DNA from: Phycisphaeraceae bacterium
GTDB taxonomy: Bacteria > Planctomycetota > Phycisphaerae > Phycisphaerales > Phycisphaeraceae
Length of the DNA: 64,000 nt
Assembly (NCBI GenBank): GCA_029260715.1
Contig: JAJDCS010000039.1
Coordinates: 62,001 to 126,000, forward strand
Reading direction: 5' to 3'
Below are positions 1 through 64,000 of the stretch, piece after piece. The number at the start of each line of letters is the position of its first letter. Positions within the stretch are counted from its first letter, which is position 1. Position numbers and translations under genes: made by a program. The notes under the pieces are model-generated. The model searched no databases. It was not told the DNA's origin and saw nothing but the letters and a program-made list of their open reading frames with translations.

Positions 1-68
1 TGTCCGGGTACCGCTGGGGCGTCACCCGAAAGCGCGCTCTCTTGGAACGCGAGTCGGCGGGCCAATGA
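1..68 (+). CDS. Possible C-terminal tail of a gene entering from the left
   Basis: Reading frame 3 is open from the window edge to a TGA at 66-68 and encodes about 21 residues (SGYRWGVTRKRALLERESAGQ minus the last residue is the kind of basic, helical ending seen in real proteins). No family can be assigned to so short a piece. It may equally be chance, because another frame stays open much longer here without protein-like composition. Confidence 0.22.
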   Translation, partial: SGYRWGVTRKRALLERESAGQ

Positions 69-338
69 CCTCAACCCACTCATTTCAAAACAGCAATTAT
101 CATCGCCGAATGACGTCCAACCGCTGATACAAGGGAAAAGCATTTCCCAGTGTTTCGGTGGATATCCAGCGTCTACAACGCCCCGTGAACCCGTGGCAGC
201 CAAAAGCCGTTCGCCTGTTCCAATAATAACGCCCTTCCCAACCAGCCAACCCTTATCTTTATTGCCCTTGCTTATGGCCAAGACCGGTTTGAGCCGAATA
301 GAATGTAATAGAAATCGCTTTGCGTTTGAGAGGGCATC
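69..338. other. Gene-free leader before the GH2-like gene
   Basis: No convincing gene is seen. The local base composition is lower in GC than the flanking coding DNA. A promoter for the next gene is likely inside it, for example a TTGAGC-like -35 near 289 with an AT-rich -10 region near 300-310, but neither box is strong. Confidence 0.3.
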
Positions 339-1133
339 ATGCAGGCAAGCGAAGGCTACAGCGAGCAAACAATCTCCATCCGGCCGCTGGTGCGGTACGT
401 GGACGAGTCCCAAGCTGTGGTGGACATCTGCATCACGGTGCGAGGCCCGCGCCGGGGGCAGCCGGCCAAGCCACTTGAGATACACGTCCAACTCATCGGG
501 CCCGATGGGTGCGCCTACGAGCACAAGGCCCAGGTCACGGTCAAACAAGGGTGCGGGACCACGCGGTTCGAGATGGGCGCGCCCAGCCGCTGGTGGCCGT
601 CGGGCATGGGGGACCAGTCGCTGTACGACCTGAGCGTCTCCATCATCAGCCGCGACGACATGATCGACCAGTGGGACAACACGATCGGGCTGACGTCGGT
701 GCGCCCGATGCGCGGCAACCCGGACGCGGTAATGGTCTCATTCAGCGAAGACGACCAGCCCGTGCTGCTGATCAACGGCCAGGAGTGTGAGATCCGCGCG
801 GTGGTGCCGGTCGACCCGGCCGACGAGCGACACGTCTTGCCCGTCGGCGAACACTGTCTGCTGGTCGTCCGAGACCACTACGGCCCGGACCTTCTTTACA
901 ACGCCGCCGACCGGGCCGGCACACTGCTGGTGCAATCCATCCCGTTCCTCGACCACATGGGCGCCAAGTGGACCCAACGCAGCGTGGGAGCCGAAGTGGA
1001 CCGGCTTGCGGGCCACCCGAGTTTGGCTGGTTGGCTCGTTGAGCAGGCGGACAAAGCCGGCGACCGCATCGCCGCACACCTCCAAGAACTCGACCCCACG
1101 CGCAGCGTCTTCCGCAGCGTGCCAATGGCGTGA
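339..1133 (+). CDS. Truncated glycoside hydrolase family 2-like protein, probably non-catalytic
   Basis: 264 residues. Residues 1-125 look like the Ig-like sandwich domain of GH2 enzymes (beta-galactosidase and beta-mannosidase): the segment RWWPSGMGDQSLYDLSV matches the family's W-P-x-G-x-G-x-x-x-L-Y pattern. The next part resembles the opening of the GH2 TIM barrel, with LLINGQECEIRAV (the usual NG-x-x-V stretch), AGTLLVQSIPF and HPSLAGWLVEQ. Family enzymes are 600-1000 residues and carry an acid/base Asn-Glu after the HPS-x-x-x-W motif; here that pair reads Glu-Gln and the protein ends soon after. No signal peptide is seen. ATG at 339 is preceded by GAGGG. A carbohydrate-binding or regulatory role is possible. 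It converges with the SecA-like gene. Confidence 0.6.
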   Translation: MQASEGYSEQTISIRPLVRYVDESQAVVDICITVRGPRRGQPAKPLEIHVQLIGPDGCAYEHKAQVTVKQGCGTTRFEMGAPSRWWPSGMGDQSLYDLSVSIISRDDMIDQWDNTIGLTSVRPMRGNPDAVMVSFSEDDQPVLLINGQECEIRAVVPVDPADERHVLPVGEHCLLVVRDHYGPDLLYNAADRAGTLLVQSIPFLDHMGAKWTQRSVGAEVDRLAGHPSLAGWLVEQADKAGDRIAAHLQELDPTRSVFRSVPMA

Positions 1134-1223
1134 AGCGTTTCCTTATTGCAATCGCGGTATATCACCCGGCGCCGGCGTCCTTGGGCGCTGGACCACGGAC
1201 GCTGGACGCTGGACTTGCCAGCA

Positions 1224-3218
1224 CTACTTCGGCAGTGACTTATCGAGGTCTTCGTCGTGGCGCATGACGGACAGCCGGCTGTGGAAGGCTTTGCGCTGGG
1301 CGCGGCGCTGGGCGATGTCGTGCGACCTGCGTGTCCACAGCGGCAGCGGTGTTGTGCGATTGGCGAACATGCGGCGGATGGCGGCTGCCCGGCGTGGGGC
1401 GTACTTGAGCACCAAGTCGTCTTCCATGCTGATGATGCAGCGTGCCGAGCCGGGGTCGCCCTGCCTGCCGGAGCGGCCGTATAGCTGGCGGTCGATGCGG
1501 CTGGCGGTGTGACGCTCGGTGAGGATGACGTGCAGCCCGCCGAGTTCGGCGACACCGGGGTCGAGCTTGATGTCCGTGCCGCGTCCGGCCATGTTCGTGG
1601 CGACCATAATGGCCCCGCGCTGCCCGGCCTTCTCGACGATCTGCGCTTCGGCTTTGTGGTGCACGGCGTTGAGCACTTGGTGCTCCAGACCGTGTTGGTT
1701 GAGCATCTCGCTAAGCAGCTCCGACGCCTCGATGGACCGCGTGGCAATCAGCACGGGTCGGTTTTGGTTGTGGACCTCGGCGATCTCAGCCACCACGGCT
1801 TTCCACTTCAACTCGGCGGTGACGTAGATCAGGTCTTTGAGCCGTGTGCGTTGGAGCGGGCGGTTGGTGGGGATGACGCGCACGGGCAGGCCGTAGGTGG
1901 TTTCGATCTCGGCCTTGGCGTCGGCGGCCGTGCCCGTCATGCCCGACAGCAGCGGGTATTGCCGGAAGAACCGCTGGAAGCTCATGCTCGCCAGCGTGTC
2001 GCGGTCGGCGGTGACAGCCAGGTTGTGCTTGGCTTCGACGGCTTGGTGTAGCCCGTGCTGCCACTGGCGGTCGGGCATGAACCGGCCGGTGTATTCATCG
2101 ACAATCACGATTTGATCCTCGACGATGTGGTAGTGCTGGCGGTGGTGGTAGCAGTGTGCGGCGACGAGCGCTTGTTCGACGAGTTCTTCGCGTCGGCGCT
2201 GGGCTTTCCAGATGGCGTGTTCCTGCTCGCCCAAGAGTGAGGCCACTTTGGCGCGGCCGTCGGTGGTGAGCCTGGCGCGTCGCTTGACTTGCTCGATGGT
2301 GAAGTCTTTCTTGAGTTCGAGTTCGTTGGCTAGGTCGCGTGCTCGTTCGTAGAGTTTCGCTTGTGCGTCTTCGCCGCGTGGCTGGGCGATGATCAAGGGT
2401 GTGACGGCTTCGTCGATGAGCACGGCGTCGGCCTCGTCGACGATGGCGGCGTGCAACCCGGGCACAAGGATCGCCCCGGCCGCCCCGCCCGGGCGCCCTG
2501 TGTTCAGCCCGTCGAGCAGCCACCGCGTTGACACGGGGTCGGCGATGCGGCCCAGGCGTAGCTGGTCGCGCAGCCAGTCGGCGACGAGCTCTTTCTGCGT
2601 GGTGTAAACAATCGGCTGCCGGTAGGCGCCGACGCGTTCGGGCTCGGTGGTCTCGTTGACGACAGCCGAAGCGACCAACCCGCAGCGGCGGTAAATCGGC
2701 TGGCGCCCGTCGGCGTCGCGCTGGGCCAGGTAATCGTTCACGGTGATCACGTGCACGGGCCGCCGCAACCACCCCAATAGCGCCGCGGCGATCGAGGCGG
2801 TGAGCGTCTTGCCCTCGCCGGTGACCATCTCAACGACTTGCCCGTGGAACAGCCCCAAGGCGCCCATGACCTGCACCATGTACGGCTTCTCACCGACCTC
2901 GCGTAGCGCCGCCTCGCGGATCGCGGCCATACCCTGGCGGATGTGCTCGTCTTTGTGGAGGCGGCGGGCGAACACGGTGCGCAGCTCAGCGATTTTCTCG
3001 TCGAGTTGACCGTCGGTCAGGCCCGCCCATTGGTCCTCCATGGCCACGACCGCCTCGGCCTCGCGGCGCAGCTTGGCAAGACCCGTGCGCGCGTGCTTGA
3101 AGCGGGACTGCCAGCGGAAGGCCGCGGCGTCCAACCCGCGCATCGGCTCTTGGCGGCGGCGACGCGTTCGCAGCGCGTCCCACATCATTGAATCGGATTG
3201 CACCTGCGAAGACGTCAT
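1224..3218 (-). CDS. Short SecA-like ATPase (SecA paralogue)
   Basis: About 664 residues, related to the SecA motor that pushes preproteins through SecYEG. Seen in the sequence: Walker A TGEGKT near residue 135, the IVDEADAVLIDEA Walker B region near 262, a preprotein cross-linking region, and motif VI QLYGRSGRQGDPGS near 590. The canonical form is QLRGRAGRQGDPG, so Arg and Ala are changed to Tyr and Ser. Classical SecA is 850-950 residues. This one stops soon after motor domain 2, so most of the helical scaffold and wing domains and the C-terminal Cys-rich zinc tail are missing. ATG at 3218 has AGAGGTGG eight bases upstream; a GTG at 3230 is also in frame. It is probably an accessory secretion ATPase, since the essential SecA should be elsewhere. 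Substrate unknown. Confidence 0.85.
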   Translation of the reverse strand: MTSSQVQSDSMMWDALRTRRRRQEPMRGLDAAAFRWQSRFKHARTGLAKLRREAEAVVAMEDQWAGLTDGQLDEKIAELRTVFARRLHKDEHIRQGMAAIREAALREVGEKPYMVQVMGALGLFHGQVVEMVTGEGKTLTASIAAALLGWLRRPVHVITVNDYLAQRDADGRQPIYRRCGLVASAVVNETTEPERVGAYRQPIVYTTQKELVADWLRDQLRLGRIADPVSTRWLLDGLNTGRPGGAAGAILVPGLHAAIVDEADAVLIDEAVTPLIIAQPRGEDAQAKLYERARDLANELELKKDFTIEQVKRRARLTTDGRAKVASLLGEQEHAIWKAQRRREELVEQALVAAHCYHHRQHYHIVEDQIVIVDEYTGRFMPDRQWQHGLHQAVEAKHNLAVTADRDTLASMSFQRFFRQYPLLSGMTGTAADAKAEIETTYGLPVRVIPTNRPLQRTRLKDLIYVTAELKWKAVVAEIAEVHNQNRPVLIATRSIEASELLSEMLNQHGLEHQVLNAVHHKAEAQIVEKAGQRGAIMVATNMAGRGTDIKLDPGVAELGGLHVILTERHTASRIDRQLYGRSGRQGDPGSARCIISMEDDLVLKYAPRRAAAIRRMFANRTTPLPLWTRRSHDIAQRRAQRKAFHSRLSVMRHDEDLDKSLPK

Positions 3219-3424
3219 CGTACCGGCCACCTCTGGTATTACAGATATCGCTCGTAGACCCTAATCATATGGCAGCCGGGGGAGAAAAAAAGCAAAAACC
3301 ACCGCTACACGCCCGCTTCGAGGGACGCCGCGGCGTTACGACCCGTACGCCCTGCCTACCCCGCCAGCCGTTGGGGGGATAGGCGGTGCAGTATAGGCGC
3401 TGCCGCAACCTTAAAAAAGCGTTT

Positions 3425-3679
3425 TTAGGCGATCGCCAGCTTACCGATCGCCAGGGCGACGAAGACCAGCCAACTGACCGCCATAATGCTGGCGCACAGG
3501 AGCATGCGCGTGGCGGTGGGTTTGGAGTAGTCCTGGGCAAGCAGCAAACACAGCACCGCCCCGGCGACCCCCACCAGCCCCTGCAACGCGCTGAGCGTCG
3601 AGCCGGTGATGATCAGCATGGTGCCACAAAGAAAGACAAAAAACCATGTCCAAGTAGGGACGTGACGGATTTCGACCAT
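3425..3679 (-). CDS. Small membrane protein, unknown function
   Basis: 84 residues with three hydrophobic segments: about residues 12-30, 33-46 and 57-81. The short linkers are polar (one reads AQDYSKPTATR). No family is recognised. It lies between the SecA-like gene and tRNA-Ala on the same strand, with a 190-base gap to the former, so it is probably its own unit. The start ATG has only a weak GAAGCGGG ahead. The hydrophobic pattern and codon use favour a real gene over chance. Confidence 0.55.
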   Translation of the reverse strand: MVEIRHVPTWTWFFVFLCGTMLIITGSTLSALQGLVGVAGAVLCLLLAQDYSKPTATRMLLCASIMAVSWLVFVALAIGKLAIA

Positions 3680-3773
3680 GCCCGCTTCATCGGCCGCACC
3701 GCCCCCTCCGGCTTGAAACTATCCGCACCGACCGATAACCTACGCCACAGCAAGAACCAAAAACTGGAATCAG

Positions 3774-3846
3774 TGGAGCCGAGCGGGCTCGAACCGCTAA
3801 CCCCCGCGTTGCAAACGCGGTGCTCTCCCAATTGAGCTACGGCCCC
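3774..3846 (-). tRNA. tRNA-Ala (anticodon TGC)
   Basis: 73 nt on the minus strand, folding as a full cloverleaf. The acceptor stem GGGGCCG pairs with CGGCTCC and contains the G3:U70 wobble pair that marks alanine tRNAs. The D arm contains AGCTCAATTGGGAGAGC, the anticodon loop is TTTGCAA on a CCGCG/CGCGG stem, and the T loop reads GGTTCGAGCC. The discriminator is A and CCA is not encoded. No integrase or duplicated tRNA end was seen nearby. Confidence 0.97.
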
Positions 3847-3955
3847 GAATCGGGTGGTCCGTTATAGCAGCGGATCATACCGCCCGCTATCGGATGTGCC
3901 AATAGAGTGTGCGATCGGGCTGTCCACCGGGTTGGGGTGTGTGGGGCTATGAACC

Positions 3956-4855
3956 TTAGTAGTAGGCGTCGGTGGCTTCGCGGCTGAAGCGGACGGCCGC
4001 TTCGATCACGACACCGCCGGCAATCAGCGTGGCAGCGGCAAGGCGAACCACGACCACGCGCCAGCCTTGCACGCGCCGAAGCCACGGCTGCTCCACCAAC
4101 CAACCCACCTGGGCGGCGAGCATCAGCAGTAATGCTTGCCAAGTTTGAAGTTCCGCGTAGAAACACCCACTCAGCCACAGCCCGACGAGTATCACCAGCG
4201 GCACGTCGACGTGGCTTGTATCAAGTTGGTCGTATTTAGTGAATTGCCCGGCGAGTTCGATGGCTGCCAAGATCGCCGCGAGCGTCAGCCCCAACTGCCC
4301 CAGCGTTTGGCTGCCCGAGAGCATGATGGCCATGCCCGTCGCGCCGGCGGCGATGGCTAGCTCCATGAGCAACCACCCGCGCGTGTGCTTCCGTTCGTCT
4401 CGTGTCACCGCGCGCTTTTCCAAACCCAAAAGCAGCACCCAGACAATCGCCGCGACAACACCGATACCCGCCAGCCACGCCCACGCCTGCCCCGCGGTCC
4501 ACGTGTGTTCCAGGTATGGCTGCAACAGCAGCGGCCCCGCGCCGAATGCCAGCGCTAATCGCAGCAGCCACGCGACCCCTGTCGCCGCGCCGCCTCGCGC
4601 CGCGACCAATACCGCCACAACCAGCGCCACGGGCCGCAACACCAGGAACACCCACTCCTGCGCCTCAACCGGCGGCAGGTTCGGCCAGCCGTAGGTGGCG
4701 AAGTAGCCGACTTCGAACCCCAGCGCCACAGCGAACGCGGGCGCGATGCGCACCACCCATGCAAAACGGGACAGGCAGTTAGCGCCCAGCACCACCGCCG
4801 CCGCGATGAGCGCCGGCAACGCCAAGCCCCAAAAGAACCACTGGGCTTCAAACAT
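3956..4855 (-). CDS. Polytopic membrane protein, unknown function
   Basis: 299 residues, very hydrophobic, with roughly eight to nine predicted membrane helices spread along its length. A polar loop near residue 145 reads EKRAVTRDERKHTRG. The segment GWPNLPPVEAQEW near residue 57 looks like a conserved loop in planctomycete membrane proteins, but no function is attached to it. The start ATG at 4855 is the first in frame. It is followed on the right by the YceI gene on the same strand, 38 bases away, so the two may be co-transcribed. No transporter or enzyme signature was recognised. Confidence 0.6.
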   Translation of the reverse strand: MFEAQWFFWGLALPALIAAAVVLGANCLSRFAWVVRIAPAFAVALGFEVGYFATYGWPNLPPVEAQEWVFLVLRPVALVVAVLVAARGGAATGVAWLLRLALAFGAGPLLLQPYLEHTWTAGQAWAWLAGIGVVAAIVWVLLLGLEKRAVTRDERKHTRGWLLMELAIAAGATGMAIMLSGSQTLGQLGLTLAAILAAIELAGQFTKYDQLDTSHVDVPLVILVGLWLSGCFYAELQTWQALLLMLAAQVGWLVEQPWLRRVQGWRVVVVRLAAATLIAGGVVIEAAVRFSREATDAYY

Positions 4856-4893
4856 CGCGTATCAACTTAGCGGAGGGCAATTGGTGTATCGGT

Positions 4894-5484
4894 CTATTGC
4901 TTGATGCCTTCGAAGCTGATCATCAGCTTCACCTCGTCGCCCACGGCCTCCATCATGTTGGTCATGCCGTAATCGGACCGTTTGATCTTCAGCATGGTCG
5001 CAAACCCGATGCGGTAGTTGCCCCAGGGGTCTTTGCCTTCGCCCAGTTTCTCCAGGTCGATGGTGATCGTCTTCGCCACGCCGTGCAGCGACAGCACACC
5101 GGTGACGCGGTACCCGTTCTCAGCCGCCTCGACCTTGCCGGTCTTGAAAGTGATGACGGGGAACTGCTTGGCGTTAAAGAAGTCTGGGCTTCGCAGGTGG
5201 TCGTCGCGCTTCTGGAGGCCGGTGTCCACGCTGTCGGTACCGATGGAAAAGAAGAAATTGCACGCGCCGGGGTTGTCGGGGTCGATGGCGATCTCGCCCT
5301 TCACGTCGTTGAACCGCCCGTACGTGTAGCTCATGCCCAGATGCTTGATGGAAAACACGAAGGCCGTGTGTGTGGTGTCCAGCCCGTATTGCTGGGCCTC
5401 GGCGCGGGCGCCAGGCGCAGCCAGGCTAAAACCCATCACAGCGCACAACGCCGCCAACCAGACTCGCGAAACACGATTACTCAT
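4894..5484 (-). CDS. YceI family secreted lipid-binding protein
   Basis: 196 residues: a signal peptide ending near ARAEA, then one YceI-type lipocalin-like domain. Family marks include YGLDTTHTAFVFSIKHLGMS at the start, the central DDHLRSPDFFNAKQFPVITF and the late SLHGVAKTITI. Relatives bind polyisoprenoids or other lipids in the periplasm; the ligand here is unknown. The start is set by AGGAG six bases before ATG 5484. A TTG two codons upstream is in frame but abuts the AGGAG, so it is not used here. The gene sits directly upstream of the membrane protein gene at 3956-4855 on the same strand. Confidence 0.9.
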   Translation of the reverse strand: MSNRVSRVWLAALCAVMGFSLAAPGARAEAQQYGLDTTHTAFVFSIKHLGMSYTYGRFNDVKGEIAIDPDNPGACNFFFSIGTDSVDTGLQKRDDHLRSPDFFNAKQFPVITFKTGKVEAAENGYRVTGVLSLHGVAKTITIDLEKLGEGKDPWGNYRIGFATMLKIKRSDYGMTNMMEAVGDEVKLMISFEGIKQ

Positions 5485-5768
5485 GACCAACTCCTTTGCT
5501 TATTTGAATTCCGGAACACATACCTGTCTGATCCTTACGCCGACAAACGGCTAAACGATTGAGTTTATTCCATGCGCGCCGATTTATAAACGGGGTGTTC
5601 GTTGGAGTATACTGTGTGCGTCGAGTGGTTGACGCGTCGGCTCAACGGCGCCCACTTTCATACGCGGGCGAGACGCCCCAGCCACGCCTGCCGTAAACAG
5701 CAGGACACCTTGGATTTACATATAATCGCAACACCAACAATCGCTTACACGCCACGGGTGAACATGAG

Positions 5769-6353
5769 ATGAAAAAGCTACTCAAAGAAAATTTCGTGCT
5801 CGTCGTCGGCGTGTCATTGCCGGTGGTAGTGGTTGTGTTGTTCGTTGTCGCTAGTGGGCTGCCGAAAAAGTGGGTGGCGCCGCCGCGGCATAGTTTTGTG
5901 TTCACGACGGACGACTACAGCCACCGAAACCGCGCCCCGGTAACGGTGAACTTTGATGTACACGAGGGGCGGCTGCGTGCGCGCGTGTACAAGTCGCCGG
6001 AGAATCACAGCGGCTACGAGCCGAAGCTGTATCTGTACGACCACCAGCAGCAGGCCGTGCGGCGGTTGACCGTCGACCTGCCCAAAGACTTGGAGCATAT
6101 CGAAGACGGCGCCGAAGCCCGGGTCGCCGGCACAGCTGGTTGGGAGATCGACACGAGCCACAAGGCCCCGGACGGGTACGAGTTCCGCGACCAGTACCAC
6201 CGGCGCGGGCTGGTTGGTGAAATCTTTTACAGCGGCAGCCGTCGTCGACAGGCCATCGTCAAGAGCGGCGCCGTCTACCCAATCCCCGACCCCGACGGGC
6301 GGTATTACAGCCACATCAACTTCCTGGGCTGGGTGGTGGGAGAGCGGCCATGA
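5769..6353 (+). CDS. Membrane-anchored hypothetical protein
   Basis: 194 residues: a short basic start (MKKLLKEN), one membrane helix at about residues 9-31, then a soluble domain outside the membrane beginning with GLPKKWVAPP. The soluble part is rich in Tyr, Arg and His and looks like a beta-rich domain. Its terminal stretch YYSHINFLGWVVGERP ends four bases into the next gene (ATGA overlap), so the two are translationally coupled. A pairing of a GDYxxD-like membrane protein and a DUF2157-type protein is plausible, but I do not recognise the family with certainty. Confidence 0.65.
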   Translation: MKKLLKENFVLVVGVSLPVVVVVLFVVASGLPKKWVAPPRHSFVFTTDDYSHRNRAPVTVNFDVHEGRLRARVYKSPENHSGYEPKLYLYDHQQQAVRRLTVDLPKDLEHIEDGAEARVAGTAGWEIDTSHKAPDGYEFRDQYHRRGLVGEIFYSGSRRRQAIVKSGAVYPIPDPDGRYYSHINFLGWVVGERP

Positions 6354-7294
6354 CCAGCCGCCAAGACGCTTTGGAACAAATCCGCGTCATCGCCCAGCGC
6401 CACGGACTGACGCCGGAGGAAATCACCGCGGCGATTCAGGCGCAAGCTCAAGGCGGACAGACAGGCGCCACAAACAAGAGCGGTCTAATCGCCAAGCTGT
6501 TTAGCTACATCGGCGGTATCTTCGTCTTCGCGGGGATCGGCACGTTCATCGCGATGCAGTGGGAGCACATGGCTAGCCCCGCGCGCGTGGTGATCACACT
6601 GGGCTCGGGGTTCGCGGCGTTCTTGATGGGGCTTGCCGCGATGAGGGACGAGCGGTACCGCCGCGCGGCCACGCCACTGTTTTTGATCGCCGCGGTGTTG
6701 GAGCCGACGGGGATGATGGTGGTGTTCCACGAATATGCAGCAAACAGCGACCCGCTGCACCAGGTGTTGGCCACCACGAGCGCGCTGGCGGTCCAATTCG
6801 GCGCCGCGTTTCGGAAAGGCCGCGACAGCGCGCTGCTGTTCTTCGCCTTGCTCTTTGCGACGGGGTTGTGCTGGGCGGTGTTCGACTTGATGGAAATGGA
6901 CGGCGAGTGGGCGGCTGTGGCAGTCGGTGTGTCGCTATTGAGCATTGCTTACGGGATCGACAAAACCCCATTCGCGGCGATCACACCGTTTTGGTACCTC
7001 GCCGGCTCAATTCACTTTTTTATCGGGGCGTTCGACGTATTGGAAGGCACCGCGGTGGAGGTCCTGTACCTGGGCATCTGCTGTTTTATGATCTACGTCA
7101 GCGTCGTGTGCCGCAGCAGGCAGCTTCTGGTCACCAGCACAGCGGCTATGCTCTTCTACATCGGCTATTTCACAAACGAAAACTTCGCGGACGTGGTGGG
7201 TTGGCCCATCGCCATGATCCTATTAGGACTCGCCATGCTCGGGCTGGGAGCGATGGCGTTTAAGATCAACCAGAAATACCTACAGAGCGGGTGA
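6350..7294 (+). CDS. DUF2157-like polytopic membrane protein
   Basis: 314 residues. The N-terminal 50 form a soluble helical segment (MTSRQDALEQIRVIAQRHGL, then TPEEITAAIQ), followed by about eight to nine membrane helices. The layout and the IGGIFVFAGIGTFIAMQW stretch resemble the DUF2157 family of predicted membrane proteins, whose function is not known. The ATG overlaps the stop of the preceding gene by four bases, which indicates coupling. It converges with the CPBP protease gene, leaving only 12 bases between stop codons. Confidence 0.7.
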   Translation: MTSRQDALEQIRVIAQRHGLTPEEITAAIQAQAQGGQTGATNKSGLIAKLFSYIGGIFVFAGIGTFIAMQWEHMASPARVVITLGSGFAAFLMGLAAMRDERYRRAATPLFLIAAVLEPTGMMVVFHEYAANSDPLHQVLATTSALAVQFGAAFRKGRDSALLFFALLFATGLCWAVFDLMEMDGEWAAVAVGVSLLSIAYGIDKTPFAAITPFWYLAGSIHFFIGAFDVLEGTAVEVLYLGICCFMIYVSVVCRSRQLLVTSTAAMLFYIGYFTNENFADVVGWPIAMILLGLAMLGLGAMAFKINQKYLQSG

Positions 7295-7306
7295 GGCCGA
7301 TGCGGG

Positions 7307-7975
7307 TCAGCCCCACAGCAGTGTGACGGCGATGCCCATCATGGCCACGTCGCCGAAGATGTGCAGCAGCCAGGGGGCGACGATGGAGTCGGCTTTTTCG
7401 TACACCGCCTGGGCCACCAACGCGAAGACCATCAGCCCCACCACAGCCAAAGCGAACGGCAGCGGCGACACCCAGTGGTAAATAAACAACAGGTGCTGAA
7501 CCGTGAACGCCGCAGCCGGCAGCAAGTATCCCAGGCGGCGGTGCTTCTTGACAAGTAGGCCAAACGCGAAGCCGCGGTAGAAGAACTCCTCCAAAAATGA
7601 ATTGGCGAAGATCGTGATCGGCGCGATCAGGAACACCGTGCTGGGCGTTACCTTGAACTGGTCGGCGATCTTGTCCACGATCATGGCTTTGTCCAGCAGA
7701 AGATCGCCCAACAAGTAGTACGCCCCCCAGAAGATCAACACCGCTAACCCGCCAAGCACAGCCGCCCCGCACAAACCGTTCCGCCAATTTTTGAATTTGA
7801 GGATATCACGGGGCACGCTCACGCCCTTGGCCCAACAGTACAGCAGCGGCGGGACGATGAAGAAGAGCTTGTAGAGTGAGTAGCCGAGTATGCCCCAGGC
7901 GGTGTCGAGGTCGAGTGCGAGTTGGAGGCCGATCATGGCCAGCGGCAGGAGGATCAGGGCGGCGAGTGTTTTCAT
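7307..7975 (-). CDS. CPBP family intramembrane glutamic protease
   Basis: 222 residues with about six to seven membrane helices. The catalytic family motifs are present: E-E-x-x-x-R as LEEFFYRGF at residues 128-136, and the later histidine in FTVQHLLFIYHW near residue 161. This family (Rce1/CAAX-like, bacteriocin-processing) cleaves peptides inside the membrane; the substrate is unknown. The chosen ATG at 7975 lies only five bases from a palindromic element, so its promoter must lie inside or beyond that element. No bacteriocin or prenylation genes are nearby. Confidence 0.85.
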   Translation of the reverse strand: MKTLAALILLPLAMIGLQLALDLDTAWGILGYSLYKLFFIVPPLLYCWAKGVSVPRDILKFKNWRNGLCGAAVLGGLAVLIFWGAYYLLGDLLLDKAMIVDKIADQFKVTPSTVFLIAPITIFANSFLEEFFYRGFAFGLLVKKHRRLGYLLPAAAFTVQHLLFIYHWVSPLPFALAVVGLMVFALVAQAVYEKADSIVAPWLLHIFGDVAMMGIAVTLLWG

Positions 7976-7980
7976 GGCGA

Positions 7981-8050
7981 GTAGGTCAGGTCATCGACCT
8001 GACATTCGGAGCCACAGGGTCGTTCGGTGTCAGGTCGATGACCTGACCTA
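7981..8050. repeat. Paired REP-like palindrome, family e (GTAGG head)
   Basis: Left arm 7981-8003 starts GTAGGTCAGGTCATCGACCT and is itself a hairpin (AGGTC.GACCT). Right arm 8028-8050 is its inverted copy ending CCTAT, with a 24-base spacer between. The design of two self-complementary arms facing each other with GTAGG at the outer foot is shared with other elements in the window. Confidence 0.75.
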
Positions 8051-8138
8051 TGGGATTAGCCTTAGCACCGGGCTAAAATATCCTACTTTGAGATATGAGG
8101 CTTAGGAAGTGGAGATCGTATGAAGTGCCAAGCAACTA

Positions 8139-8166
8139 TTGCGGTTCTTGCTTTTCGTGATATACT
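8139..8166 (+). promoter_or_regulatory. Sigma-70-type promoter for the 8248 gene
   Basis: TTGCGG at 8139-8144 and TATACT at 8161-8166 are separated by 16 bases. The predicted transcript would start near 8173, giving a leader of about 75 bases. Confidence 0.5.
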
Positions 8167-8247
8167 GTAAAGTACAATTCGGTACAGGGGACATTAATTA
8201 TCCAGCGACTCATCAGTCAATTCAACGTTTAGAAGGAGGTTGCCAAA

Positions 8248-8976
8248 ATGCGGACCAAATCGTTCATCGCAGCGATAGTGGTAAGCATGGTTATGACCGT
8301 GTGGATGGCCCAGTCAGCCTCCGCGGACCCGACGCGAGATTCTCAGCGGCAGTTGCTGTGGGCGATCCACGACTCGCACGGCGAAGCCACCAAGGCCTTT
8401 TCTGATCAAGAGGCCGCGTTGGTGCGGCTGGCGATGAGCAAAATTTCCGACAACCAACCCGCGGTTCAGATGACCACCACGATCCAAAAACTTTCCAGCG
8501 GGCGTATAGCCCATATGTGGAAGCAGAATCTGTCAGACACGCCCGGCCTAACTCCGAACGATGGCAGGGGAAACGGTTCCGTTTCGGGAAACATGCGTGC
8601 CAAGGCACGACACGCAAGGTTAAGCAGCCGCACTTCATTGGTAAACCAGCGGAGAAGTTTGGCGGGCACTGGGTCGCTCACCGTTAGCCCGACTGCGGGG
8701 CCAAGCAATAGCTTTAGCGGGGCAAACACCAATGCAATAGCAACAACGAGCTTTAATCCCAGTGGGCTGAATACTTTTGCTACAGAATTGAGAATTTTTA
8801 ATCCCAGTGGGCATAATACTTTTGCTGTAACAGCATCACGCCCCGGCTCGATCGTGTCGGGCTATACAATCATCTCGGGTTCGACCGCAACTGCTGGAGG
8901 GGCTATCTCTGGCCTAACACTGCCCGCCTCTTGCAAGCTGACATCGCACTCCACGATTGATTGCAGCCAGCCTTAG
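8248..8976 (+). CDS. Secreted hypothetical protein with Ser/Thr/Asn-rich tail
   Basis: 242 residues. A signal peptide (residues 1-26, ending SASA) is followed by a charged helical part (about 27-95) and then a low-complexity Ser/Thr/Gly/Asn-rich half. The tail contains an in-frame duplication, FNPSGLNTFA and FNPSGHNTFA, and ends with two cysteines (CKLTSHSTIDC). The start is well set: AAGGAGG lies eight bases ahead of ATG. No PEP-CTERM tail and no known domain are visible. The promoter at 8139 and the lower GC of the tail suggest an independently expressed, fast-evolving surface or secreted protein. Confidence 0.72.
   Translation: MRTKSFIAAIVVSMVMTVWMAQSASADPTRDSQRQLLWAIHDSHGEATKAFSDQEAALVRLAMSKISDNQPAVQMTTTIQKLSSGRIAHMWKQNLSDTPGLTPNDGRGNGSVSGNMRAKARHARLSSRTSLVNQRRSLAGTGSLTVSPTAGPSNSFSGANTNAIATTSFNPSGLNTFATELRIFNPSGHNTFAVTASRPGSIVSGYTIISGSTATAGGAISGLTLPASCKLTSHSTIDCSQP
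8752..8826 (+). repeat. In-frame direct repeat inside the 8248 gene
   Basis: Two 30-base copies, 8752-8781 and 8797-8826, differ at very few positions (both begin TTTAATCCCAGTGGG). They are offset by 45 bases, so the duplication keeps the reading frame. A recent short-tandem event is the simplest reading. Confidence 0.85.
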
Positions 8977-9122
8977 AGGTTGTCGCGGTACAAACGCCCG
9001 GCTTCAAGACCCACGAGGAAGTGTCCGGCCGATGACCGGCTGTGTTGCGGGGGGGCCTTGTTACATTACATCATTTCTTCTACTAGCTTTTAGCTATTTC
9101 CTTTTTGACGGTGAGATACTGA

Positions 9123-10709
9123 ATGTGTGACCTGCTTCTTCGGACGCGTCTCAGGTATATGAAGATACCTGCCAATATGTTTCGCTGTGCGGTGATGTTT
9201 TCAACAATCACCTCAGGTGTGGTATTTGCTCAGCAAGATCAGACCGCTGCTACACAACCCAGCCCCGACAAACTCACGCGGATGTTGGTGCAGATGGGGT
9301 GGAGTGACCTTGACAGCGGGGAACCTGATCTGGCCCGACAGAGCTTCCGCCGAGCGCTGCGGCGCAGCCCCAATGACGCCGGAGCGATCAACGGCTTGGG
9401 TATGGCCCTGATCGAACTGGATCAGGCCGATGAGGCATTGGCGGTTCTTGAGCCGGCGATGGACAGCCACCCTGAGGACGCCGATCTGGCCGCTGTGTTG
9501 GGCCAAGCCTACCTCGCCGCGGACCGCCCCTTGGACGCCATCGCGGCATTCGATCTTGCAAAATCGCTGAGACCGGATTGGCCGCAAGTGGATACTTGGC
9601 TCGGCACGGCCCACCTACGCGCCGGCAGGCTGGTATCGGCGCTAGGGGCACTGGGGCAGGACAAGACAGCCGCCCCTGATGCGCAGCTCGCAAAGAGTAT
9701 CGCATTGATGAGGCTGGGTATGCGCGGCCAGGCCCGGACGCAATTGGGCAGCCTAATCGACGGGGCGCCCGGCACGGGTTGGGCCCAGGCAGCGGCCATC
9801 CTGCAAGATCAGCTCGACGAAGAGGCCAGCGGCAAGCGGCTGCACGGGTCGATCAAAGTGGCTCAATACCACGACAGCAACCCCGGGCTGGTGCCCCTGA
9901 CCGATGTGTTTGGCGCGACAACCAACGAAGAAAAATCCTTCGGGACATTGACCAGCGGGCAGTTTGTCTACGACCTCGTCCGCGGCGACAAAACGGACGT
10001 CGCGGCCGGATATTCAATTCTCTATACCGCTAACTACAGCTCCCACAATTTCGACCTGCACGACCATGCCGTGTTCGCGGCGGCGGCCCACCGCGGGCTA
10101 TGGAACAACATGCCTTATCAGGTGGGGATGCGTGTGGACTACGACTATCTATTCGTTGGCCAAATGAGCTTTTTGCAACGAGTCTCCGCCACCCCGACGT
10201 TCACGCTGACTCAGAACGATCAGACTTCTACCACGGCGATGTTCCGGTACTCGATGCTCGATTTCCTGGGCCAGGGGATCGACCAAGACACAGCAGACGA
10301 TCAAGATTCCAACAATTACCTTCTCGGGCTCACCCAGGCGTTCTTGTTGCCCTGGGACAACGCCACGCTTGAGTTGGGGTATCAGTTCGACACGAATCTG
10401 GCTCAGGGGAGCAACTTTGATTACAACGGTCACCGGTTGATCATCGGCTTCAATTGGCCTCTGCCGGTGGCGGATATGAACCTCGCCGTCGTAGGGAGCG
10501 CACACCTGCGGCTATACAACCTAGCCAACACGTTCGACCTGAAGCGGCGGCGCGACGCGCAGTACTCGCTATCAACGGTACTAACCTGCCCGATTGAAAA
10601 GAACCTGAACATCATCCTTGAATACTCGCTGGACCGCACCGACTCAAACCTAACATTCAACGACTTCACACGTCACGTTTTCAGTATGGGTGTGGAATAC
10701 CGATTCTGA
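9123..10709 (+). CDS. TPR plus outer-membrane beta-barrel protein
   Basis: 528 residues. After a signal-like segment ending VVFAQQ (about residue 38) come tetratricopeptide repeats to about residue 210 (for example LARQSFRRALRRSPNDAGAI and ADEALAVLEPAMDSHPEDAD). From about residue 240 to the end there is a beta-strand-rich barrel with alternating hydrophobic residues that finishes in Phe (GVEYRF), the usual outer-membrane protein end. The plan resembles Slam-type and related TPR-barrel exporters, but export function is not shown. ATG at 9123 gives an awkward N-terminus; ATG at 9159 (MKIPANMFRC) would give a cleaner signal peptide. No clear Shine-Dalgarno decides it. Confidence 0.75.
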   Translation: MCDLLLRTRLRYMKIPANMFRCAVMFSTITSGVVFAQQDQTAATQPSPDKLTRMLVQMGWSDLDSGEPDLARQSFRRALRRSPNDAGAINGLGMALIELDQADEALAVLEPAMDSHPEDADLAAVLGQAYLAADRPLDAIAAFDLAKSLRPDWPQVDTWLGTAHLRAGRLVSALGALGQDKTAAPDAQLAKSIALMRLGMRGQARTQLGSLIDGAPGTGWAQAAAILQDQLDEEASGKRLHGSIKVAQYHDSNPGLVPLTDVFGATTNEEKSFGTLTSGQFVYDLVRGDKTDVAAGYSILYTANYSSHNFDLHDHAVFAAAAHRGLWNNMPYQVGMRVDYDYLFVGQMSFLQRVSATPTFTLTQNDQTSTTAMFRYSMLDFLGQGIDQDTADDQDSNNYLLGLTQAFLLPWDNATLELGYQFDTNLAQGSNFDYNGHRLIIGFNWPLPVADMNLAVVGSAHLRLYNLANTFDLKRRRDAQYSLSTVLTCPIEKNLNIILEYSLDRTDSNLTFNDFTRHVFSMGVEYRF

Positions 10710-10826
10710 AGTACTGACCTTCCCCACGTTTGGTGGGCGCGGGTGTGCCATGGGCTATGGTTGCTTGGCATCTGCCGGGCAACGTGTCTATATGGATCAG
10801 GGCACTCCACAAAAAGGATACTCTCA

Positions 10827-10912
10827 TGACCACCGCAACCACTTCCCCCTCGAACAGCCAAGCAAGTAGCACTGCCACCAACAGCTACCTGTTAGCCCTC
10901 ATCACAACATGA
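10827..10912 (+). CDS. Possible 28-residue mini-gene
   Basis: ATG at 10827 follows AAAAAGGATA by five bases and opens a 28-codon frame (MTTATTSPSNSQASS and so on). The composition is Ser/Thr-rich. The translation signal is better than chance but nothing else supports it. The region up to the palindrome at 10924 holds nothing else. Confidence 0.2.
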
Positions 10913-10923
10913 AATGGAAGATA

Positions 10924-11011
10924 CAAGGGTGGGTAGAGGCACGAAACCCACCTCGTCATGTCTAATTTTAGCCGCCCCGTGGTGGGTTTCGCTTTGCTCT
11001 ACCCACCCTAC
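10924..11011. repeat. Paired REP-like palindrome, family d, abutting the dnaE fragment
   Basis: Left arm 10927-10952 runs GGGTGGGTAGAG then AAACCCACC; right arm 10979-11011 is its inverted copy ending CCACCCTAC. Each arm folds on itself (GGTGGGT with ACCCACC) and the two also pair together. The outer foot of the right arm is GTAGGG read on the minus strand. The dnaE fragment stop codon is only six bases away. Confidence 0.75.
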
Positions 11012-11017
11012 AAATCA

Positions 11018-12136
11018 TTACCCGCCTGCGTCGGTGCCTTCCTCAAACGGCAGAATCTGAAATTGGCTACAGAAGTCTTTGAACCACTCAGTTGAGCCGG
11101 TGGGGTGGTCGCTCTTGAAAGCTTGGGCTGTTTTGGCGGCGGTGTCTTGCTCGGCGCGGGCTTGCTCCAGGCGGTCGCCGACAGCGACTTGAACGACGGG
11201 GGCATGGCTCGCGGAGAGGTCGATTTCCACGTTGCAGCGTTCGGCGATGCGCACGGTGTTGGCCAGGGCTTCGGGGTGGTCGGCGAAAAGCTCAGCCATC
11301 TGCGCAGGCGATTTGACGTATAGCTCTTTGGGATAATGCAAGCGGTTGGTGTCTGACTTGAGCTTGGCCATGGAGATGCAGCACAGCGTGTCGTGCGGGC
11401 CCCAGTCGTCGGCTTCGAGGAAGTGGGCGTCGTTGTCACAGACGAGGGGTAGGTCCAGCTCTTTGGCGAGGCGTGCCATGGGCTCATTGATAGCGTCTTG
11501 CTCGGGGGTGTCGTGGCGTTGTAGCTCAACAAAGAAACGGGGCTGGCCGTCTGCGTTGGGCTTAAAAACCTCGGCGTGCCACTTGGCTTCTTCTAAGGCG
11601 GCGGTGAAGTGGGACTCGTCTTGTGTGTTGACGTAACGGGTCATGTAGTGGGCCAGCGACGAGCCGAGGTGCCCGTTGATGGCGATAAGGCCGTCGGACC
11701 ACTGGGCGAGCGTGGTCTTGTCCATGCGTGGCTTGTAGTAGAAGCCGTTGACGTAGGAGTCGCTCGACAGCTTGATGAGGTTGTGCCAGCCGGTGTCGTT
11801 CTCGGCGAGCAGGACGAGGTGGAACCCGCCGTCTGAGATGCCGGTGTGCTCGCGGCTGGTGCGGTCGCTGGTTCGGCCTTGCGTGTCGGGCGCGACATAG
11901 GCCTCGATGCCGAGAATAGGCTTAACGCCTGCGGCTTTGGCTTTGGTGTAAAAATCAACAGCGCCGAAGAGGTTGCCGTGATCCGTCACAGCCACGGCGT
12001 CCATGCCCAGCTCCTTAACGCGGTCGACGAGCTTGTCGAGGCGGTTGGCGCCGTCGAGCAGGCTGTACTGCGAGTGCAGGTGCAGGTGGACGAACTGAGG
12101 GGCGGGCGTTGCAGATTTAGGCGGCGTTTTAGGCAT
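11018..12136 (-). CDS. N-terminal PHP-domain fragment of DNA polymerase III alpha
   Basis: 372 residues against 1,100-1,250 for full DnaE. The whole length matches the DnaE start: HLHLHSQYSLLDGANRL near residue 18, TDHGNLFGAVDFY near 51 and GIEAYVAP near 75, so the metal-binding PHP motifs are intact. It continues through the region after the PHP domain (CNVEIDLS near 300) and ends at DAGG before the palm domain. The polymerase aspartates, fingers, beta-clamp motif and OB fold are absent. No continuation exists downstream in any frame; a palindromic element follows at once. Either a pseudogene fragment left by truncation, or a stand-alone PHP phosphatase/exonuclease-like protein. The frame is clean, so decay is recent or the piece is used. 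Confidence 0.8.
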   Translation of the reverse strand: MPKTPPKSATPAPQFVHLHLHSQYSLLDGANRLDKLVDRVKELGMDAVAVTDHGNLFGAVDFYTKAKAAGVKPILGIEAYVAPDTQGRTSDRTSREHTGISDGGFHLVLLAENDTGWHNLIKLSSDSYVNGFYYKPRMDKTTLAQWSDGLIAINGHLGSSLAHYMTRYVNTQDESHFTAALEEAKWHAEVFKPNADGQPRFFVELQRHDTPEQDAINEPMARLAKELDLPLVCDNDAHFLEADDWGPHDTLCCISMAKLKSDTNRLHYPKELYVKSPAQMAELFADHPEALANTVRIAERCNVEIDLSASHAPVVQVAVGDRLEQARAEQDTAAKTAQAFKSDHPTGSTEWFKDFCSQFQILPFEEGTDAGG

Positions 12137-12243
12137 GGTCGGCGCGTCCTTGCCGTGATTTGAAACAGGTCTTGTGGGCTTTGCTTGATAGTGTAGCGTT
12201 CTTGTGATGGGCTGCGAGAGTGCGCCGGCGTAGCAGGTGTTCT

Positions 12244-12270
12244 GTAGGTCCGGGCGGGCCCCGGACCTAC
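12244..12270. repeat. REP-like hairpin, family a (GTAGGTCCGGG)
   Basis: Perfect 11-base stem GTAGGTCCGGG with CCCGGACCTAC and a five-base loop. It lies 16 bases past the merC-like stop codon. It is the shortest member of the family also seen at 29677-29740 and 55025-55046. No T-tract follows, so it is not a typical terminator. Confidence 0.8.
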
Positions 12271-12286
12271 GAAATGTAGATCTGTC

Positions 12287-12691
12287 TTAATGCGCGTGGT
12301 CGTGCTCTTGTGAGCACTTGGGGCAGCGACGGCACAGCCAGACGTTGATTAATTGCGTCGCGGCTAGGGCCACGCCGCCAGCGATGTGCAGGGGTGTTCT
12401 GATGATGGAAATCTCGATGGTGTGCCCGCCGATGATGATGGCCACGGCGACGGCGAAAATGAGCCATACGCTCAGTTGCCGGTGCAGCATACACCCCCGC
12501 CACAGGGACACCGCCGCGATCAAGCCCGCCACGGATAAGATGATCAACTCCGTGTGCTCGTCGGCGAGCCACTCCACCGCCCCGATCGACATGGCAACTA
12601 GCAGCACCGGCAGCAGCAGGCAGTGGACCGCGCAGGCCAAGGACAGCGTAACCCCGACTTTTTCCAGGCTTATAGACTTTGCGTTGAGCAT
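12287..12691 (-). CDS. MerC-like membrane protein with metal-binding tail
   Basis: About 134 residues, four membrane helices. The first carries ACAVHCLLLP, the Cys/His signature of MerC-type proteins. The C-terminus reads LCRRCPKCSQEHDHAH, a CxxCxxC cluster and His-rich tail that could bind metal. The family was first seen in mercury uptake; relatives beside Fur-type regulators more likely handle zinc or another metal. The start chosen is ATG 12691 rather than 12721 because it has GAAGGGAC ahead and begins at the conserved helix. It is transcribed away from the Fur-family gene, and the Fur-box-like palindrome lies between the two. Confidence 0.82.
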   Translation of the reverse strand: MLNAKSISLEKVGVTLSLACAVHCLLLPVLLVAMSIGAVEWLADEHTELIILSVAGLIAAVSLWRGCMLHRQLSVWLIFAVAVAIIIGGHTIEISIIRTPLHIAGGVALAATQLINVWLCRRCPKCSQEHDHAH

Positions 12692-12791
12692 TGCACTGTC
12701 CCTTCGACCCGCTGGGGTCATGTACCTTACATCGATCTGAACACCCCGCCCCGCTGCACAGAAAGCCGCCTGTGGCGACGCTATAATGATA

Positions 12792-12809
12792 TTGATAATT
12801 CATTATCAA
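12792..12809. promoter_or_regulatory. Fur/Zur-box-like operator
   Basis: Perfect inverted repeat TTGATAAT-TC-ATTATCAA. It matches the A/T-rich GATAAT core of Fur-family boxes. It sits between the divergent merC-like gene and the Fur-family gene, 30 bases before the latter's start, so it could repress both. Confidence 0.8.
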
Positions 12810-12838
12810 CAAGTATAGTGGGTTTGTCAAGGGGTAAA

Positions 12839-13237
12839 ATGGGGACGGTTATGGAGCGTCAAACCTCACAAAGACATGAAATCCGCCGGGCTTTCGAGCG
12901 TACCCACCGCCCGCTGGGGGCGCAGGAGGTGCTCGATATAGCCGGTAAACGACTGCCAAAGCTGGGGATCGCCACGGTCTACAGGGCGATCAATCAGCTC
13001 GTCGAAGAAGGCTGGTTGGTGACGGTGAAGCTGCCGGGCGAGCCGACCTGTAAATACGAGCTAGCCAACAAGGGCCACCACCACCACTTCCACTGCAACG
13101 ACTGCGGGAAGGTGTACGACGTGGACGGCTGCCCGGGCGGCCTGAGCGACATGGTGCCCGACGGGTTCAGCCTGCAGGGGCACGACCTGGTCCTCTACGG
13201 GCAGTGCGACACGTGCGAAAAAACGGCGCCCCGTTGA
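12839..13237 (+). CDS. Fur-family metal-responsive repressor
   Basis: 132 residues. A winged-helix DNA-binding domain comes first (THRPLGAQEVLDIAGKRLPK, then IATVYRAINQLVEEGWL), followed by a dimer and metal domain with HHHHFHCNDC near residue 78 and a final CDTC. The paired CxxC motifs are the structural zinc site of the family. Which metal is sensed (Fe, Zn, Mn) cannot be read from the sequence. ATG at 12839 has AAGGGG ahead; a second ATG at 12851 is also possible. The operator at 12792 suggests autoregulation together with control of the MerC-like protein. Confidence 0.92.
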   Translation: MGTVMERQTSQRHEIRRAFERTHRPLGAQEVLDIAGKRLPKLGIATVYRAINQLVEEGWLVTVKLPGEPTCKYELANKGHHHHFHCNDCGKVYDVDGCPGGLSDMVPDGFSLQGHDLVLYGQCDTCEKTAPR

Positions 13238-13365
13238 TTCAGCGGGGACAATCTTCTATACCATCTATATTGAGTGGCGCACGACGCGCCGCCGCCCCAA
13301 GCCCACCGTATTAATCCTTGGGCTTAAGGAAATTAAATCAGACCATGACCAGGAGCACATTGGCA

Positions 13366-13845
13366 ATGGATTCGAAAGCCATACAGTTCGGCCAGCGCAC
13401 GAGCGTCGAACAGGTCGAAGAAGGCAACGAGCTAGCCCCGAAGTTCGACGATCGCGGGTATATCCCGGTGGTGACCACCGACCACGCCACCGGCGAAGTG
13501 CTCATGCACGCGTACATGAACGACGAAGCGCTAGCCAAGACCATCGAGACCGGCCAGGCCCACTACTTCAGCCGCAGCCGCAAGAAGCTGTGGAAAAAAG
13601 GGGAGACCAGCGGCTTGGTGCAGAAGGTTAAGCAGTTGCTGATCGACGACGACCAAGACTGCGTGTGGATGCGCGTGGAAGTGGGCGGCACGGGCGCGAG
13701 CTGCCATGTGGGGTACCGCTCGTGCTTCTACCGGAGCATCCCCGTGGGTAAGCCGGGGCCGGTGAAGCTCAACTTCACTGAATCGGAAAAGACGTTCGAC
13801 CCTAAAGCCGTGTACGGCGACGCGCCCAACCCCACACAACTGTGA
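13366..13845 (+). CDS. hisI: Phosphoribosyl-AMP cyclohydrolase
   Basis: Third step of histidine synthesis, opening the adenine ring of phosphoribosyl-AMP. Family motifs are clear: [37 protein letters not shown] and the metal site around [11 protein letters not shown], then [12 protein letters not shown]. The length (about 160) fits a stand-alone HisI with no HisE fusion. ATG 13366 has AGGAG ten bases upstream; ATG 13345 and TTG 13318 are in frame but only lengthen a non-conserved end. The stop overlaps the GTG of hemB by four bases, so the two are coupled. No other his gene is near. Confidence 0.95.
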
Positions 13846-14855
13846 CATCCACGGACCCCGCCCCACACCTGCCGCTGCTCGCCCGCCCGCGACGAAACCG
13901 CAAGAGCGAGGCGGTCCGGTCGCTCTGCCGTGAGACAACGCTGTCCGCCGATCGACTGATCTACCCGCTATTCATCCACGCGGGTGAGAACGACCAGCCG
14001 ATCGACGCCATGCCAGCTTGCAAAAGGTGGAGCGTGGATGGGGTTGTTGAAGAGGTCGGTCGGGCCCAGGACGCGGGGATCGGCGCGGTGGTGCTGTTCC
14101 CGGCGATCGAGGCGGGTCTGAAAACGGCGACGGGGGATGAGGCGTGGAACGAGGGTGGGCTGGTGCCGCAAGCGGTGCGTGCGATTAAGTCGCGGTGGCC
14201 GGGTGTGACGGTGATTACCGATGTGGCGTTGGACCCGTATTCAAGCGACGGTCACGACGGGTTGGTTGGGCCTGACGGGCGTATCCTTAACGACGAAACC
14301 GTGGCGGTGCTGTGCAAGCAGGCGCTGTGCCAGGCGCGGGCCGGGGCGGACGTGATCGCGCCAAGCGACATGATGGACGGGCGCGTGGGTGCGATACGCG
14401 GGGCGTTGGACAGCGAAGGGTTCACCGAGGTGTCGATCATGTCGTACACGGCGAAGTACGCGTCGGCTTTTTATGGGCCGTTCCGGGGTGCGCTGGACTC
14501 TGAGCCGAAGTCGGGTGACAAGAAGACGTACCAGATGGACCCTGCGAACACGCGCGAGGCTTTGCGTGAAACGGCGCTGGACGAGGCTGAGGGCGCTGAC
14601 GTGATCATGGTCAAGCCGGCTGGGCCTTACTTGGACGTCATCCACCGCGTGCGTGCCCAGACGAATCTGCCCGTCGCGGCGTACCAGGTCAGCGGGGAAT
14701 ACTTGATGATCAAAGCGGCTGCGGCAAGTGGTTGGCTAGACGAACGGGCAGCGGTGTTGGAAAGCCTTACCGGCGTCCGCCGCGCCGGGGCGGATATGAT
14801 CCTGACCTACTTCGCGCCGCAGGCGGCGGCTTGGCTGGCGGAGGGTGGGCGATGA
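13842..14855 (+). CDS. hemB: Delta-aminolevulinic acid dehydratase (porphobilinogen synthase)
   Basis: 337 residues, full length. It condenses two 5-aminolevulinate molecules to porphobilinogen in heme synthesis. The two active lysines lie in [14 protein letters not shown] and [10 protein letters not shown]. The metal segment reads [14 protein letters not shown], with Asp in place of the Cys triad of zinc enzymes, so this is the magnesium or metal-independent type. The start is GTG 13842, overlapping hisI by four bases; the ATG of yidD likewise overlaps its stop. The order hisI-hemB-yidD is one translationally coupled operon. Confidence 0.97.
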
Positions 14856-15079
14856 AAATGGTTAGCGCTGTGGCAGGCGCGTTGATTGTGGGCGTGGTGT
14901 GGGTGTACCGCGGCACGGTGGGTCTGTTCTTGGGCGGTTACTGCCGCCACCAGCCCAGTTGCAGCCAATACATGATCGACGCGGTTCACAAGCACGGCCC
15001 GATCCACGGCGGGTGGCGTGGCGTCAAGCGCATCGCCCGCTGCAACCCGTGGGGCACGCATGGGTACGACCCGGCGTGA
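14852..15079 (+). CDS. yidD: Membrane protein insertion efficiency factor YidD
   Basis: 75 residues. The family core is intact: GGYCRHQPSCSQYMIDAVHK, then HGPIHGGWRG and the terminal IARCNPWGTHGYDP. An N-terminal amphipathic or membrane helix precedes it. YidD assists YidC in placing proteins in the inner membrane. The ATG overlaps the hemB stop by four bases. yidD usually sits in rpmH-rnpA-yidD-yidC, so its place behind hemB is unusual. Confidence 0.95.
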   Translation: MKMVSAVAGALIVGVVWVYRGTVGLFLGGYCRHQPSCSQYMIDAVHKHGPIHGGWRGVKRIARCNPWGTHGYDPA

Positions 15080-15118
15080 TCGTATAAACCGATTTACTCA
15101 TCTTTACACGAAACAACT

Positions 15119-15469
15119 ATGCAACGAACCGAAGACGGAATGGTCATTATCAGCTGCGACTTCACCGGCACCGACTGGGACGAGGAACTCCCCATGATCG
15201 AGGGCCACAAGGGGTCGGTGCTGTCGCTTGGGGCTTTGGCGATGGCTGTTGAGCAGGCGGCGCCAGCTAAGGAGCAGTTCGAGTGTACGATGTGCCTGCG
15301 GACGCACCAGCCCCTGACCAAGGCCTGGCGGCACGCGGACCCGCCGCCAAACGCTAACCCCAAAGCGGTGATCTGTTGGGACTGCATCCAGCAAGCCGAC
15401 CGCTCCTTCGCCCAAGACCCCGACACCGAATGGACCCGCCACATCAAACCCAGCGAGCGGTGGCGGTGA
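15119..15469 (+). CDS. Hypothetical protein with two CxxC pairs
   Basis: 116 residues. A CxxC at ECTMC (residues about 58-62) and a second at CWDC (about 88-91) could form a zinc site. The remainder is hydrophilic with no signal peptide. It lies 39 bases after yidD on the same strand and probably closes the hisI-hemB-yidD operon; the hairpin at 15494-15516 follows it. The family was not recognised. Confidence 0.65.
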   Translation: MQRTEDGMVIISCDFTGTDWDEELPMIEGHKGSVLSLGALAMAVEQAAPAKEQFECTMCLRTHQPLTKAWRHADPPPNANPKAVICWDCIQQADRSFAQDPDTEWTRHIKPSERWR

Positions 15470-15487
15470 TTACCAATCATTTCGCAT

Positions 15488-15516
15488 AAAAAAGCCCACG
15501 GAATACTTCCGTGGGC
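15488..15516 (-). terminator. Bidirectional-looking terminator
   Basis: Perfect 10-base stem GCCCACGGAA/TTCCGTGGGC with a three-base loop (15494-15516), preceded on the plus strand by six A at 15488-15493. On the minus strand this is a stem followed by six T, so it terminates the 15562-15810 gene. On the plus strand only TT follows, but it may also stop the operon ending at 15469. Confidence 0.85.
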
Positions 15517-15561
15517 TTGAGCACCAGTCGGCTACGTTATGGGCGCGGCACCCACCGCGCG

Positions 15562-15810
15562 TTACACCACCTCTTCGTCGTCGCCTTTTTCTTCGTCTTC
15601 ATCCTCGTCATCGGCGTCGGCGTACCACTCGCGCACCAGCGTCGGGTCTTTGTACAAGTTGGGCTCTTCGATATCGATAAACTCACTAAGCCCCGCCGTG
15701 GGTTCGAGAAGTGAAGCGTCGGTTTCGTCACTAGCGGTCGCCCCCGCCCACACCGCGGCGGACAAACACCCGACCACGACCGCCCACAGACATTGGTGAA
15801 ATCTCATCAT
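15562..15810 (-). CDS. Small secreted acidic protein
   Basis: 82 residues. A signal peptide (residues 1-26, ending VWAGA) leads into a short mature part that ends in a run of acidic residues (DADDEDEDEEKGDDEEVV). Such tails can bind cations or basic partners. AGGGAG lies six bases ahead of the ATG, and a good terminator follows the stop. These signals make it a credible gene despite its small size. Family unknown. Confidence 0.65.
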   Translation of the reverse strand: MMRFHQCLWAVVVGCLSAAVWAGATASDETDASLLEPTAGLSEFIDIEEPNLYKDPTLVREWYADADDEDEDEEKGDDEEVV

Positions 15811-16129
15811 CTTTGCTCCCTGTTTGGCGACACCGGCCTTGCGACCCTACCCAACGACGGCGCCACCGACGCAATGACACTTCGGTAATAAAACGATCCA
15901 GCTTGCTTGGGGGCTAGAGGCGGGCCAAGTTAATCCCGCTTCCTCGTGCCGCGGATCCAACGCGATTGACACAGGCTGCGTAACCCATTTGCCCCAGCCC
16001 GCAAAAACACGCGGATCGCTACAAGCCGTACCCTACCCGCCCGTTGGCACTCCCGTGGCCCCGGATGATAGGATGTGCCCGCGAGGGGAGGCGATCACGG
16101 AAGACCGACACCCTGGGAGGCTCTCGACC

Positions 16130-17485
16130 ATGCCCATCGAAATTACCATGCCCCGGCTAAGCGACACCATGGAAGAAGGCACGCTGATCAAGTGGCGTGT
16201 GAAGGCCGGCGACAACGTCAAATCCGGCGACGTGTTGGCCGACGTGGAGACCGACAAGGCCACCATGGAGCTGCAGTCCTACGACGACGGCACGGTCGCC
16301 AAGCTAGCCGTTGAAGAGGGGCAGACCGCGCCGGTGGGCAAGCTGATCTTGCTGCTCGCCGAGGTGGGTGAGAGCGTTGATGACGCGTTGAAGGGTGTAG
16401 GCGGCGGGCAAAGCGCAGCCGCGGCGTCTAGCTCCGCAAGCAAGGCGCAGGCCGGAACGTCCGCCGTTGCGGGCGGCAGCGGACCCGGCGACAGCCCCAA
16501 CGCGACCAGTACCGCCACGGCGACTTCCGGGGGGGCCGGGGGTTCCGGGGCTACCGGCGGGAGCGGGCGCGTGCGTGTCAGCCCGGTGGCGCGGAAGATG
16601 GCTGAAGAGCACGGCCTTGACCCAGCCACCATCACCGGCTCCGGGCCCGACGGACGCGTGATCAAGCGAGACATCCTGGCAGCCGCCCAAGGAACCGCCG
16701 CACCCGGAAGTCCCGCCGCCCCCGCACCCGCCAAGCCGCTCAAGCCCGTGGTGGTGCAAGCCCCCCCCACTTCCTTGCCGGTCGGTGAGTCGAAGACCAT
16801 TTCGCTATCCAACATGCGCAAGACCATTGCCCGGCGCTTGGTCGAATCCAAGACCACCATCCCCCATTTCACCGTGACTGTGGCGGTGGACATGGACCCG
16901 CTCATGGAGATGCGCACCTCGCTCAACGCTTACCTGGAGAGCCAGGGCACCAAGCTAAGCGTGAACGATTTCATCGTGCGCGGCTCGGCGATGGCGCTGC
17001 AGCGTCACCCCATGGTTAATAGCTCCTGGACCGACGCGGGCATCCAGCAGCACGGGGCGATCAGTGTGGGCGTAGCCATCGCGCTACCCGCGGACAAAGG
17101 CGGCGGCTTGGTCGTGGCCACGATCCGCGACACGCTCAACAAGAGCCTGCGCCAGATCAGTACCGAGACGCGCACACTCGCCAAGAAAGCCCGCACACAA
17201 GGGCTAAGCCTCGAAGAGATGAGCGACGGCACGTTCACCATCTCAAACCTAGGCATGTTCGGCGTCGAGCACTTCGAAGCCATCATCAACCCACCCCAAG
17301 CGGCGATCCTGGCGGTGGGGGCAGCCAACGAGAAGCCCGTGGCACGCGACGGGAAGGTCACGCTCGGCCACGAGATGACCGCGACGCTCAGCGCCGATCA
17401 CCGGATTATCGACGGGGCCATGGCGGCGGAGTTCCTCGTGACGCTCAAGCAGTTGCTGGAGAACCCGGCGGTGATGATGGTGTGA
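16130..17485 (+). CDS. pdhC: Dihydrolipoamide acetyltransferase (pyruvate dehydrogenase E2)
   Basis: 451 residues. Domains in order: one lipoyl domain (residues 1-78, lipoylated Lys in VETDKATME), an Ala/Gly/Ser/Thr-rich linker (about 85-140), the peripheral-subunit-binding domain (VRVSPVARKMAEEHGLDP, near 145), a second flexible linker, and the catalytic acyltransferase domain from about 215. The active site SADHRIIDGAMAAEF is near the end. ATG 16130 has GGGAGG nine bases upstream; an open frame extends further left but lacks signals. It could also act on another 2-oxo acid. No E1 or E3 gene is near, which is unusual. Confidence 0.93.
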   Translation: MPIEITMPRLSDTMEEGTLIKWRVKAGDNVKSGDVLADVETDKATMELQSYDDGTVAKLAVEEGQTAPVGKLILLLAEVGESVDDALKGVGGGQSAAAASSSASKAQAGTSAVAGGSGPGDSPNATSTATATSGGAGGSGATGGSGRVRVSPVARKMAEEHGLDPATITGSGPDGRVIKRDILAAAQGTAAPGSPAAPAPAKPLKPVVVQAPPTSLPVGESKTISLSNMRKTIARRLVESKTTIPHFTVTVAVDMDPLMEMRTSLNAYLESQGTKLSVNDFIVRGSAMALQRHPMVNSSWTDAGIQQHGAISVGVAIALPADKGGGLVVATIRDTLNKSLRQISTETRTLAKKARTQGLSLEEMSDGTFTISNLGMFGVEHFEAIINPPQAAILAVGAANEKPVARDGKVTLGHEMTATLSADHRIIDGAMAAEFLVTLKQLLENPAVMMV

Positions 17486-17541
17486 GCGAGGGCTTAAACC
17501 ATGAAGCCCTCGCTACGAGCCGCGACCGTAAGGGAGCGGTC
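17485..17541. repeat. Hairpin followed by a family f repeat
   Basis: An 11-base inverted repeat (AGCGAGGGCTT at 17487 paired with AAGCCCTCGCT ending at 17514) directly follows the pdhC stop and could act as its transcript end. It runs into ACGAGCCGCGACCGTAAGGG, the core of a repeat found again near 51934, 56151 and, inverted, 56275. Confidence 0.7.
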
Positions 17542-17677
17542 CCGCATGGAACCGAAAAGCAATCACGCAGCCATCGAGCCGTACTTCAAATCGAAAATCG
17601 CCTTCCTTAATGAGACCGATTTTTTCCGCCTTCGTCTACGTCTTTGTCATTAGCAAGCTGCCATCGTTAGGCTCGGG

Positions 17678-20086
17678 TTACTCGAACAGGGTCTCGAACG
17701 CCGCACGGAGACGCCGCTGGAGGTCCAGGCGGTCCGTCATGAACACCAAGTTGAAGGCGTGCGAGAATGTCTCCATGAAGAGTAGGCGCTGGTCCCGCCG
17801 AGATAACAAGACGTCGCGGAGCGGGACCATGGCCTCGGCCATTGCCACCGTCCGTTCCGCATCGCCCGCCCATGCCGCCTTATCGACAGAAGCCCCATAC
17901 GCATTGGCGAGCCATTCGCGCACGGCTGCGTCATCGGGATGCTTTTCGGCAAGGGTACGCAACTCCCCCAGCAACACATCGGCGCGGACGAAGTTTGATC
18001 CGCTGTTGTCGACGGCATTGACCAGTCCCTTGGCGAGCCATTCGCGCACGGCTGCGTCATCGGGGTGCTTTTCGGCAAGGGTACGCAACTCCCCCAGCAA
18101 CACATCGGCGCGGACGAAGTTTGATCCGCTGTTGTCGACGGCATTGACCAGTCCCTTGGCGAGCCATTCGCGCACGGCTGCGTCATCGGGGTGCTGCTCG
18201 GCAAGGGCACGCAACTCCCCCAGCAGCACGTCGGCGCGGACGAAATTTGATCCGCTGTAGCTAACTGCGTTATTCAGCCCTGCGGCGAGCGGCTCGCGCA
18301 CGGCTGCGTCATCGGGGTGCTGCTCGGCAAGGGCACGCAGATCTCCCAACAACACGTCGGTGCGGGCAAAGTCTAAACCGCTCAGGAAAAAGGCATTGAC
18401 CAGCCCCTTGGCGAGCAACTCGCGCACGGCCGCGTCACCGGGATGCTGCTTGGCAAGAGCACGCAATTCCTCTAGCAGCACGTTGGCGCGGGCAAAGTCT
18501 AAACCGCTGAGGTAGAAGACGTTGAACAGCCCTTTGGCGAGCACGAGCCGACCCGACGGGCTTAGGGAGGTTCCAAATCGCGCGCACCCGTTAAATTGGG
18601 CCAACTCCACGCGTTTTTTGAACTGGGTGGTCACTGCCTGGCAGAGCAGCAATGGGAGGCCATCGACGCCAACGGTCTCGACCAGTTCCTTCATCACTAC
18701 AATCATCACTGCCGCGGGGGTTGTTTCCTCGCTAAGCTTGTTCCATACCGCAGGGCTAAAGAGATCGATGACAGCGGGGACGACGCGCGTCACCGCTGCT
18801 TGCAAGTAGGGTTTGAGCTTCGGTGCGAGGTCCGGGTCGAGCTTCTCGTGTTTCTCGTTGAGGCCCAGGACACACCGCGCGGCGGCCTCGCGGCGCGACG
18901 GGTGGCCGAACGCCAGGGGCGAACCATCTTGGGGCCTGAACAAACCCTCGGACGCCAAATAAATCCGGTCGTCCTCCGTGGCGTCTCCCATGACCGCAGA
19001 CAGTACGGATTGGAGGGCAACCGGGTCAGGCGGGAGCGGCAGGACCGCGGCGAGCAGAGCAAGTTCGAGGATCGGCTTCTCCTGCCTGGCTCGGTCCAGC
19101 AATTTGCGGTAAATCTCGCGCAGCTCGGGGAACCTCATGGCACGGGCATTGGCGGCGGTGTTGGCGAGCGCGTCGAGCGAGGATCGTTGGTCTTCGCCCA
19201 GGTGCGCCCACTCGTCGAGCACCGCTGGATTGCCAGCGATTTCTTCCAGCACCCGCTCGGCAAGGGCTGCGTCACTGGTTACGCCAACGAAGGCGGGGAA
19301 ATGTTCTACCAACCAGCCGTACAAGTTCTCGAGGGCGCGGGGTTCGGCCTCAAAGTTGAGAGCGTCCACCGTGCACTCTTTCACACCTGGGAACTCGTGT
19401 AGACCACTCGCGAGGGATTTTGCCCCCTGGTTGCGGTCGTTGCGGAAGCGCGGGTCGCGGAGGTGCAGCAGTACGTGGCATGCGGGCCACTGGTCGCGGT
19501 TGTCTAGGAACGACCGGAGCGTGGCGGTGTCCTTCTCCAGGTCCTGCCCCTCTTCCCACTGGTTGAGCGCGATGACCACGGGGGCGGTCTGGCCTTGGGC
19601 GAGAATCATCAGCAAGTCTCTCGCTTCCTCCGATGTGAGGCGTGGCAGTTGCAGGCCCCCGGTCTCGGTCATCCGACGGGCCTCATCAAGCCCGCTGAAA
19701 AACAGCTTGACCAGGTCTTTGCCGGGGCCGGCGAACTCGCCCAGCGCCTGGCCCAGGGCCGTGCCGACCGTAGTGATCAGCCGGCCCTTTATCTGGGCGT
19801 GGATGGACTTGATTTCGGCGACGAATCCCTCTTTCTGTCGCCAATGGTCGTAGGCATCCTTGATGGCGCGCAGCAGCACGTCTCCCTCGGCCTCGCCGGA
19901 TTCGGCCATGCCGACCCTGCGCGAATCGGCCGCTCGGCTGCGATCGACGAAGTGCTTGAGCAGGGTCGTCTTGCCGATCCGGGGCGGCCCCTTGACGATG
20001 GTTAGGCCGGGATCGGCACAGCGAGCTTCGAGGAGGTCCAGTTCACGCTGCCTGCCAAGAAATGGGATTTTGATTGCGGAGGCCAT
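17678..20086 (-). CDS. STAND-like NTPase with 42-residue tandem repeats
   Basis: 802 residues. The N-terminus starts IPFLGRQRELDLLE, then Walker A GPPRIGKTT (residues about 34-42) and a Walker B-like VVIALNQWEE near 175, as in the ATPase part of STAND/AAA signalling proteins. A helical region follows to about residue 515. Then come five 42-residue units (about 516-725) of the form LAKGLVNA-x4-SG-x-x-F-x-RADVLLGELR-x-LAE-x-HPDDAAVRE, resembling TPR-like helical pairs, plus a worn sixth. No N-terminal effector domain, signal peptide or membrane helix is visible. Such proteins often sense a ligand with the repeats and oligomerise; a role in conflict or defence is only an inference. No neighbour supports a multi-gene defence island. 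Confidence 0.82.
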   Translation of the reverse strand: MASAIKIPFLGRQRELDLLEARCADPGLTIVKGPPRIGKTTLLKHFVDRSRAADSRRVGMAESGEAEGDVLLRAIKDAYDHWRQKEGFVAEIKSIHAQIKGRLITTVGTALGQALGEFAGPGKDLVKLFFSGLDEARRMTETGGLQLPRLTSEEARDLLMILAQGQTAPVVIALNQWEEGQDLEKDTATLRSFLDNRDQWPACHVLLHLRDPRFRNDRNQGAKSLASGLHEFPGVKECTVDALNFEAEPRALENLYGWLVEHFPAFVGVTSDAALAERVLEEIAGNPAVLDEWAHLGEDQRSSLDALANTAANARAMRFPELREIYRKLLDRARQEKPILELALLAAVLPLPPDPVALQSVLSAVMGDATEDDRIYLASEGLFRPQDGSPLAFGHPSRREAAARCVLGLNEKHEKLDPDLAPKLKPYLQAAVTRVVPAVIDLFSPAVWNKLSEETTPAAVMIVVMKELVETVGVDGLPLLLCQAVTTQFKKRVELAQFNGCARFGTSLSPSGRLVLAKGLFNVFYLSGLDFARANVLLEELRALAKQHPGDAAVRELLAKGLVNAFFLSGLDFARTDVLLGDLRALAEQHPDDAAVREPLAAGLNNAVSYSGSNFVRADVLLGELRALAEQHPDDAAVREWLAKGLVNAVDNSGSNFVRADVLLGELRTLAEKHPDDAAVREWLAKGLVNAVDNSGSNFVRADVLLGELRTLAEKHPDDAAVREWLANAYGASVDKAAWAGDAERTVAMAEAMVPLRDVLLSRRDQRLLFMETFSHAFNLVFMTDRLDLQRRLRAAFETLFE
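17912..18541 (-). repeat. Five 126-bp tandem repeats inside the NTPase gene
   Basis: Units on the minus strand: 18541-18416, 18415-18290, 18289-18164, 18163-18038 and 18037-17912. The last two differ at one base in 126 (A17940 against G18066, silent). Earlier units are more diverged. This gradient points to expansion at the 3' end of the array. Confidence 0.93.
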
Positions 20087-20113
20087 GATTGAATATTGTA
20101 ATTGATTAATCGG

Positions 20114-20186
20114 GTAGGCCAGGCATCATGCCTGGCACACGAACGGCATTCATCCCCCCGGTGCCCGGCAGGAGTGCCGGGCCTAC
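20114..20186. repeat. Paired REP-like palindrome, family b
   Basis: Left arm begins GTAGGCCAGGCATCATGCCT and right arm is a looser inverted copy ending GGGCCTAC. Each arm folds alone (CCAGGC/GCCTGG; CCCGGCA/TGCCGGG). The element lies between the NTPase start and the uracil-DNA glycosylase stop. Confidence 0.7.
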
Positions 20187-20199
20187 ACGGCTAAGCCGG

Positions 20200-20278
20200 G
20201 TAGGGTCCGCGATTCGCGGACCACGAGCGCCGCATTGACATTCCGTCCCCCGATTGGTCCGCCGATGGCGGACCCTAC
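20200..20278. repeat. Paired REP-like palindrome, family c
   Basis: Left arm begins GTAGGGTCCGCGATTCGCGG; right arm ends GGCGGACCCTAC. Each arm is a hairpin (GGTCCGC/GCGGACC). It follows family b after 13 bases and lies 11 bases past the uracil-DNA glycosylase stop codon. Confidence 0.72.
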
Positions 20279-20289
20279 GCGTTTCAAAT

Positions 20290-20985
20290 CTATTTGTCGC
20301 CCGCCAACGTTCGAGCACGCGTAAACACCCCCAACAGCATCTCGCGCGTCAGCCGACCCGTGAACGTGTTCTGCTGACTGGGGTGGTAGGAACACAGCAC
20401 CGTGGGCGCCCCGTCGATCACGTGTTCAGCCGCGTGGGCGAACTTGTAGGGCGACCGCTTGGCGATCCAGCCTCGCTGTTGGTACAGCTTCAGCGTTGCG
20501 TCGAAGCCGATCTTGCCCAAGCAGACCACCACGCGTAAATCACGCAGCGCGTTGAACGTGTCCGCTAAAAACCCGGCGCAGTTGGTTAGTTCATCTGGTG
20601 TGGGCTTGTTGCCGGGCGGGGCGCAGTGGGCGGCGGCGGTAATCATGGCGTTGCGGAGCTTTAGGCCGTCTTCCGCGTGTTCTGCCGTGGGTTGGTTGGC
20701 GAAGCCCGCTTCGTGCATGGCCCGGTACAGCCAGTCACCCGAGCGGTCGCCGGTGAACATCCGGCCCGTGCGGTTCGCCCCGTGCGCCGCCGGGGCCAGG
20801 CCCACGATGAGCGCCTTGGCCCGCGGGTCGCCGAAGTTGGGCACGGGCTTGCCGAAGTATGCTTGATCCCGGAACCGGGCCGTCTTTTTTTGGGCTATGG
20901 CCAGGCAGTGCGTTCTTAGCCGGGGGCAGCGGTCGCAGGCTGTGATGCGATGATTGAGTCTGTCTAAGGCTGAGGCGTTAGGCAA
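20290..20985 (-). CDS. Family 5 uracil-DNA glycosylase (UdgB type)
   Basis: About 231 residues; it removes uracil and related lesions from DNA as the first step of base excision repair. Motifs: ITACDRCPRLRTHC (iron-sulfur cluster cysteines) near the start, GLAPAAHGANRTGRMFTGD with the GLAP-AAHG signature of family 5, and SYHPSQQNTFTGRLT as the late H-P-S motif. The frame stays open to ATG 21123, but that would leave six bases to the divergent gene at 21130. The TTG at 20985 just before conserved PNASALDRLNHRI is therefore preferred, though without a strong ribosome site. Confidence 0.9.
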   Translation of the reverse strand: MPNASALDRLNHRITACDRCPRLRTHCLAIAQKKTARFRDQAYFGKPVPNFGDPRAKALIVGLAPAAHGANRTGRMFTGDRSGDWLYRAMHEAGFANQPTAEHAEDGLKLRNAMITAAAHCAPPGNKPTPDELTNCAGFLADTFNALRDLRVVVCLGKIGFDATLKLYQQRGWIAKRSPYKFAHAAEHVIDGAPTVLCSYHPSQQNTFTGRLTREMLLGVFTRARTLAGDK

Positions 20986-21129
20986 TGGAAGCTCGTTCCG
21001 GTTATGCGGGTTGTGTGGCCGCGTTATCGGGCGATAACACAGCCTGGGCTTACCCGCGGCTGAAATTGTGCCGATGCAAAGCACTGTGCGTCCCAGTACG
21101 TGACCAGCCGGGGGTGAGAGCACTATACC

Positions 21130-21813
21130 ATGCGCTTTTTGGCGGATAGCTTAATCGGGCTTGCCCTGCTGGGGCTGCTGATCGGGGTGCTGCTGTACCA
21201 CCGCAAGCAGCAGCGGCTGATGGTGGACGCGCTGATCGGCCTACTGCTGGTGGGCGTGTTGGCGAGCGTCATCCTCTACCGCCGTGAACAACATCAGAAA
21301 AACGAACGCTACGAAGCGGTCGTCAAGGCCCTGGACCGGCTGCACGATCAAGCGGAATACCACGGCGTGCTGGCGGTACGCCAGACGGGGCGGACCGGGT
21401 TCCCCTCGGTCATGTCGCCGCTGTGGTTCCGCAGCGGGCTTCCGATGAATGTGGCCGTGCCCGGGTGGCACCCCTGGCTGGATATCGCGCCGCCCGGCGA
21501 CATGTCCATCCACCCGCCCGACCCGATTATCACTGAGCAAGTCCAAGCGGGGTTCTGGTACAACCCGAACAAAGGCGTGTTCCGCGCCCGCGTCGAGCGG
21601 CAGTGGTCCGAGTCTGCCACGCTGAGTCTGTACAACCGCCTAAACCAGACACAGCTTCTGGCTATGCCCATTTCCGCCAGCGCCAATCGCCAGCCGATAT
21701 CGCTGTGGGCGGCGGCCAAGCTGTCGACCGAAATAGGCAACGACCTGTCCACGGACGATAACGCGGACGGCACACCCAAAGGGCGGTCGCTCATGGCCGC
21801 GCCGAACTACTGA
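21130..21813 (+). CDS. Membrane-anchored protein with duplicated N-terminal helix
   Basis: 227 residues. Two similar segments in tandem, residues about 3-28 (FLADSLIGLALLGLLIGVLL) and 31-54 (VDALIGLLLVGVLASVILYR), each a hydrophobic helix followed by a basic YRR/YHRKQ stretch. The remainder is soluble with Trp- and Pro-rich parts (LWFRSGLPMNVAVPGWHPWL). The helix plus basic segment recalls planctomycete pseudopilin-like proteins (GVFRARV), but no prepilin peptidase site is clear. The function is unknown. It is divergent from the uracil-DNA glycosylase gene. Confidence 0.6.
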   Translation: MRFLADSLIGLALLGLLIGVLLYHRKQQRLMVDALIGLLLVGVLASVILYRREQHQKNERYEAVVKALDRLHDQAEYHGVLAVRQTGRTGFPSVMSPLWFRSGLPMNVAVPGWHPWLDIAPPGDMSIHPPDPIITEQVQAGFWYNPNKGVFRARVERQWSESATLSLYNRLNQTQLLAMPISASANRQPISLWAAAKLSTEIGNDLSTDDNADGTPKGRSLMAAPNY

Positions 21814-21852
21814 TCAAATCCAAAGCCCTGATCCCCGAGTCCGGGGCTATCC

Positions 21853-22797
<945 letters not shown>

Positions 22798-22802
22798 AGG
22801 GG

Positions 22803-25118
22803 TCAGTCCGCTGGGCGTTGGTCGATCGGGACAATCCACCTCAAAACGGTCCACCCGTTGGCGGGCAGGGGCCGGCCGTCGACGAGCAAAGGCAAAGCGG
22901 CAAACGCTTCGAGCGTGTGCCCGATGACGATCAGGCACCGCGTGGCGGCTGTGGCGGTTAAGTCCAGCCCCTGTGTGCCGGCCCGGTCGTAGTTCACCGC
23001 CCGGTCGGCCAGCCCGGTGTGGCGGAAGTCCGGCGGGGGTAGCGCGTTGTAGAAGCTGAGCATCTCGACAGCTTGGACGATCTCGCTGCTTGCGATGGCC
23101 GCCCCGCGGGCGTTCCCTTCGCCGGTCGTGTGGCTGCCCCAGGCCTGCCCCGCTTTGAAACCCATCAGCCGACCCAGGTACCCCTCTTGCACCCACGACC
23201 GTTTGCCCGAATCATCATACGAAAACGGGCGAACCAACGGCTCAAACGCCTCGGGCCGTGTCACGTCCAGCGCTTCACCACCGGGCCACGGTTCGCGGTG
23301 ACGCCAAACCACCGGCACCCCACCATCACCGGGGCAATACACCAGCAGCACGTTCTGAAGCACCGCCTCGCCGTGGTGAACCAGCCGGCCGCGTGGCCAA
23401 CCGCCCTCAAGGCTTAGCCGGCCGCCCAGGCCCAGCGGCGAGGTTGTCTCGCCAGGCTCATCGGGCGGGTTGCCGTTGGCGAATACGCCGCGCAGTTCGA
23501 ACTGTTTAGCCGTCGCGCGGATCGGCACGTCGGCTGCATGCGGCGAGTCGGCGTTGATCTCGTAGAACTGGGTATCGGGAAAACCACCGCCCCTGTTGCC
23601 GCTGTCCATGCCGGGGCTAGACAGCGTCCCCTCGATCGGCGCTTCCCAGCCCGGCGCGACCTCAATGCGCACACGCTTGTGCCGGGGCACCAACAGCGAC
23701 AACCAGCTATGGGCCTTGGCAAGCCCCGTACGCGCCTCAACGTCGATGACAGTGAAGTGCGACATCGCCATGCGCGCCGGCCGCATCGCCCACGCCCCGC
23801 CCCACGCGCACACGCTGCCCAAGACAACAACACCCACGAACACCAGCCAGCTGTACTTGGTCATGCCCCACCGCTTGAGCACGGCAAACCCCACCGGCCC
23901 CGCGGCAAGCCCATACACCCCCAAAAACACGATCACCACCAGCAGCCCCGACAAGACCTCCTCTCGCATCGCCACCAAGCCGGGGATAAACCTGCCCAAG
24001 TCAACACGCTGCCTGAACTGCGCCTCGCTCATCCGCCACTGCTGCAGTTGGTCGTCGATGTACTTCTGTGTGTACACCGGGCTCCGCCAGCCGAACACCG
24101 CGTTCCAAAGCCCACCGCCGTTGGGCAACCCCATGCGCGCCAACACCGGGTCCGTCAGGTCCACGCCGATGAGCGTCACCCGCCCGAAGCCGTAACTTTG
24201 AGCAACCACCACCGCCCCGCCTTCGTTGTCGCGGAGCAACACGGACACCGCACCGCCGTCCACACGATCCGCGTCCGGCTCCAATACTTGTAGATACACC
24301 GTGTCGGGGGCGTCTCCCTCAGGCCGGCCCAGCCAGTCGGGCGGCGCGGCCACCGCCCGACGCGCCGCACGCACCGAAGGCAGCAGATCGCTCAACGGCG
24401 ACTCGAACCACAGGCTCCCCACAGCGGGCAACACCACCACCAGGTGCCCACCTTGACGCACCCACTGGCGCACAGCCCGGTGCGTGTCCACCGAGATCGC
24501 CGGTGAGCCGGGGTCGCCGCCTTGTGGCGTCCAGATCAACGCCTCTAGCATGGACAAGCCGTACCAACGGTCGGGCAACTGTGAAGGCTCAATCCCACGC
24601 AGCAGCGTACACGGTTCGTGGCGTGTCACGCCGTTGGTGTAAGGCTCTAGGCCGAGCGACGCGGTCCCCGTCACGCCCAATACACACTGGCCCTGCTCTA
24701 GCACGCTTCGAGGGCGGGCTTGGGCGGTGCCCAGGGCTAGCCCCTGCGCTTCGTCGATCACTTCAACCCGCCAGTGATCCCCCGCCTTTGTGGCGAGCGA
24801 CGGCGCCGCGTACAGCCACACATGGGTTTGTTGCGGGCCCACCGTGGCCACACGCTGGGCGTAGACGCGGTCGCCGTCGCCGTCGTTCAACACCCACCGA
24901 CAACGCACCCGCTTGGGATCGGCTCCGTGGTTGTCCAACGACACGCGCATCGGCGTCCACGCGCCCGGCCGGACCACACCCTGCACCCCCACCCACCGAG
25001 GGTCGATCCGCACGGATACCCCGTCACCGGCAGCCAACACCGGCGGTATCACACAAACACACGCCCAGCACAGGATTAGCCAACGCACTGCGAATCGCCT
25101 TAGCAAACAAACGACCAT
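22803..25118 (-). CDS. Large membrane-anchored secreted-type protein of the ABC operon
   Basis: 771 residues. A signal-like helix (residues 12-31) is followed by an extracytoplasmic domain to about 390, then two or three membrane helices (about 392-460, including LSGLLVVIVFLGVYGLAAGP), and another soluble domain to the end. GGxLVVVLPAVGSLWFESP and VTLIGVDL recall the DUF4350/GldG-like ABC auxiliary fold, so it may support a gliding- or export-type ABC system. I do not recognise a named family. It overlaps nothing and leads the ABC ATPase gene by five bases. Confidence 0.72.
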   Translation of the reverse strand: MVVCLLRRFAVRWLILCWACVCVIPPVLAAGDGVSVRIDPRWVGVQGVVRPGAWTPMRVSLDNHGADPKRVRCRWVLNDGDGDRVYAQRVATVGPQQTHVWLYAAPSLATKAGDHWRVEVIDEAQGLALGTAQARPRSVLEQGQCVLGVTGTASLGLEPYTNGVTRHEPCTLLRGIEPSQLPDRWYGLSMLEALIWTPQGGDPGSPAISVDTHRAVRQWVRQGGHLVVVLPAVGSLWFESPLSDLLPSVRAARRAVAAPPDWLGRPEGDAPDTVYLQVLEPDADRVDGGAVSVLLRDNEGGAVVVAQSYGFGRVTLIGVDLTDPVLARMGLPNGGGLWNAVFGWRSPVYTQKYIDDQLQQWRMSEAQFRQRVDLGRFIPGLVAMREEVLSGLLVVIVFLGVYGLAAGPVGFAVLKRWGMTKYSWLVFVGVVVLGSVCAWGGAWAMRPARMAMSHFTVIDVEARTGLAKAHSWLSLLVPRHKRVRIEVAPGWEAPIEGTLSSPGMDSGNRGGGFPDTQFYEINADSPHAADVPIRATAKQFELRGVFANGNPPDEPGETTSPLGLGGRLSLEGGWPRGRLVHHGEAVLQNVLLVYCPGDGGVPVVWRHREPWPGGEALDVTRPEAFEPLVRPFSYDDSGKRSWVQEGYLGRLMGFKAGQAWGSHTTGEGNARGAAIASSEIVQAVEMLSFYNALPPPDFRHTGLADRAVNYDRAGTQGLDLTATAATRCLIVIGHTLEAFAALPLLVDGRPLPANGWTVLRWIVPIDQRPAD

Positions 25119-25257
25119 GACACCCAGTTTATACGCACAGCCGGTCCCAAGCCTCCAGCCCTTTTACCCTCCCTACCCGTCACAGCCATACCCCTGATCG
25201 TGGGTAGTTTCCTCAAATCGTGCAGCTAGGCACAGCCCGGTGCCGATACCTCTAGAG

Positions 25258-25434
25258 ATGACATGGTCCCTGGCACAGAGCGTTTGGCCCGTCCTGGCAC
25301 TTCTGGTTTTCGTTATGACCAAGATGATGGTGTGGGTCTTGTCATCGGCGCTGTACCACGAGGTGCGGGTGCACGACCGGATCTGCAAAGCCCGCGACAT
25401 GCGCCGCCAGTATTTCGAAGACCTGGGGCTGTAA
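25258..25434 (+). CDS. Possible small single-helix membrane protein
   Basis: 58 residues from ATG 25258. A hydrophobic helix (WPVLALLVFVMTKMMVWVL) is followed by a charged tail with HDRICKARDMRRQYFEDLG. GTG 25240 extends the frame by six residues. Ribosome sites are weak, but the pattern is that of a small membrane protein. It lies 79 bases before pyrC on the same strand. Confidence 0.42.
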   Translation: MTWSLAQSVWPVLALLVFVMTKMMVWVLSSALYHEVRVHDRICKARDMRRQYFEDLGL

Positions 25435-25513
25435 ACCCAAGCCCACCGTCAGCCACTAACCGCGTCACCGTCGCCGCGGGCCAACGCCACAACCGCGTGC
25501 TACAATAATCACA

Positions 25514-26881
25514 ATGTCTTCCCTGACGATCACCCAAGGCCGGGTCATCGATCCCGCAAACGGCATCGACCAGACCACGGACGTGGTGATCGCCGACGGC
25601 CGCATCCACGCGATCGGCAAGACCAGCAAACCCCAAACCGACCAGGTTTTTGACGCCTCGGGCTGCATCGTCTGCCCAGGGCTGATCGACATCCACGTCC
25701 ACTTGCGCGAGCCGGGCCAGGAAGAGAAAGAGACGATCGCCACCGGCGCCGCCGCGGCTGTGGCCGGTGGGTTCACCAGCGTCTGCTGCATGCCCAACAC
25801 CGAACCGGCGATCGACGACGACGGGCGCGTGGACTTCGTGTACCACCAAGCCGCCCGAGCGGGGTTGGCCAATGTCTTCCCCGTCGGGGCCGTGACCAAA
25901 GAACGGGCGGGCAAGGAGCTGGCCGAGATCGGGCTCATGGCGGCCGCCGGGGCAGTCGGCTTTTCAGACGACGGGATCGCGGTCGCCTCGGCGGGCATGA
26001 TGGCCAAAGCGCTTGCCTACATCGCCATGACCGGCAAGGTGCTCATGCAGCACTGCGAAGACCCCGAAATCGGCGGGGGTGTGATGAACGCCGGGGCCTT
26101 GGCCACGCGTCTGGGCTTGGCGGGGTGGCCCAAAGTGGCCGAGGAACTGATCATCCAACGCGACACCCTCTTAAACCTCAGCCAGAACATCGGCGCACGC
26201 TACCACGTCCAGCACGTGTCCAGCGGCGGCAGCGTTGCGCTCATCCGCCGGGCAAGGCACGACCTGTTCGGCCAAGCGCACATCACCGCCGAAGTCTCGC
26301 CCCACCACCTGCTACTCACCGAAGAAAGCTGCGCCACCTACAACACTCAGTTCAAGATGAACCCGCCGCTACGCACGCGCCGCGATATTGAGGAGCTACT
26401 CGAAGGCGTCAAGGACGGCACCATCACCATCTTGGCCACCGACCACGCACCGCACACCCAAGAGGAAAAAGAGCTGGAGTTCGCCGCGGCGCCGTTCGGC
26501 ATCATCGGCCTGGAGTGCGCCCTGCCGCTGTACGCCAAGGCGCTGATCGAGTCCGGCACCATCGACTGGCCGGCCATGATCGCGATGATGACCGTCAACT
26601 CGGCGAGGCTCTGCCAGCTTGAGGGACGCGGGGAGTTGTCACCCGGCTCGCACGCCGACGTGACCGTCATCAACCCCAAAGAACCCTGGACCATCGATGT
26701 GGACAAGTTCAAGAGCAAGAGCCGTAACTGCCCGTTCCACGGGTGGGATGTCTCTGGCAGAGCGATCGCGACGATCGTCGGCGGACAACTGAAGCACTGC
26801 CTAGACGGCAAGCGGCTGGGTCGCCACACCTCACCCCGCGACACCAAGATCAAGATCGCCGAAGACCTGATCGCACCCTGA
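25514..26881 (+). CDS. pyrC: Dihydroorotase (class I)
   Basis: 455 residues, amidohydrolase; it cyclises carbamoyl aspartate to dihydroorotate in pyrimidine synthesis. The metal motif DIHVHLREPGQEEKE is at residues 59-73; other ligands lie in VQHVSSGGS, EVSPHHLLL and ATDHAPHT. The late GRGELSPGSHADVTVIN is usual for the family. No pyrB or carbamoyl-phosphate synthase lies alongside. It converges with the PEP-CTERM gene after eight bases. Confidence 0.97.
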   Translation: MSSLTITQGRVIDPANGIDQTTDVVIADGRIHAIGKTSKPQTDQVFDASGCIVCPGLIDIHVHLREPGQEEKETIATGAAAAVAGGFTSVCCMPNTEPAIDDDGRVDFVYHQAARAGLANVFPVGAVTKERAGKELAEIGLMAAAGAVGFSDDGIAVASAGMMAKALAYIAMTGKVLMQHCEDPEIGGGVMNAGALATRLGLAGWPKVAEELIIQRDTLLNLSQNIGARYHVQHVSSGGSVALIRRARHDLFGQAHITAEVSPHHLLLTEESCATYNTQFKMNPPLRTRRDIEELLEGVKDGTITILATDHAPHTQEEKELEFAAAPFGIIGLECALPLYAKALIESGTIDWPAMIAMMTVNSARLCQLEGRGELSPGSHADVTVINPKEPWTIDVDKFKSKSRNCPFHGWDVSGRAIATIVGGQLKHCLDGKRLGRHTSPRDTKIKIAEDLIAP

Positions 26882-26889
26882 TCGCCTGC

Positions 26890-27897
26890 TTAAACCCGCC
26901 GACGCACACGCACCCACAACGAAGCCAGCCCCATAAAACTCAGCAAGACGGTCAGCGGCTCGGGCGCCGCGGCGGTGAAGAGCTGTGTGAAGTTTTGGAA
27001 TTCGATACCGATGGTGTGGCCCGCCGGGTTGTTCGCCGGCTGCCCATAAAAATCTTCGACCTGCGCCACCATGTCCATAAGCGAGGGAAAATCGGGGAAC
27101 GTCGCGGCCGGGCCGACGTCCGCTTCGATGCCGATCCGCACGTCACCGGCGAAGTTGGCGATCTCCCAGGCGGTGTTGGCCAAGACGACCGATACGTTCG
27201 ACGTGCCGAACGCCATGAGCGTGAGGCCGTCAAGGTCGTTGGCGATGTCGCTGAACCACTGGTCACGCTCCTGCGTGGCGGTCAAGGCGGTGCCGTCGCC
27301 CCAACCGATGAAGCCGTCCGTGCTATCAAACCACACGGGGATGTCCGCGAAAATCGGTGTGCCGGCTTCGCCGTTGGCGTCTAGGTGCGCGCGGATGCTC
27401 GAGTAGGTGTCGCGTAGGTTCAGCAGCATGTCGCGGCGGTCGGTCGCGGTGCCGGCTGCCCAGGCGCCGGTGGCTTGGGGCTCGATATCCAGCTTCACCG
27501 CGTCGTACTGCTGGGCGGCGGGCACGCCGCTGTTAAAGTTGATCAACTGATCGGTAAAGAAGCTGAGGTTCGCGCTGTCAGACGCGACACTGAGCATCAG
27601 GTAAGACGAGATGCCCGCCGCGTCGAGCTTGGCGTTCCACACACCCAGATCCGCGGCGGAAGGCGGGGGCACCGGGTTGGCGAATGAGTTGAACGTGCGT
27701 GTGATGTTGAATTTCTGGAACTGACCGATCGTGAGGTTTTCCACTTTGCTGTTGCCCACGACCGTGCCCGAGCCCAACGCGTGCGCCACGTCGAAGTACC
27801 ACGTGCCCCGGTCCGTGGTGACCGCCAGCGACGGCGTCGCGCCCGCGGCAACCGCGCCGACAACGCCAAGCGCAGTGACAAAACGTGATAAGCGCAT
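26890..27897 (-). CDS. PEP-CTERM surface protein with TIM-barrel-like domain
   Basis: 335 residues. Signal peptide residues 1-25 (ending SLA), then a domain with DAVKLDIEPQ and IGIEADVG, segments like glycosidase-type TIM barrels, and a C-terminal sorting tail APEPLTVLLSFMGLASLW followed by RVRRRV. That tail (Pro-Glu-Pro, a helix, then a basic end) is recognised by exosortase in other bacteria. The enzyme is not in this window. AGGAG lies six bases before the ATG. Enzymatic activity is not shown. Confidence 0.85.
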   Translation of the reverse strand: MRLSRFVTALGVVGAVAAGATPSLAVTTDRGTWYFDVAHALGSGTVVGNSKVENLTIGQFQKFNITRTFNSFANPVPPPSAADLGVWNAKLDAAGISSYLMLSVASDSANLSFFTDQLINFNSGVPAAQQYDAVKLDIEPQATGAWAAGTATDRRDMLLNLRDTYSSIRAHLDANGEAGTPIFADIPVWFDSTDGFIGWGDGTALTATQERDQWFSDIANDLDGLTLMAFGTSNVSVVLANTAWEIANFAGDVRIGIEADVGPAATFPDFPSLMDMVAQVEDFYGQPANNPAGHTIGIEFQNFTQLFTAAAPEPLTVLLSFMGLASLWVRVRRRV

Positions 27898-28190
27898 GTC
27901 CCACTCCTAATCAATCTCACCAGCCGGCCGGAAATCAAAACCCACACCGGCAAACCCACCCGGAAGCCGCGAAGCATGCAGCCTCGCCCTGGCAATTCGG
28001 GAATTGAGCTATCCCCGAATACACTTTGCACCGTATACACCGGGCTTACCGGCTATAACGGTTGTCCGTCTGTAGGGATTACATCGGCTGGATCAACCCG
28101 TGACTTCCCAGCCTTATGGCTGAATACCGGACCGATAACACGCACCGCCGGCGGCGCTCGCTAAGCTGAATTCCTCGCGTAAAGTACCTC

Positions 28191-28970
28191 ATGGCCAACG
28201 ACGCACTACCCCCCACCGACAGCACGCCGTCCGGCGACGACGCGGCCATCTGTGCCGAACACGCCCCGCCATGGCGGCTGTGTGTTTTGATCTCAGAAGC
28301 CCTGTGCCCGGGCGGTGATTGGTGGGCTGTGGCAAGGGCGATCATCCCACGAACCGAAACCCCGCCGGCTGTGGGGTGCATCCAGCTACGCGAAAAGGCG
28401 ATCCCCGACCGGGAGCTGCTCGACCGGGCCAAGCGGCTCGTCGAGGCGGCCCGCCCACGCGGGATCAGCGTCGTCATCAACGACCGGCCCGATATCGCGC
28501 TGCTGTCCGACGCCGACGGTGTGCATCTGGGGCAGGACGACCTGCCATGCGCCCAAGCCCGTCGGCTGGTCGGGCCGGGGGTGGTCATCGGGGTCAGCAC
28601 GTCACGGCTGGAAGAAGCCAAGCAAGCCAAGCGGGATGGCGCCGATTACTGCGGTGTCGGCCCGATGTTCGCAACCGACACCAAGCACAAGGACACAATC
28701 GTTGGCGTGGGCTACCTGCGACAATACCTGGCTTGGGGCGGGCTGGGGCACCTTGCTATTGGCGGGATCACGCCGCAAAACATTGACCAGTTGGTGCGGG
28801 CGGGTGTCGAGGGCGTGGCGGTGAGTAGCGCGATTTGCGCGGCGCCCGACCCGGCCGGGGCTGCGGAAACGATCGCCGCTCTACTGGCCAACCAGACCGC
28901 CCCAAACGCGAAACAACACGCGAGCGGAGTTCCATCGCCGCCAGAAACGCGATACCCTGCTGGCAGGTGA
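28191..28970 (+). CDS. thiE: Thiamine phosphate synthase
   Basis: 259 residues; it joins HMP-pyrophosphate and thiazole phosphate. Motifs: GCIQLREKAIPDRELLDRAK, VVINDRPDIALLSDADGVHLGQDD, IGVSTSRLEEAKQA, ADYCGVGPMFATDTKHKD and LAIGGITPQNIDQLVRAGVEGVAV. The family is usually about 210 residues; the extra 25 at the N-terminus and 25 at the C-terminus are not conserved. trmB starts four bases after the stop, so they share a transcript. No TPP riboswitch was recognised upstream. thiD of the same pathway lies separately at 37810. Confidence 0.96.
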   Translation: MANDALPPTDSTPSGDDAAICAEHAPPWRLCVLISEALCPGGDWWAVARAIIPRTETPPAVGCIQLREKAIPDRELLDRAKRLVEAARPRGISVVINDRPDIALLSDADGVHLGQDDLPCAQARRLVGPGVVIGVSTSRLEEAKQAKRDGADYCGVGPMFATDTKHKDTIVGVGYLRQYLAWGGLGHLAIGGITPQNIDQLVRAGVEGVAVSSAICAAPDPAGAAETIAALLANQTAPNAKQHASGVPSPPETRYPAGR

Positions 28971-28974
28971 ACGC

Positions 28975-29637
28975 ATGACTTGCTCGCTATCACACGGAAA
29001 AACGCTGGACGTCGGGCACATCGGGCTCGATCAAGACCAACTGCCCCCACCCGACGCCGGGCCGATCGACCTGAAAAGCTGGTTCCCCACGCCCGGCCAC
29101 CCGCTCGAGTTGGAGATCGGATCGGGCAAGGGCACGTTCCTGATCCAGCAGGCGGGCCAGACACCGGGCGTGAACTACATCGGCATTGAATACGCCAAGT
29201 CGTTCTGGCGATACGCAGCCGACCGCTGCCGGCGACACGGACTAGAAAACGTGCGCCTGGTCCACACGGAAGCTGGATTGTTCGTAAGAAACTACGTGCC
29301 CCACCAGGCCCTGCGGCAGGTCCATATTTACTTCCCCGACCCGTGGCCCAAAAAGCGGCACAACAAACGCCGCCTGGTCCAGGAAGCGTTTCTCCGGCAG
29401 GTGTATCGGACTTTGGAGACGGACGGGTGTATTCGGCTTGCCACCGATCACGGCGATTACTACCAGTGGATGCTCGAACACGCCCAAGCCGCAGCCGACC
29501 TGTTCGACCGTGAACCGTTCAGCAGCCCCGGTTCGGCTGGCGACGGGGAACTGGTCGGGACCAACTTCGAGCGTAAATACAGGCAGGAAAACCGCCCATT
29601 TTACGCCATGATACTTCGGAAGCGATCCAGCCGATAG
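28975..29637 (+). CDS. trmB: tRNA (guanine-46-N7)-methyltransferase
   Basis: 220 residues; it methylates G46 of tRNA with S-adenosylmethionine. The Rossmann motif LELEIGSGKGTFL (residues about 42-54), IGIEYAKSF and the family signature HIYFPDPWPKKRHNKRRL near 115 are intact. The C-terminal TNFERKYRQENRPFYAM matches the substrate-binding region. Four bases separate it from thiE. Confidence 0.96.
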   Translation: MTCSLSHGKTLDVGHIGLDQDQLPPPDAGPIDLKSWFPTPGHPLELEIGSGKGTFLIQQAGQTPGVNYIGIEYAKSFWRYAADRCRRHGLENVRLVHTEAGLFVRNYVPHQALRQVHIYFPDPWPKKRHNKRRLVQEAFLRQVYRTLETDGCIRLATDHGDYYQWMLEHAQAAADLFDREPFSSPGSAGDGELVGTNFERKYRQENRPFYAMILRKRSSR

Positions 29638-29676
29638 AACCGATAGAAGCTGATGCGGCCCGCGCAGCTAGCTTTC

Positions 29677-29740
29677 GTAGGTCCGGGCCAGCACAAAGAA
29701 TTGACCATAGACACCCGCGTCCGGTCCAGCCCGGACCTAC
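29677..29740. repeat. Paired REP-like palindrome, family a
   Basis: Left arm begins GTAGGTCCGGGCCAGC, right arm ends AGCCCGGACCTAC. The two arms pair over 13 bases around an unpaired spacer. It lies 39 bases after trmB and 63 before the PrcB-like gene, in the same orientation as at 12244-12270. Confidence 0.75.
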
Positions 29741-29803
29741 AGTCTAGACACCGCGGTTGGGGGTAAAATTATTGCGATTTTGATTTGTGAGGACAGCCTA
29801 ACC

Positions 29804-30361
29804 ATGACCAGAGTTACCGCTAAGCCTGATATGTCTACCGAACACCGCCGACCGCTGAAGATGGGAAGACGGGCAGTGACCCTGCTGGCGGCTGTTGTCA
29901 TCGCGGCGACCGCATCGGGCCTGGCCGGGTGCAAGCCGCGGGGGATCATCGTCATCTCCAGAGAACGCAACGAGGCGCTGCCTATCCTCAAGCACTACAA
30001 CGGCAGCGACCCCGCGCTCACATACCCGACCGTGCTGCTGATCAATTCACCTGAAGAGCTCGCTGAATTGGGCAGCACAGAGTTGGCCACTCACCTTGTG
30101 GACTTCAACAACGAGTCGCTGCTGCTGCTGGCGTTGGGCGAGAAACCCACGACGGGGTACTGGGCCCGCATCAACGGCGTGCAGCGAAAGGGCGAACATC
30201 TGTATGTTCAAGGCACCGCCAACCGCCCCGCGGAGTTTGAGCCGGTCACCCAAGTGCTGACCTACCCGTACAGCGCCGTGGTGATCAAGAAGCAATACAT
30301 CCGCAAGATCCGAAGCGAGATCGAATCGGTCTCCGGCTACGCGGCCGCACAGCAGAAGTAA
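29804..30361 (+). CDS. PrcB-like domain lipoprotein
   Basis: 185 residues. A type II signal sequence ends in the lipobox SGLAGC, so the protein is lipid-anchored at about residue 42. The C-terminal region LLLLALGEKPTTGYWARI matches PrcB-type domains found next to or inside protease complexes. Starts at 29804 or 29831 are both possible; AGGAC lies well upstream of the first. It converges with the glycosyltransferase gene, with only four bases between stop codons. Confidence 0.75.
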   Translation: MTRVTAKPDMSTEHRRPLKMGRRAVTLLAAVVIAATASGLAGCKPRGIIVISRERNEALPILKHYNGSDPALTYPTVLLINSPEELAELGSTELATHLVDFNNESLLLLALGEKPTTGYWARINGVQRKGEHLYVQGTANRPAEFEPVTQVLTYPYSAVVIKKQYIRKIRSEIESVSGYAAAQQK

Positions 30362-30365
30362 CCCG

Positions 30366-31634
30366 TCACGACGAACCGGTAAGACGCACACACCGCTGCG
30401 GCGTGTACAGGCAGTAGCGGATGCCCCGCCACTTCATGGTGCGCCCGAACCCCGACCGCACAATCAGCAGCCAATGCAGCGTCATCCACAACGGCGTGGC
30501 CCAGCGGTCCCAACGCAGCGTGGTCTTTAGCCGGGTCAGCGTGTCTGGGCCAAACGCTTTTTCAACCACGCGCCGGCGGTAACCCGACCGCAGTTGGTTG
30601 GCCACGAACACAGCCACGATCGCGCCCGCCGGGCAAAGCCACGCCCCCGCCCCGCCCCGCCACAACCCCGCTACCAGCCACCCCCACGCCGACACCAAGC
30701 CCGCGAGGTAAAACGAGGTGAACGCTATCGCCAACGCGTACAGCTTTGGGGCGTAGACGCGCGTCAGCAGGTACTGCCGGTGGGCGAAGTTGACCATGCT
30801 CTTGAAATGAAACGCCACAGGTGTGGCCACCAGGCACTGGGGCACAAAGTAGACCCGCCTTCCAAGCGCCCGGGCCAAGCGGCTGAACTGGTAATCGTCG
30901 CACAGCGCGCCGGTGAGCAGTTGACGCAACCCCCCTTCGCGCGCGGTTCTGCCTAGCAGCGCCATGGACCCGCCCCACGCGTGGTTCCAGCGGTCGTGGC
31001 CGTTCAAGCAGGCCACCGAACTATTCATCACACTCGTTAGATGGGACCAAACCGTCGGCGGGTTTGTGGTGTCGGCTTGCGCGGGGATCAGCCAGCGGTA
31101 GCCGGTGGTCACCGCGGTGTGATCGGCTTGCAACAACGGCCCGACCAAGCGCCCCAGCCAGTTGGCGTCGGGCACCGCGTCGCTGTCGGCGAAGACCCAC
31201 ACCTCGTCGGGGTCCGCTTCGGCGTCGGCTCTGCCAAGCAGCAGGTCGATAGCGAAGAGCTGGTTGTGTACCTTCTGCCCTTCGTCTGGGCCGCATCGAC
31301 CCGCCACGAGCACGCGAGCGTCGCGGTGGGGGTATTGCTTCAATTGCTCGGTTAACACGCCGTGCGCGGGGTCGTCTTGGTCTTCCACCACCAGCAGCAG
31401 TTGGTAGCCGGGGTAGTCCTGCTCACACAACGCGCGCACAGCCCCGGCTAAGTCCGTGTCGATCCCTTTGAACGGGACGACCACCACCGCCGGGGGGCGG
31501 TACCGTTCAAAAGGCTCGCGCGCCGGGCGGTCGTACAGCTTGGCAAACTTGCGCACCTTGACCGCCGACAACGCCGCCTGTGTCACCCACAAAGCCCAAA
31601 AAACCAACAAAACTAATGGCGGGAGCTGCGTCAT
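30366..31634 (-). CDS. Membrane glycosyltransferase (GT2/GT21-like)
   Basis: 422 residues. An N-terminal helix (residues 6-24), a GT-A domain with VVVVPFKGIDTDLAGAVRAL near 50 and the DxD motif VWVFADSDAVPDANW near 150, the acceptor region LCDDYQFSRLARALGRRV near 245, then three C-terminal helices. This plan is that of ceramide glucosyltransferase-type enzymes (GT21), but the acceptor is not known. The late TPLWMTLHWLLIVRSG segment is the last helix. Confidence 0.85.
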   Translation of the reverse strand: MTQLPPLVLLVFWALWVTQAALSAVKVRKFAKLYDRPAREPFERYRPPAVVVVPFKGIDTDLAGAVRALCEQDYPGYQLLLVVEDQDDPAHGVLTEQLKQYPHRDARVLVAGRCGPDEGQKVHNQLFAIDLLLGRADAEADPDEVWVFADSDAVPDANWLGRLVGPLLQADHTAVTTGYRWLIPAQADTTNPPTVWSHLTSVMNSSVACLNGHDRWNHAWGGSMALLGRTAREGGLRQLLTGALCDDYQFSRLARALGRRVYFVPQCLVATPVAFHFKSMVNFAHRQYLLTRVYAPKLYALAIAFTSFYLAGLVSAWGWLVAGLWRGGAGAWLCPAGAIVAVFVANQLRSGYRRRVVEKAFGPDTLTRLKTTLRWDRWATPLWMTLHWLLIVRSGFGRTMKWRGIRYCLYTPQRCVRLTGSS

Positions 31635-31699
31635 GTGCCGGCAAGTTGCTTCGAGTTAGTGAAACGGTGTGCATACACACCGCCGCGCGGACACGGGCC

Positions 31700-33352
31700 T
31701 TACACAATCAACGACTCGCCGGTCATCGCTTTGGGCTTGGGCAACCCCATCAGCGCCAGCACCGTGGGCATGACGTCCGCAAGCCGACCGCCATCGCGCA
31801 GCTTGTAGGGCCGCTGGTCGGGCGTGACCACGATACACTCCACGTCGTACAGCGTGTGGGCGGTGTGGGGGTTGTCCGTTTTCGGGTCGAACATCTGCTC
31901 GGCGTTGCCGTGGTCGGCGGTGACGATCAACGCCCCGCCCCGGTCTAGCGTGGCCTTAACAATCTTGCCCACGCAGCGGTCGACCGCCTCGACCGCTTTG
32001 ATCGCCGCGTCCAGGTTGCCCGTGTGGCCCACCATGTCCGCGTTGGCGAAGTTGACCAAGATGAAATCCTCGCACCCGTCTCCGTCCGCCCCGCCCTTGG
32101 CCGCCAGCCGGTCGAGCACCAAGCGACACACCTTGTCGGCGCTCATCTCGGGTTTTTGGTCGTACGTGGGCACTTTCGGCGATTGCGCTACTTGCCGCGT
32201 TTCGCCGGGGAACGGGTCTTCGCGGTAGTCGTTGAAAAAAAACGTGACGTGGGGGAATTTTTCGGTCTCAGCGCAGCGGAACTGCCGCAGTTTCTTGTCG
32301 CTGAGGTATTGGCCGACAATGTCAGCCAAGCGCTTGGCCTTGGGGAAAGCGACCTCGACGGGCAGGCCCTTCTCGTAGGCGCACATGGTCACGAACCGCA
32401 GGTCGAGCCGGCGCGTGCGGTTGAACCCGTTGTGGCCGGTGTCGGGCGACGGGGGCACAGCCGCCCACTGGTCGTCGGGCAGGACAAACGCTTTGATAAT
32501 CTCGCGCGGGCGGTCGCCGCGGTAGTTGTAGAAGATGACGGTGTCGCCGTCGCTGATCCGCTCCGCCAGGCAGCCGTCGATCGACGGGCCGATCATCGTG
32601 GGCGTGATGAACTCGTCGCCGCGGCGGTTTTCATCGGTGGGGTTGTCGTAGTACCGCTGGATCGCCTGCTGGGCTGAGGACGCCCACGGCAGCTCCAGCT
32701 TGCGCGCGTGGATGCCGGTGAGACAGGCGTAGGCCTGCTCGACGCGCTGCCAGCGGTTGTCGCGGTCCATGGCGAAGTACCGCCCGCAGACCGACGCGAC
32801 CTTGCCCACGCCCAACTCGGCGCATTGATCCTCAACCTGCTTGACATAGCCCTTGCCCGTGAACGGCCCGGTGTCTCGCCCGTCGGTGAACAGGTGCAGC
32901 GCCACGCGGCTGTGCCCCAGGCGCTTGCACAACGCCAAACAGGCGTAGAGGTGGTCCATCAGCCCGTGCACGCCCGCGTCGGACGCGATGCCCAGCAGGT
33001 GGACAAACCGGTTGCTCGCTTTGGCCTGCTTGACCGCACCCACCAAAGCGGGGTTCTCGAAAAACGCGCCCTCACGGATGGCCTTGGTTATACGGACCGA
33101 CTCCTGATCGACGATGCGGCCGGCCCCGAGGTTCTGGTGCCCCACTTCGCTGTTGCCCATGGTGCCCTGGGGCAGGCCCACGTCTTCGCCGCAGGTGTGG
33201 ATCAGTGTCGAGGGGTAACCCCCAAGCAAGCGGTCACAGTTGGGTGTACACGCGAGCTTCACCGCGTTGAACGGGTCGTGATCCGGGTTGGGGTTGCGCC
33301 CCCACCCGTCCCTGACGATCAACACCACCGGCCGGTATCCCTTGCTATGCAC
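31700..33352 (-). CDS. gpmI: 2,3-bisphosphoglycerate-independent phosphoglycerate mutase
   Basis: 550 residues. Glycolysis and gluconeogenesis step between 3- and 2-phosphoglycerate. The alkaline-phosphatase-fold motifs are present: VVLIVRDGWGRNPNPD at the start, the catalytic Ser in QGTMGNSEVGHQNLGAG near residue 70, LHLFTDGRDT, ILVNFANADMVGHTGNLD and VTADHGNAEQM. Manganese-type metal ligands are all visible. The gene is not in an operon with other glycolytic genes here. Confidence 0.97.
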   Translation of the reverse strand: MHSKGYRPVVLIVRDGWGRNPNPDHDPFNAVKLACTPNCDRLLGGYPSTLIHTCGEDVGLPQGTMGNSEVGHQNLGAGRIVDQESVRITKAIREGAFFENPALVGAVKQAKASNRFVHLLGIASDAGVHGLMDHLYACLALCKRLGHSRVALHLFTDGRDTGPFTGKGYVKQVEDQCAELGVGKVASVCGRYFAMDRDNRWQRVEQAYACLTGIHARKLELPWASSAQQAIQRYYDNPTDENRRGDEFITPTMIGPSIDGCLAERISDGDTVIFYNYRGDRPREIIKAFVLPDDQWAAVPPSPDTGHNGFNRTRRLDLRFVTMCAYEKGLPVEVAFPKAKRLADIVGQYLSDKKLRQFRCAETEKFPHVTFFFNDYREDPFPGETRQVAQSPKVPTYDQKPEMSADKVCRLVLDRLAAKGGADGDGCEDFILVNFANADMVGHTGNLDAAIKAVEAVDRCVGKIVKATLDRGGALIVTADHGNAEQMFDPKTDNPHTAHTLYDVECIVVTPDQRPYKLRDGGRLADVMPTVLALMGLPKPKAMTGESLIV

Positions 33353-33502
33353 GGGTCATACTCCTCGTTACGGACCTGAAAATTGAAAAAGATTGTATGG
33401 CATTTCCCCGATACCGTGTTATGTTTGCCATAGAGTGTTATCGGTCGGCGGGGAGTTTAAGTCGACGATCAATCAAGCGGATAAAGATTAGGCGATAGAA
33501 GA

Positions 33503-33544
33503 GCTTACGCGCTATGACCGCGTAAGCGCAGATGTGTATATACT
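33503..33544 (+). promoter_or_regulatory. Operator-like palindrome overlapping a promoter
   Basis: Inverted repeat GCTTACGCG (33503-33511) and CGCGTAAGC (33519-33527) with a seven-base spacer. TATACT at 33539-33544 is a -10 box; the -35 position falls inside the right arm. A repressor bound there would block transcription of the DUF3568 lipoprotein gene. Confidence 0.5.
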
Positions 33545-33574
33545 GTTAGGTGGATCGACTAAAGGAGCGTTTAC

Positions 33575-33955
33575 ATGATTACTTATGGCAGAAAAGGCTT
33601 TCTATCGTGCTTGGCCGCGGCTCTGATGGGCGTGGCGTTGCTCCAAGGCTGCAAGATGGTCGCCCCGGGCGTGACCTATAACATCACCACACTAGAAGCG
33701 ATGATCTCCGCTGGACCAGAAGAAGTGACCGCGGCGGCCAAAGACGCCGTGCACGAGCTGAAGCTGGTGCTGATCACAGCCGAATCGACCGGGCTCGACG
33801 GCAAAGTCGTCGCCAGCACCGCTCAGGGGCAGAAGGTAAACATCGACGTCAAACACCAGGCCAAGAACATCAGCCATGTCAAGATCAAAGTCGGCAGGCT
33901 CGGTGATGAGATGACCAGCATGATGATCCTTGAGAAGATCAAGAGCCGGCTGTAG
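33575..33955 (+). CDS. DUF3568-type lipoprotein
   Basis: 126 residues. Signal peptide with lipobox ALLQGC (Cys near residue 26), then a compact domain with a regular beta-alpha pattern (VKIKVGRLGDEMTSMMIL) as in DUF3568 proteins of unknown function. AAAGGAG lies seven bases before the ATG, and a strong terminator follows the gene, so it is a single-gene unit with a probable operator at 33503. Confidence 0.85.
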   Translation: MITYGRKGFLSCLAAALMGVALLQGCKMVAPGVTYNITTLEAMISAGPEEVTAAAKDAVHELKLVLITAESTGLDGKVVASTAQGQKVNIDVKHQAKNISHVKIKVGRLGDEMTSMMILEKIKSRL

Positions 33956-33986
33956 CCGCCCACAAACAAGACTCGCTAGAACCGGT

Positions 33987-34041
33987 CATGCCTCCGTTCG
34001 CACTGTGCAACCACACGGTGCCAGCGGAGGCATGTTTTTTT
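33987..34041 (+). terminator. Rho-independent terminator of the lipoprotein gene
   Basis: Ten-base outer stem CATGCCTCCG/CGGAGGCATG, an inner stem CACTGTG/CACGGTG, then seven T at 34035-34041. Confidence 0.92.
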
Positions 34042-34084
34042 ATGAAACTGCCAAGCCGTGATTGTGATGCCGTTCTCGCGGGGG

Positions 34085-34756
34085 CTATTTTTCGGCGTGG
34101 GCGTCTCGTTGGCCAACCTTCGGCTCGGTGCCAACGCGCAATCGGGCAATATTGCCCCGGTGACGCACAAACACCAACACCGCTAATACCAGCGTGGGTA
34201 TGAAAAAGGGAGCTGTTTCGCCAAACGACCGGCCCGTGACCCCCCACCGGGCCAACACCAGCAGCGGGACGGTCGCCGCCGCGGCCATGCTTGCAACGCT
34301 CACATAACGCCACAAGCCCAGCGTCACCCCCCACACCGCCGCAGCCGCAGCCGCGGGGATCGTCAGCGTCGGCCAAAAGCCCAGCGTCACCCCCAGCCCC
34401 GTCGCAACGCCTTTGCCGCCCTTAAACCCCAGCCAAACGGGGTACATGTGTCCCAGCATCGCCCCGGCCCCGACGGCCATCCACTGCCAAGCCTGTGACG
34501 GGGCGATGCCTGGCTCGCGGAGACAGCCCATCGCCCACCCGCTTAGCAACACTGGGCCAAGCCCTTTGAGCAGGTCCAGTGATAAGCAAATGCCCCCCCA
34601 CTTCCGCCCCAACACGCGCCCGACGTTCGTCGCGCCAACGTTGCCGCTGCCGTGGCCGCGGATGTCCACACCACACACCCGGCCGATCAGCCAGCCGAAC
34701 GGGACGGAGCCGCTCGCGTAGCCTAGCAATACCCAACCGATCCATGGGAGCGCCAT
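34085..34756 (-). CDS. plsY: Acyl-phosphate glycerol-3-phosphate acyltransferase
   Basis: 223 residues, membrane protein of phospholipid synthesis that places the first acyl chain on glycerol 3-phosphate. Motifs: LLGYASGSVPFGWLIGR, RGHGSGNVGATNVGRVLGRK and GFKGGKGVATGLGVTLG, the last two being the substrate loops. About five membrane helices. The first helix begins at the start ATG. No plsX is adjacent. Confidence 0.95.
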   Translation of the reverse strand: MALPWIGWVLLGYASGSVPFGWLIGRVCGVDIRGHGSGNVGATNVGRVLGRKWGGICLSLDLLKGLGPVLLSGWAMGCLREPGIAPSQAWQWMAVGAGAMLGHMYPVWLGFKGGKGVATGLGVTLGFWPTLTIPAAAAAAVWGVTLGLWRYVSVASMAAAATVPLLVLARWGVTGRSFGETAPFFIPTLVLAVLVFVRHRGNIARLRVGTEPKVGQRDAHAEK

Positions 34757-34806
34757 TGGGGCATCGTATCAAAACCACATCGCGCCAGCGGCGCCACGCC
34801 TCAAGG

Positions 34807-35232
34807 CTACGCGTCGGCGTCGCTGACGCGTTGACGCATACGCTTAGCCTTGCCGCGGTGCTGCTTGCCCGCCAACCGCCTTTCTTTCGACGCAGCCGTG
34901 GGGCGGGTCTTGCGTCGCGGCTTGGGCTTCTGGGCTGCCCGGCGTAGCCAGTGGGTCAGCCGATCGATCGCGTCTTGCTGGTTACGCTGCTGCGTGCGGT
35001 AGCGTTGCGCTTTGATCATCAACACCCCGCCGCCTGTCACGCGCTTGCCCGCAAGCCGAATCAGCCGCTCCTTCACGTCGTCGGGCAGCGCCGCCGACCC
35101 ACGCACGTCGAACCGCAACTGGATCGCCGTGGCGACTTTGTTCACGTTCTGCCCGCCCGGCCCGGACGCACGCACAGCCTCGAGCCGCAACTCGCTTTCG
35201 TCGATCGCAATGGTGGGCGTGATACGCAGCAT
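34807..35232 (-). CDS. arfB: Peptidyl-tRNA hydrolase ArfB (stalled-ribosome rescue)
   Basis: 141 residues. The release-factor GGQ motif reads RASGPGGQNVNKVATAIQLR at residues 21-40. It lacks the codon-recognition domain of RF1/RF2 and ends in a long basic tail (KPKPRRKTRPTAASKERRLA), which in this family enters the empty mRNA channel. It works without a stop codon. It is upstream of plsY on the same strand, 50 bases apart. Confidence 0.94.
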   Translation of the reverse strand: MLRITPTIAIDESELRLEAVRASGPGGQNVNKVATAIQLRFDVRGSAALPDDVKERLIRLAGKRVTGGGVLMIKAQRYRTQQRNQQDAIDRLTHWLRRAAQKPKPRRKTRPTAASKERRLAGKQHRGKAKRMRQRVSDADA

Positions 35233-35303
35233 GGCTATCCATCATCATCGTTTAATACGGGCTATCAATGCAGAGATACACGCCGGTTAACACCGGACAC
35301 CAC

Positions 35304-35338
35304 AAAAAAACCCCTCGTGCCGGTTACAGCCGAGGGGT
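35304..35338 (-). terminator. Minus-strand terminator without an annotated gene
   Basis: On the minus strand, stem ACCCCTCG/CGAGGGGT is followed by seven T. The transcript it ends must start between about 35340 and 35600, where no minus-strand coding gene exists. Confidence 0.8.
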
Positions 35339-35396
35339 CTCGTATAGTAGTTCAGGATCACAAGTGATCCTATGTGAAGACATACACCCTATGTTT

Positions 35397-35420
35397 TGAG
35401 GGGGTGCGCCTCATTTTTTT
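35397..35420 (+). terminator. Plus-strand terminator without an annotated gene
   Basis: TGAGG paired with CCTCA around a GGGTGCG loop, then seven T (35414-35420). No plus-strand gene ends just upstream; arfB to the left is on the other strand. Confidence 0.7.
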
Positions 35421-35600
35421 GGTCAGGTGGACTGTCTTCCATGAGTCAGGTCTCCATGTTTGACGTGCATAATTCTATGGCTGTAGGTGTGGCGAAATCC
35501 AGAAAAGTGCCGCCACAAATACCACATTTTTTAGATTACACCCAAGTGCTCAGGCGCGAATTCAAGGACCGGTTTCCACCGCGCCGCTATACTCGTGTCA

Positions 35601-36254
35601 ATGCACAAACCGCTACACATTGAACCGTTTTGCCTCGGAGATTGGATGACCAACTGCTACGTTGTCCACCCCGCCGCCCAGCGGCCCGACCGACCGTGCT
35701 GGATCGTGGACGCGGGGTTCGACCCTGAGCCGATGATTCGCTACATCCAGCAACACAAACTGACGCCATCGCAAGTGGTGCTCACCCACGCGCACGTGGA
35801 CCACATCGCCGGGCTTGAAACGATCCGGCAACACTGGCCCGACCTGCCGATCGTCATCCACGAAGCCGAACGCGAGTTCCCCGCCGACCCGGCGCTGAAT
35901 CTGTCGATCGCGTTAACCGAGCCTGTTGTCGCCCCACCGCCGACAGGCTTGTTGCAACACGGGCAGAAGCTTGAATTGGACGGCCTGGCCTTCGAGGTCC
36001 GTCACACCCCAGGCCACAGCCCAGGCGGGGTGTCGCTGTATCAGCCAGACGCCGCGGTCGTGCTCGTGGGCGATGCGCTCTTCGCCGGCGGCATCGGCCG
36101 GTTTGATTTCCCCACCTCAGACGAAGAGACACTGCTACAGGGCATCCGCACGCAGCTCTACACCCTGCCCGACACCACGCGTGTGCTCTCGGGACACGGG
36201 CCGCCCACCACGATCGGCCATGAGCGAGCGCACAACCCGTATGTACGTGCGTAG
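35601..36254 (+). CDS. MBL-fold hydrolase (glyoxalase II-like)
   Basis: 217 residues. The zinc-binding HxHxDH motif is VVLTHAHVDHIAGLETI near residue 60; further ligands are the His in RHTPGHSPGGVSLY near 138 and DALF/GHGPPT later. This is the small thiolesterase-like subgroup; the substrate is not certain. A -10 box TATACT lies 8 bases ahead of ATG 35601 (GTG 35595 also in frame), so the message may be nearly leaderless. No partner gene follows. Confidence 0.9.
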   Translation: MHKPLHIEPFCLGDWMTNCYVVHPAAQRPDRPCWIVDAGFDPEPMIRYIQQHKLTPSQVVLTHAHVDHIAGLETIRQHWPDLPIVIHEAEREFPADPALNLSIALTEPVVAPPPTGLLQHGQKLELDGLAFEVRHTPGHSPGGVSLYQPDAAVVLVGDALFAGGIGRFDFPTSDEETLLQGIRTQLYTLPDTTRVLSGHGPPTTIGHERAHNPYVRA

Positions 36255-36914
36255 ACTCCGTATCGACGGCGTACCCCGACCCGCCGTGGCGGCGCACGTC
36301 GTTTGTAATTTAAAATTTTAGCTGGATTTAAGTCAAAATTGCCGTGTTGTCGCGCAAAAAAAGCGCTTCGTACTCACCGTGTGTGATGTAAAAAATCTGC
36401 TTTTTTCGAAGAATATCTCTTTTCAACTTTAATATTCGAGTCTATAATATATGTGTATAAGGTGGACTGTTTGAGGTGGAATCGCCTTTTCGCTTTTTCG
36501 CTTTTTCGCTTTTGTAGATTCCTCCTCCAGTCCAACCGCACATTAAAATTAAAACCACTGCCACATGGGTGTGCGTTATTAGCGTGATTTAACCCACGCA
36601 ATAATCCAATTAAGCCTTCTCCACATCGCGCACAACCCATAGTGCATATTACAGTTGCAAAATATGTTGGATTACACATGTGGCGCAAAAAGGGGGTTTG
36701 TATGATTAAACTTTAATGGTGAAATTAAGGTTTTTTTGGCCCGAATTTACAGTGGAGTTTTGATCTACAATTAAGCGTAATTATCTGGAAACATTAGCAG
36801 GGCCATACGCTTGCTAACTTGCACCTGTCAATCTTCCGGTAACTCCTAAGACAAACAAAAGCAGGCGTCACTGCCCCCCTTCTTCTTAGCCGGTACGGCT
36901 GGGGCTAGACAACT
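36255..36914. other. AT-rich gene-poor region
   Basis: About 660 bases with clearly lower GC than the window. No convincing protein gene; a 104-codon minus-strand frame at 36374-36688 has poor composition. It contains an 8-base tandem repeat (36483-36513) and an imperfect inverted repeat, CACATGGGTGTGCG at 36562-36575 facing CGCACAACCCATAGTG at 36629-36644. Confidence 0.6.
36483..36513. repeat. Short tandem repeat CGCTTTTT
   Basis: Four consecutive 8-base units (CGCCTTTT, then CGCTTTTT twice, then CGCTTTTG) inside the AT-rich region. Such runs are prone to slippage. Confidence 0.75.
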
Positions 36915-37187
36915 GTGGCTAGGCTGAGTGCTACAAAATTGGATCATAAAGCTACCAACAATAATAACAATCATGAGCTTAAACTTCTCGCGCAGCTTAC
37001 CGAGCGTGAGTTGGAAGTCTTGAAGCTGACGGCCGAGGGGCATTCCATCAAGGACATCGCGCGCAAGCTGCACCGTGCTCAGGGCACCATCGCCCGCCAC
37101 CGTGAAAACATCATGACAAAACTCAAGATTCACGACCGCGTCGCCCTGACACGTTTCGCCATCCGCACGAACCTGATCGAGGCGTAA
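36915..37187 (+). CDS. Orphan LuxR-type HTH protein
   Basis: 90 residues. The helix-turn-helix is complete: LTERELEVLKLTAEGHSIKDIARKLHRAQGTIARHRENI near residues 27-65, then MTKLKIHDRVAL. No receiver or ligand domain precedes it; the first 22 residues include a run of Asn. The GTG at 36915 is the only reasonable start. It is isolated in an AT-rich stretch, with no histidine kinase or autoinducer gene nearby. It is probably a DNA-binding regulator without its own sensor. Confidence 0.78.
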   Translation: MARLSATKLDHKATNNNNNHELKLLAQLTERELEVLKLTAEGHSIKDIARKLHRAQGTIARHRENIMTKLKIHDRVALTRFAIRTNLIEA

Positions 37188-37500
37188 CACCTACTCAGAT
37201 GAAAGCACACGCAGCCGCCAAAGGCCGCGACCGCCAAGAGGCGGATGGCCTACGACTGTTGGACCAAACTGTAAACCGCCCCATCGCACGCGGCACCGCA
37301 CAATCCCTTTTCCCTATTTTTTATGATAATTTTATGTTAAAAATACTGCTTATAGCACATGCAAATCTACTTTTTATTGCTATGTTTATTGTGCAAACGA
37401 ATCCATTAGTCAGTAGCCAGGCCCTTCCGAGGTTGTGTGTAGACGTAGGATCTGATTACTTTCTCCATACAAAGTTTGTCTAAAATCGTCCCTCCCCTTC

Positions 37501-37533
37501 GTCAGGCAGCAGCTGCGTGGGCTGCTGCCTGAC
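37501..37533. repeat. Perfect 13-bp stem-loop
   Basis: GTCAGGCAGCAGC and GCTGCTGCCTGAC with a 7-base loop. No T-tract follows on either strand. It could be a structured RNA, a transcript end of the thiD side, or a remnant palindrome. No other copy was seen in the window. Confidence 0.65.
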
Positions 37534-37799
37534 TATCTAAATCGAAACCTGGGTCGCACCGCGAGCGTTATTCCCCCGCAACAACTGGAATACGCGGCGC
37601 GCATTGACCGCCTGCAAACCGGCACCAATCCGCCGAAAGGCTTATTGAAAAAGGTTGCAGCAGGAACAGAAAAGGACTCCCACCAGCGGGCGGGTTGAAC
37701 TTCTCCACGTTCGGCGGCTGCGAAGCGGTACTTCAATTCAGCCAACAGCGGTGCGTTTGGGATAAGGTCAAAATCCGCGGCGTGTTCGCCCGCGTGCAA
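37533..37799 (-). pseudogene. Possible decayed gene fragment after thiD
   Basis: The first half of the frame reads like protein (HAGEHAADFDLIPNAPLLAE, then LKYRFAAAERGEVQPARWW). The second half loses that quality, while a neighbouring minus-strand frame there reads AGLQAVNARRVFQLLRGNN and ends at an own stop. This is what a frameshift would give. No family was recognised, and the fragment could be chance. Confidence 0.25.
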
Positions 37800-37809
37800 A
37801 CGAACGGCT

Positions 37810-38646
37810 CTACTTCTTCACGTTCATATAAGCCAGGTGGTTCACCGGCGAGTGGCCCTGGCCCAGGTCGGTGGTCTGGCGGATGGCTTCGTTGACGACG
37901 GCTTTGGCGGTCTGGACGGCGTCGTTGATCGGCTGGGACAGGGCCAGCGCCGCGGTGATGGCGGCGCTGAAGGTGCAGCCCGAGCCGTGGAGGTTCGTCG
38001 TCAGCCGCCACTCGCTGGCGACCTCGTGGACCTCGGTGCCGTCGAAGTAAACATCGACCGCTTCGCCCTCCTCGTCGTTGGGGCGCTTGATGCCGGTGAC
38101 GACACAGGCTTTGACGCCGAACTTGGAGCAGATGCGCTTGGCGGCTTCGGTGGCGGAGAAGATGTCGGCGATGGGGTCGGCGCGGTCGAGCAGGCGAGCG
38201 GCCTCGGCGGCGTTGGGCGTGGCGATGGCAGCCAAGGGCAGCAACTCGTCGCGCACGGCCTTGACGCCCGCGGCGTCGAGTAGCTCGCCCCCGGACGTGG
38301 CGGCCATGACGGGGTCGACCACCAGCGGAGCCAGGTTGTTCCGCTTGATCGCCTTAACCACGGCTTTGACGATGGCGGCGTCGGCGAGCATCCCCGTCTT
38401 GGTCGCGGCGATCTTGATGTCGCTGGCCACCACGTCGATCTGCTGATCGACCAGTTGGGGGTCGATCGGGTGGGTGTGCTTGACGGCGGTGGTGTTCTGG
38501 ACGGTGATGGCGGTGATGACCGCGCAGCCGAAGACCTCCAGAGCGGCGAAGGTCTTGAGGTCGGCCTGGATACCCGCCCCGCCGCTGGGGTCGGAGCCTG
38601 CGATGGTCAGTGCCGCGGTGGTGCCTGGGGTGGTGCGTGTGGCCAC
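37810..38646 (-). CDS. thiD: Hydroxymethylpyrimidine (phosphate) kinase
   Basis: About 278 residues; it phosphorylates HMP and HMP-phosphate for thiamine synthesis. Family marks: [60 protein letters not shown] and the anion hole [18 protein letters not shown]. The start chosen is GTG 38646, which has AAAGGA about ten bases upstream; an ATG at 38688 would add 14 non-conserved residues. It is divergent from rpmB. thiE is located separately. Confidence 0.95.
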
Positions 38647-38836
38647 GGGTGTGGTTCCTTTATATAGAAAGGCGGTGTTGATCCCCACGGACCGGCCCGC
38701 CGCCCGGTAGCATGATCGGGCAGAATAACGGCTTAAGGGGAATTTTTAAACCCCACCGAGGGACGGCGGTTGCCTGGAGGCCAGATGTGCTTATGATAGT
38801 CAGGCTAATCACGATTCTGACAGGAAGGACGCACCC

Positions 38837-39115
38837 ATGCCACGCGTATGCGAATTCACCGGACGGAAGACCTCATCTGGGCGTACTTACACCCACCGGG
38901 GCAAGGCCAAGTACCTCGGGGGCGTGGGCACGAAGATCACCGGTAAGACCAAGCGTAAGTTCAAGCCGAACATCCAGACCGTGCAGGCGGTGGTGGACGG
39001 TACGGTGCGTCGTGTGAAGGCGTCGACCAAGGCGATCCGGATGGGCCTGGTGGTGAAGCCTTTGAAGCGTAAGTACGCCTATAAGCCTGAGGGCGAGGCG
39101 GCTGGCGGGGCATAA
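38837..39115 (+). CDS. rpmB: 50S ribosomal protein L28
   Basis: 92 residues. The signature CEFTGRKTSSGRTYTHRGKA at the start and the following basic region (KITGKTKRKFKPNIQ) are typical; the C-terminal part RRVKASTKAIRMGLV completes the fold. The protein lacks the zinc CxxC pairs seen in some L28 forms. AGGAAGG lies nine bases before the ATG. Confidence 0.97.
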   Translation: MPRVCEFTGRKTSSGRTYTHRGKAKYLGGVGTKITGKTKRKFKPNIQTVQAVVDGTVRRVKASTKAIRMGLVVKPLKRKYAYKPEGEAAGGA

Positions 39116-39416
39116 TACCCATCTTTCAATTGCGGTCTGTAAGGACTGCGACGGTTTTAACGCCTATACTTTCTGTGAGGTTGACAGCAGGCGGCAAGGT
39201 GGTATTTCTTTATTCGTAGGTGTGCAAAGACGCCGGGACACGTGACACAAGCCGGGCCAACAATCGGGGCCGTTTACACCCATTAACAGGGACCGATTGC
39301 CACAGGCAGCCCGGACTTAGCGCAGAATAATAAGAACCGTTGAAGCGGGAGTTGGGCTATTCATGACAGGGCTGACGCCCGGTTGTGGTTGAGGCTGGTG
39401 AACCCTCTTTAGTGCG
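39116..39416. other. Leader region before dnaG
   Basis: 300 bases without a gene. It contains a TTGACA/TATTTC promoter-like pair at 39181-39208, giving a long leader. No conserved RNA (RNase P, SRP, 6S, tmRNA) was recognised. Confidence 0.5.
39181..39208 (+). promoter_or_regulatory. Candidate promoter for dnaG-rpoD
   Basis: TTGACA at 39181-39186 and TATTTC at 39203-39208, 16 bases apart. The -35 box is perfect, the -10 box moderate. The start of dnaG is about 200 bases downstream. Confidence 0.45.
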
Positions 39417-41366
39417 ATGCGCATGATCCACCGCGACGATCAAAAGCTTCAGATCCAGCAGGCCACGGACATCGTTCGCCTGATCGGTGAGCAGATCGCG
39501 TTACGCCCCAAGGGGCGCGAGTATTTGGGGCTGTGCCCGTTCCACGACGACAAGAACCCGTCGATGCACGTTTCGCCGGCGAAGCAGATCTATAAGTGCT
39601 TCAGTTGCGGCGCGGGCGGTGACGTGTTCACGTTCATGATGAACTACCACAAGATGACGTTCCCCGAGGCGTTGGGGCACTTGGCCGAGCAGGCGGGGAT
39701 AGCGCTTGCGCCTGTTTCCAAGCCCGCCGGCAGGGGCGGCGAGTCGAGCGGCGCCAGCCAGCGGCAAATGATCGCCCAGGCGACGCAGCAGGCGGTGGGG
39801 TTTTTCCGGTCGGTGTTGAAGCACGCCCAGCACGGGCAAACCGCCCGGGGCTACTTAGAGAAACGGGGGGTCAGCCTGGAGATTCAGGAGGCATTTGAGA
39901 TCGGCCACGCCCCGGAGTTGTGGGACGGGCTGGTGCAGATGATCGACAGCCGGGGCTGGGACGCGAAGGCTTTTGAGTGGGCGGGGTTGATCAGCCCCCG
40001 CAAGAGCGGTGAAGGGTGTTACGACCGGTTCCGCAGCCGGCTGATGTTCCCGATCTGCGACGCGTTGGGCAGGCCGATCGCGTTCGGCGCTCGGAGGCTA
40101 AACGAAGAGGACGAGCCGAAGTATCTGAACAGCCCGGAGTCGCCGTTGTTTAATAAGTCGGCCACGCTTTACGGGCTGCACCTGGCGAAGAAGGCGATCA
40201 TCGACTCGCACACGGCTGTCATTGTCGAGGGTTATACAGACGTGATCGCTTGCCACCAGGCGGGTGTTGCGAATGTGGTTGCGACGCTTGGCACGTCGTT
40301 GACGCGTGAGCACGAGGCGGCGTTGAGTCGGTTGTGCGACCGGGTGGTGCTGGTGTTCGACGCGGACGAAGCGGGCCAAAAAGCAGCGGACCGTGCGGTG
40401 GAGGTGTTCCTCAAGGGGGCGCTGGACGTGGGCGTGGTGGTGCTGCCGGAAGGGAACGACCCGGCGGAGCTTTTGGCTGGTGATGAGGGCGGGGCCGAGC
40501 GATTCGAGCAGATGATCAGCGAAGCGGCCGACGCGCTGGCGTTTAAGTTTTCGCGTATGGCGGCGCAATTGGAGGGGCAAGACACGGTCAGCGGACGCGA
40601 CCGCATGGCCAAAGAATACATCCGGCAGTTGATCGATTTGGGTTTGCTGGGGCAAGGCGCTATCCGCAAGGCGATGGTGATCGATCGGTTGGCGGCGTTG
40701 CTGGGGATCAGCGCTCGCGCGGTTGAGCAGGAAGTTTCCAAAGCGGGGCGGCGTCCCGCGTACCGGGGCGCGGCGAACGTGACAGGTTCTACGGCAACCC
40801 CCCTAAGCCCAACGGCTGATTATTTAGAGTCGGGGGTTGCTTTATCCGAAGCGGCGCCTAAAATTCGCGGCTTGCGTTTGGCAGAGAAGAACGTGATCGG
40901 GTGTTTGTTGCGGCAGCCGGACTTGTTCCATCTGATACTTTCAAATCAAACTACCTTAGACGAGACACTGACACCCGCTGATATGTTCACACCAGCGGCT
41001 AAGACGCTTTACACCCGGGTTTATGAGACGCTAAGCGACGATCGGCCGCTGACACTTGCCGCGTTGCTGGCCGATCTGGCGGCCGACGACGAGCTGGGTT
41101 TGGCGGCGCTCGCCACCGACGCCGAGGCGGCGGTTGAAGCGAGGTGCGGCGAAGACCTGGAACGCTTGGAAGGGCTTTTGCGAGGCAGCGTGGACACGAT
41201 TTTAGAGCGTCACAAAGAGCAAGACTACCAAGCGAAGCGCGACGCTGTGGTCGGCCCGACCGCGGCTGCCGACAACGACCAAGAGACGCTCATGCACCAA
41301 TTATTAGAACACCGCCGCGACCACCCGTCGGCGACCCGTATCGCTCGGATGGAGGCTGGCACCTAA
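39417..41366 (+). CDS. dnaG: DNA primase
   Basis: 649 residues; it makes RNA primers for replication. The zinc-binding CHC2 module is C40, H43, C61, C64 (GLCPFHDDKNPSM and YKCFSCGAGGDVF). The Toprim catalytic part shows VIVEGYTDVIACHQAG near residue 265 and VLVFDADEAGQKAADRAV near 310, supplying the metal Glu and Asp residues. The C-terminal helicase-binding region is less conserved. Start ATG 39417 or ATG 39423. rpoD follows 85 bases later, the usual macromolecular-synthesis order without rpsU. Confidence 0.97.
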   Translation: MRMIHRDDQKLQIQQATDIVRLIGEQIALRPKGREYLGLCPFHDDKNPSMHVSPAKQIYKCFSCGAGGDVFTFMMNYHKMTFPEALGHLAEQAGIALAPVSKPAGRGGESSGASQRQMIAQATQQAVGFFRSVLKHAQHGQTARGYLEKRGVSLEIQEAFEIGHAPELWDGLVQMIDSRGWDAKAFEWAGLISPRKSGEGCYDRFRSRLMFPICDALGRPIAFGARRLNEEDEPKYLNSPESPLFNKSATLYGLHLAKKAIIDSHTAVIVEGYTDVIACHQAGVANVVATLGTSLTREHEAALSRLCDRVVLVFDADEAGQKAADRAVEVFLKGALDVGVVVLPEGNDPAELLAGDEGGAERFEQMISEAADALAFKFSRMAAQLEGQDTVSGRDRMAKEYIRQLIDLGLLGQGAIRKAMVIDRLAALLGISARAVEQEVSKAGRRPAYRGAANVTGSTATPLSPTADYLESGVALSEAAPKIRGLRLAEKNVIGCLLRQPDLFHLILSNQTTLDETLTPADMFTPAAKTLYTRVYETLSDDRPLTLAALLADLAADDELGLAALATDAEAAVEARCGEDLERLEGLLRGSVDTILERHKEQDYQAKRDAVVGPTAAADNDQETLMHQLLEHRRDHPSATRIARMEAGT

Positions 41367-41451
41367 AAACCCGCACCGCCCGCGACGTGGGCGGTGTACC
41401 GTGCGTAGAATTGCATCAGAGGCAACCGTTTGAACGAAAGGCAGGCAGGCT

Positions 41452-43158
<1,707 letters not shown>

Positions 43159-43170
43159 AAACCGCCGCTC

Positions 43171-44415
43171 TCACGCGGCGCGTGAGGCGACGGCGACTTG
43201 GGCCAGGTGGCGCAGGCGCGCTTCGAGGGCGGACGATAGGCTCTTGTCGCGTCGTGTCATCATGCGCTGGGCGACGCCGAGCAGCTTGTCTATTTCACAC
43301 CGCTGGGGCCCGGCCTCGGTCAGGAACGTAAACCTGTCTATAAATTTCGGCGCGTACTTGGGCACGGCGACCATGGAGCCGGTGCCGATGCACGAACCTG
43401 TCATGAGGCGGGTGCCGATGGCGGTGCGTGTGTAGTCGCCGATGATTGGGCCTTGGTACATGCGCCCGGTGGGCTGGGCTTGAGTGTCCGCTTCGAGCTG
43501 CACGCGCACCTGGCCGTACGTGTTTTTTAGGTTACTCACGTTTGTGGCGGCGCCGAGGTTGACCCATTGGCCGATGAGGCTGTGGCCCAGGTAGCCGTGG
43601 TGGCCCTTGTTGGCGTAGCCCTGCATGACGGTGTGGCTTATTTCGCCGGCGACTTTGCAGACGGGGCCGACGACGGTGTGGGGGCGGATGTGCGCGTGGC
43701 AGCTTACCTGGCTCTGCGGGCCGATGTAGCACGGGCCTTCGAGCACGGACATTGCCCCAATCAGAGCGCCTTTTTCAATCACGATCGGGCCTAGCTCGGT
43801 GTTGAAGACCACACGCGGCTGAAGGCAGGCCTCCGGCGATAAGTGCACGGGGAACTGCCCGAAGCACGCGGCGTCGGCGCCGCCCCCGGAAGTTGGGGCG
43901 AATATAGGCAGGGTGGTTGCGTTTAAATCGGCTCGCAGGGTGGCGTCGAGGTTGTCGAGGATGTGCCACGGCATTGAGATTAATGCTTGGCCTTCGGCGC
44001 GCCGCACGGTGATGCCCTCGGGCAGTCGCGACAGCCCTTGACTGACGAACGCCGCGGCGAGGTCGTGGGTGAGGTAGGCGGCGATGATCTGGTTGTCGGC
44101 GTCGACCAGGGCGGTGCCGGGCGGCAACGCTTTGACTTGATCCGCGTCGTCCACGCCGAGCCATCGGCCGTTGACCAGCAACCACCCCCCCTGCCCCAGC
44201 GGGGCGTTCACGCTTGTATCTGTAAATTCATCGCGGGTCACGGCGGCCAACGCGTCGGGGACGGTCAACGCGGTGACGGGCGTGTCCAGTACGCGCTCGA
44301 TGCGTTGTAGCGTGGTCAGTGTGCCGGTGCGTAGCGCGAACACCGGGCGCAGGTCCGTTATAGGACCCCACTGGCCCTGGGCGTCGTCGTATACAAGCAA
44401 AGCGGCAGTGGGCAT
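43171..44415 (-). CDS. GlmU-like sugar nucleotidyltransferase with left-handed helix
   Basis: 414 residues. The N-terminal half resembles the NTP_transf_4 type (LVYDDAQGQWGPITDLRPVF, then RTGTLTTLQRIERVL), which lacks the GxGTRM loop of ordinary pyrophosphorylases. The C-terminal half is a left-handed beta helix of hexapeptides (VIEKGALIGAMSVLEGPCYI, HIRPHTVVGPVCKVAG, HHGYLGHSLIGQWVNLGAATN). Proteins of this plan are found with glmS in several phyla and probably make or modify UDP-amino sugars, but the reaction is not proven. It is divergent from glmS, which supports an amino-sugar role. Confidence 0.82.
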   Translation of the reverse strand: MPTAALLVYDDAQGQWGPITDLRPVFALRTGTLTTLQRIERVLDTPVTALTVPDALAAVTRDEFTDTSVNAPLGQGGWLLVNGRWLGVDDADQVKALPPGTALVDADNQIIAAYLTHDLAAAFVSQGLSRLPEGITVRRAEGQALISMPWHILDNLDATLRADLNATTLPIFAPTSGGGADAACFGQFPVHLSPEACLQPRVVFNTELGPIVIEKGALIGAMSVLEGPCYIGPQSQVSCHAHIRPHTVVGPVCKVAGEISHTVMQGYANKGHHGYLGHSLIGQWVNLGAATNVSNLKNTYGQVRVQLEADTQAQPTGRMYQGPIIGDYTRTAIGTRLMTGSCIGTGSMVAVPKYAPKFIDRFTFLTEAGPQRCEIDKLLGVAQRMMTRRDKSLSSALEARLRHLAQVAVASRAA

Positions 44416-44632
44416 CGGTGTTTCTTATCGGTTGGCCTGTGCGGGGTGTTGCTTGCCCAGCATGCTGACGCCCCTTGTTTTAAGCTTAAATGTTCGCTCT
44501 TTCGTTACAGACGGACCGGTGAGACGGCCGCCCCTTTTTGCCCCGGTGGTTTGAGCCGATGAGATGAGAGCGGCAGCGTCATCGCCGGATCGACCGTTCA
44601 CTGTCTCATGCACCATCAGGGGAGAAAAACCT

Positions 44633-46531
44633 ATGTGCGGAATTGTGGGATACGTCGGCAATAAGTCCGTGACCCCGCTGCTGATCGAAGGGCTCAAACG
44701 GCTGGAATACCGCGGGTATGACTCGGCGGGCATCGCGGTGGTCAACGACCACGGCATGCGGGTGAGCCGGTCGGTCGGGCGGGTGAGCGTTCTCGAATCA
44801 AACGTGATGCCCACGGACGGGGGCAACGGCGTTGAGCCGTTCGACGGGTGCCTTGGCATCGCGCACACGCGCTGGGCAACGCACGGCGAACCCAGCGAAG
44901 CCAACGCACACCCCCACACCTGTCAGACGCGGTGCGGGAACACGGTGGCGGTGGTGCACAACGGGATCATCGAAAACTACGCGACGCTTCGGCAGTACCT
45001 GACTAAAAAAGGGTACCACTTCACGTCGGAGACCGATACGGAGGTCTTGGCGGTGCTGATCGCCGAGTTGTACGAGGGGGACTTGGAGAGCGCGGTGCAG
45101 ACGGCGTTGCGGGAGGTTCGGGGGGCGTACGCGATCGCGGTGGTCTGCAACCGCGAGCCGCACACACTGGTGTGCGCGCGCAAGGGGTCGCCGCTATTGA
45201 TCGGGTTGGCGGATAAGAGCTACGTCGTAGCGTCGGACGCGTCGGCGATCATCGAGCACACCACGCAGGCGATCACGCTGGACGACTACCAAGTGGCCAA
45301 ACTCTGCGCGGGGATGGAGGACAAGACGACGGCTGACGGCGGGCCCTGGTCGGTGGACTTTAAAACGACCACGATCGACAACCTGCCCGTCACGCACGAG
45401 GTTCGGGAGCTGGAGATCGGGTTGGAGCAGATCGAGCTTGGCGATTACCCGCACTACATGCTCAAGGAAATCATGGAGCAGCCCGAGTCGATCCGTAATT
45501 GTTTGCGTGGGCGTATTGATCAGCGTGAGAACCGGGTGGTGTTGGGCGGGTTGGGCGAGGTGTCGCGGCAGTTGGTGCACGCCAAGCGGTTTATCCTGAC
45601 GGGTCAGGGCACGGCCTACCACGCGGGGCTGATCGGGGAATACCTGATCCAGGATTTGGCCAAGACGCCGGCGCACAGTGAATACGCCAGCGAGTTCCGC
45701 TACCGCAATCCGTTGATCGAAGAGAACACGGCGATCATCGCGATCAGCCAATCAGGGGAGACGGCGGACACGCTGGCGGCGCTACACGAAGCCAAAGACC
45801 GCGGGGCGTTGGCGCTTGGTGTGGTGAACACGGCGGGGTCGACGATATCTCGCGAGACGGACGCTGGGGTGTATCTGCACGTTGGGCCTGAGATCGGGGT
45901 GGCGTCTACGAAGGCGTTTGTCGGACAGGTGGTGGTGCTAACGCTGATGACGCTGTACCTGGGCAGGCGGAAGTTCCTGTCGCAGGAGGCGCTGCAGTCG
46001 CACCTAGCCCAACTTGAGCGGCTGCCCCAGCACATCGCCACGGTTTTGGAACAGTCGGACCACATCCGCGGCTGTGTGGAACGCTGGGTGGACCGTGACA
46101 ATTGGCTATTCCTGGGCAGGGGGTACAACTACCCCGTGGCGTTGGAGGGTGCGTTGAAGCTTAAGGAGATTTCTTACATCCACGCCGAGGGGATGCCGGC
46201 GGCGGAGATGAAGCACGGGCCGATCGCGCTGATCGACGACGGCATGCCCGTGGTGTTCATCGCGACGCAGGGCAGCCAGTATGACAAGGTGATGTCGAAC
46301 ATTGAAGAGGTGAAGGCTCGCGGGGGGACAATCATCGCTGTGGCTACGCAGGGCGACCGTGAGATCCACCGTTACGCGGACAGTGTGTTTGAAGTCCCGG
46401 ACGTGCCCGAGGCGCTGCAGCCGTTGGTGACGGTGATCCCCTTGCAACTGGTTGCCTACCACGCGGCGGTGCTACGCGGGTTGGACGTGGATAAGCCTAG
46501 GAATTTGGCGAAGAGTGTGACGGTGGAGTAA
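44633..46531 (+). CDS. glmS: Glutamine-fructose-6-phosphate aminotransferase
   Basis: 632 residues. The N-terminal class II glutamine amidotransferase begins MCGIVGYVGNKS with Cys2 as nucleophile; THGEPSEANAHPH is part of its pocket. Two SIS sugar-isomerase domains follow (AIIAISQSGETADTLAALHE; EGALKLKEISYIHAEGMPAAEMKHGPIALID), and the end KPRNLAKSVTVE is the conserved C-tail. It makes glucosamine 6-phosphate, the first step to UDP-GlcNAc. ATG 44633 has GGGGAG ahead and places Cys at position 2. No glmS ribozyme was recognised in the 217-base leader. Confidence 0.97.
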   Translation: MCGIVGYVGNKSVTPLLIEGLKRLEYRGYDSAGIAVVNDHGMRVSRSVGRVSVLESNVMPTDGGNGVEPFDGCLGIAHTRWATHGEPSEANAHPHTCQTRCGNTVAVVHNGIIENYATLRQYLTKKGYHFTSETDTEVLAVLIAELYEGDLESAVQTALREVRGAYAIAVVCNREPHTLVCARKGSPLLIGLADKSYVVASDASAIIEHTTQAITLDDYQVAKLCAGMEDKTTADGGPWSVDFKTTTIDNLPVTHEVRELEIGLEQIELGDYPHYMLKEIMEQPESIRNCLRGRIDQRENRVVLGGLGEVSRQLVHAKRFILTGQGTAYHAGLIGEYLIQDLAKTPAHSEYASEFRYRNPLIEENTAIIAISQSGETADTLAALHEAKDRGALALGVVNTAGSTISRETDAGVYLHVGPEIGVASTKAFVGQVVVLTLMTLYLGRRKFLSQEALQSHLAQLERLPQHIATVLEQSDHIRGCVERWVDRDNWLFLGRGYNYPVALEGALKLKEISYIHAEGMPAAEMKHGPIALIDDGMPVVFIATQGSQYDKVMSNIEEVKARGGTIIAVATQGDREIHRYADSVFEVPDVPEALQPLVTVIPLQLVAYHAAVLRGLDVDKPRNLAKSVTVE

Positions 46532-46566
46532 GAAATACCGCCCTACCGGCAGTCATTGATCTCATT

Positions 46567-46598
46567 AAAAAAGTCGGCCGACGGTGTTGCCGTCGGCC
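46567..46598 (-). terminator. Terminator of the amt-glnK operon
   Basis: Nine-base stem GGCCGACGG/CCGTCGGCC with loop TGTTG at 46576-46598. Six A at 46567-46572 are six T on the minus strand after the stem. It may also serve glmS from the other side, though few T follow there. Confidence 0.85.
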
Positions 46599-46653
46599 AA
46601 CGTAGGTGCTCCCGCCTGGGGATGAAAACAGCCCGGAAAAGTTCGGTTGTGTG

Positions 46654-46992
46654 CTATAACGCCTCGTCGTCCGTTTCGCCGGTGCGGATGCGGATGGCTT
46701 TGACGAGCGGGTAGACGAAGAGCTTTCCGTCGCCGATGTTGCCGGTGTGTGCGGCGGTGGTGACGGCTTCGATGGCTTGGTTGAGGTCTTCGTCGCGGAC
46801 AGCGATTTTCAGCAGGACTTTGGGGACGAACCCGACGTCCATACGCGCCCCGCGGTAGCGTTCGGTGTGGCCCTTCTGCTTGCCGAAGCCCTTGCACTCC
46901 AGCGCGGTGACGCCCAGGATGCCCAACTGGGCCAGGCGGGACTTAACCCTGTCCAGAGCTGCGGGCTTGATGATGCATTCGATCATGTGCAT
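46654..46992 (-). CDS. glnK: P-II nitrogen regulatory protein lacking Tyr51
   Basis: 112 residues. P-II marks are complete: MIECIIKPAALDRV at the start, GFGKQKGHTERYRGARMDV as the T-loop, and AAHTGNIGDGKLFVYPL at the B-loop, ending IRIRTGETDDEAL. Aligned without gaps to GlnB and GlnK, position 51, the uridylylated tyrosine, is methionine. Tyr46 is kept. ATP and 2-oxoglutarate sites look intact, so it may still sense energy and carbon, but classical GlnD uridylylation at Tyr51 is not possible. It lies 55 bases downstream of amt in the same transcript, so it is likely an Amt gate. Confidence 0.94.
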   Translation of the reverse strand: MHMIECIIKPAALDRVKSRLAQLGILGVTALECKGFGKQKGHTERYRGARMDVGFVPKVLLKIAVRDEDLNQAIEAVTTAAHTGNIGDGKLFVYPLVKAIRIRTGETDDEAL

Positions 46993-47047
46993 AGTTTTTG
47001 CTCAGTGGCGCGGCGGGTGTCTTTTGCGCGATCTGTATTTCGTGGTT

Positions 47048-48475
47048 CTAAATCTCCCTGGCGTGGTAGCTCTTGATGTATGTGTATTGGAAGTCGGGGT
47101 ACGCGGCCATGTCGTGCTCGCCGAGGTCTAGGCCTTCGACTTCTTCTTCCGGGCTGACACGTAGGCCGACGGTCGCGCGGATGGCCAGGAACACCGCGGC
47201 GCAGAACGCGACGGTGAACAGGCCGATCGCGACGACGCCGATGAGCTGTGAGACAAACTGCTGCATACCGGCCATGGCGCCGAAAATCCCCACGGCCAGT
47301 GTGCCCCAGATGCCACAGACCAGATGCACGGAGATGGCGCCCACGGGGTCGTCGACGCGAAGCTTGTCGAATAGCAGGACGGAGAAGACGACGAGTACGC
47401 CTGAGATCAAGCCGATGATGCCGGCGCTGCCCGCAGCCATCTGATCGGCGCCGGCGGTGATGCCCACGAGCCCGGCGAGGATGCCGTTCAGGGCCATGCT
47501 CAAGTCGGGCTTGCCGCTGATCAGTTGTGAGGTGACAGCCGCCCCCACCGCGCCTGCGGCGGCGGCTAAGCAGGTGGTGGCCAAGACGAGTGATACGGCT
47601 GCGGGGTCGGCGCTTAAGACCGACCCGCCGTTGAAGCCGAACCAGCCTAGCCACAGCAGGAACACACCGATCGTGGCCAGGGGCATGTTGTGGCCCCGGA
47701 TCGGGTTGATGCCCCCGTCCGAGGCGTATTTACCCAGGCGCGGGCCGAGGATGATCACGCCGACCAAGGCGCCCCAGCCGCCCACGGAGTGGACCAGCGT
47801 GGAGCCTGCGAAGTCGTAAAACGGTGTGTCCAACTGATGGAGCCACCCGCCGCCCCACTTCCAGTAGCCCGTGATGGGGTAGCTGATCATGACGAACAGC
47901 GTGGCGAAAGCCAGGAACGGCAGGAGCTTTATCCGTTCAGCCACGGCGCCGGAGACGATCGTGGCGGCGGTGGCGGCGAACATGCCCTGAAAGAGGAAGT
48001 CCGTCCAGTAGGTGTAGCCCACGTTGTAGGCGGGCGTGAGGTCGGCGGCGCCGGCGCCGACGCCCCAGCCGGCAAAGCCGAAGTAGGCGTTGGCTGCCGA
48101 GTCGCCCGGGTACATGAGGTTGAACCCGACAAAGGCGTAGGTGAGTAGGCCGATGGCGGGGATCAGCGTGTTCTTAAAGAGGATGTTGCAGGTGTTCTTG
48201 GCGCGGGTTAGGCCCGACTCGACCGTGGCGAACCCCAGGTGCATAATGAACACCAGGGCGGTGGAGAGCATCATCCAGACGTTGTTGATGGTGAATGAGA
48301 GATTGTCGATCGGCGAAGATGGTTCAGCGGCTTGGGCCAGGGCGCTTGATGTGGCCAAGCCGGCCAATACAAGCATCATCGCCGCAATGATCCAAGTCTG
48401 TTTTTTCTTATAGCTGGGTTGTTGCAATAGGCACCCCAGATCGCACTGCCTCGCCACTGCCTTTGAAACGATCAT
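47048..48475 (-). CDS. amt: Ammonium transporter
   Basis: 475 residues. A signal-like N-terminus (about residues 27-49, ALAQA) is followed by 11 membrane helices. Family motifs: FIMHLGFATVESGLTRAKNT, YWTDFLFQGMFAATAATIVSG, DFAGSTLVHSVGGWGALVG (with the pore His) and GGSVLSADPAAVSLVLATTC. Ammonium is carried into the cell. glnK follows downstream, the reverse of the usual glnK-amtB order. A sigma-54 promoter-like site lies 35 bases upstream, which fits nitrogen control. Confidence 0.96.
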   Translation of the reverse strand: MIVSKAVARQCDLGCLLQQPSYKKKQTWIIAAMMLVLAGLATSSALAQAAEPSSPIDNLSFTINNVWMMLSTALVFIMHLGFATVESGLTRAKNTCNILFKNTLIPAIGLLTYAFVGFNLMYPGDSAANAYFGFAGWGVGAGAADLTPAYNVGYTYWTDFLFQGMFAATAATIVSGAVAERIKLLPFLAFATLFVMISYPITGYWKWGGGWLHQLDTPFYDFAGSTLVHSVGGWGALVGVIILGPRLGKYASDGGINPIRGHNMPLATIGVFLLWLGWFGFNGGSVLSADPAAVSLVLATTCLAAAAGAVGAAVTSQLISGKPDLSMALNGILAGLVGITAGADQMAAGSAGIIGLISGVLVVFSVLLFDKLRVDDPVGAISVHLVCGIWGTLAVGIFGAMAGMQQFVSQLIGVVAIGLFTVAFCAAVFLAIRATVGLRVSPEEEVEGLDLGEHDMAAYPDFQYTYIKSYHAREI

Positions 48476-48509
48476 TTATGGCGGGTGTGGTCACTGAGAT
48501 TCAGTAAAT

Positions 48510-48523
48510 GCAAACATGGTGCC
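48510..48523 (-). promoter_or_regulatory. Sigma-54 (-24/-12) promoter of amt-glnK
   Basis: The minus strand reads GGCACCATGTTTGC, with GG and GC separated by ten bases; it matches TGGCAC-N5-TTGC except for the first T. The predicted start near 48498 gives a leader of about 23 bases before the amt ATG. An activator such as NtrC is expected; no clear NtrC pair was identified further upstream. Confidence 0.7.
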
Positions 48524-48810
48524 TAACGCGGTATCTAAAATTCGAAAGTGACGTAAGCGGCTTATCGGAATGCATATAATTAAATTGATATGATCTGAAA
48601 GTATTGAATTTGACATGAAATTGCGCGCACAATTAAGGCAAATTTAGAATCAATGCCTAATATCTAGGCGTTTGTTCGGCAAGCTGCCTAACTATTTACA
48701 AAACAGACGCCTACCGAGCGGCTATTTCCCTGATATCTCACATGGCGGGGCTATCTGATCTTCGCTAGGTTACTATGCTTTGAATCAAATGAACTAAAAG
48801 GACAGCAGTA
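48524..48810. other. AT-rich divergent region of amt and the dehydrogenase gene
   Basis: Nearly 290 bases without a gene and low in GC. TTGCGCGCACAA near 48620 is a near-palindrome. GCCTAA-containing stretches near 48521, 48655 and 48687 recur. It probably holds the enhancer sites of amt-glnK and the promoter of the next gene. Confidence 0.5.
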
Positions 48811-49899
48811 ATGCTCAAGATTGCGGTCATCGGCGGTGATGGGATCGGGCCTGAGGTGTGCGAACAAGGCATCCGGTGCTTGGAGGCTTTGGCGGCTAGC
48901 GAAAAATTTGAGTACCAGGCGACGCAGTTGCCATACGGCGGGCAGCGGTACCTCGACCACGGCATGGTCATCACGGCGACTGAAATCGCGGACCTGAAGA
49001 CGAAGTACGACGCGATTTACTTGGGCGCGGTGGGTCGGCCTGACGTGCCGCCGGGCGTGCTGGAGCAGGGGCTGCTGCTGCGGCTGCGGTTCGAGTTGGA
49101 CCAATACATCAACCTGCGCCCCGTAAAGCTGCTGAAGGGGATCAGCACGCCGCTGGCGGGCAAGGGGCCCGAAGACATTGATTTTGTCGTCGTGCGGGAG
49201 AACACGGAAGACCTGTACTGCGGTGTGGGCGGGTTTTTACGCAAGGGCACCGTTCACGAGGTGGCCACGCAGGAGATGATTGCCACGCGCATGGGCGTGG
49301 AGCGGTGCCTGCGATACGCGTTTGAGTTGTGCGGGCGCCGCAAGCGTCAGCCGGGCCGGGACAAGAAAGTCACGCTCGTGGGCAAGACGAATGTGCTGAC
49401 GTATGCGCACGATCTGTGGCAGCGGGCGTTTGATGAGGTGGGCCAGGATTACGCGGATGTGACGCGTGAGTATCACCACGTGGATGCTTGCTGCATGTAC
49501 ATGGTCACCAAGCCTGAGATTTATGACGTGATCGTGACGACGAACATGTTCGGCGACATTATCACGGACCTGGGCGCGGCGATCGCCGGCGGTATGGGCG
49601 TGGCGGCGTCGGGGAACCTGAACCCGGACGGGGCGGCGCCGAGCATGTTTGAGCCGGTACACGGGTCGGCGCCGGATATCGCGGGGCAGGGCAAGGCCAA
49701 CCCTATCGCGGCGATCCTGTCGGTGGCGATGCTGCTTGAACAGACGGGGCTGGTGAAGGAAGAAGAGAAGCTGGTGAAGGCCGGTCGGAAGCTGGAGGCG
49801 GCTGTGGCGGCGGTGTGTCCGAAGTTCGCTGGGCAGTCGGTGGATCGGCTGGAGATGTCCACGCAGCAGGTGGCGGACCTGGTGTTGGGGGCGCTGTAA
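48811..49899 (+). CDS. Isopropylmalate/isocitrate dehydrogenase family enzyme, probable LeuB
   Basis: 362 residues; NAD-dependent decarboxylating dehydrogenase of the beta-oxidative type. Start [33 protein letters not shown] then [16 protein letters not shown], catalytic Tyr/Lys region [15 protein letters not shown], and [20 protein letters not shown] with [19 protein letters not shown]. LeuB enzymes usually read RELTGGIYFG at the substrate loop, while this has NTEDLY, nearer to isocitrate and tartrate types. 3-isopropylmalate dehydrogenase of leucine synthesis is most probable, but no leuACD is near. Confidence 0.85.
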
Positions 49900-49927
49900 C
49901 GTAGGGCCTGGGGTAAAAGCCGTAACT

Positions 49928-51919
49928 ATGAGGTTGCCATCTTTAAAATCAGGCGTTTACACCAGCCGGACCGCTCCCTTATCCGCCTCAGGCGGACGGC
50001 TCGTGGCGGGGCGGTGTGTCCGATTGAGCCGTCATTTAGGCGTGTGGGCGTGTGTGTTCGCGGCTGCGGCGGTGGGTTGCAGCGCGACGGTGATCAGCCC
50101 GCAATGGCGTGGGTATGTTGATTCGCGCACGGAGCGGTATCGTGAAATCGTGGCGGACTTGTCGAGGCCGTCGATGGAGGGACGCGGCGCGGGCACGGCT
50201 GGGTTGGACGCGGCGAGGGACTACATCGCCGATCGCTTCAGGTCGGCTGGCTTAGAGCCCGCGTTCAAGATAGACGGGCAGCCGTCGTACACGCAGCCTT
50301 TTGAGATCAAGTTGGGTGTTGTGGTGCGGGAGCAGTCGCTGTCGGCTGGGGGTGGTGAGGCAGTAGCCGCGATACCCGAGCAAGCGTTCAACGCGATGGG
50401 GTTTTCGGGAAGTGGATCGTTTGAAGGCCCGGCGGTGTTTGTGGGCTACGGCATCGTCAACCCGGATGAGGGTTACGACAGCTACCGCGGTGTGCCGGGC
50501 GACGGGCTAAAGGGAAAGGTAGCGGTGGCGTTCCGGTATGAGCCCCAAGACAGCGACGGCAAGAGCCTGTGGGCGGGGCGCGGCGACGCGGCGGGGCCTT
50601 GGACCGAATCGGCGAGCCTGCTCAAAAAAGCCCAGTGGGCAGCCCAGCACGGGGCGGCGGCGTTGCTCGTGGTCAACCCGCCGTCGCAAGACCAAGGCGA
50701 TTTGAAATCCACCCAACGCAGTATGGGCGAGGAAAGTTCGCCTGTCCCGGTGTTGCACGTTAGCGCCGCGTGGTTCGACGGGCTGATCGGCTTGACGGGG
50801 CGCGACGCGGGCAAGGTGGTACAGGCGTATCAGCGTCGGGCTAACCAGGGCGTGGGCGCGCCGGAACTGTTGGCGGGGGTGACGGTGCGCGGGCGCGTGG
50901 AGTTGGAGCACCCCAAGGCGATGGTCCACAATGTGGCTGGTGTGCTGCGGGGGCGCGGCGCGTTGGCGGATGAAGTGGTGGTGGTGGGCGCGCACTACGA
51001 TCACCTGGGCTACGGCGAGATCGGGAGCTTGGCTAAGGGGCAAGACAAAGGCCGAATCCACCCGGGGGCGGACGACAATGCATCGGGCGTGGCGGCGGTG
51101 GTGCTGTTGGCTGAACGGTTTATCTCGTTGCAACGGCCTGCTGACGCGGGCGGGCCGCGCCGGACGCTGCTGTTCATCGCGTTCAGCGGTGAGGAGCGCG
51201 GGTTGCTTGGCTCAAGCTACACGCTGAACAACCTGGACCAACTGGGTGTGGAGCAAGAGCAAATCGTAGCCATGGTGAACTTTGACATGATCGGGCGGAT
51301 GCGTGGCAGGAAGCTCTACGCGATGGGCCTGGGCACGGGCGACGGCTTTGAGCAGTTGCTGGATCGAGCCAACGAGCCGTTGGGGTTGAACCTGCGTAAC
51401 GACGCGCAATCATTCGGCGGCAGCGACCACGCCAGCTTCCAGTTCCGCGAGGTGCCCGCGGTGCATCTCTTTACCGGCAGCCACAGCGATTACCACCGCC
51501 CCAGCGACACCGTGGACAAGGTGAACGCGGAGGGAGGCGTGCTGGCCGTGGCGCTGGCTGAGCGTGTGATTGAGATGCTGGACACGCAGCCTGAGCGGAT
51601 GGCGTTTGTCGCGCCGCCGGGGGGCGCGTCGCACGGCGCGGTGCACGGGTCGGGGGCGTATCTGGGGGTTATGCCCGACTATAGTTCTCTTGATGGCGAC
51701 GAGGGGTGTATGCTCGCGGGCACGGTGCCCAACGGCCCGGCGAAGGCGGCGGGGTTGCAAAGCGGTGACACCATCCTCACGTGGAACGGCAAGCCGGTGC
51801 GCAACGTGCGCGGGCTGATGACTCGCTTAGGCGAAGACAAGCCGGGCGACGAGGTCGTGCTGCAGGTGCGCAGGGATGGTAAGCTGATTAAGCTGACCGT
51901 GACGCTTGGGCGGCGGTAA
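49928..51919 (+). CDS. M28 metallopeptidase lipoprotein with PA and PDZ domains
   Basis: 663 residues. A lipobox ends in AAAAVGC (Cys51 from this start). Domains: an N-terminal part of the M28 fold, an inserted PA domain (about 150-290, EGPAVFVGYGIVNPDEGYD), the zinc-peptidase core with VVGAHYDHLGYG, HPGADDNASGVA, FSGEERGLLGSSY, NFDMIGRMRG and DYHRPSDTVDKV, and a C-terminal PDZ domain (LAGTVPNGPAKAAGLQSGDTIL). Aminopeptidase activity is likely. Residues 14-29 are encoded by an interspersed repeat at 49967-50012, so the real start may be a later codon such as TTG 50024, which gives a textbook lipoprotein signal (MSRHLGVWACVFAAAAVGC). Confidence 0.88.
   Translation: MRLPSLKSGVYTSRTAPLSASGGRLVAGRCVRLSRHLGVWACVFAAAAVGCSATVISPQWRGYVDSRTERYREIVADLSRPSMEGRGAGTAGLDAARDYIADRFRSAGLEPAFKIDGQPSYTQPFEIKLGVVVREQSLSAGGGEAVAAIPEQAFNAMGFSGSGSFEGPAVFVGYGIVNPDEGYDSYRGVPGDGLKGKVAVAFRYEPQDSDGKSLWAGRGDAAGPWTESASLLKKAQWAAQHGAAALLVVNPPSQDQGDLKSTQRSMGEESSPVPVLHVSAAWFDGLIGLTGRDAGKVVQAYQRRANQGVGAPELLAGVTVRGRVELEHPKAMVHNVAGVLRGRGALADEVVVVGAHYDHLGYGEIGSLAKGQDKGRIHPGADDNASGVAAVVLLAERFISLQRPADAGGPRRTLLFIAFSGEERGLLGSSYTLNNLDQLGVEQEQIVAMVNFDMIGRMRGRKLYAMGLGTGDGFEQLLDRANEPLGLNLRNDAQSFGGSDHASFQFREVPAVHLFTGSHSDYHRPSDTVDKVNAEGGVLAVALAERVIEMLDTQPERMAFVAPPGGASHGAVHGSGAYLGVMPDYSSLDGDEGCMLAGTVPNGPAKAAGLQSGDTILTWNGKPVRNVRGLMTRLGEDKPGDEVVLQVRRDGKLIKLTVTLGRR
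49967..50012 (-). repeat. Variant family f repeat with inserted palindrome
   Basis: On the plus strand GGACCGCTCCCTTA and CGGCTCGTGGCGGGGCG are the two ends of the inverted copy at 56275-56310, but between them lies TCCGCCTCAGGCGGA, a perfect palindrome, in place of the usual CGGTCG. Confidence 0.7.
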
Positions 51920-51933
51920 ACAAGGGATACACC

Positions 51934-51962
51934 GCTACGAGCCCCGACCGTAAGGGAGGGGA
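51934..51962. repeat. Family f repeat copy
   Basis: GCTACGAGCCCCGACCGTAA followed by GGGAGGGG. It matches the copy at 17512-17541 with a few changes. It lies 15 bases after the M28 stop codon. Confidence 0.75.
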
Positions 51963-51982
51963 TTGCTATTTAAATAACAGGA

Positions 51983-52468
51983 TTGCTATTGAACAAAGCT
52001 AACCCACACAATGGCCCCACAACGGATACCCAGCACACGGGCGTGGTGATTGTGGACCACGGCTCGACGCGCGCCCAATCGAACGACATGCTGCTGGAAG
52101 TGGTTGAGTTGTTCCGACAACACAGCCACTACACGATCATCGAACCGGCGCACATGGAGTTGGCCGAGCCGTCGATCGCCACGGCGTTTGGGCGGTGCGT
52201 GGAGCGTGGGGCTAAGCGTGTTGTAATCAGCCCGTATTTCCTGCTGCCGGGCAAGCACTGGGACAAGGATATTCCCGCTCTGGCTGCGGACGCAGCCAAG
52301 CGCCACCCGGGCGTGCCGCACATGGTTGTGGCGCCGCTGGGGCTGCACCCGCTGATGGCACAGGTGGTCCAGTCGCGGATCGACCATTGCTTGGCGCACG
52401 CGGCGGGGCAGGCGGCCGAGTGCGACGTGTGCGAAGGCACGGGGCGGTGCAGGATGGTGCCGGCGTAA
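51983..52468 (+). CDS. CbiX-like sirohydrochlorin chelatase family protein
   Basis: 161 residues. The chelatase fold shows VVIVDHGSTRAQSNDMLLEV with the active His, HMELAEPSIATAFGRCVERG and SPYFLLPGKHWDKDIP. Single-domain CbiX enzymes insert cobalt, nickel or iron into tetrapyrroles; the metal is not predictable. A C-terminal CDVCEGTGRC stretch could hold a zinc or other metal. The start is TTG 51983 or 51989; no strong ribosome site. No cobalamin riboswitch was recognised ahead. Confidence 0.82.
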   Translation: MLLNKANPHNGPTTDTQHTGVVIVDHGSTRAQSNDMLLEVVELFRQHSHYTIIEPAHMELAEPSIATAFGRCVERGAKRVVISPYFLLPGKHWDKDIPALAADAAKRHPGVPHMVVAPLGLHPLMAQVVQSRIDHCLAHAAGQAAECDVCEGTGRCRMVPA

Positions 52469-52526
52469 CGACGCCGATCCGGCCCGCCGCCACAGACCCG
52501 GCTTTTCACTTACGCTACTGATCGCT

Positions 52527-53597
52527 TTGGAACACCTGATCCCCCAACACCTGTTCATCGACCTTGGCCAGCCGGCCCTGTTGGGGCTGCTGGTGGTCAG
52601 CTTGGGTGCGCTGATCCTTGGGGCGGACTGGCTGGTGGACGGCGCATCGGGTTTGGCGATCCGTGCGGGGATTCCGAAGATTATCGTGGGCGCGACGATT
52701 GTCTCGCTGGGGACGACGAGCCCGGAGTGTGCGGTGTCGGTGACGGCTGCGTGGTCGGGCGAGCCGGGGCTGGCGCTGGGGAACGCGGTGGGTTCTGTCA
52801 TTGTGGACACGGCGTTGATCTTCGGCATGTGCAGCTTGATTGTGCGCCTGCCCGCGGACCGGTTCGTGCTCAACCGCCACGGGTGGGTGCAGCTTGGCTG
52901 CGGTGTGTTGCTTGCGGGGCTTTGCGGGCTTGCGTATTGGCGGGACGGCGACGACGCGGTGATCGGCAGGAACGTGGGCATTGGATTGTTGGCGCTGCTT
53001 GCGATGTACCTGGCGGTTTCGATCTATTGGAGCCGCCAGCACCCGCACGGCGAGCCGTTCCAGACGCCCGACGAGTTAGCCCGGAAGGTGCCCGTCACGC
53101 CCGAAACCCAAGAGACGCAGAAGCATGTGTCGCCGGGCTTTCTGGTGGGGTTATTCGTGGTGGGGTTGGTGATTGTGCTCTTGTCTAGCCGGGTGTTGGT
53201 TGGGTCGGTGACGGTGTTGGCTGAACGGTGGGGCATGCCGCAGGTGGTGATCGCGGCGACGCTCGTGGCGTTCGGCACGTCGCTGCCGGAGTTGATGGTG
53301 GGCGTGGCGAGCGTGGTGAAGGGGCACCGCGAGTTGCTGGTGGGCAACGTGCTGGGTGCGGATATTTTGAATGTGCTGTTCGTGGTCGGCGCTAGTGCGG
53401 CTGCGGCGCCGCTGCCGATTGTGGAGGACGGGCACGGCGTATTTCTTTACCTGCACCTGCCGGCGATGCTGGCGGTGCTGGTTGTGTTCCGCGTGCTGAT
53501 CCAGATGGGTCTTAAGCGGGGGCAGTTTCCCAAGTGGTCGGGGCTGCCGCTGCTTGCGATGTATATCGCGTATACGTTTTTCCAGTTTGTGTCGTAG
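52527..53597 (+). CDS. Sodium/calcium antiporter (CaCA family)
   Basis: 356 residues with about ten membrane helices. The two alpha repeats carry IVSLGTTSPECAVSVTAAWS then GNAVGSVIVDTAL, and LVAFGTSLPELMVGVASVVK then GNVLGADILNVLF, in the inverted topology of the YrbG/NCX family. Ions exchanged (Na+, H+, Ca2+, K+) cannot be told from the sequence. The start is TTG 52527. It is 58 bases after the CbiX-like gene. Confidence 0.93.
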   Translation: MEHLIPQHLFIDLGQPALLGLLVVSLGALILGADWLVDGASGLAIRAGIPKIIVGATIVSLGTTSPECAVSVTAAWSGEPGLALGNAVGSVIVDTALIFGMCSLIVRLPADRFVLNRHGWVQLGCGVLLAGLCGLAYWRDGDDAVIGRNVGIGLLALLAMYLAVSIYWSRQHPHGEPFQTPDELARKVPVTPETQETQKHVSPGFLVGLFVVGLVIVLLSSRVLVGSVTVLAERWGMPQVVIAATLVAFGTSLPELMVGVASVVKGHRELLVGNVLGADILNVLFVVGASAAAAPLPIVEDGHGVFLYLHLPAMLAVLVVFRVLIQMGLKRGQFPKWSGLPLLAMYIAYTFFQFVS

Positions 53598-53621
53598 TGT
53601 TGGCGGCGTGCTTCGCTTTAC

Positions 53622-54884
53622 TCAAGCCACCCTGCCTCGCTTGGCCATGGGGTGCTTGGGCCTGAACGCACGACGCTTTTGCGACCGGACCGGCCTGCCG
53701 CTGTTACGGGGGGCGGGGCCGCGTGTGCGTAGCGACGCGGTTACGTCGCAGTGATAGGGGTGGTCGTTGAACGCGGTAAGCGGGGAATTTGTCAGCTTCT
53801 CTATCCCTCTGAGCAGAGATACCTCTTGGGCGTCACAGAACGACATGGCGATGCCGGCTGCGCCGGCACGTGCGGTGCGGCCGATACGGTGGACGTAGCT
53901 TTCGGGGTCGCCGGGCATCTCGTAGTTGATGACGTGTGAAATCCCGTCCACGTCGATGCCCCTGGAAACAATGTCGGTCGCTACAAGAACCTGCGTCTTG
54001 CCGCGATCGAACGTGGCTAGGGCCCGCTGTCGAGCGTTCTGACTCTTGTTCGAGTGGATGGCGTCGGCGGAGATGCCGCGGCTGGAAAGGTGGCGCACCA
54101 CGCGGTCGGCGCCGTGTTTGGTGCGGGTGAAGACCAACGCCCGCTGGATGCCCCTGTTTTTGAGGATGCTGGTCAGCAGATCGCGTTTATCTTTTTGGTT
54201 CACGAAAAGAACCTGCTGCTCGATGTTCGAAGACACTGAGGCGGCGGGGGTGACTTCCACCCTCGACGGGTTGCGGAGCATGTTCGAAGCTAGCTGTGCG
54301 ATGGCGGGCGACATGGTGGCTGAAAACAGCATGGTCTGCCGGTCCTTGGGGACTTCAGCCACGATCCTGCGCACGTCGGGGGCGAACCCCATGTCGAGCA
54401 TCCGGTCGGCTTCGTCTAGGACGAGTATCTCGATTTGGTTTAGACGCAGGTGCCCCTGGCCCATTAGGTCCAGCAGGCGTCCGGGTGTGGCGACGAGGAT
54501 GTCGGGCTTTCTCTGTAGCGCCCTGATCTGCGGGCCCGCGGGCACACCGCCCAGCACCACGGCGGTGCGTAGCGATAGGTTGCGGCCGTATTCTTTGAGG
54601 CTTTCATCGATCTGTAGGGCCAATTCACGGGTGGGGGTGAGGATCAAGGCTCGGAGGCCCTTGCCGCTGGCCGCGGCGCGTTTGTGGAGCAGGTGCAGCA
54701 TGGGCAGTGCGAACCCAGCGGTCTTACCTGTGCCGGTTTGTGCGGTGGCGAGCAGGTCTTTGCCGGCCAGGGCCAGGGGGATCGCCGCCCGCTGGATGGG
54801 GGTGGGCTCTTGGTAGCCTACCTGTGACAAAGCACTGAGAATGGGTTTGCAGAGTGATAGTTTTTCGAAAAAGTCTGTGTTCAT
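53622..54884 (-). CDS. DEAD-box RNA helicase (RhlE type)
   Basis: 420 residues. Motifs: Q motif GYQEPTPIQ, Walker A ATAQTGTGKTAGFALP (residues 46-61), PTRELA, TPGRLLD, Walker B VLDEADRMLDMGF near 152, SAT, and the C-terminal motifs RALVFTRTK, ATDIVSRGIDVDGI and YVHRIGRTARAG. A basic C-terminal tail (RSQKRRAFRPKHPMAKRG) helps bind RNA. It is likely involved in ribosome assembly or RNA decay. Start ATG 54884. Confidence 0.95.
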   Translation of the reverse strand: MNTDFFEKLSLCKPILSALSQVGYQEPTPIQRAAIPLALAGKDLLATAQTGTGKTAGFALPMLHLLHKRAAASGKGLRALILTPTRELALQIDESLKEYGRNLSLRTAVVLGGVPAGPQIRALQRKPDILVATPGRLLDLMGQGHLRLNQIEILVLDEADRMLDMGFAPDVRRIVAEVPKDRQTMLFSATMSPAIAQLASNMLRNPSRVEVTPAASVSSNIEQQVLFVNQKDKRDLLTSILKNRGIQRALVFTRTKHGADRVVRHLSSRGISADAIHSNKSQNARQRALATFDRGKTQVLVATDIVSRGIDVDGISHVINYEMPGDPESYVHRIGRTARAGAAGIAMSFCDAQEVSLLRGIEKLTNSPLTAFNDHPYHCDVTASLRTRGPAPRNSGRPVRSQKRRAFRPKHPMAKRGRVA

Positions 54885-55024
54885 AAATGCCTATAGATAG
54901 CCTGAGATATACCGGTCTCGAATAGTTACTGTAGGACGCTAGCCGGTGGAAAGGAAGTCGTCATGCAGAATTACTATCGGATCATAGCACGTGCGGGGAT
55001 GATTAGCTCGTATGGGGCGTTTTT

Positions 55025-55046
55025 GTCCGGGCGGGCCCGGACCTAC
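55025..55046. repeat. Family a REP-like half element touching ruvB
   Basis: GTCCGGGCGGGCCCGGACCT then AC. The last base abuts the first base of the ruvB stop codon, so the gene ends exactly where the element begins. Confidence 0.75.
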
Positions 55047-56120
55047 TTAATCACCGCTGAAGAGGTCGGGAGCGGGTTGGGTAGTGTATCCTGGTATTTT
55101 GAGGTGATCAGCCGCTGCTTGTGTGAGTTGCCTGCCTTTGCGTGTGCGAGCGAGGAAGCCGACCTGCAACAGATACGGCTCGACGACTTCTTCGAGTGTG
55201 CCCGAGTCTTCGCCGAGTGTGGCGGCGATGGCCTCTAGACCGACGGGGCCGCCGTTGTAGGTTTGGGCGATGATGGTGAGGTACTTTCGGTCGAGCTCGT
55301 CGAGGCCGATCTTGTCGACGCCCTCCAGCAGCAGCGACACGTCGGCGATCTCCGGATCGACCTTTCCGTTGGCGCGGACTTGTGAGAAGTCCCGGACGCG
55401 ACGTAGCAGACGGTTGGCGATGCGCGGCGTGCCGCGTGATCGTGCGGCGATGATCTGCAGCGCTTTGAGGCAGTCGATCTGCATGGAGTCGCCGCCGGCT
55501 TGGCCGGCGCCGTCGATGCCCAGCTTGGCGGCGTTGCGACGCAGGATGAGTAATAGGTCGTCGGTGCTGTAGAACTCAAGGTTGTGTGCGACGCCGAAGC
55601 GGGAGCGCATGGGGCCTGACAACATGCCGGCGCGCGTGGTGGCGCCGATGAGTGTGAAGGGTTTGAGGGGCAGCGTGATGGTCTTGGCGTGCATGCCCGA
55701 GTCGACGGTGACGTCGATCTTGAAGTCCTCCATGGCGGGGTAGATGTATTCTTCGATGACGGGGCTTAGGCGGTGGATCTCGTCGATGAAGAGTACGTCG
55801 CCGTTTTGGAGCTTGGTGAGCGTGCCGACGAGGTCTGTGGGTCTGGCGAGGGCTGGGCCTGAGGTGACGACGAGGTGGGTGCCCATTTCTTTGGCGATGA
55901 TGTGGGCCAGTGTGGTCTTGCCCAGGCCTGGCGGGCCGTGGAGCAGGACGTGTTCCATGGGCTCTTTTCGCTGGCGCACGGCTTCGAGTGTGATGCGTAG
56001 TCGCTCGACGAGTTTCGGCTGTCCAACGTATTCTTCGAGTGTTTCGGGGCGCAGGGAGAGGTTGAGCTGCTCTTCCTGCGTGTCGGTGGGCTGTGCGGAG
56101 ATGATGCGTTGCTTGGCCAT
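55047..56120 (-). CDS. ruvB: Holliday junction helicase RuvB
   Basis: 357 residues; ring motor of branch migration with RuvA. Walker A HGPPGLGKTTLAHIIA near residue 61-76, Walker B DVLFIDEIHRLSPVIEEY near 110, sensor I GATTRAGMLSGPMRSRFG near 155, arginine finger and winged-helix end (GPVGLEAIAATLGEDSGTLE). ruvA and ruvC are not adjacent. Start ATG 56120. Confidence 0.97.
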   Translation of the reverse strand: MAKQRIISAQPTDTQEEQLNLSLRPETLEEYVGQPKLVERLRITLEAVRQRKEPMEHVLLHGPPGLGKTTLAHIIAKEMGTHLVVTSGPALARPTDLVGTLTKLQNGDVLFIDEIHRLSPVIEEYIYPAMEDFKIDVTVDSGMHAKTITLPLKPFTLIGATTRAGMLSGPMRSRFGVAHNLEFYSTDDLLLILRRNAAKLGIDGAGQAGGDSMQIDCLKALQIIAARSRGTPRIANRLLRRVRDFSQVRANGKVDPEIADVSLLLEGVDKIGLDELDRKYLTIIAQTYNGGPVGLEAIAATLGEDSGTLEEVVEPYLLQVGFLARTRKGRQLTQAAADHLKIPGYTTQPAPDLFSGD

Positions 56121-56150
56121 GAATGGATCGGGCTAATCAAAAGAGCATCG

Positions 56151-56304
56151 TCACGAGCCGCGACCGTAAGGGAGCGGTCTCTTAATAGCAATGACAAACT
56201 GTCGCTTGCAACCACTTCTTCCGTGCCCACTTTATTCGATCGTTTGTGTGAAACATCGAACGATTTCTCCACACGGACCGCTCCCTTACGGTCGCGGCTC
56301 GTGG
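56151..56304. repeat. Inverted pair of family f repeats
   Basis: Arm 56151-56180 (ACGAGCCGCGACCGTAAGGG onwards) and arm 56275-56304 (GGACCGCTCCCTTACGGTCG onwards) are inverted copies 95 bases apart. They sit upstream of the ruvB start and downstream of the lysA stop. Confidence 0.8.
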
Positions 56305-56341
56305 CGGGGCGTGCTCCTCATAGACTTCACTCACTCTATCA

Positions 56342-57649
56342 TCAGACTGGCTGGGGGTGAAGCTCAGGCTCAACGAGGTCTTCGTAGGTTTCGCGGCGGC
56401 GGATGACGGTGGCTTTTTTGCCTTCGATGAGTACCTCGGGGGGTTTGGGGTATGCGTTGTAGTGGCTGGCCATGACCATGCCGTAGGCGCCCGCGCTGAA
56501 GACGGCCAGGGCTTGGCCGCGCGTGACGGGGGGCAGTGCCCGGCCTTTGGCGAGGTAGTCCCCGCTTTCGCAGATGGGGCCTACGACATCGCAGGTTTCC
56601 AGGCCTGGCAGGTCGATTTTTTCGCTGCGTTGGCCTTGGGGCGGCTGGTGCATGGGCGCGACGCGGGTTGGCCAAATAAAGTGGAACGAGTCGTAGAGCG
56701 TTGGGCGGATGAGGTGGTGCATGCCGGAGTCGATGATGACGAACTTTTTGCTGCCGCCGGTTTTGATGTACTGCACGCGGGTGAGCAGCACGCCGGCGTT
56801 TGCGGCGACGCTGCGGCCGGGCTCTAGGATGACGCCCCCACCCTGCTCTTTGAAGGGCTTTAGCAGTGGGACAATTTGTTTGGCGTAGTCGGCGAATGGG
56901 GGCGTTTGCCCTGATTCGTAGTCGGCGCCGAAGCCACCGCCGATGTCGAGCGTGTTGATCTCGTAGCCCTTATCGCGGAGCTTGGCGATCATGTCCAGGG
57001 CTTTGCGGATGGCTTCGACGTATGGCTGCGGGCTGTAGACGGGCGAGCCGATGTGCAGGTGGATGGCGTTGAGCTTGAGGTGCGGGTCTTTGCCGTATGC
57101 TTCGAAGAAGCGGTGGGCACGTTCGATGTCGACGCCGAACTTGGTCTCTTTCTTGCCGGTGGTGGTCTTGGCGTGTGTTTTGGGATCGACGTCGGGGTTG
57201 ACGCGTAGCGCGGCGTTGGCTTTGGCGTCCATGCGCTTGGCGATGGCGGCGATATTCTCGAACTCGGCTTCGGATTCGATGTTGAACCAGCCGATCTTGG
57301 CGTCGATGGCTTGGCGTATTTCCTGGTCGGTCTTACCGACGCCGGCGTAGACGGCTTTGGCCATGGGGACGCCGGCTTGCTGGGCGCGGTACAGCTCACC
57401 GCCGCTGACCACGTCCATGCCGGCGCCGCGGTTGGCCAGCAACTTGCAGATGTTGACGTTGCCGCAGCTCTTGATGGAGTAGCAGATCAGCGGGTCGAGC
57501 TCGGCGAACGCTTGGGCAAGGCGGTCGTAGTGGTCTTCGAAGGTGCGACGGGAGTAGACGTAAGCGGGCGTGCCTACGCTGTCGAGCAGGTCGTCGAGGT
57601 TGACGCCTTCGCACCAGAGTTGGCCGTCCCGGTATTCAAAATGATCCAT
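56342..57649 (-). CDS. lysA: Diaminopimelate decarboxylase
   Basis: 435 residues; PLP enzyme that makes lysine from meso-diaminopimelate. The PLP lysine is K60 in LICYSIKSCGNVNICKLL; other marks are GAGMDVVSGGELYRA, IHLHIGSPVYSPQPYVEAI, TLDIGGGFGADYE, EPGRSVAANAGVLLT, and CDVVGPICESGDYL with the C-terminal active Cys. The start ATG 57649 gives a normal end. No dap genes are near. Confidence 0.96.
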   Translation of the reverse strand: MDHFEYRDGQLWCEGVNLDDLLDSVGTPAYVYSRRTFEDHYDRLAQAFAELDPLICYSIKSCGNVNICKLLANRGAGMDVVSGGELYRAQQAGVPMAKAVYAGVGKTDQEIRQAIDAKIGWFNIESEAEFENIAAIAKRMDAKANAALRVNPDVDPKTHAKTTTGKKETKFGVDIERAHRFFEAYGKDPHLKLNAIHLHIGSPVYSPQPYVEAIRKALDMIAKLRDKGYEINTLDIGGGFGADYESGQTPPFADYAKQIVPLLKPFKEQGGGVILEPGRSVAANAGVLLTRVQYIKTGGSKKFVIIDSGMHHLIRPTLYDSFHFIWPTRVAPMHQPPQGQRSEKIDLPGLETCDVVGPICESGDYLAKGRALPPVTRGQALAVFSAGAYGMVMASHYNAYPKPPEVLIEGKKATVIRRRETYEDLVEPELHPQPV

Positions 57650-57908
57650 CCTCGGTCTCGCTTTCAGGGGTAAAGAAGTAGGCTGGTGATGATAGTGGTT
57701 GTTAGAGTAAAGCTAAAGCGGAGGAGCCCGTAGGCACGGCATATATAGAAAAAGCGGGCGCTAGCTACGCGCGGTCAAAAATCTAGGCCGCGATACCCAC
57801 CGCCCAACGTAAACACGCAGCTACGCGGGGGTAAAATAGGAGCGTTCCCAGGTGCGTTCCACTGTATCTCCAATTGAACCGCCGATGGGGCAAAGTCATA
57901 CTGAGATT

Positions 57909-60785
57909 TTACCGCCGCATCAGCATGCGCCAGCCGTGCCAGGATGTTAGGTCCGCGTTGGCGTCGCTTGTTATGGGTTCGGGCAGCAGCGACCGGATCT
58001 TGCGGGTTAACTCGGTGTTGCTTGCGGTTGGTCGGTCCGCCTGCCGGTCCCAGCGTGTGATCTGTGCTCCGAGCGTGGACAGCCGCCGCAACCGCGAGTC
58101 GTTGGGCAGCCGCGTGTCGAAGCGCACGGCCAATTCGTCTTCAAAAACCAGCCAGTTCCGCCCGTTCATGAAGTAGCCGTCTTCCCAAAGCCCGGTCACA
58201 AAGTCCCGCCCGGCGTTTAGCTCGATCCAGGTGTTGCCAAGCGTGTTGACCGGTTGGCTAACCGTGTCTGCCGCTTCAACGGGGCCCAGGTGCAGCATGG
58301 CGACGCCTTCCCAGTGGCGGATTAAGGGGTCGCGGATGCGGTTGTCTTGGCGCACACGGTCGCAATGCCGGGCGATCGCTTGCCAGTCCAGGTCGGCGTG
58401 GTTCATGCCCACCATCGCCAACACGGGCATCTGGGCGTTGAAGCCGAGGCGGAAGAGGTGCGCCTTGGGGAAGACTTGCAGAAAGGTATTCAGGACGACT
58501 TGCTGTTGGTCGCGGCTGAACTGGTACATGGGCAGCATCTGGCAGAACAGCCCCCTCGGCCGCAGCGCCCGGCGCGCGGCGCGGAAGTGCTCTAGGCTGT
58601 ACAACCGCCCGACGCCGGGGCGCCAGGGCAGGAAGAGGTCACCGACGACCACGTCAAACCGTTCGACGCACGACGCGAGGTAGGTGCGTCCGTCTTCGAT
58701 GACGACACGGGCGCGCGGGTCGGTGAAGATGCCGCCGTTGGCGTCGGCGAAGTATCTCTCTGAAGCCTCGGCGACCAGTTCGGATAGTTCGACGGCTGTG
58801 ACCGATTCAACCTCGTCGTGCATCAGCGCGGCGCCGGCGGTGATGCCCGTGGCCAAGCCGATGAACGCCACGCTGCGCGGCTGAGGGTGGAGCATGATCG
58901 GCAGGTGGGCTTGTCGCTGCTCGTCGTGTACGCCCGCGGTGCTGCCTAGCACGTATTGGTTGAACATCACGATCGCGCGTCCCAGTTCGTCGCTGTCGGT
59001 GACCACGACAAGCCCCTCGGGCCCGCCCTTGGCCCAGACGGTCTTGAACTGGATCTTCTTGGTCGGTGCGGGGTGGATCAGAGGCAGTCGCAGCAGGCGG
59101 TCCACGCCGATGACTAAAATCAAGGCCACCACACCGACCTGCCGCCACACCGGCGGCGCGGCGCGGTACGCCATCCACAAGCCGAAACCCATGAGCATGA
59201 ACACCGCGACGATGACGGCCCGGCGCTCGCCGTATTGGAAGCTCACCCAAGCCAAGGTGACAACAGCGCCAGCCACGACGGCGTATTGCCCCGGCCCCAC
59301 TGGATTGCCACGCCACCATAGATATAGCCGCCACAACACGCCGATCGCAGCCGCCCCGGCGAGCAGCAGCATGGCTGTGATGATCATCTGTTGTTGACCC
59401 ACTGAAGCCCATATCAAGCCGAGCAAGAGCAACGCGGTCAATACCGCCGCGTGCTGCCGGGCGCTGCCCAGGAAGCCCCGCCACCCGCTGTTGGTTAGCG
59501 CCATGACCACCGCAAGGCCCGCGTACCCCAAGCCGAACACGCCCACCGCGCCGTGCATGCCCACGACCGGCATCACCAGGCGTTGGGCTGCGATGGTCCC
59601 AACCAGCCCCCCCACCCCGTTGACCGCTAACAGCCAGCCCCACCGCCGCCCGTACGGGTCGCCCCCCTCGGCGGCGAACCAGGCGAATACCAGCGGCAGC
59701 ACCAACCCGGCCAGCAACATGCACGGGCCCAGCGTGCACAGCACATAGAAGGTGATCTTCAACACGAACAACGCGACGCCGGTGCTTGGGCGGATCGTGA
59801 CCAGGTTGTTGGTCATCCACATAAAAAGCAACGGCGCCGCGGCTGTGGCGATGCCCGTGAATGCGAGCACAGGCACAAGCAGCCGCTGGGGCGCGTCGAT
59901 CCGCGGCGCCAGCACCGGCGCTACCGCCGCCGCGATCGCCAGCAACAAAATGACCGACGCGAGCACGGCGGCCACCGCGTGCACCGCCGACGGCGCGACT
60001 TGACCAAACAGGTGTAGCCCCAGAACCTCCACGCCCAGCACACCCGCGCCCGAAGCGAACGCCATGAACAAAACGACAAGCGGCGGGCGCGCCCCGCTAG
60101 CGGCGGCGTTTAGTTCGGGCTGTGGCGACGCCGGGTTTGCTTGTCGGTGTGTTTGAGGTTTTGCGGCTCGGCTGTCGTCGAGCATGGCGCAGCCCGCCGC
60201 GACGAGCAGGTTCATCGCCATGGCAACGCCCATTGAGCCGGCCACGCCAAACCGGTGCAGCACCACAATGGTGGTCACCAGCAGCCCCGCCACGCCGCCG
60301 GCGGTGTTCATCGCGTACAGCCACACGCCGTGGCGTCCCAGGGCCATATCGCCTTTGAGCACCGCCGCGGCAAAGAGCGGCAGTGTCACGCCCATCACAA
60401 ACGCCGGTGGTATCACAACCAAGACCGAGACGACAAGCTTTACCGTCGCGCCGACCCAGGTCGTCAACATCTCAGGCCCCAGCCAAGGCCAAAGCCAGTC
60501 GGTCCAAGCCGGCAGCGTCACCGCGGGCAGCGTGAGCAACGCGATGCACAGCTCCGCCACGGCTAATGCCCGCCACGGTCGCGTCACGCGCCGCGTGAGC
60601 CGCGTCGACCAGGCCGACCCGAACGCCAGGCCCACAAAAAAACAGCCCAGCACGCGCGAGCTGGATTCCGTGGAGGCGCCCAGCAAGTCGATCAGCCGCC
60701 GTGTCCACAGCAACTCATGCGATAGCGCCGCCGCCCCGCTCAACGCGGCGAGCAACAAAGCCCCGGTGTACCGGTTGTGGGTCAT
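57909..60785 (-). CDS. Spermidine-synthase-like protein fused to a multi-helix membrane domain
   Basis: 958 residues. The first 640 hold about 18-20 membrane helices in two blocks (ELLWTRRLIDLLGAS at the start; LVLPLVFAWFAAEGGDPYGR near 355). The C-terminal 310 form a Rossmann methyltransferase-type domain with AFIGLATGITAGAALMHDEV, VTAVELSELVAEASERYF, VIEDGRTYLA and VVGDLFLPWRPGVGRLYS, as in spermidine synthases. Such fusions are common in planctomycetes but their product is not known. An aminopropyltransferase role is not assured, because the polyamine pocket is not clear here. Confidence 0.83.
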   Translation of the reverse strand: MTHNRYTGALLLAALSGAAALSHELLWTRRLIDLLGASTESSSRVLGCFFVGLAFGSAWSTRLTRRVTRPWRALAVAELCIALLTLPAVTLPAWTDWLWPWLGPEMLTTWVGATVKLVVSVLVVIPPAFVMGVTLPLFAAAVLKGDMALGRHGVWLYAMNTAGGVAGLLVTTIVVLHRFGVAGSMGVAMAMNLLVAAGCAMLDDSRAAKPQTHRQANPASPQPELNAAASGARPPLVVLFMAFASGAGVLGVEVLGLHLFGQVAPSAVHAVAAVLASVILLLAIAAAVAPVLAPRIDAPQRLLVPVLAFTGIATAAAPLLFMWMTNNLVTIRPSTGVALFVLKITFYVLCTLGPCMLLAGLVLPLVFAWFAAEGGDPYGRRWGWLLAVNGVGGLVGTIAAQRLVMPVVGMHGAVGVFGLGYAGLAVVMALTNSGWRGFLGSARQHAAVLTALLLLGLIWASVGQQQMIITAMLLLAGAAAIGVLWRLYLWWRGNPVGPGQYAVVAGAVVTLAWVSFQYGERRAVIVAVFMLMGFGLWMAYRAAPPVWRQVGVVALILVIGVDRLLRLPLIHPAPTKKIQFKTVWAKGGPEGLVVVTDSDELGRAIVMFNQYVLGSTAGVHDEQRQAHLPIMLHPQPRSVAFIGLATGITAGAALMHDEVESVTAVELSELVAEASERYFADANGGIFTDPRARVVIEDGRTYLASCVERFDVVVGDLFLPWRPGVGRLYSLEHFRAARRALRPRGLFCQMLPMYQFSRDQQQVVLNTFLQVFPKAHLFRLGFNAQMPVLAMVGMNHADLDWQAIARHCDRVRQDNRIRDPLIRHWEGVAMLHLGPVEAADTVSQPVNTLGNTWIELNAGRDFVTGLWEDGYFMNGRNWLVFEDELAVRFDTRLPNDSRLRRLSTLGAQITRWDRQADRPTASNTELTRKIRSLLPEPITSDANADLTSWHGWRMLMRR

Positions 60786-60830
60786 GAAAACACCCGATGG
60801 CCACGGTCGGCCTTGATCCCGTTCGACCTG

Positions 60831-60865
60831 AAAGCAAGCAGCGCCCCGCTAAGGGCGCTGCTTGC
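60831..60865 (-). terminator. Strong hairpin ending the PEP-CTERM gene
   Basis: Thirteen-base stem GCAAGCAGCGCCC/GGGCGCTGCTTGC with a 6-base loop. On the minus strand it follows the stop at 60898 by about 30 bases and is followed by TTT only, so termination may be partial. Confidence 0.7.
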
Positions 60866-60897
60866 GAAACACTCACGTCGGTCGAGTGTCATACCCA

Positions 60898-61785
60898 TCA
60901 CGCCGTCCGGCGACGCAGGCCCACCAGTGCGGCCCCCACCGCTGTGACCATCACCGCCGTGGTCGGCTCCGGAAGGGCTATCGCCGCAAATGCGGCGTTG
61001 TTGTACTGGGAGGTGCTTAGCTGGTTGTTGAACACGATGAAGATCGGGTCCGAATCCAGCACCGCCCCCGCCCCACCCACTTCACGCGCGGACAAGCCGA
61101 CCTCGATCATGTACGCGCCTACTTCGGGGATGCCACCGCCGGTGCGGCTGAGCATGTACCCCAGGTGGGCGTGCAGCGAGCCGTTGGCGCCGGACACGTC
61201 CAGGTTGGTCGTGCCCAACAGCCCCGAGCTGGTGGCGGTGTAAATAGTCTCCAGGTCGCCGGCGGGGCCGCCGGTGGTGGCGACGGTGTCGTCGGCGCCG
61301 GTCAGGTCGAGGGCGTTGAGTTGCGTGTCGCTGACCGGCTGAGTCCACGTGCCGCCGCTGGTCCCGTCGTGGTACCGCAAAGCGTTATAGAAATTAGCGC
61401 TCAGCAGGTAATTAGCAGGCAGCCCGCTCGCCTCGGCGATATACCCCGGGTCGTCGGCCAACAGCTTTGTGCTGGTGGAACTCGCCAATGTGCTCGACGG
61501 GGCGTTTCCGTCGCGTTCGGCGATACCGCCCAAGACCGTGCCGAAAGGCGTGCCGGTGCTGAACCCGCCGACGTTGTGCCGGACAATGGTCTGCCCGACG
61601 GCGTTGGTGGAGAGCTTGCCGGTCAAGTCCCCCACGCCGTTGGTAATAACCAGCTTGTTGGCAGCGTTCACCTCGACCTGGATCAGCCCGTGTGGCGGAC
61701 TAAACGCGGGGTCGTCCGCCATGGCCACGGTGGCGGTCAGCAGACACGCGCCGATTGAACTGAAAATACGTTTTGATTTCATCAT
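60898..61785 (-). CDS. PEP-CTERM protein
   Basis: 295 residues. Signal peptide residues 1-23 (ending AMA), a Gly/Thr/Ser-rich secreted domain with no recognised fold, and a C-terminal sorting tail ALPEPTTAVMVTAVGAALVG followed by LRRRTA. AGGAG lies eight bases ahead of ATG 61785. The final 25 residues resemble those of the next gene, though the bodies differ. Confidence 0.88.
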   Translation of the reverse strand: MMKSKRIFSSIGACLLTATVAMADDPAFSPPHGLIQVEVNAANKLVITNGVGDLTGKLSTNAVGQTIVRHNVGGFSTGTPFGTVLGGIAERDGNAPSSTLASSTSTKLLADDPGYIAEASGLPANYLLSANFYNALRYHDGTSGGTWTQPVSDTQLNALDLTGADDTVATTGGPAGDLETIYTATSSGLLGTTNLDVSGANGSLHAHLGYMLSRTGGGIPEVGAYMIEVGLSAREVGGAGAVLDSDPIFIVFNNQLSTSQYNNAAFAAIALPEPTTAVMVTAVGAALVGLRRRTA

Positions 61786-61876
61786 TGCAAGTACTCCTTA
61801 TCATCAGCCGACCCGGGAGGCGGCCCTTGCTTGTGACGGCAAGGGTCGCCCCTGTGGGTCGTTGATGGTTAGATGA

Positions 61877-62728
61877 TTACGCGGAAGCCTTGCGGCGGCG
61901 TGAGCCGACCGCTGCTAGCCCGCCCGCGACTGCCAACACTAGGCCGGTGGTCGGTTCGGGAACCACGTTACTCTCCAGGTAGCCGACCGCGCTTTGAAAA
62001 GCGCTGTTGATGCCTGCGCTGCCGCCGCGGTTGAGCAACAACGGCACAGCGACCATCTCCGAGTCGGTCAGGCCCGTGATGCCCACGATGTGGCCCAACA
62101 GGTAGATGCCGTCGGGCGCTTCAAAGGTGCCCCCGCCGTTCTCACCCACCACGTCGTACCGCATGTGGAAGTGCCCGTTGCGGCCGCCATCGGCGTTGAG
62201 CGTGTCTTCCACCCAGGTCATCGGGTTCAAACCACCGTCGAGGGTCGTTCTTAAATCAACACTGCCGCCGTCCTGGCGCAGGATGTCGATGCGCACATCG
62301 GTGGGCGCGGCGCCGAAGCTGGGCGTCCCGCCCGAGCCGTCCCAGTACAAGAAGTTACCCGAGCCGTTGAGCTTGGAGTGCGACAGCACGGGGTTGGTGA
62401 TCTTCAGGTCGCTGTTACCCGGCAGCGGGCTGAAGCCGGGGATGTCGTTGTACGCGGGGTCCCCTGTCACCACGCCGAACGCCGACGGCTGGCCGGCACG
62501 CGCGGCGTTTTCATCCAGGCCGGGCGTGGCGCTCGGGTCGAACGCGTCAAAGAACGTATCGAACGCGCCGGACACCACGCGGTCCGGGGCGAACCCGCTG
62601 CCTTCGTCGACAAACGTGTGGATCTTGCCCTGGGCGTCCTGCGCGGGCAGGTAGCTATGCTGGGCCTGGGCGAACGTCGCCGCGGCCAACACAGCCGAGG
62701 CGGAAACAATAAGAGTTGAAGTCTTCAT
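61877..62728 (-). CDS. PEP-CTERM protein
   Basis: 283 residues. Signal peptide 1-22 (ending AQAQ), a secreted domain with repeated Asp/Gly/Asn turns, and tail VVPEPTTGLVLAVAGGLAAV followed by GSRRRKASA. GGAGA lies nine bases before ATG 62728; TTG 62734 is an alternative. The body mentions no known enzyme fold. It is tandem to the previous PEP-CTERM gene, 91 bases apart, suggesting related export but separate function. Confidence 0.88.
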   Translation of the reverse strand: MKTSTLIVSASAVLAAATFAQAQHSYLPAQDAQGKIHTFVDEGSGFAPDRVVSGAFDTFFDAFDPSATPGLDENAARAGQPSAFGVVTGDPAYNDIPGFSPLPGNSDLKITNPVLSHSKLNGSGNFLYWDGSGGTPSFGAAPTDVRIDILRQDGGSVDLRTTLDGGLNPMTWVEDTLNADGGRNGHFHMRYDVVGENGGGTFEAPDGIYLLGHIVGITGLTDSEMVAVPLLLNRGGSAGINSAFQSAVGYLESNVVPEPTTGLVLAVAGGLAAVGSRRRKASA

Positions 62729-62946
62729 AATCAAAATTCTCCGTTTTCTCCCTCACCGGTTAGGCGAGGGCACCATTTAGGTACTTAACAAACACAACTA
62801 GATTCTTTGTTGCTCGATTGGGCAACAATCAGATAAAATCCTTAGCTTCAAATTGTGGGTAAAGAAGGCCTTATAGGCTGGCGATACACGGGGCGGACCG
62901 TACCCCCTTCGTTGCGTGCCACGCTCGGGGGGGTGCGTTCGCCCTA

Positions 62947-63375
62947 TCAACCCAGTAAGGCGGAGGCGGGGCGTGGGGGGCCTCGCTCCCAGATGTTGTT
63001 GACCTGATCAACCACCGGCCGCTGTTCGGGTCGGGCATGGGCCGGTCCATGACTAAAGGCGTTGAGCACCGCCGGGGCCGCGCCGGTCGGCACGGGCGCC
63101 GGCAGTGTCACCACCGCCGAGCAATCCCCGTTGCAGCAGTCCGTGGAGCGGGTGGGAGGGACACCGCCGCCGTCATGCGTGGGCGGCTGAGCCGTGGCGG
63201 AGTAGGGTTGACCTGAGCCGCAGCAGAGGTTGCACTTGGCGTCTTCCGCGGCTTGTGGGGAAACAACGCTCGATGCGTCGGGTTTGTCGTCGCAGGTACA
63301 GCGCGCAAGCCACGTCAACCCCTTCGCGTAGAAGGGGGCAGCCAACACCAGGGCTATGACAAGCGCTTTCCTCAT
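62947..63375 (-). CDS. Small Cys-rich secreted protein
   Basis: About 142 residues from ATG 63375. Signal peptide (residues 1-18), then CTCDDKPD, CNLCCGSG and CCNGDC cysteine groups and a His/Arg/Pro-rich end. Cysteine pairs this dense can bind metal or form disulfides. GAGGTG directly touches the ATG; AGGAGG lies 44 bases upstream, so the start is uncertain. It shares style with the next gene and both may belong to a metal locus that continues beyond the window. Confidence 0.55.
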   Translation of the reverse strand: MRKALVIALVLAAPFYAKGLTWLARCTCDDKPDASSVVSPQAAEDAKCNLCCGSGQPYSATAQPPTHDGGGVPPTRSTDCCNGDCSAVVTLPAPVPTGAAPAVLNAFSHGPAHARPEQRPVVDQVNNIWERGPPRPASALLG

Positions 63376-63556
63376 CACCTCGTTGGGCCGCGCCGACGCG
63401 TCAACGCGTGCGCGACTTTTCCTCCTAACAAACAGTTGTTGTTGACAAATGCAACATCTCAATCATTCTTAATCCGTACAGCCGATCTTTAACAGATCAA
63501 ACGCAGGGACAAAATAGAAATGACAGATGGATTCGGTGGAGCGGTCTTAAGCGACC

Positions 63557-63973
63557 TTATGCGAGGCTGGGCGGGGCGCGGGCGTGTGCGGAGGTGAGCG
63601 AGAGCAGGTACGGCAGTTTAGAAGCCGAAACCTGTTCCAAACCGGTTTCCAATGCGGTCAAAGCCGGGGTCGGCAGTTCCAAAGCCGCGAAGGTGTGCAC
63701 CGTCGCCAGCATCCGGCAGGTGGGGCATTTCTCGCTTCTTTCACGCGGGGACGGTCCTGTGGGGTGGGGCGTCGTTTCGCCCGTAAATGCGCCAGCCAAA
63801 ACGGCGGTTGTGTTGGGCTGACTGTCGCAGCAACCGCTGGTTGGCTTCTCCCGCTGCCCGACCACCGGGCAATCGGGTGCCAACTCAAATATCACATAAG
63901 CGATACGGGACAGGTCGCTGACCTGAAACAGCAGGGCCAAGGAAAACGAAAGATGTAGAACGCGACTTCTCAT
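63557..63973 (-). CDS. Small Cys-rich secreted protein at the window edge
   Basis: 138 residues. Signal-like helix at residues 5-18, then CPVVGQREKPTSGCCDSQ and CPTCRML cysteine groups, and a long helical tail. Similar in plan to the gene at 62947-63375 though not similar in sequence. It begins 27 bases from the right edge, so its promoter and neighbours are out of view. Confidence 0.55.
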   Translation of the reverse strand: MRSRVLHLSFSLALLFQVSDLSRIAYVIFELAPDCPVVGQREKPTSGCCDSQPNTTAVLAGAFTGETTPHPTGPSPRERSEKCPTCRMLATVHTFAALELPTPALTALETGLEQVSASKLPYLLSLTSAHARAPPSLA

Positions 63974-64000
63974 AAGTTTGTAGTCATTCTAATTATAAAG

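Follow-up and report, generated by a model that had tools for sequence, protein, structure and literature searches.

A strong minus-strand terminator between divergent arfB-like and MBL-fold hydrolase genes of a Phycisphaeraceae bacterium and the candidate short RNA it may end

Gene setting of the spacer

We analyzed a window of 64,000 nucleotides (C33:62001-126000) from a Phycisphaeraceae genome of 3.32 Mb in 44 contigs, estimated as 96.5% complete. The spacer studied here (window positions 35233-35600) is 368 nt long and has a GC content of 49%, compared with 61% contig-wide. It is flanked by an arfB-like gene on the minus strand (34807-35232; NCBIfam ArfB NF006718, 185 bits with a cut-off of 100) and by an MBL-fold hydrolase gene on the plus strand (35601-36254). 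The best NCBIfam match of the latter, glyoxalase II, scored 93.3 bits, below the cut-off of 200.8, and its best named matches were from Phycisphaeraceae, Phycisphaerales and Planctomycetota MAGs. Genes were called with a simple codon model built on one contig. An initial sequence-only reading of this region had described neighboring genes that point away, and this was confirmed: the two genes are divergent, so no neighboring gene enters the spacer.

Besides this arfB-like gene, which is a divergent copy, the genome has another ArfB-like frame (C39:32955-33368), and the two share 40% identity. Among 60 relatives the sole close homologue of the gene in the window was that of genome G048 (67% identity). 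The other full-length matches listed reached at most 44% and the split matches of G058 47% and 44%, with higher values for short release-factor matches. We considered and rejected a conserved arfB-MBL neighborhood. Across loci L021-L069 (flanks of 1.5 to 3 kb, some ended by contig ends; L069 lacked a tblastn hit), both genes were matched only in this genome's own two loci. At the G048 locus a codirectional upstream frame takes the place of the MBL-fold gene; such upstream frames at homologue loci are mechanical calls, unchecked as genes. For the MBL-fold gene, 4 of the 16 loci compared carried an opposite-strand hairpin of -8 kcal/mol or lower within 450 nt upstream (L058 had the best, -16.6), and these upstream hairpins followed no common pattern across the 16 loci.

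Five small frames on the two strands (34, 43, 29, 24 and 75 aa) were rejected as protein genes because their composition looks non-coding: they scored -5.8 to -30.5, whereas 34-codon pieces of genes have a 5% quantile of -0.8. The first four had no Pfam match at E values up to 10, and the 75-aa frame had none at 0.001. No relative of the 34-aa frame was found in 60 other genomes, apart from a 22-residue match in G031 (E 0.03).

Hairpins, promoter candidates and relatives of the spacer

The most prominent structure in the spacer is a strong intrinsic terminator on the minus strand (35304-35341), with the arfB-like gene downstream of it. Its core stem (35311-35338) has a predicted energy of -19.1 kcal/mol, and pairing of a GAGA with four U of the U7 tract extends this to -23.5 kcal/mol. 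In dinucleotide shuffles of the spacer, 0 of 500 reached -15 kcal/mol or below, and the best shuffle was at -13.3. The terminator scan gives many false positives within genes (121 of 166 rows), and for that reason only strong hairpins were weighed. In a strict T-tract scan of the 219-kb contig, this terminator tops the five hairpins of -19 kcal/mol or lower outside predicted genes. Three of the five follow a same-strand gene at distances of 29, 44 and 53 nt, which argues that such structures mark RNA ends on this contig. Folding was also better than in 200 shuffles for a 121-nt stretch, with z = -4.66 on the minus strand and -3.26 on the plus strand. The minus-strand terminator is genuine, and it is independent of any neighboring gene, as is looked for in small RNA (sRNA) candidates.

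A shared terminator sequence, CCCTCG-loop-CGAGGG-N-TTT, was considered and set aside. It was returned in four rows, two of which are one stem on contig C24 read from both strands, leaving three distinct places in the genome. A local alignment with C4:147-174 spans just the 3' arm and tail of the minus-strand terminator.

On the plus strand, a weak terminator-like hairpin (35397-35420; 5-bp outer stem, -6.2 kcal/mol, T7) may be a chance product. A hairpin with a T tract of at least -5.5 kcal/mol strength appeared on the plus strand in 47 of 500 spacer shuffles, on the minus strand in 12 and on both strands in one. The rarity of this last combination is carried by the minus-strand structure. Thus, of the crossed terminators proposed in the sequence-only reading, the minus-strand one is confirmed, and the plus-strand one is present as described but weak and often equalled in shuffles.

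That reading had also placed a perfect hairpin between the two terminators. It is present, in the fuller form AGGATCAC-AA-GTGATCCT (35354-35371), whose 8-bp arms could pair in either RNA strand, but it is ordinary: palindromes with 8-bp arms and loops of 0-6 nt arose in 31 of 1000 shuffles and gave 31 matches in the contig's 137 spacers (35,602 nt). A role as the operator palindrome of a regulon was rejected, as the genome holds a single copy at up to two mismatches. At three mismatches there are three further genome sites, with one for a control pattern.

Promoters were scored with E. coli sigma-70 weights. Candidate minus-strand starts lie near 35566, 35528, 35465 and 35342, and the candidate promoters include TTGAAT-19-TGTAAT and TGGATT-18-TAGAAT. 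The best four, from a 299-nt stretch, scored 4.56 to 5.33, where the bests of random 160-nt spacer stretches had a median of 4.1 and a 75% quantile of 5.33. The minus-strand promoter candidates are no better than those in random spacer stretches. If TAGAAT at 35477-35472 serves as a -10 element, the proposed minus-strand RNA would cover 35304-35465, about 162 nt. The best promoter-like site of arfB itself, TTGATA-16-GATGAT, lies downstream of the terminator with a predicted start at about 35234, and that of the MBL-fold gene has a predicted start at about 35600. Both genes could therefore be leaderless. Contig-wide the leaderless signal is slight: over 134 genes, 18 sites begin 10-15 nt before the start codon, and other sets of six positions have an average of 12.

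The sequence-only reading held that no known RNA family fits the spacer, and Rfam agreed: at family cut-offs nothing was reached in the whole window except a tRNA (3774-3846). A relaxed search of 35200-35700 gave four sub-threshold matches, every one with an E value of at least 0.35. We rejected His_leader (RF00514, second-ranked among these; 19.2 bits against a cut-off of 49) and nse_sRNA (sub-threshold, 20.9 of 75 bits). A 6S RNA was likewise rejected, since 35200-35700 has no RF00013 match and the genome carries its 6S RNA on another contig (C13:136452-136631; 63.8 bits, cut-off 46.4). On contig C33, the scanned parts (7 of 11 stretches plus the window, leaving out 60001-62000 and 126001-140000) contained three tRNAs and one TPP riboswitch.

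Searching the spacer DNA in 40 relatives at E values up to 1 returned only matches of 16-33 nt, in 17 of them (best E 0.009). In 50 other genomes of the family, at E values up to 0.05, this best match, of 20 nt in G005, was the only one to reappear (E 0.008). Within its own genome the spacer matched, besides itself, a terminator arm only (E 0.045). Conservation in relatives, a further mark of sRNAs, was therefore not found among the searched genomes, a set with no member of the same genus. An RNA model built from the window sequence alone and searched in 60 other genomes gave a single weak match, in G048 (E 0.011, 26.2 bits).

What the minus-strand terminator may end

As the likeliest single reading, we tentatively propose that a short non-coding transcript begins in the arfB-MBL spacer and ends at the minus-strand terminator, a reading to which we give slightly less than an even chance. 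The transcript would start within 35340-35600 and halt at 35304, short of arfB, for which a separate start nearer the gene is probable. Its parts would include a AGGAUCAC hairpin and, joined by a short linker, the stem of the terminator, which is the anatomy of an independent bacterial sRNA. We infer its transcription, its start site and any function. It could act as an ordinary base-pairing sRNA, or it could be a by-product of the divergent promoter region, a transcript with no function that the terminator prevents from entering arfB.

We favor this reading because the terminator far exceeds the shuffles, the five tested frames are non-coding, candidate minus-strand promoters exist, and the best promoter-like site of arfB lies downstream of the terminator. 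In S. meliloti, RNA was detected from 14 of 18 chosen spacers, some of them picked for an orphan terminator (PMC2573895). The reading is weakened by the lack of a DNA homologue in the 50 other family genomes, by the RNA model having found just a gene-trailing terminator in G048, and by promoter scores that lie between the random median and the 75% quantile. Like independent intergenic sRNAs with a Rho-independent terminator, the candidate is terminator-ended, hairpin-bearing and located in a spacer with no coding-like frame. It differs from them in that no conservation was found and its candidate promoters score at random level.

A leftover terminator is a serious rival, ranked second and somewhat less probable. 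Here a minus-strand gene once located in the spacer would have been lost or moved, and its terminator would have stayed. The sole match of the RNA model bears on this directly. It starts 73 nt behind the stop codon of a same-strand 471-aa DRE-TIM gene (isopropylmalate/homocitrate-synthase-like) of G048, and from this position we take it to be an ordinary gene terminator. No ortholog of that gene was found in the genome studied here, which gave three partial matches of 25-33% identity. The terminators of the spacer and of G048 align with a score of 45; among 42 further strong hairpins of the contig the highest score was 32, and the whole alignment (score 56) exceeded all 500 shuffles. Upstream of the terminator, however, the likeness to the G048 3' end was equalled by 403 of 500 shuffles, and the tested frames there lack coding-like composition. 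Moreover, an E value of 0.011 in one genome is not significant when 61 were searched. The likeness to G048 lies in the terminator, and it keeps the leftover reading alive.

Outside the window, a gene 3' end and its terminator are duplicated at C33:57826-58009 and 58950-59138 (189 nt, 92%), and the second copy leaves an orphan terminator. This hairpin (C33:59018-59048) is the only other orphan of -19 kcal/mol or lower on the contig. Since it lies in a duplicate of a neighboring gene's 3' end, a remnant must be considered in the spacer as well. The view that the minus-strand terminator has no gene to end is true today, but may not have been so in the past. In both cases a strong terminator lacks an intact gene on the same strand ahead of it; the spacer differs from such products of duplication or loss in having no recognizable gene fragment upstream.

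An attenuator for arfB seems unlikely. Under this explanation a long minus-strand leader from the spacer would mostly stop at 35304 and would, under some condition, read through into arfB. It fits with a U tract that has the same sense as arfB and whose end lies 71 nt short of its start codon, and with an upstream CACCCCCUC that, judged by eye, might be able to pair with the GAGGGG arm. Yet all four folded minus-strand leaders (147-287 nt) retained the terminator in the minimum-energy fold. None of 29 arfB-homologue loci, those fetched among the 60 relatives searched (excluding L064, which has no upstream sequence, and the self loci L021 and L051), had an arfB-strand hairpin of -16 kcal/mol or lower within 450 nt upstream. 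Eight of them had a weaker one (best -15.8 at L039 and -14.4 at L037), and the nearest homologue, in G048, had no upstream hairpin. The spacer resembles the leader attenuators of biosynthetic operons (e.g., His_leader) in placing a terminator 5' of a same-sense gene, whereas it shows no competing structure in the minimum-energy folds, and a terminator of similar strength is absent before the 29 homologues.

Overlapping small RNAs on both strands, as proposed in the sequence-only reading, are improbable. TATAGT at 35343-35348 would start a plus-strand RNA at about 35355, at the palindrome, and terminators on both strands were as rare in shuffles as noted above. Against this, shuffles often produce a hairpin as good as the weak plus-strand terminator, and the promoter, CGGTTA-16-TATAGT, has a poor -35 element and scores a low 2.74, with the spacer median at 4.1. 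We find no support for a plus-strand RNA, while a minus-strand RNA ending at 35304 is retained as a fair reading and a candidate. Least probable of all is the full combination of a lineage-specific minus-strand sRNA of about 70-225 nt in the arfB-MBL spacer with a short overlapping plus-strand antisense partner.

With one real terminator, no conserved RNA found and no mechanism beyond a known kind, nothing marks a new kind of element. If transcribed, the candidate would be a planctomycete small RNA not recorded before; among the few papers found by our literature searches on Planctomycetes, none was recognizable from its title or the start of its abstract as an sRNA study in that group. Should the terminator instead be a remnant, it would caution against taking orphan terminators by themselves as proof of sRNAs. 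The stake is modest under either reading.

Repeats near the locus and in the genome

At lower coordinates than the arfB-like gene, most of a DUF3568 gene (33575-33955) is found again elsewhere in the genome as DNA of 77% identity: positions 33593-33955 correspond to C4:359-721. Beyond the MBL-fold gene, an AT-rich spacer (36255-36938) precedes a small LuxR-type HTH gene. Within it are a short tandem repeat of TTTTTCGC and, at 36420-36448, a sigma-70-like site. It also contains AGGTGGACTGT (36460-36470), which is seen a second time at 35425-35435.

The genome also carries 56 exact copies of a 20-nt repeat, GGCACGGCTTGCTTGCAAGC, 41 in forward and 15 in reverse orientation (e.g., L019:272-291, L022:1336-1355 and L085:1374-1393); some copies form close pairs. 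The window has no match to it at up to three mismatches. In the 40 relatives searched only a single copy was found (in G010); two loci of G048, a genome outside that set, contain it as well. The repeat resembles a REP-type element belonging to this lineage.
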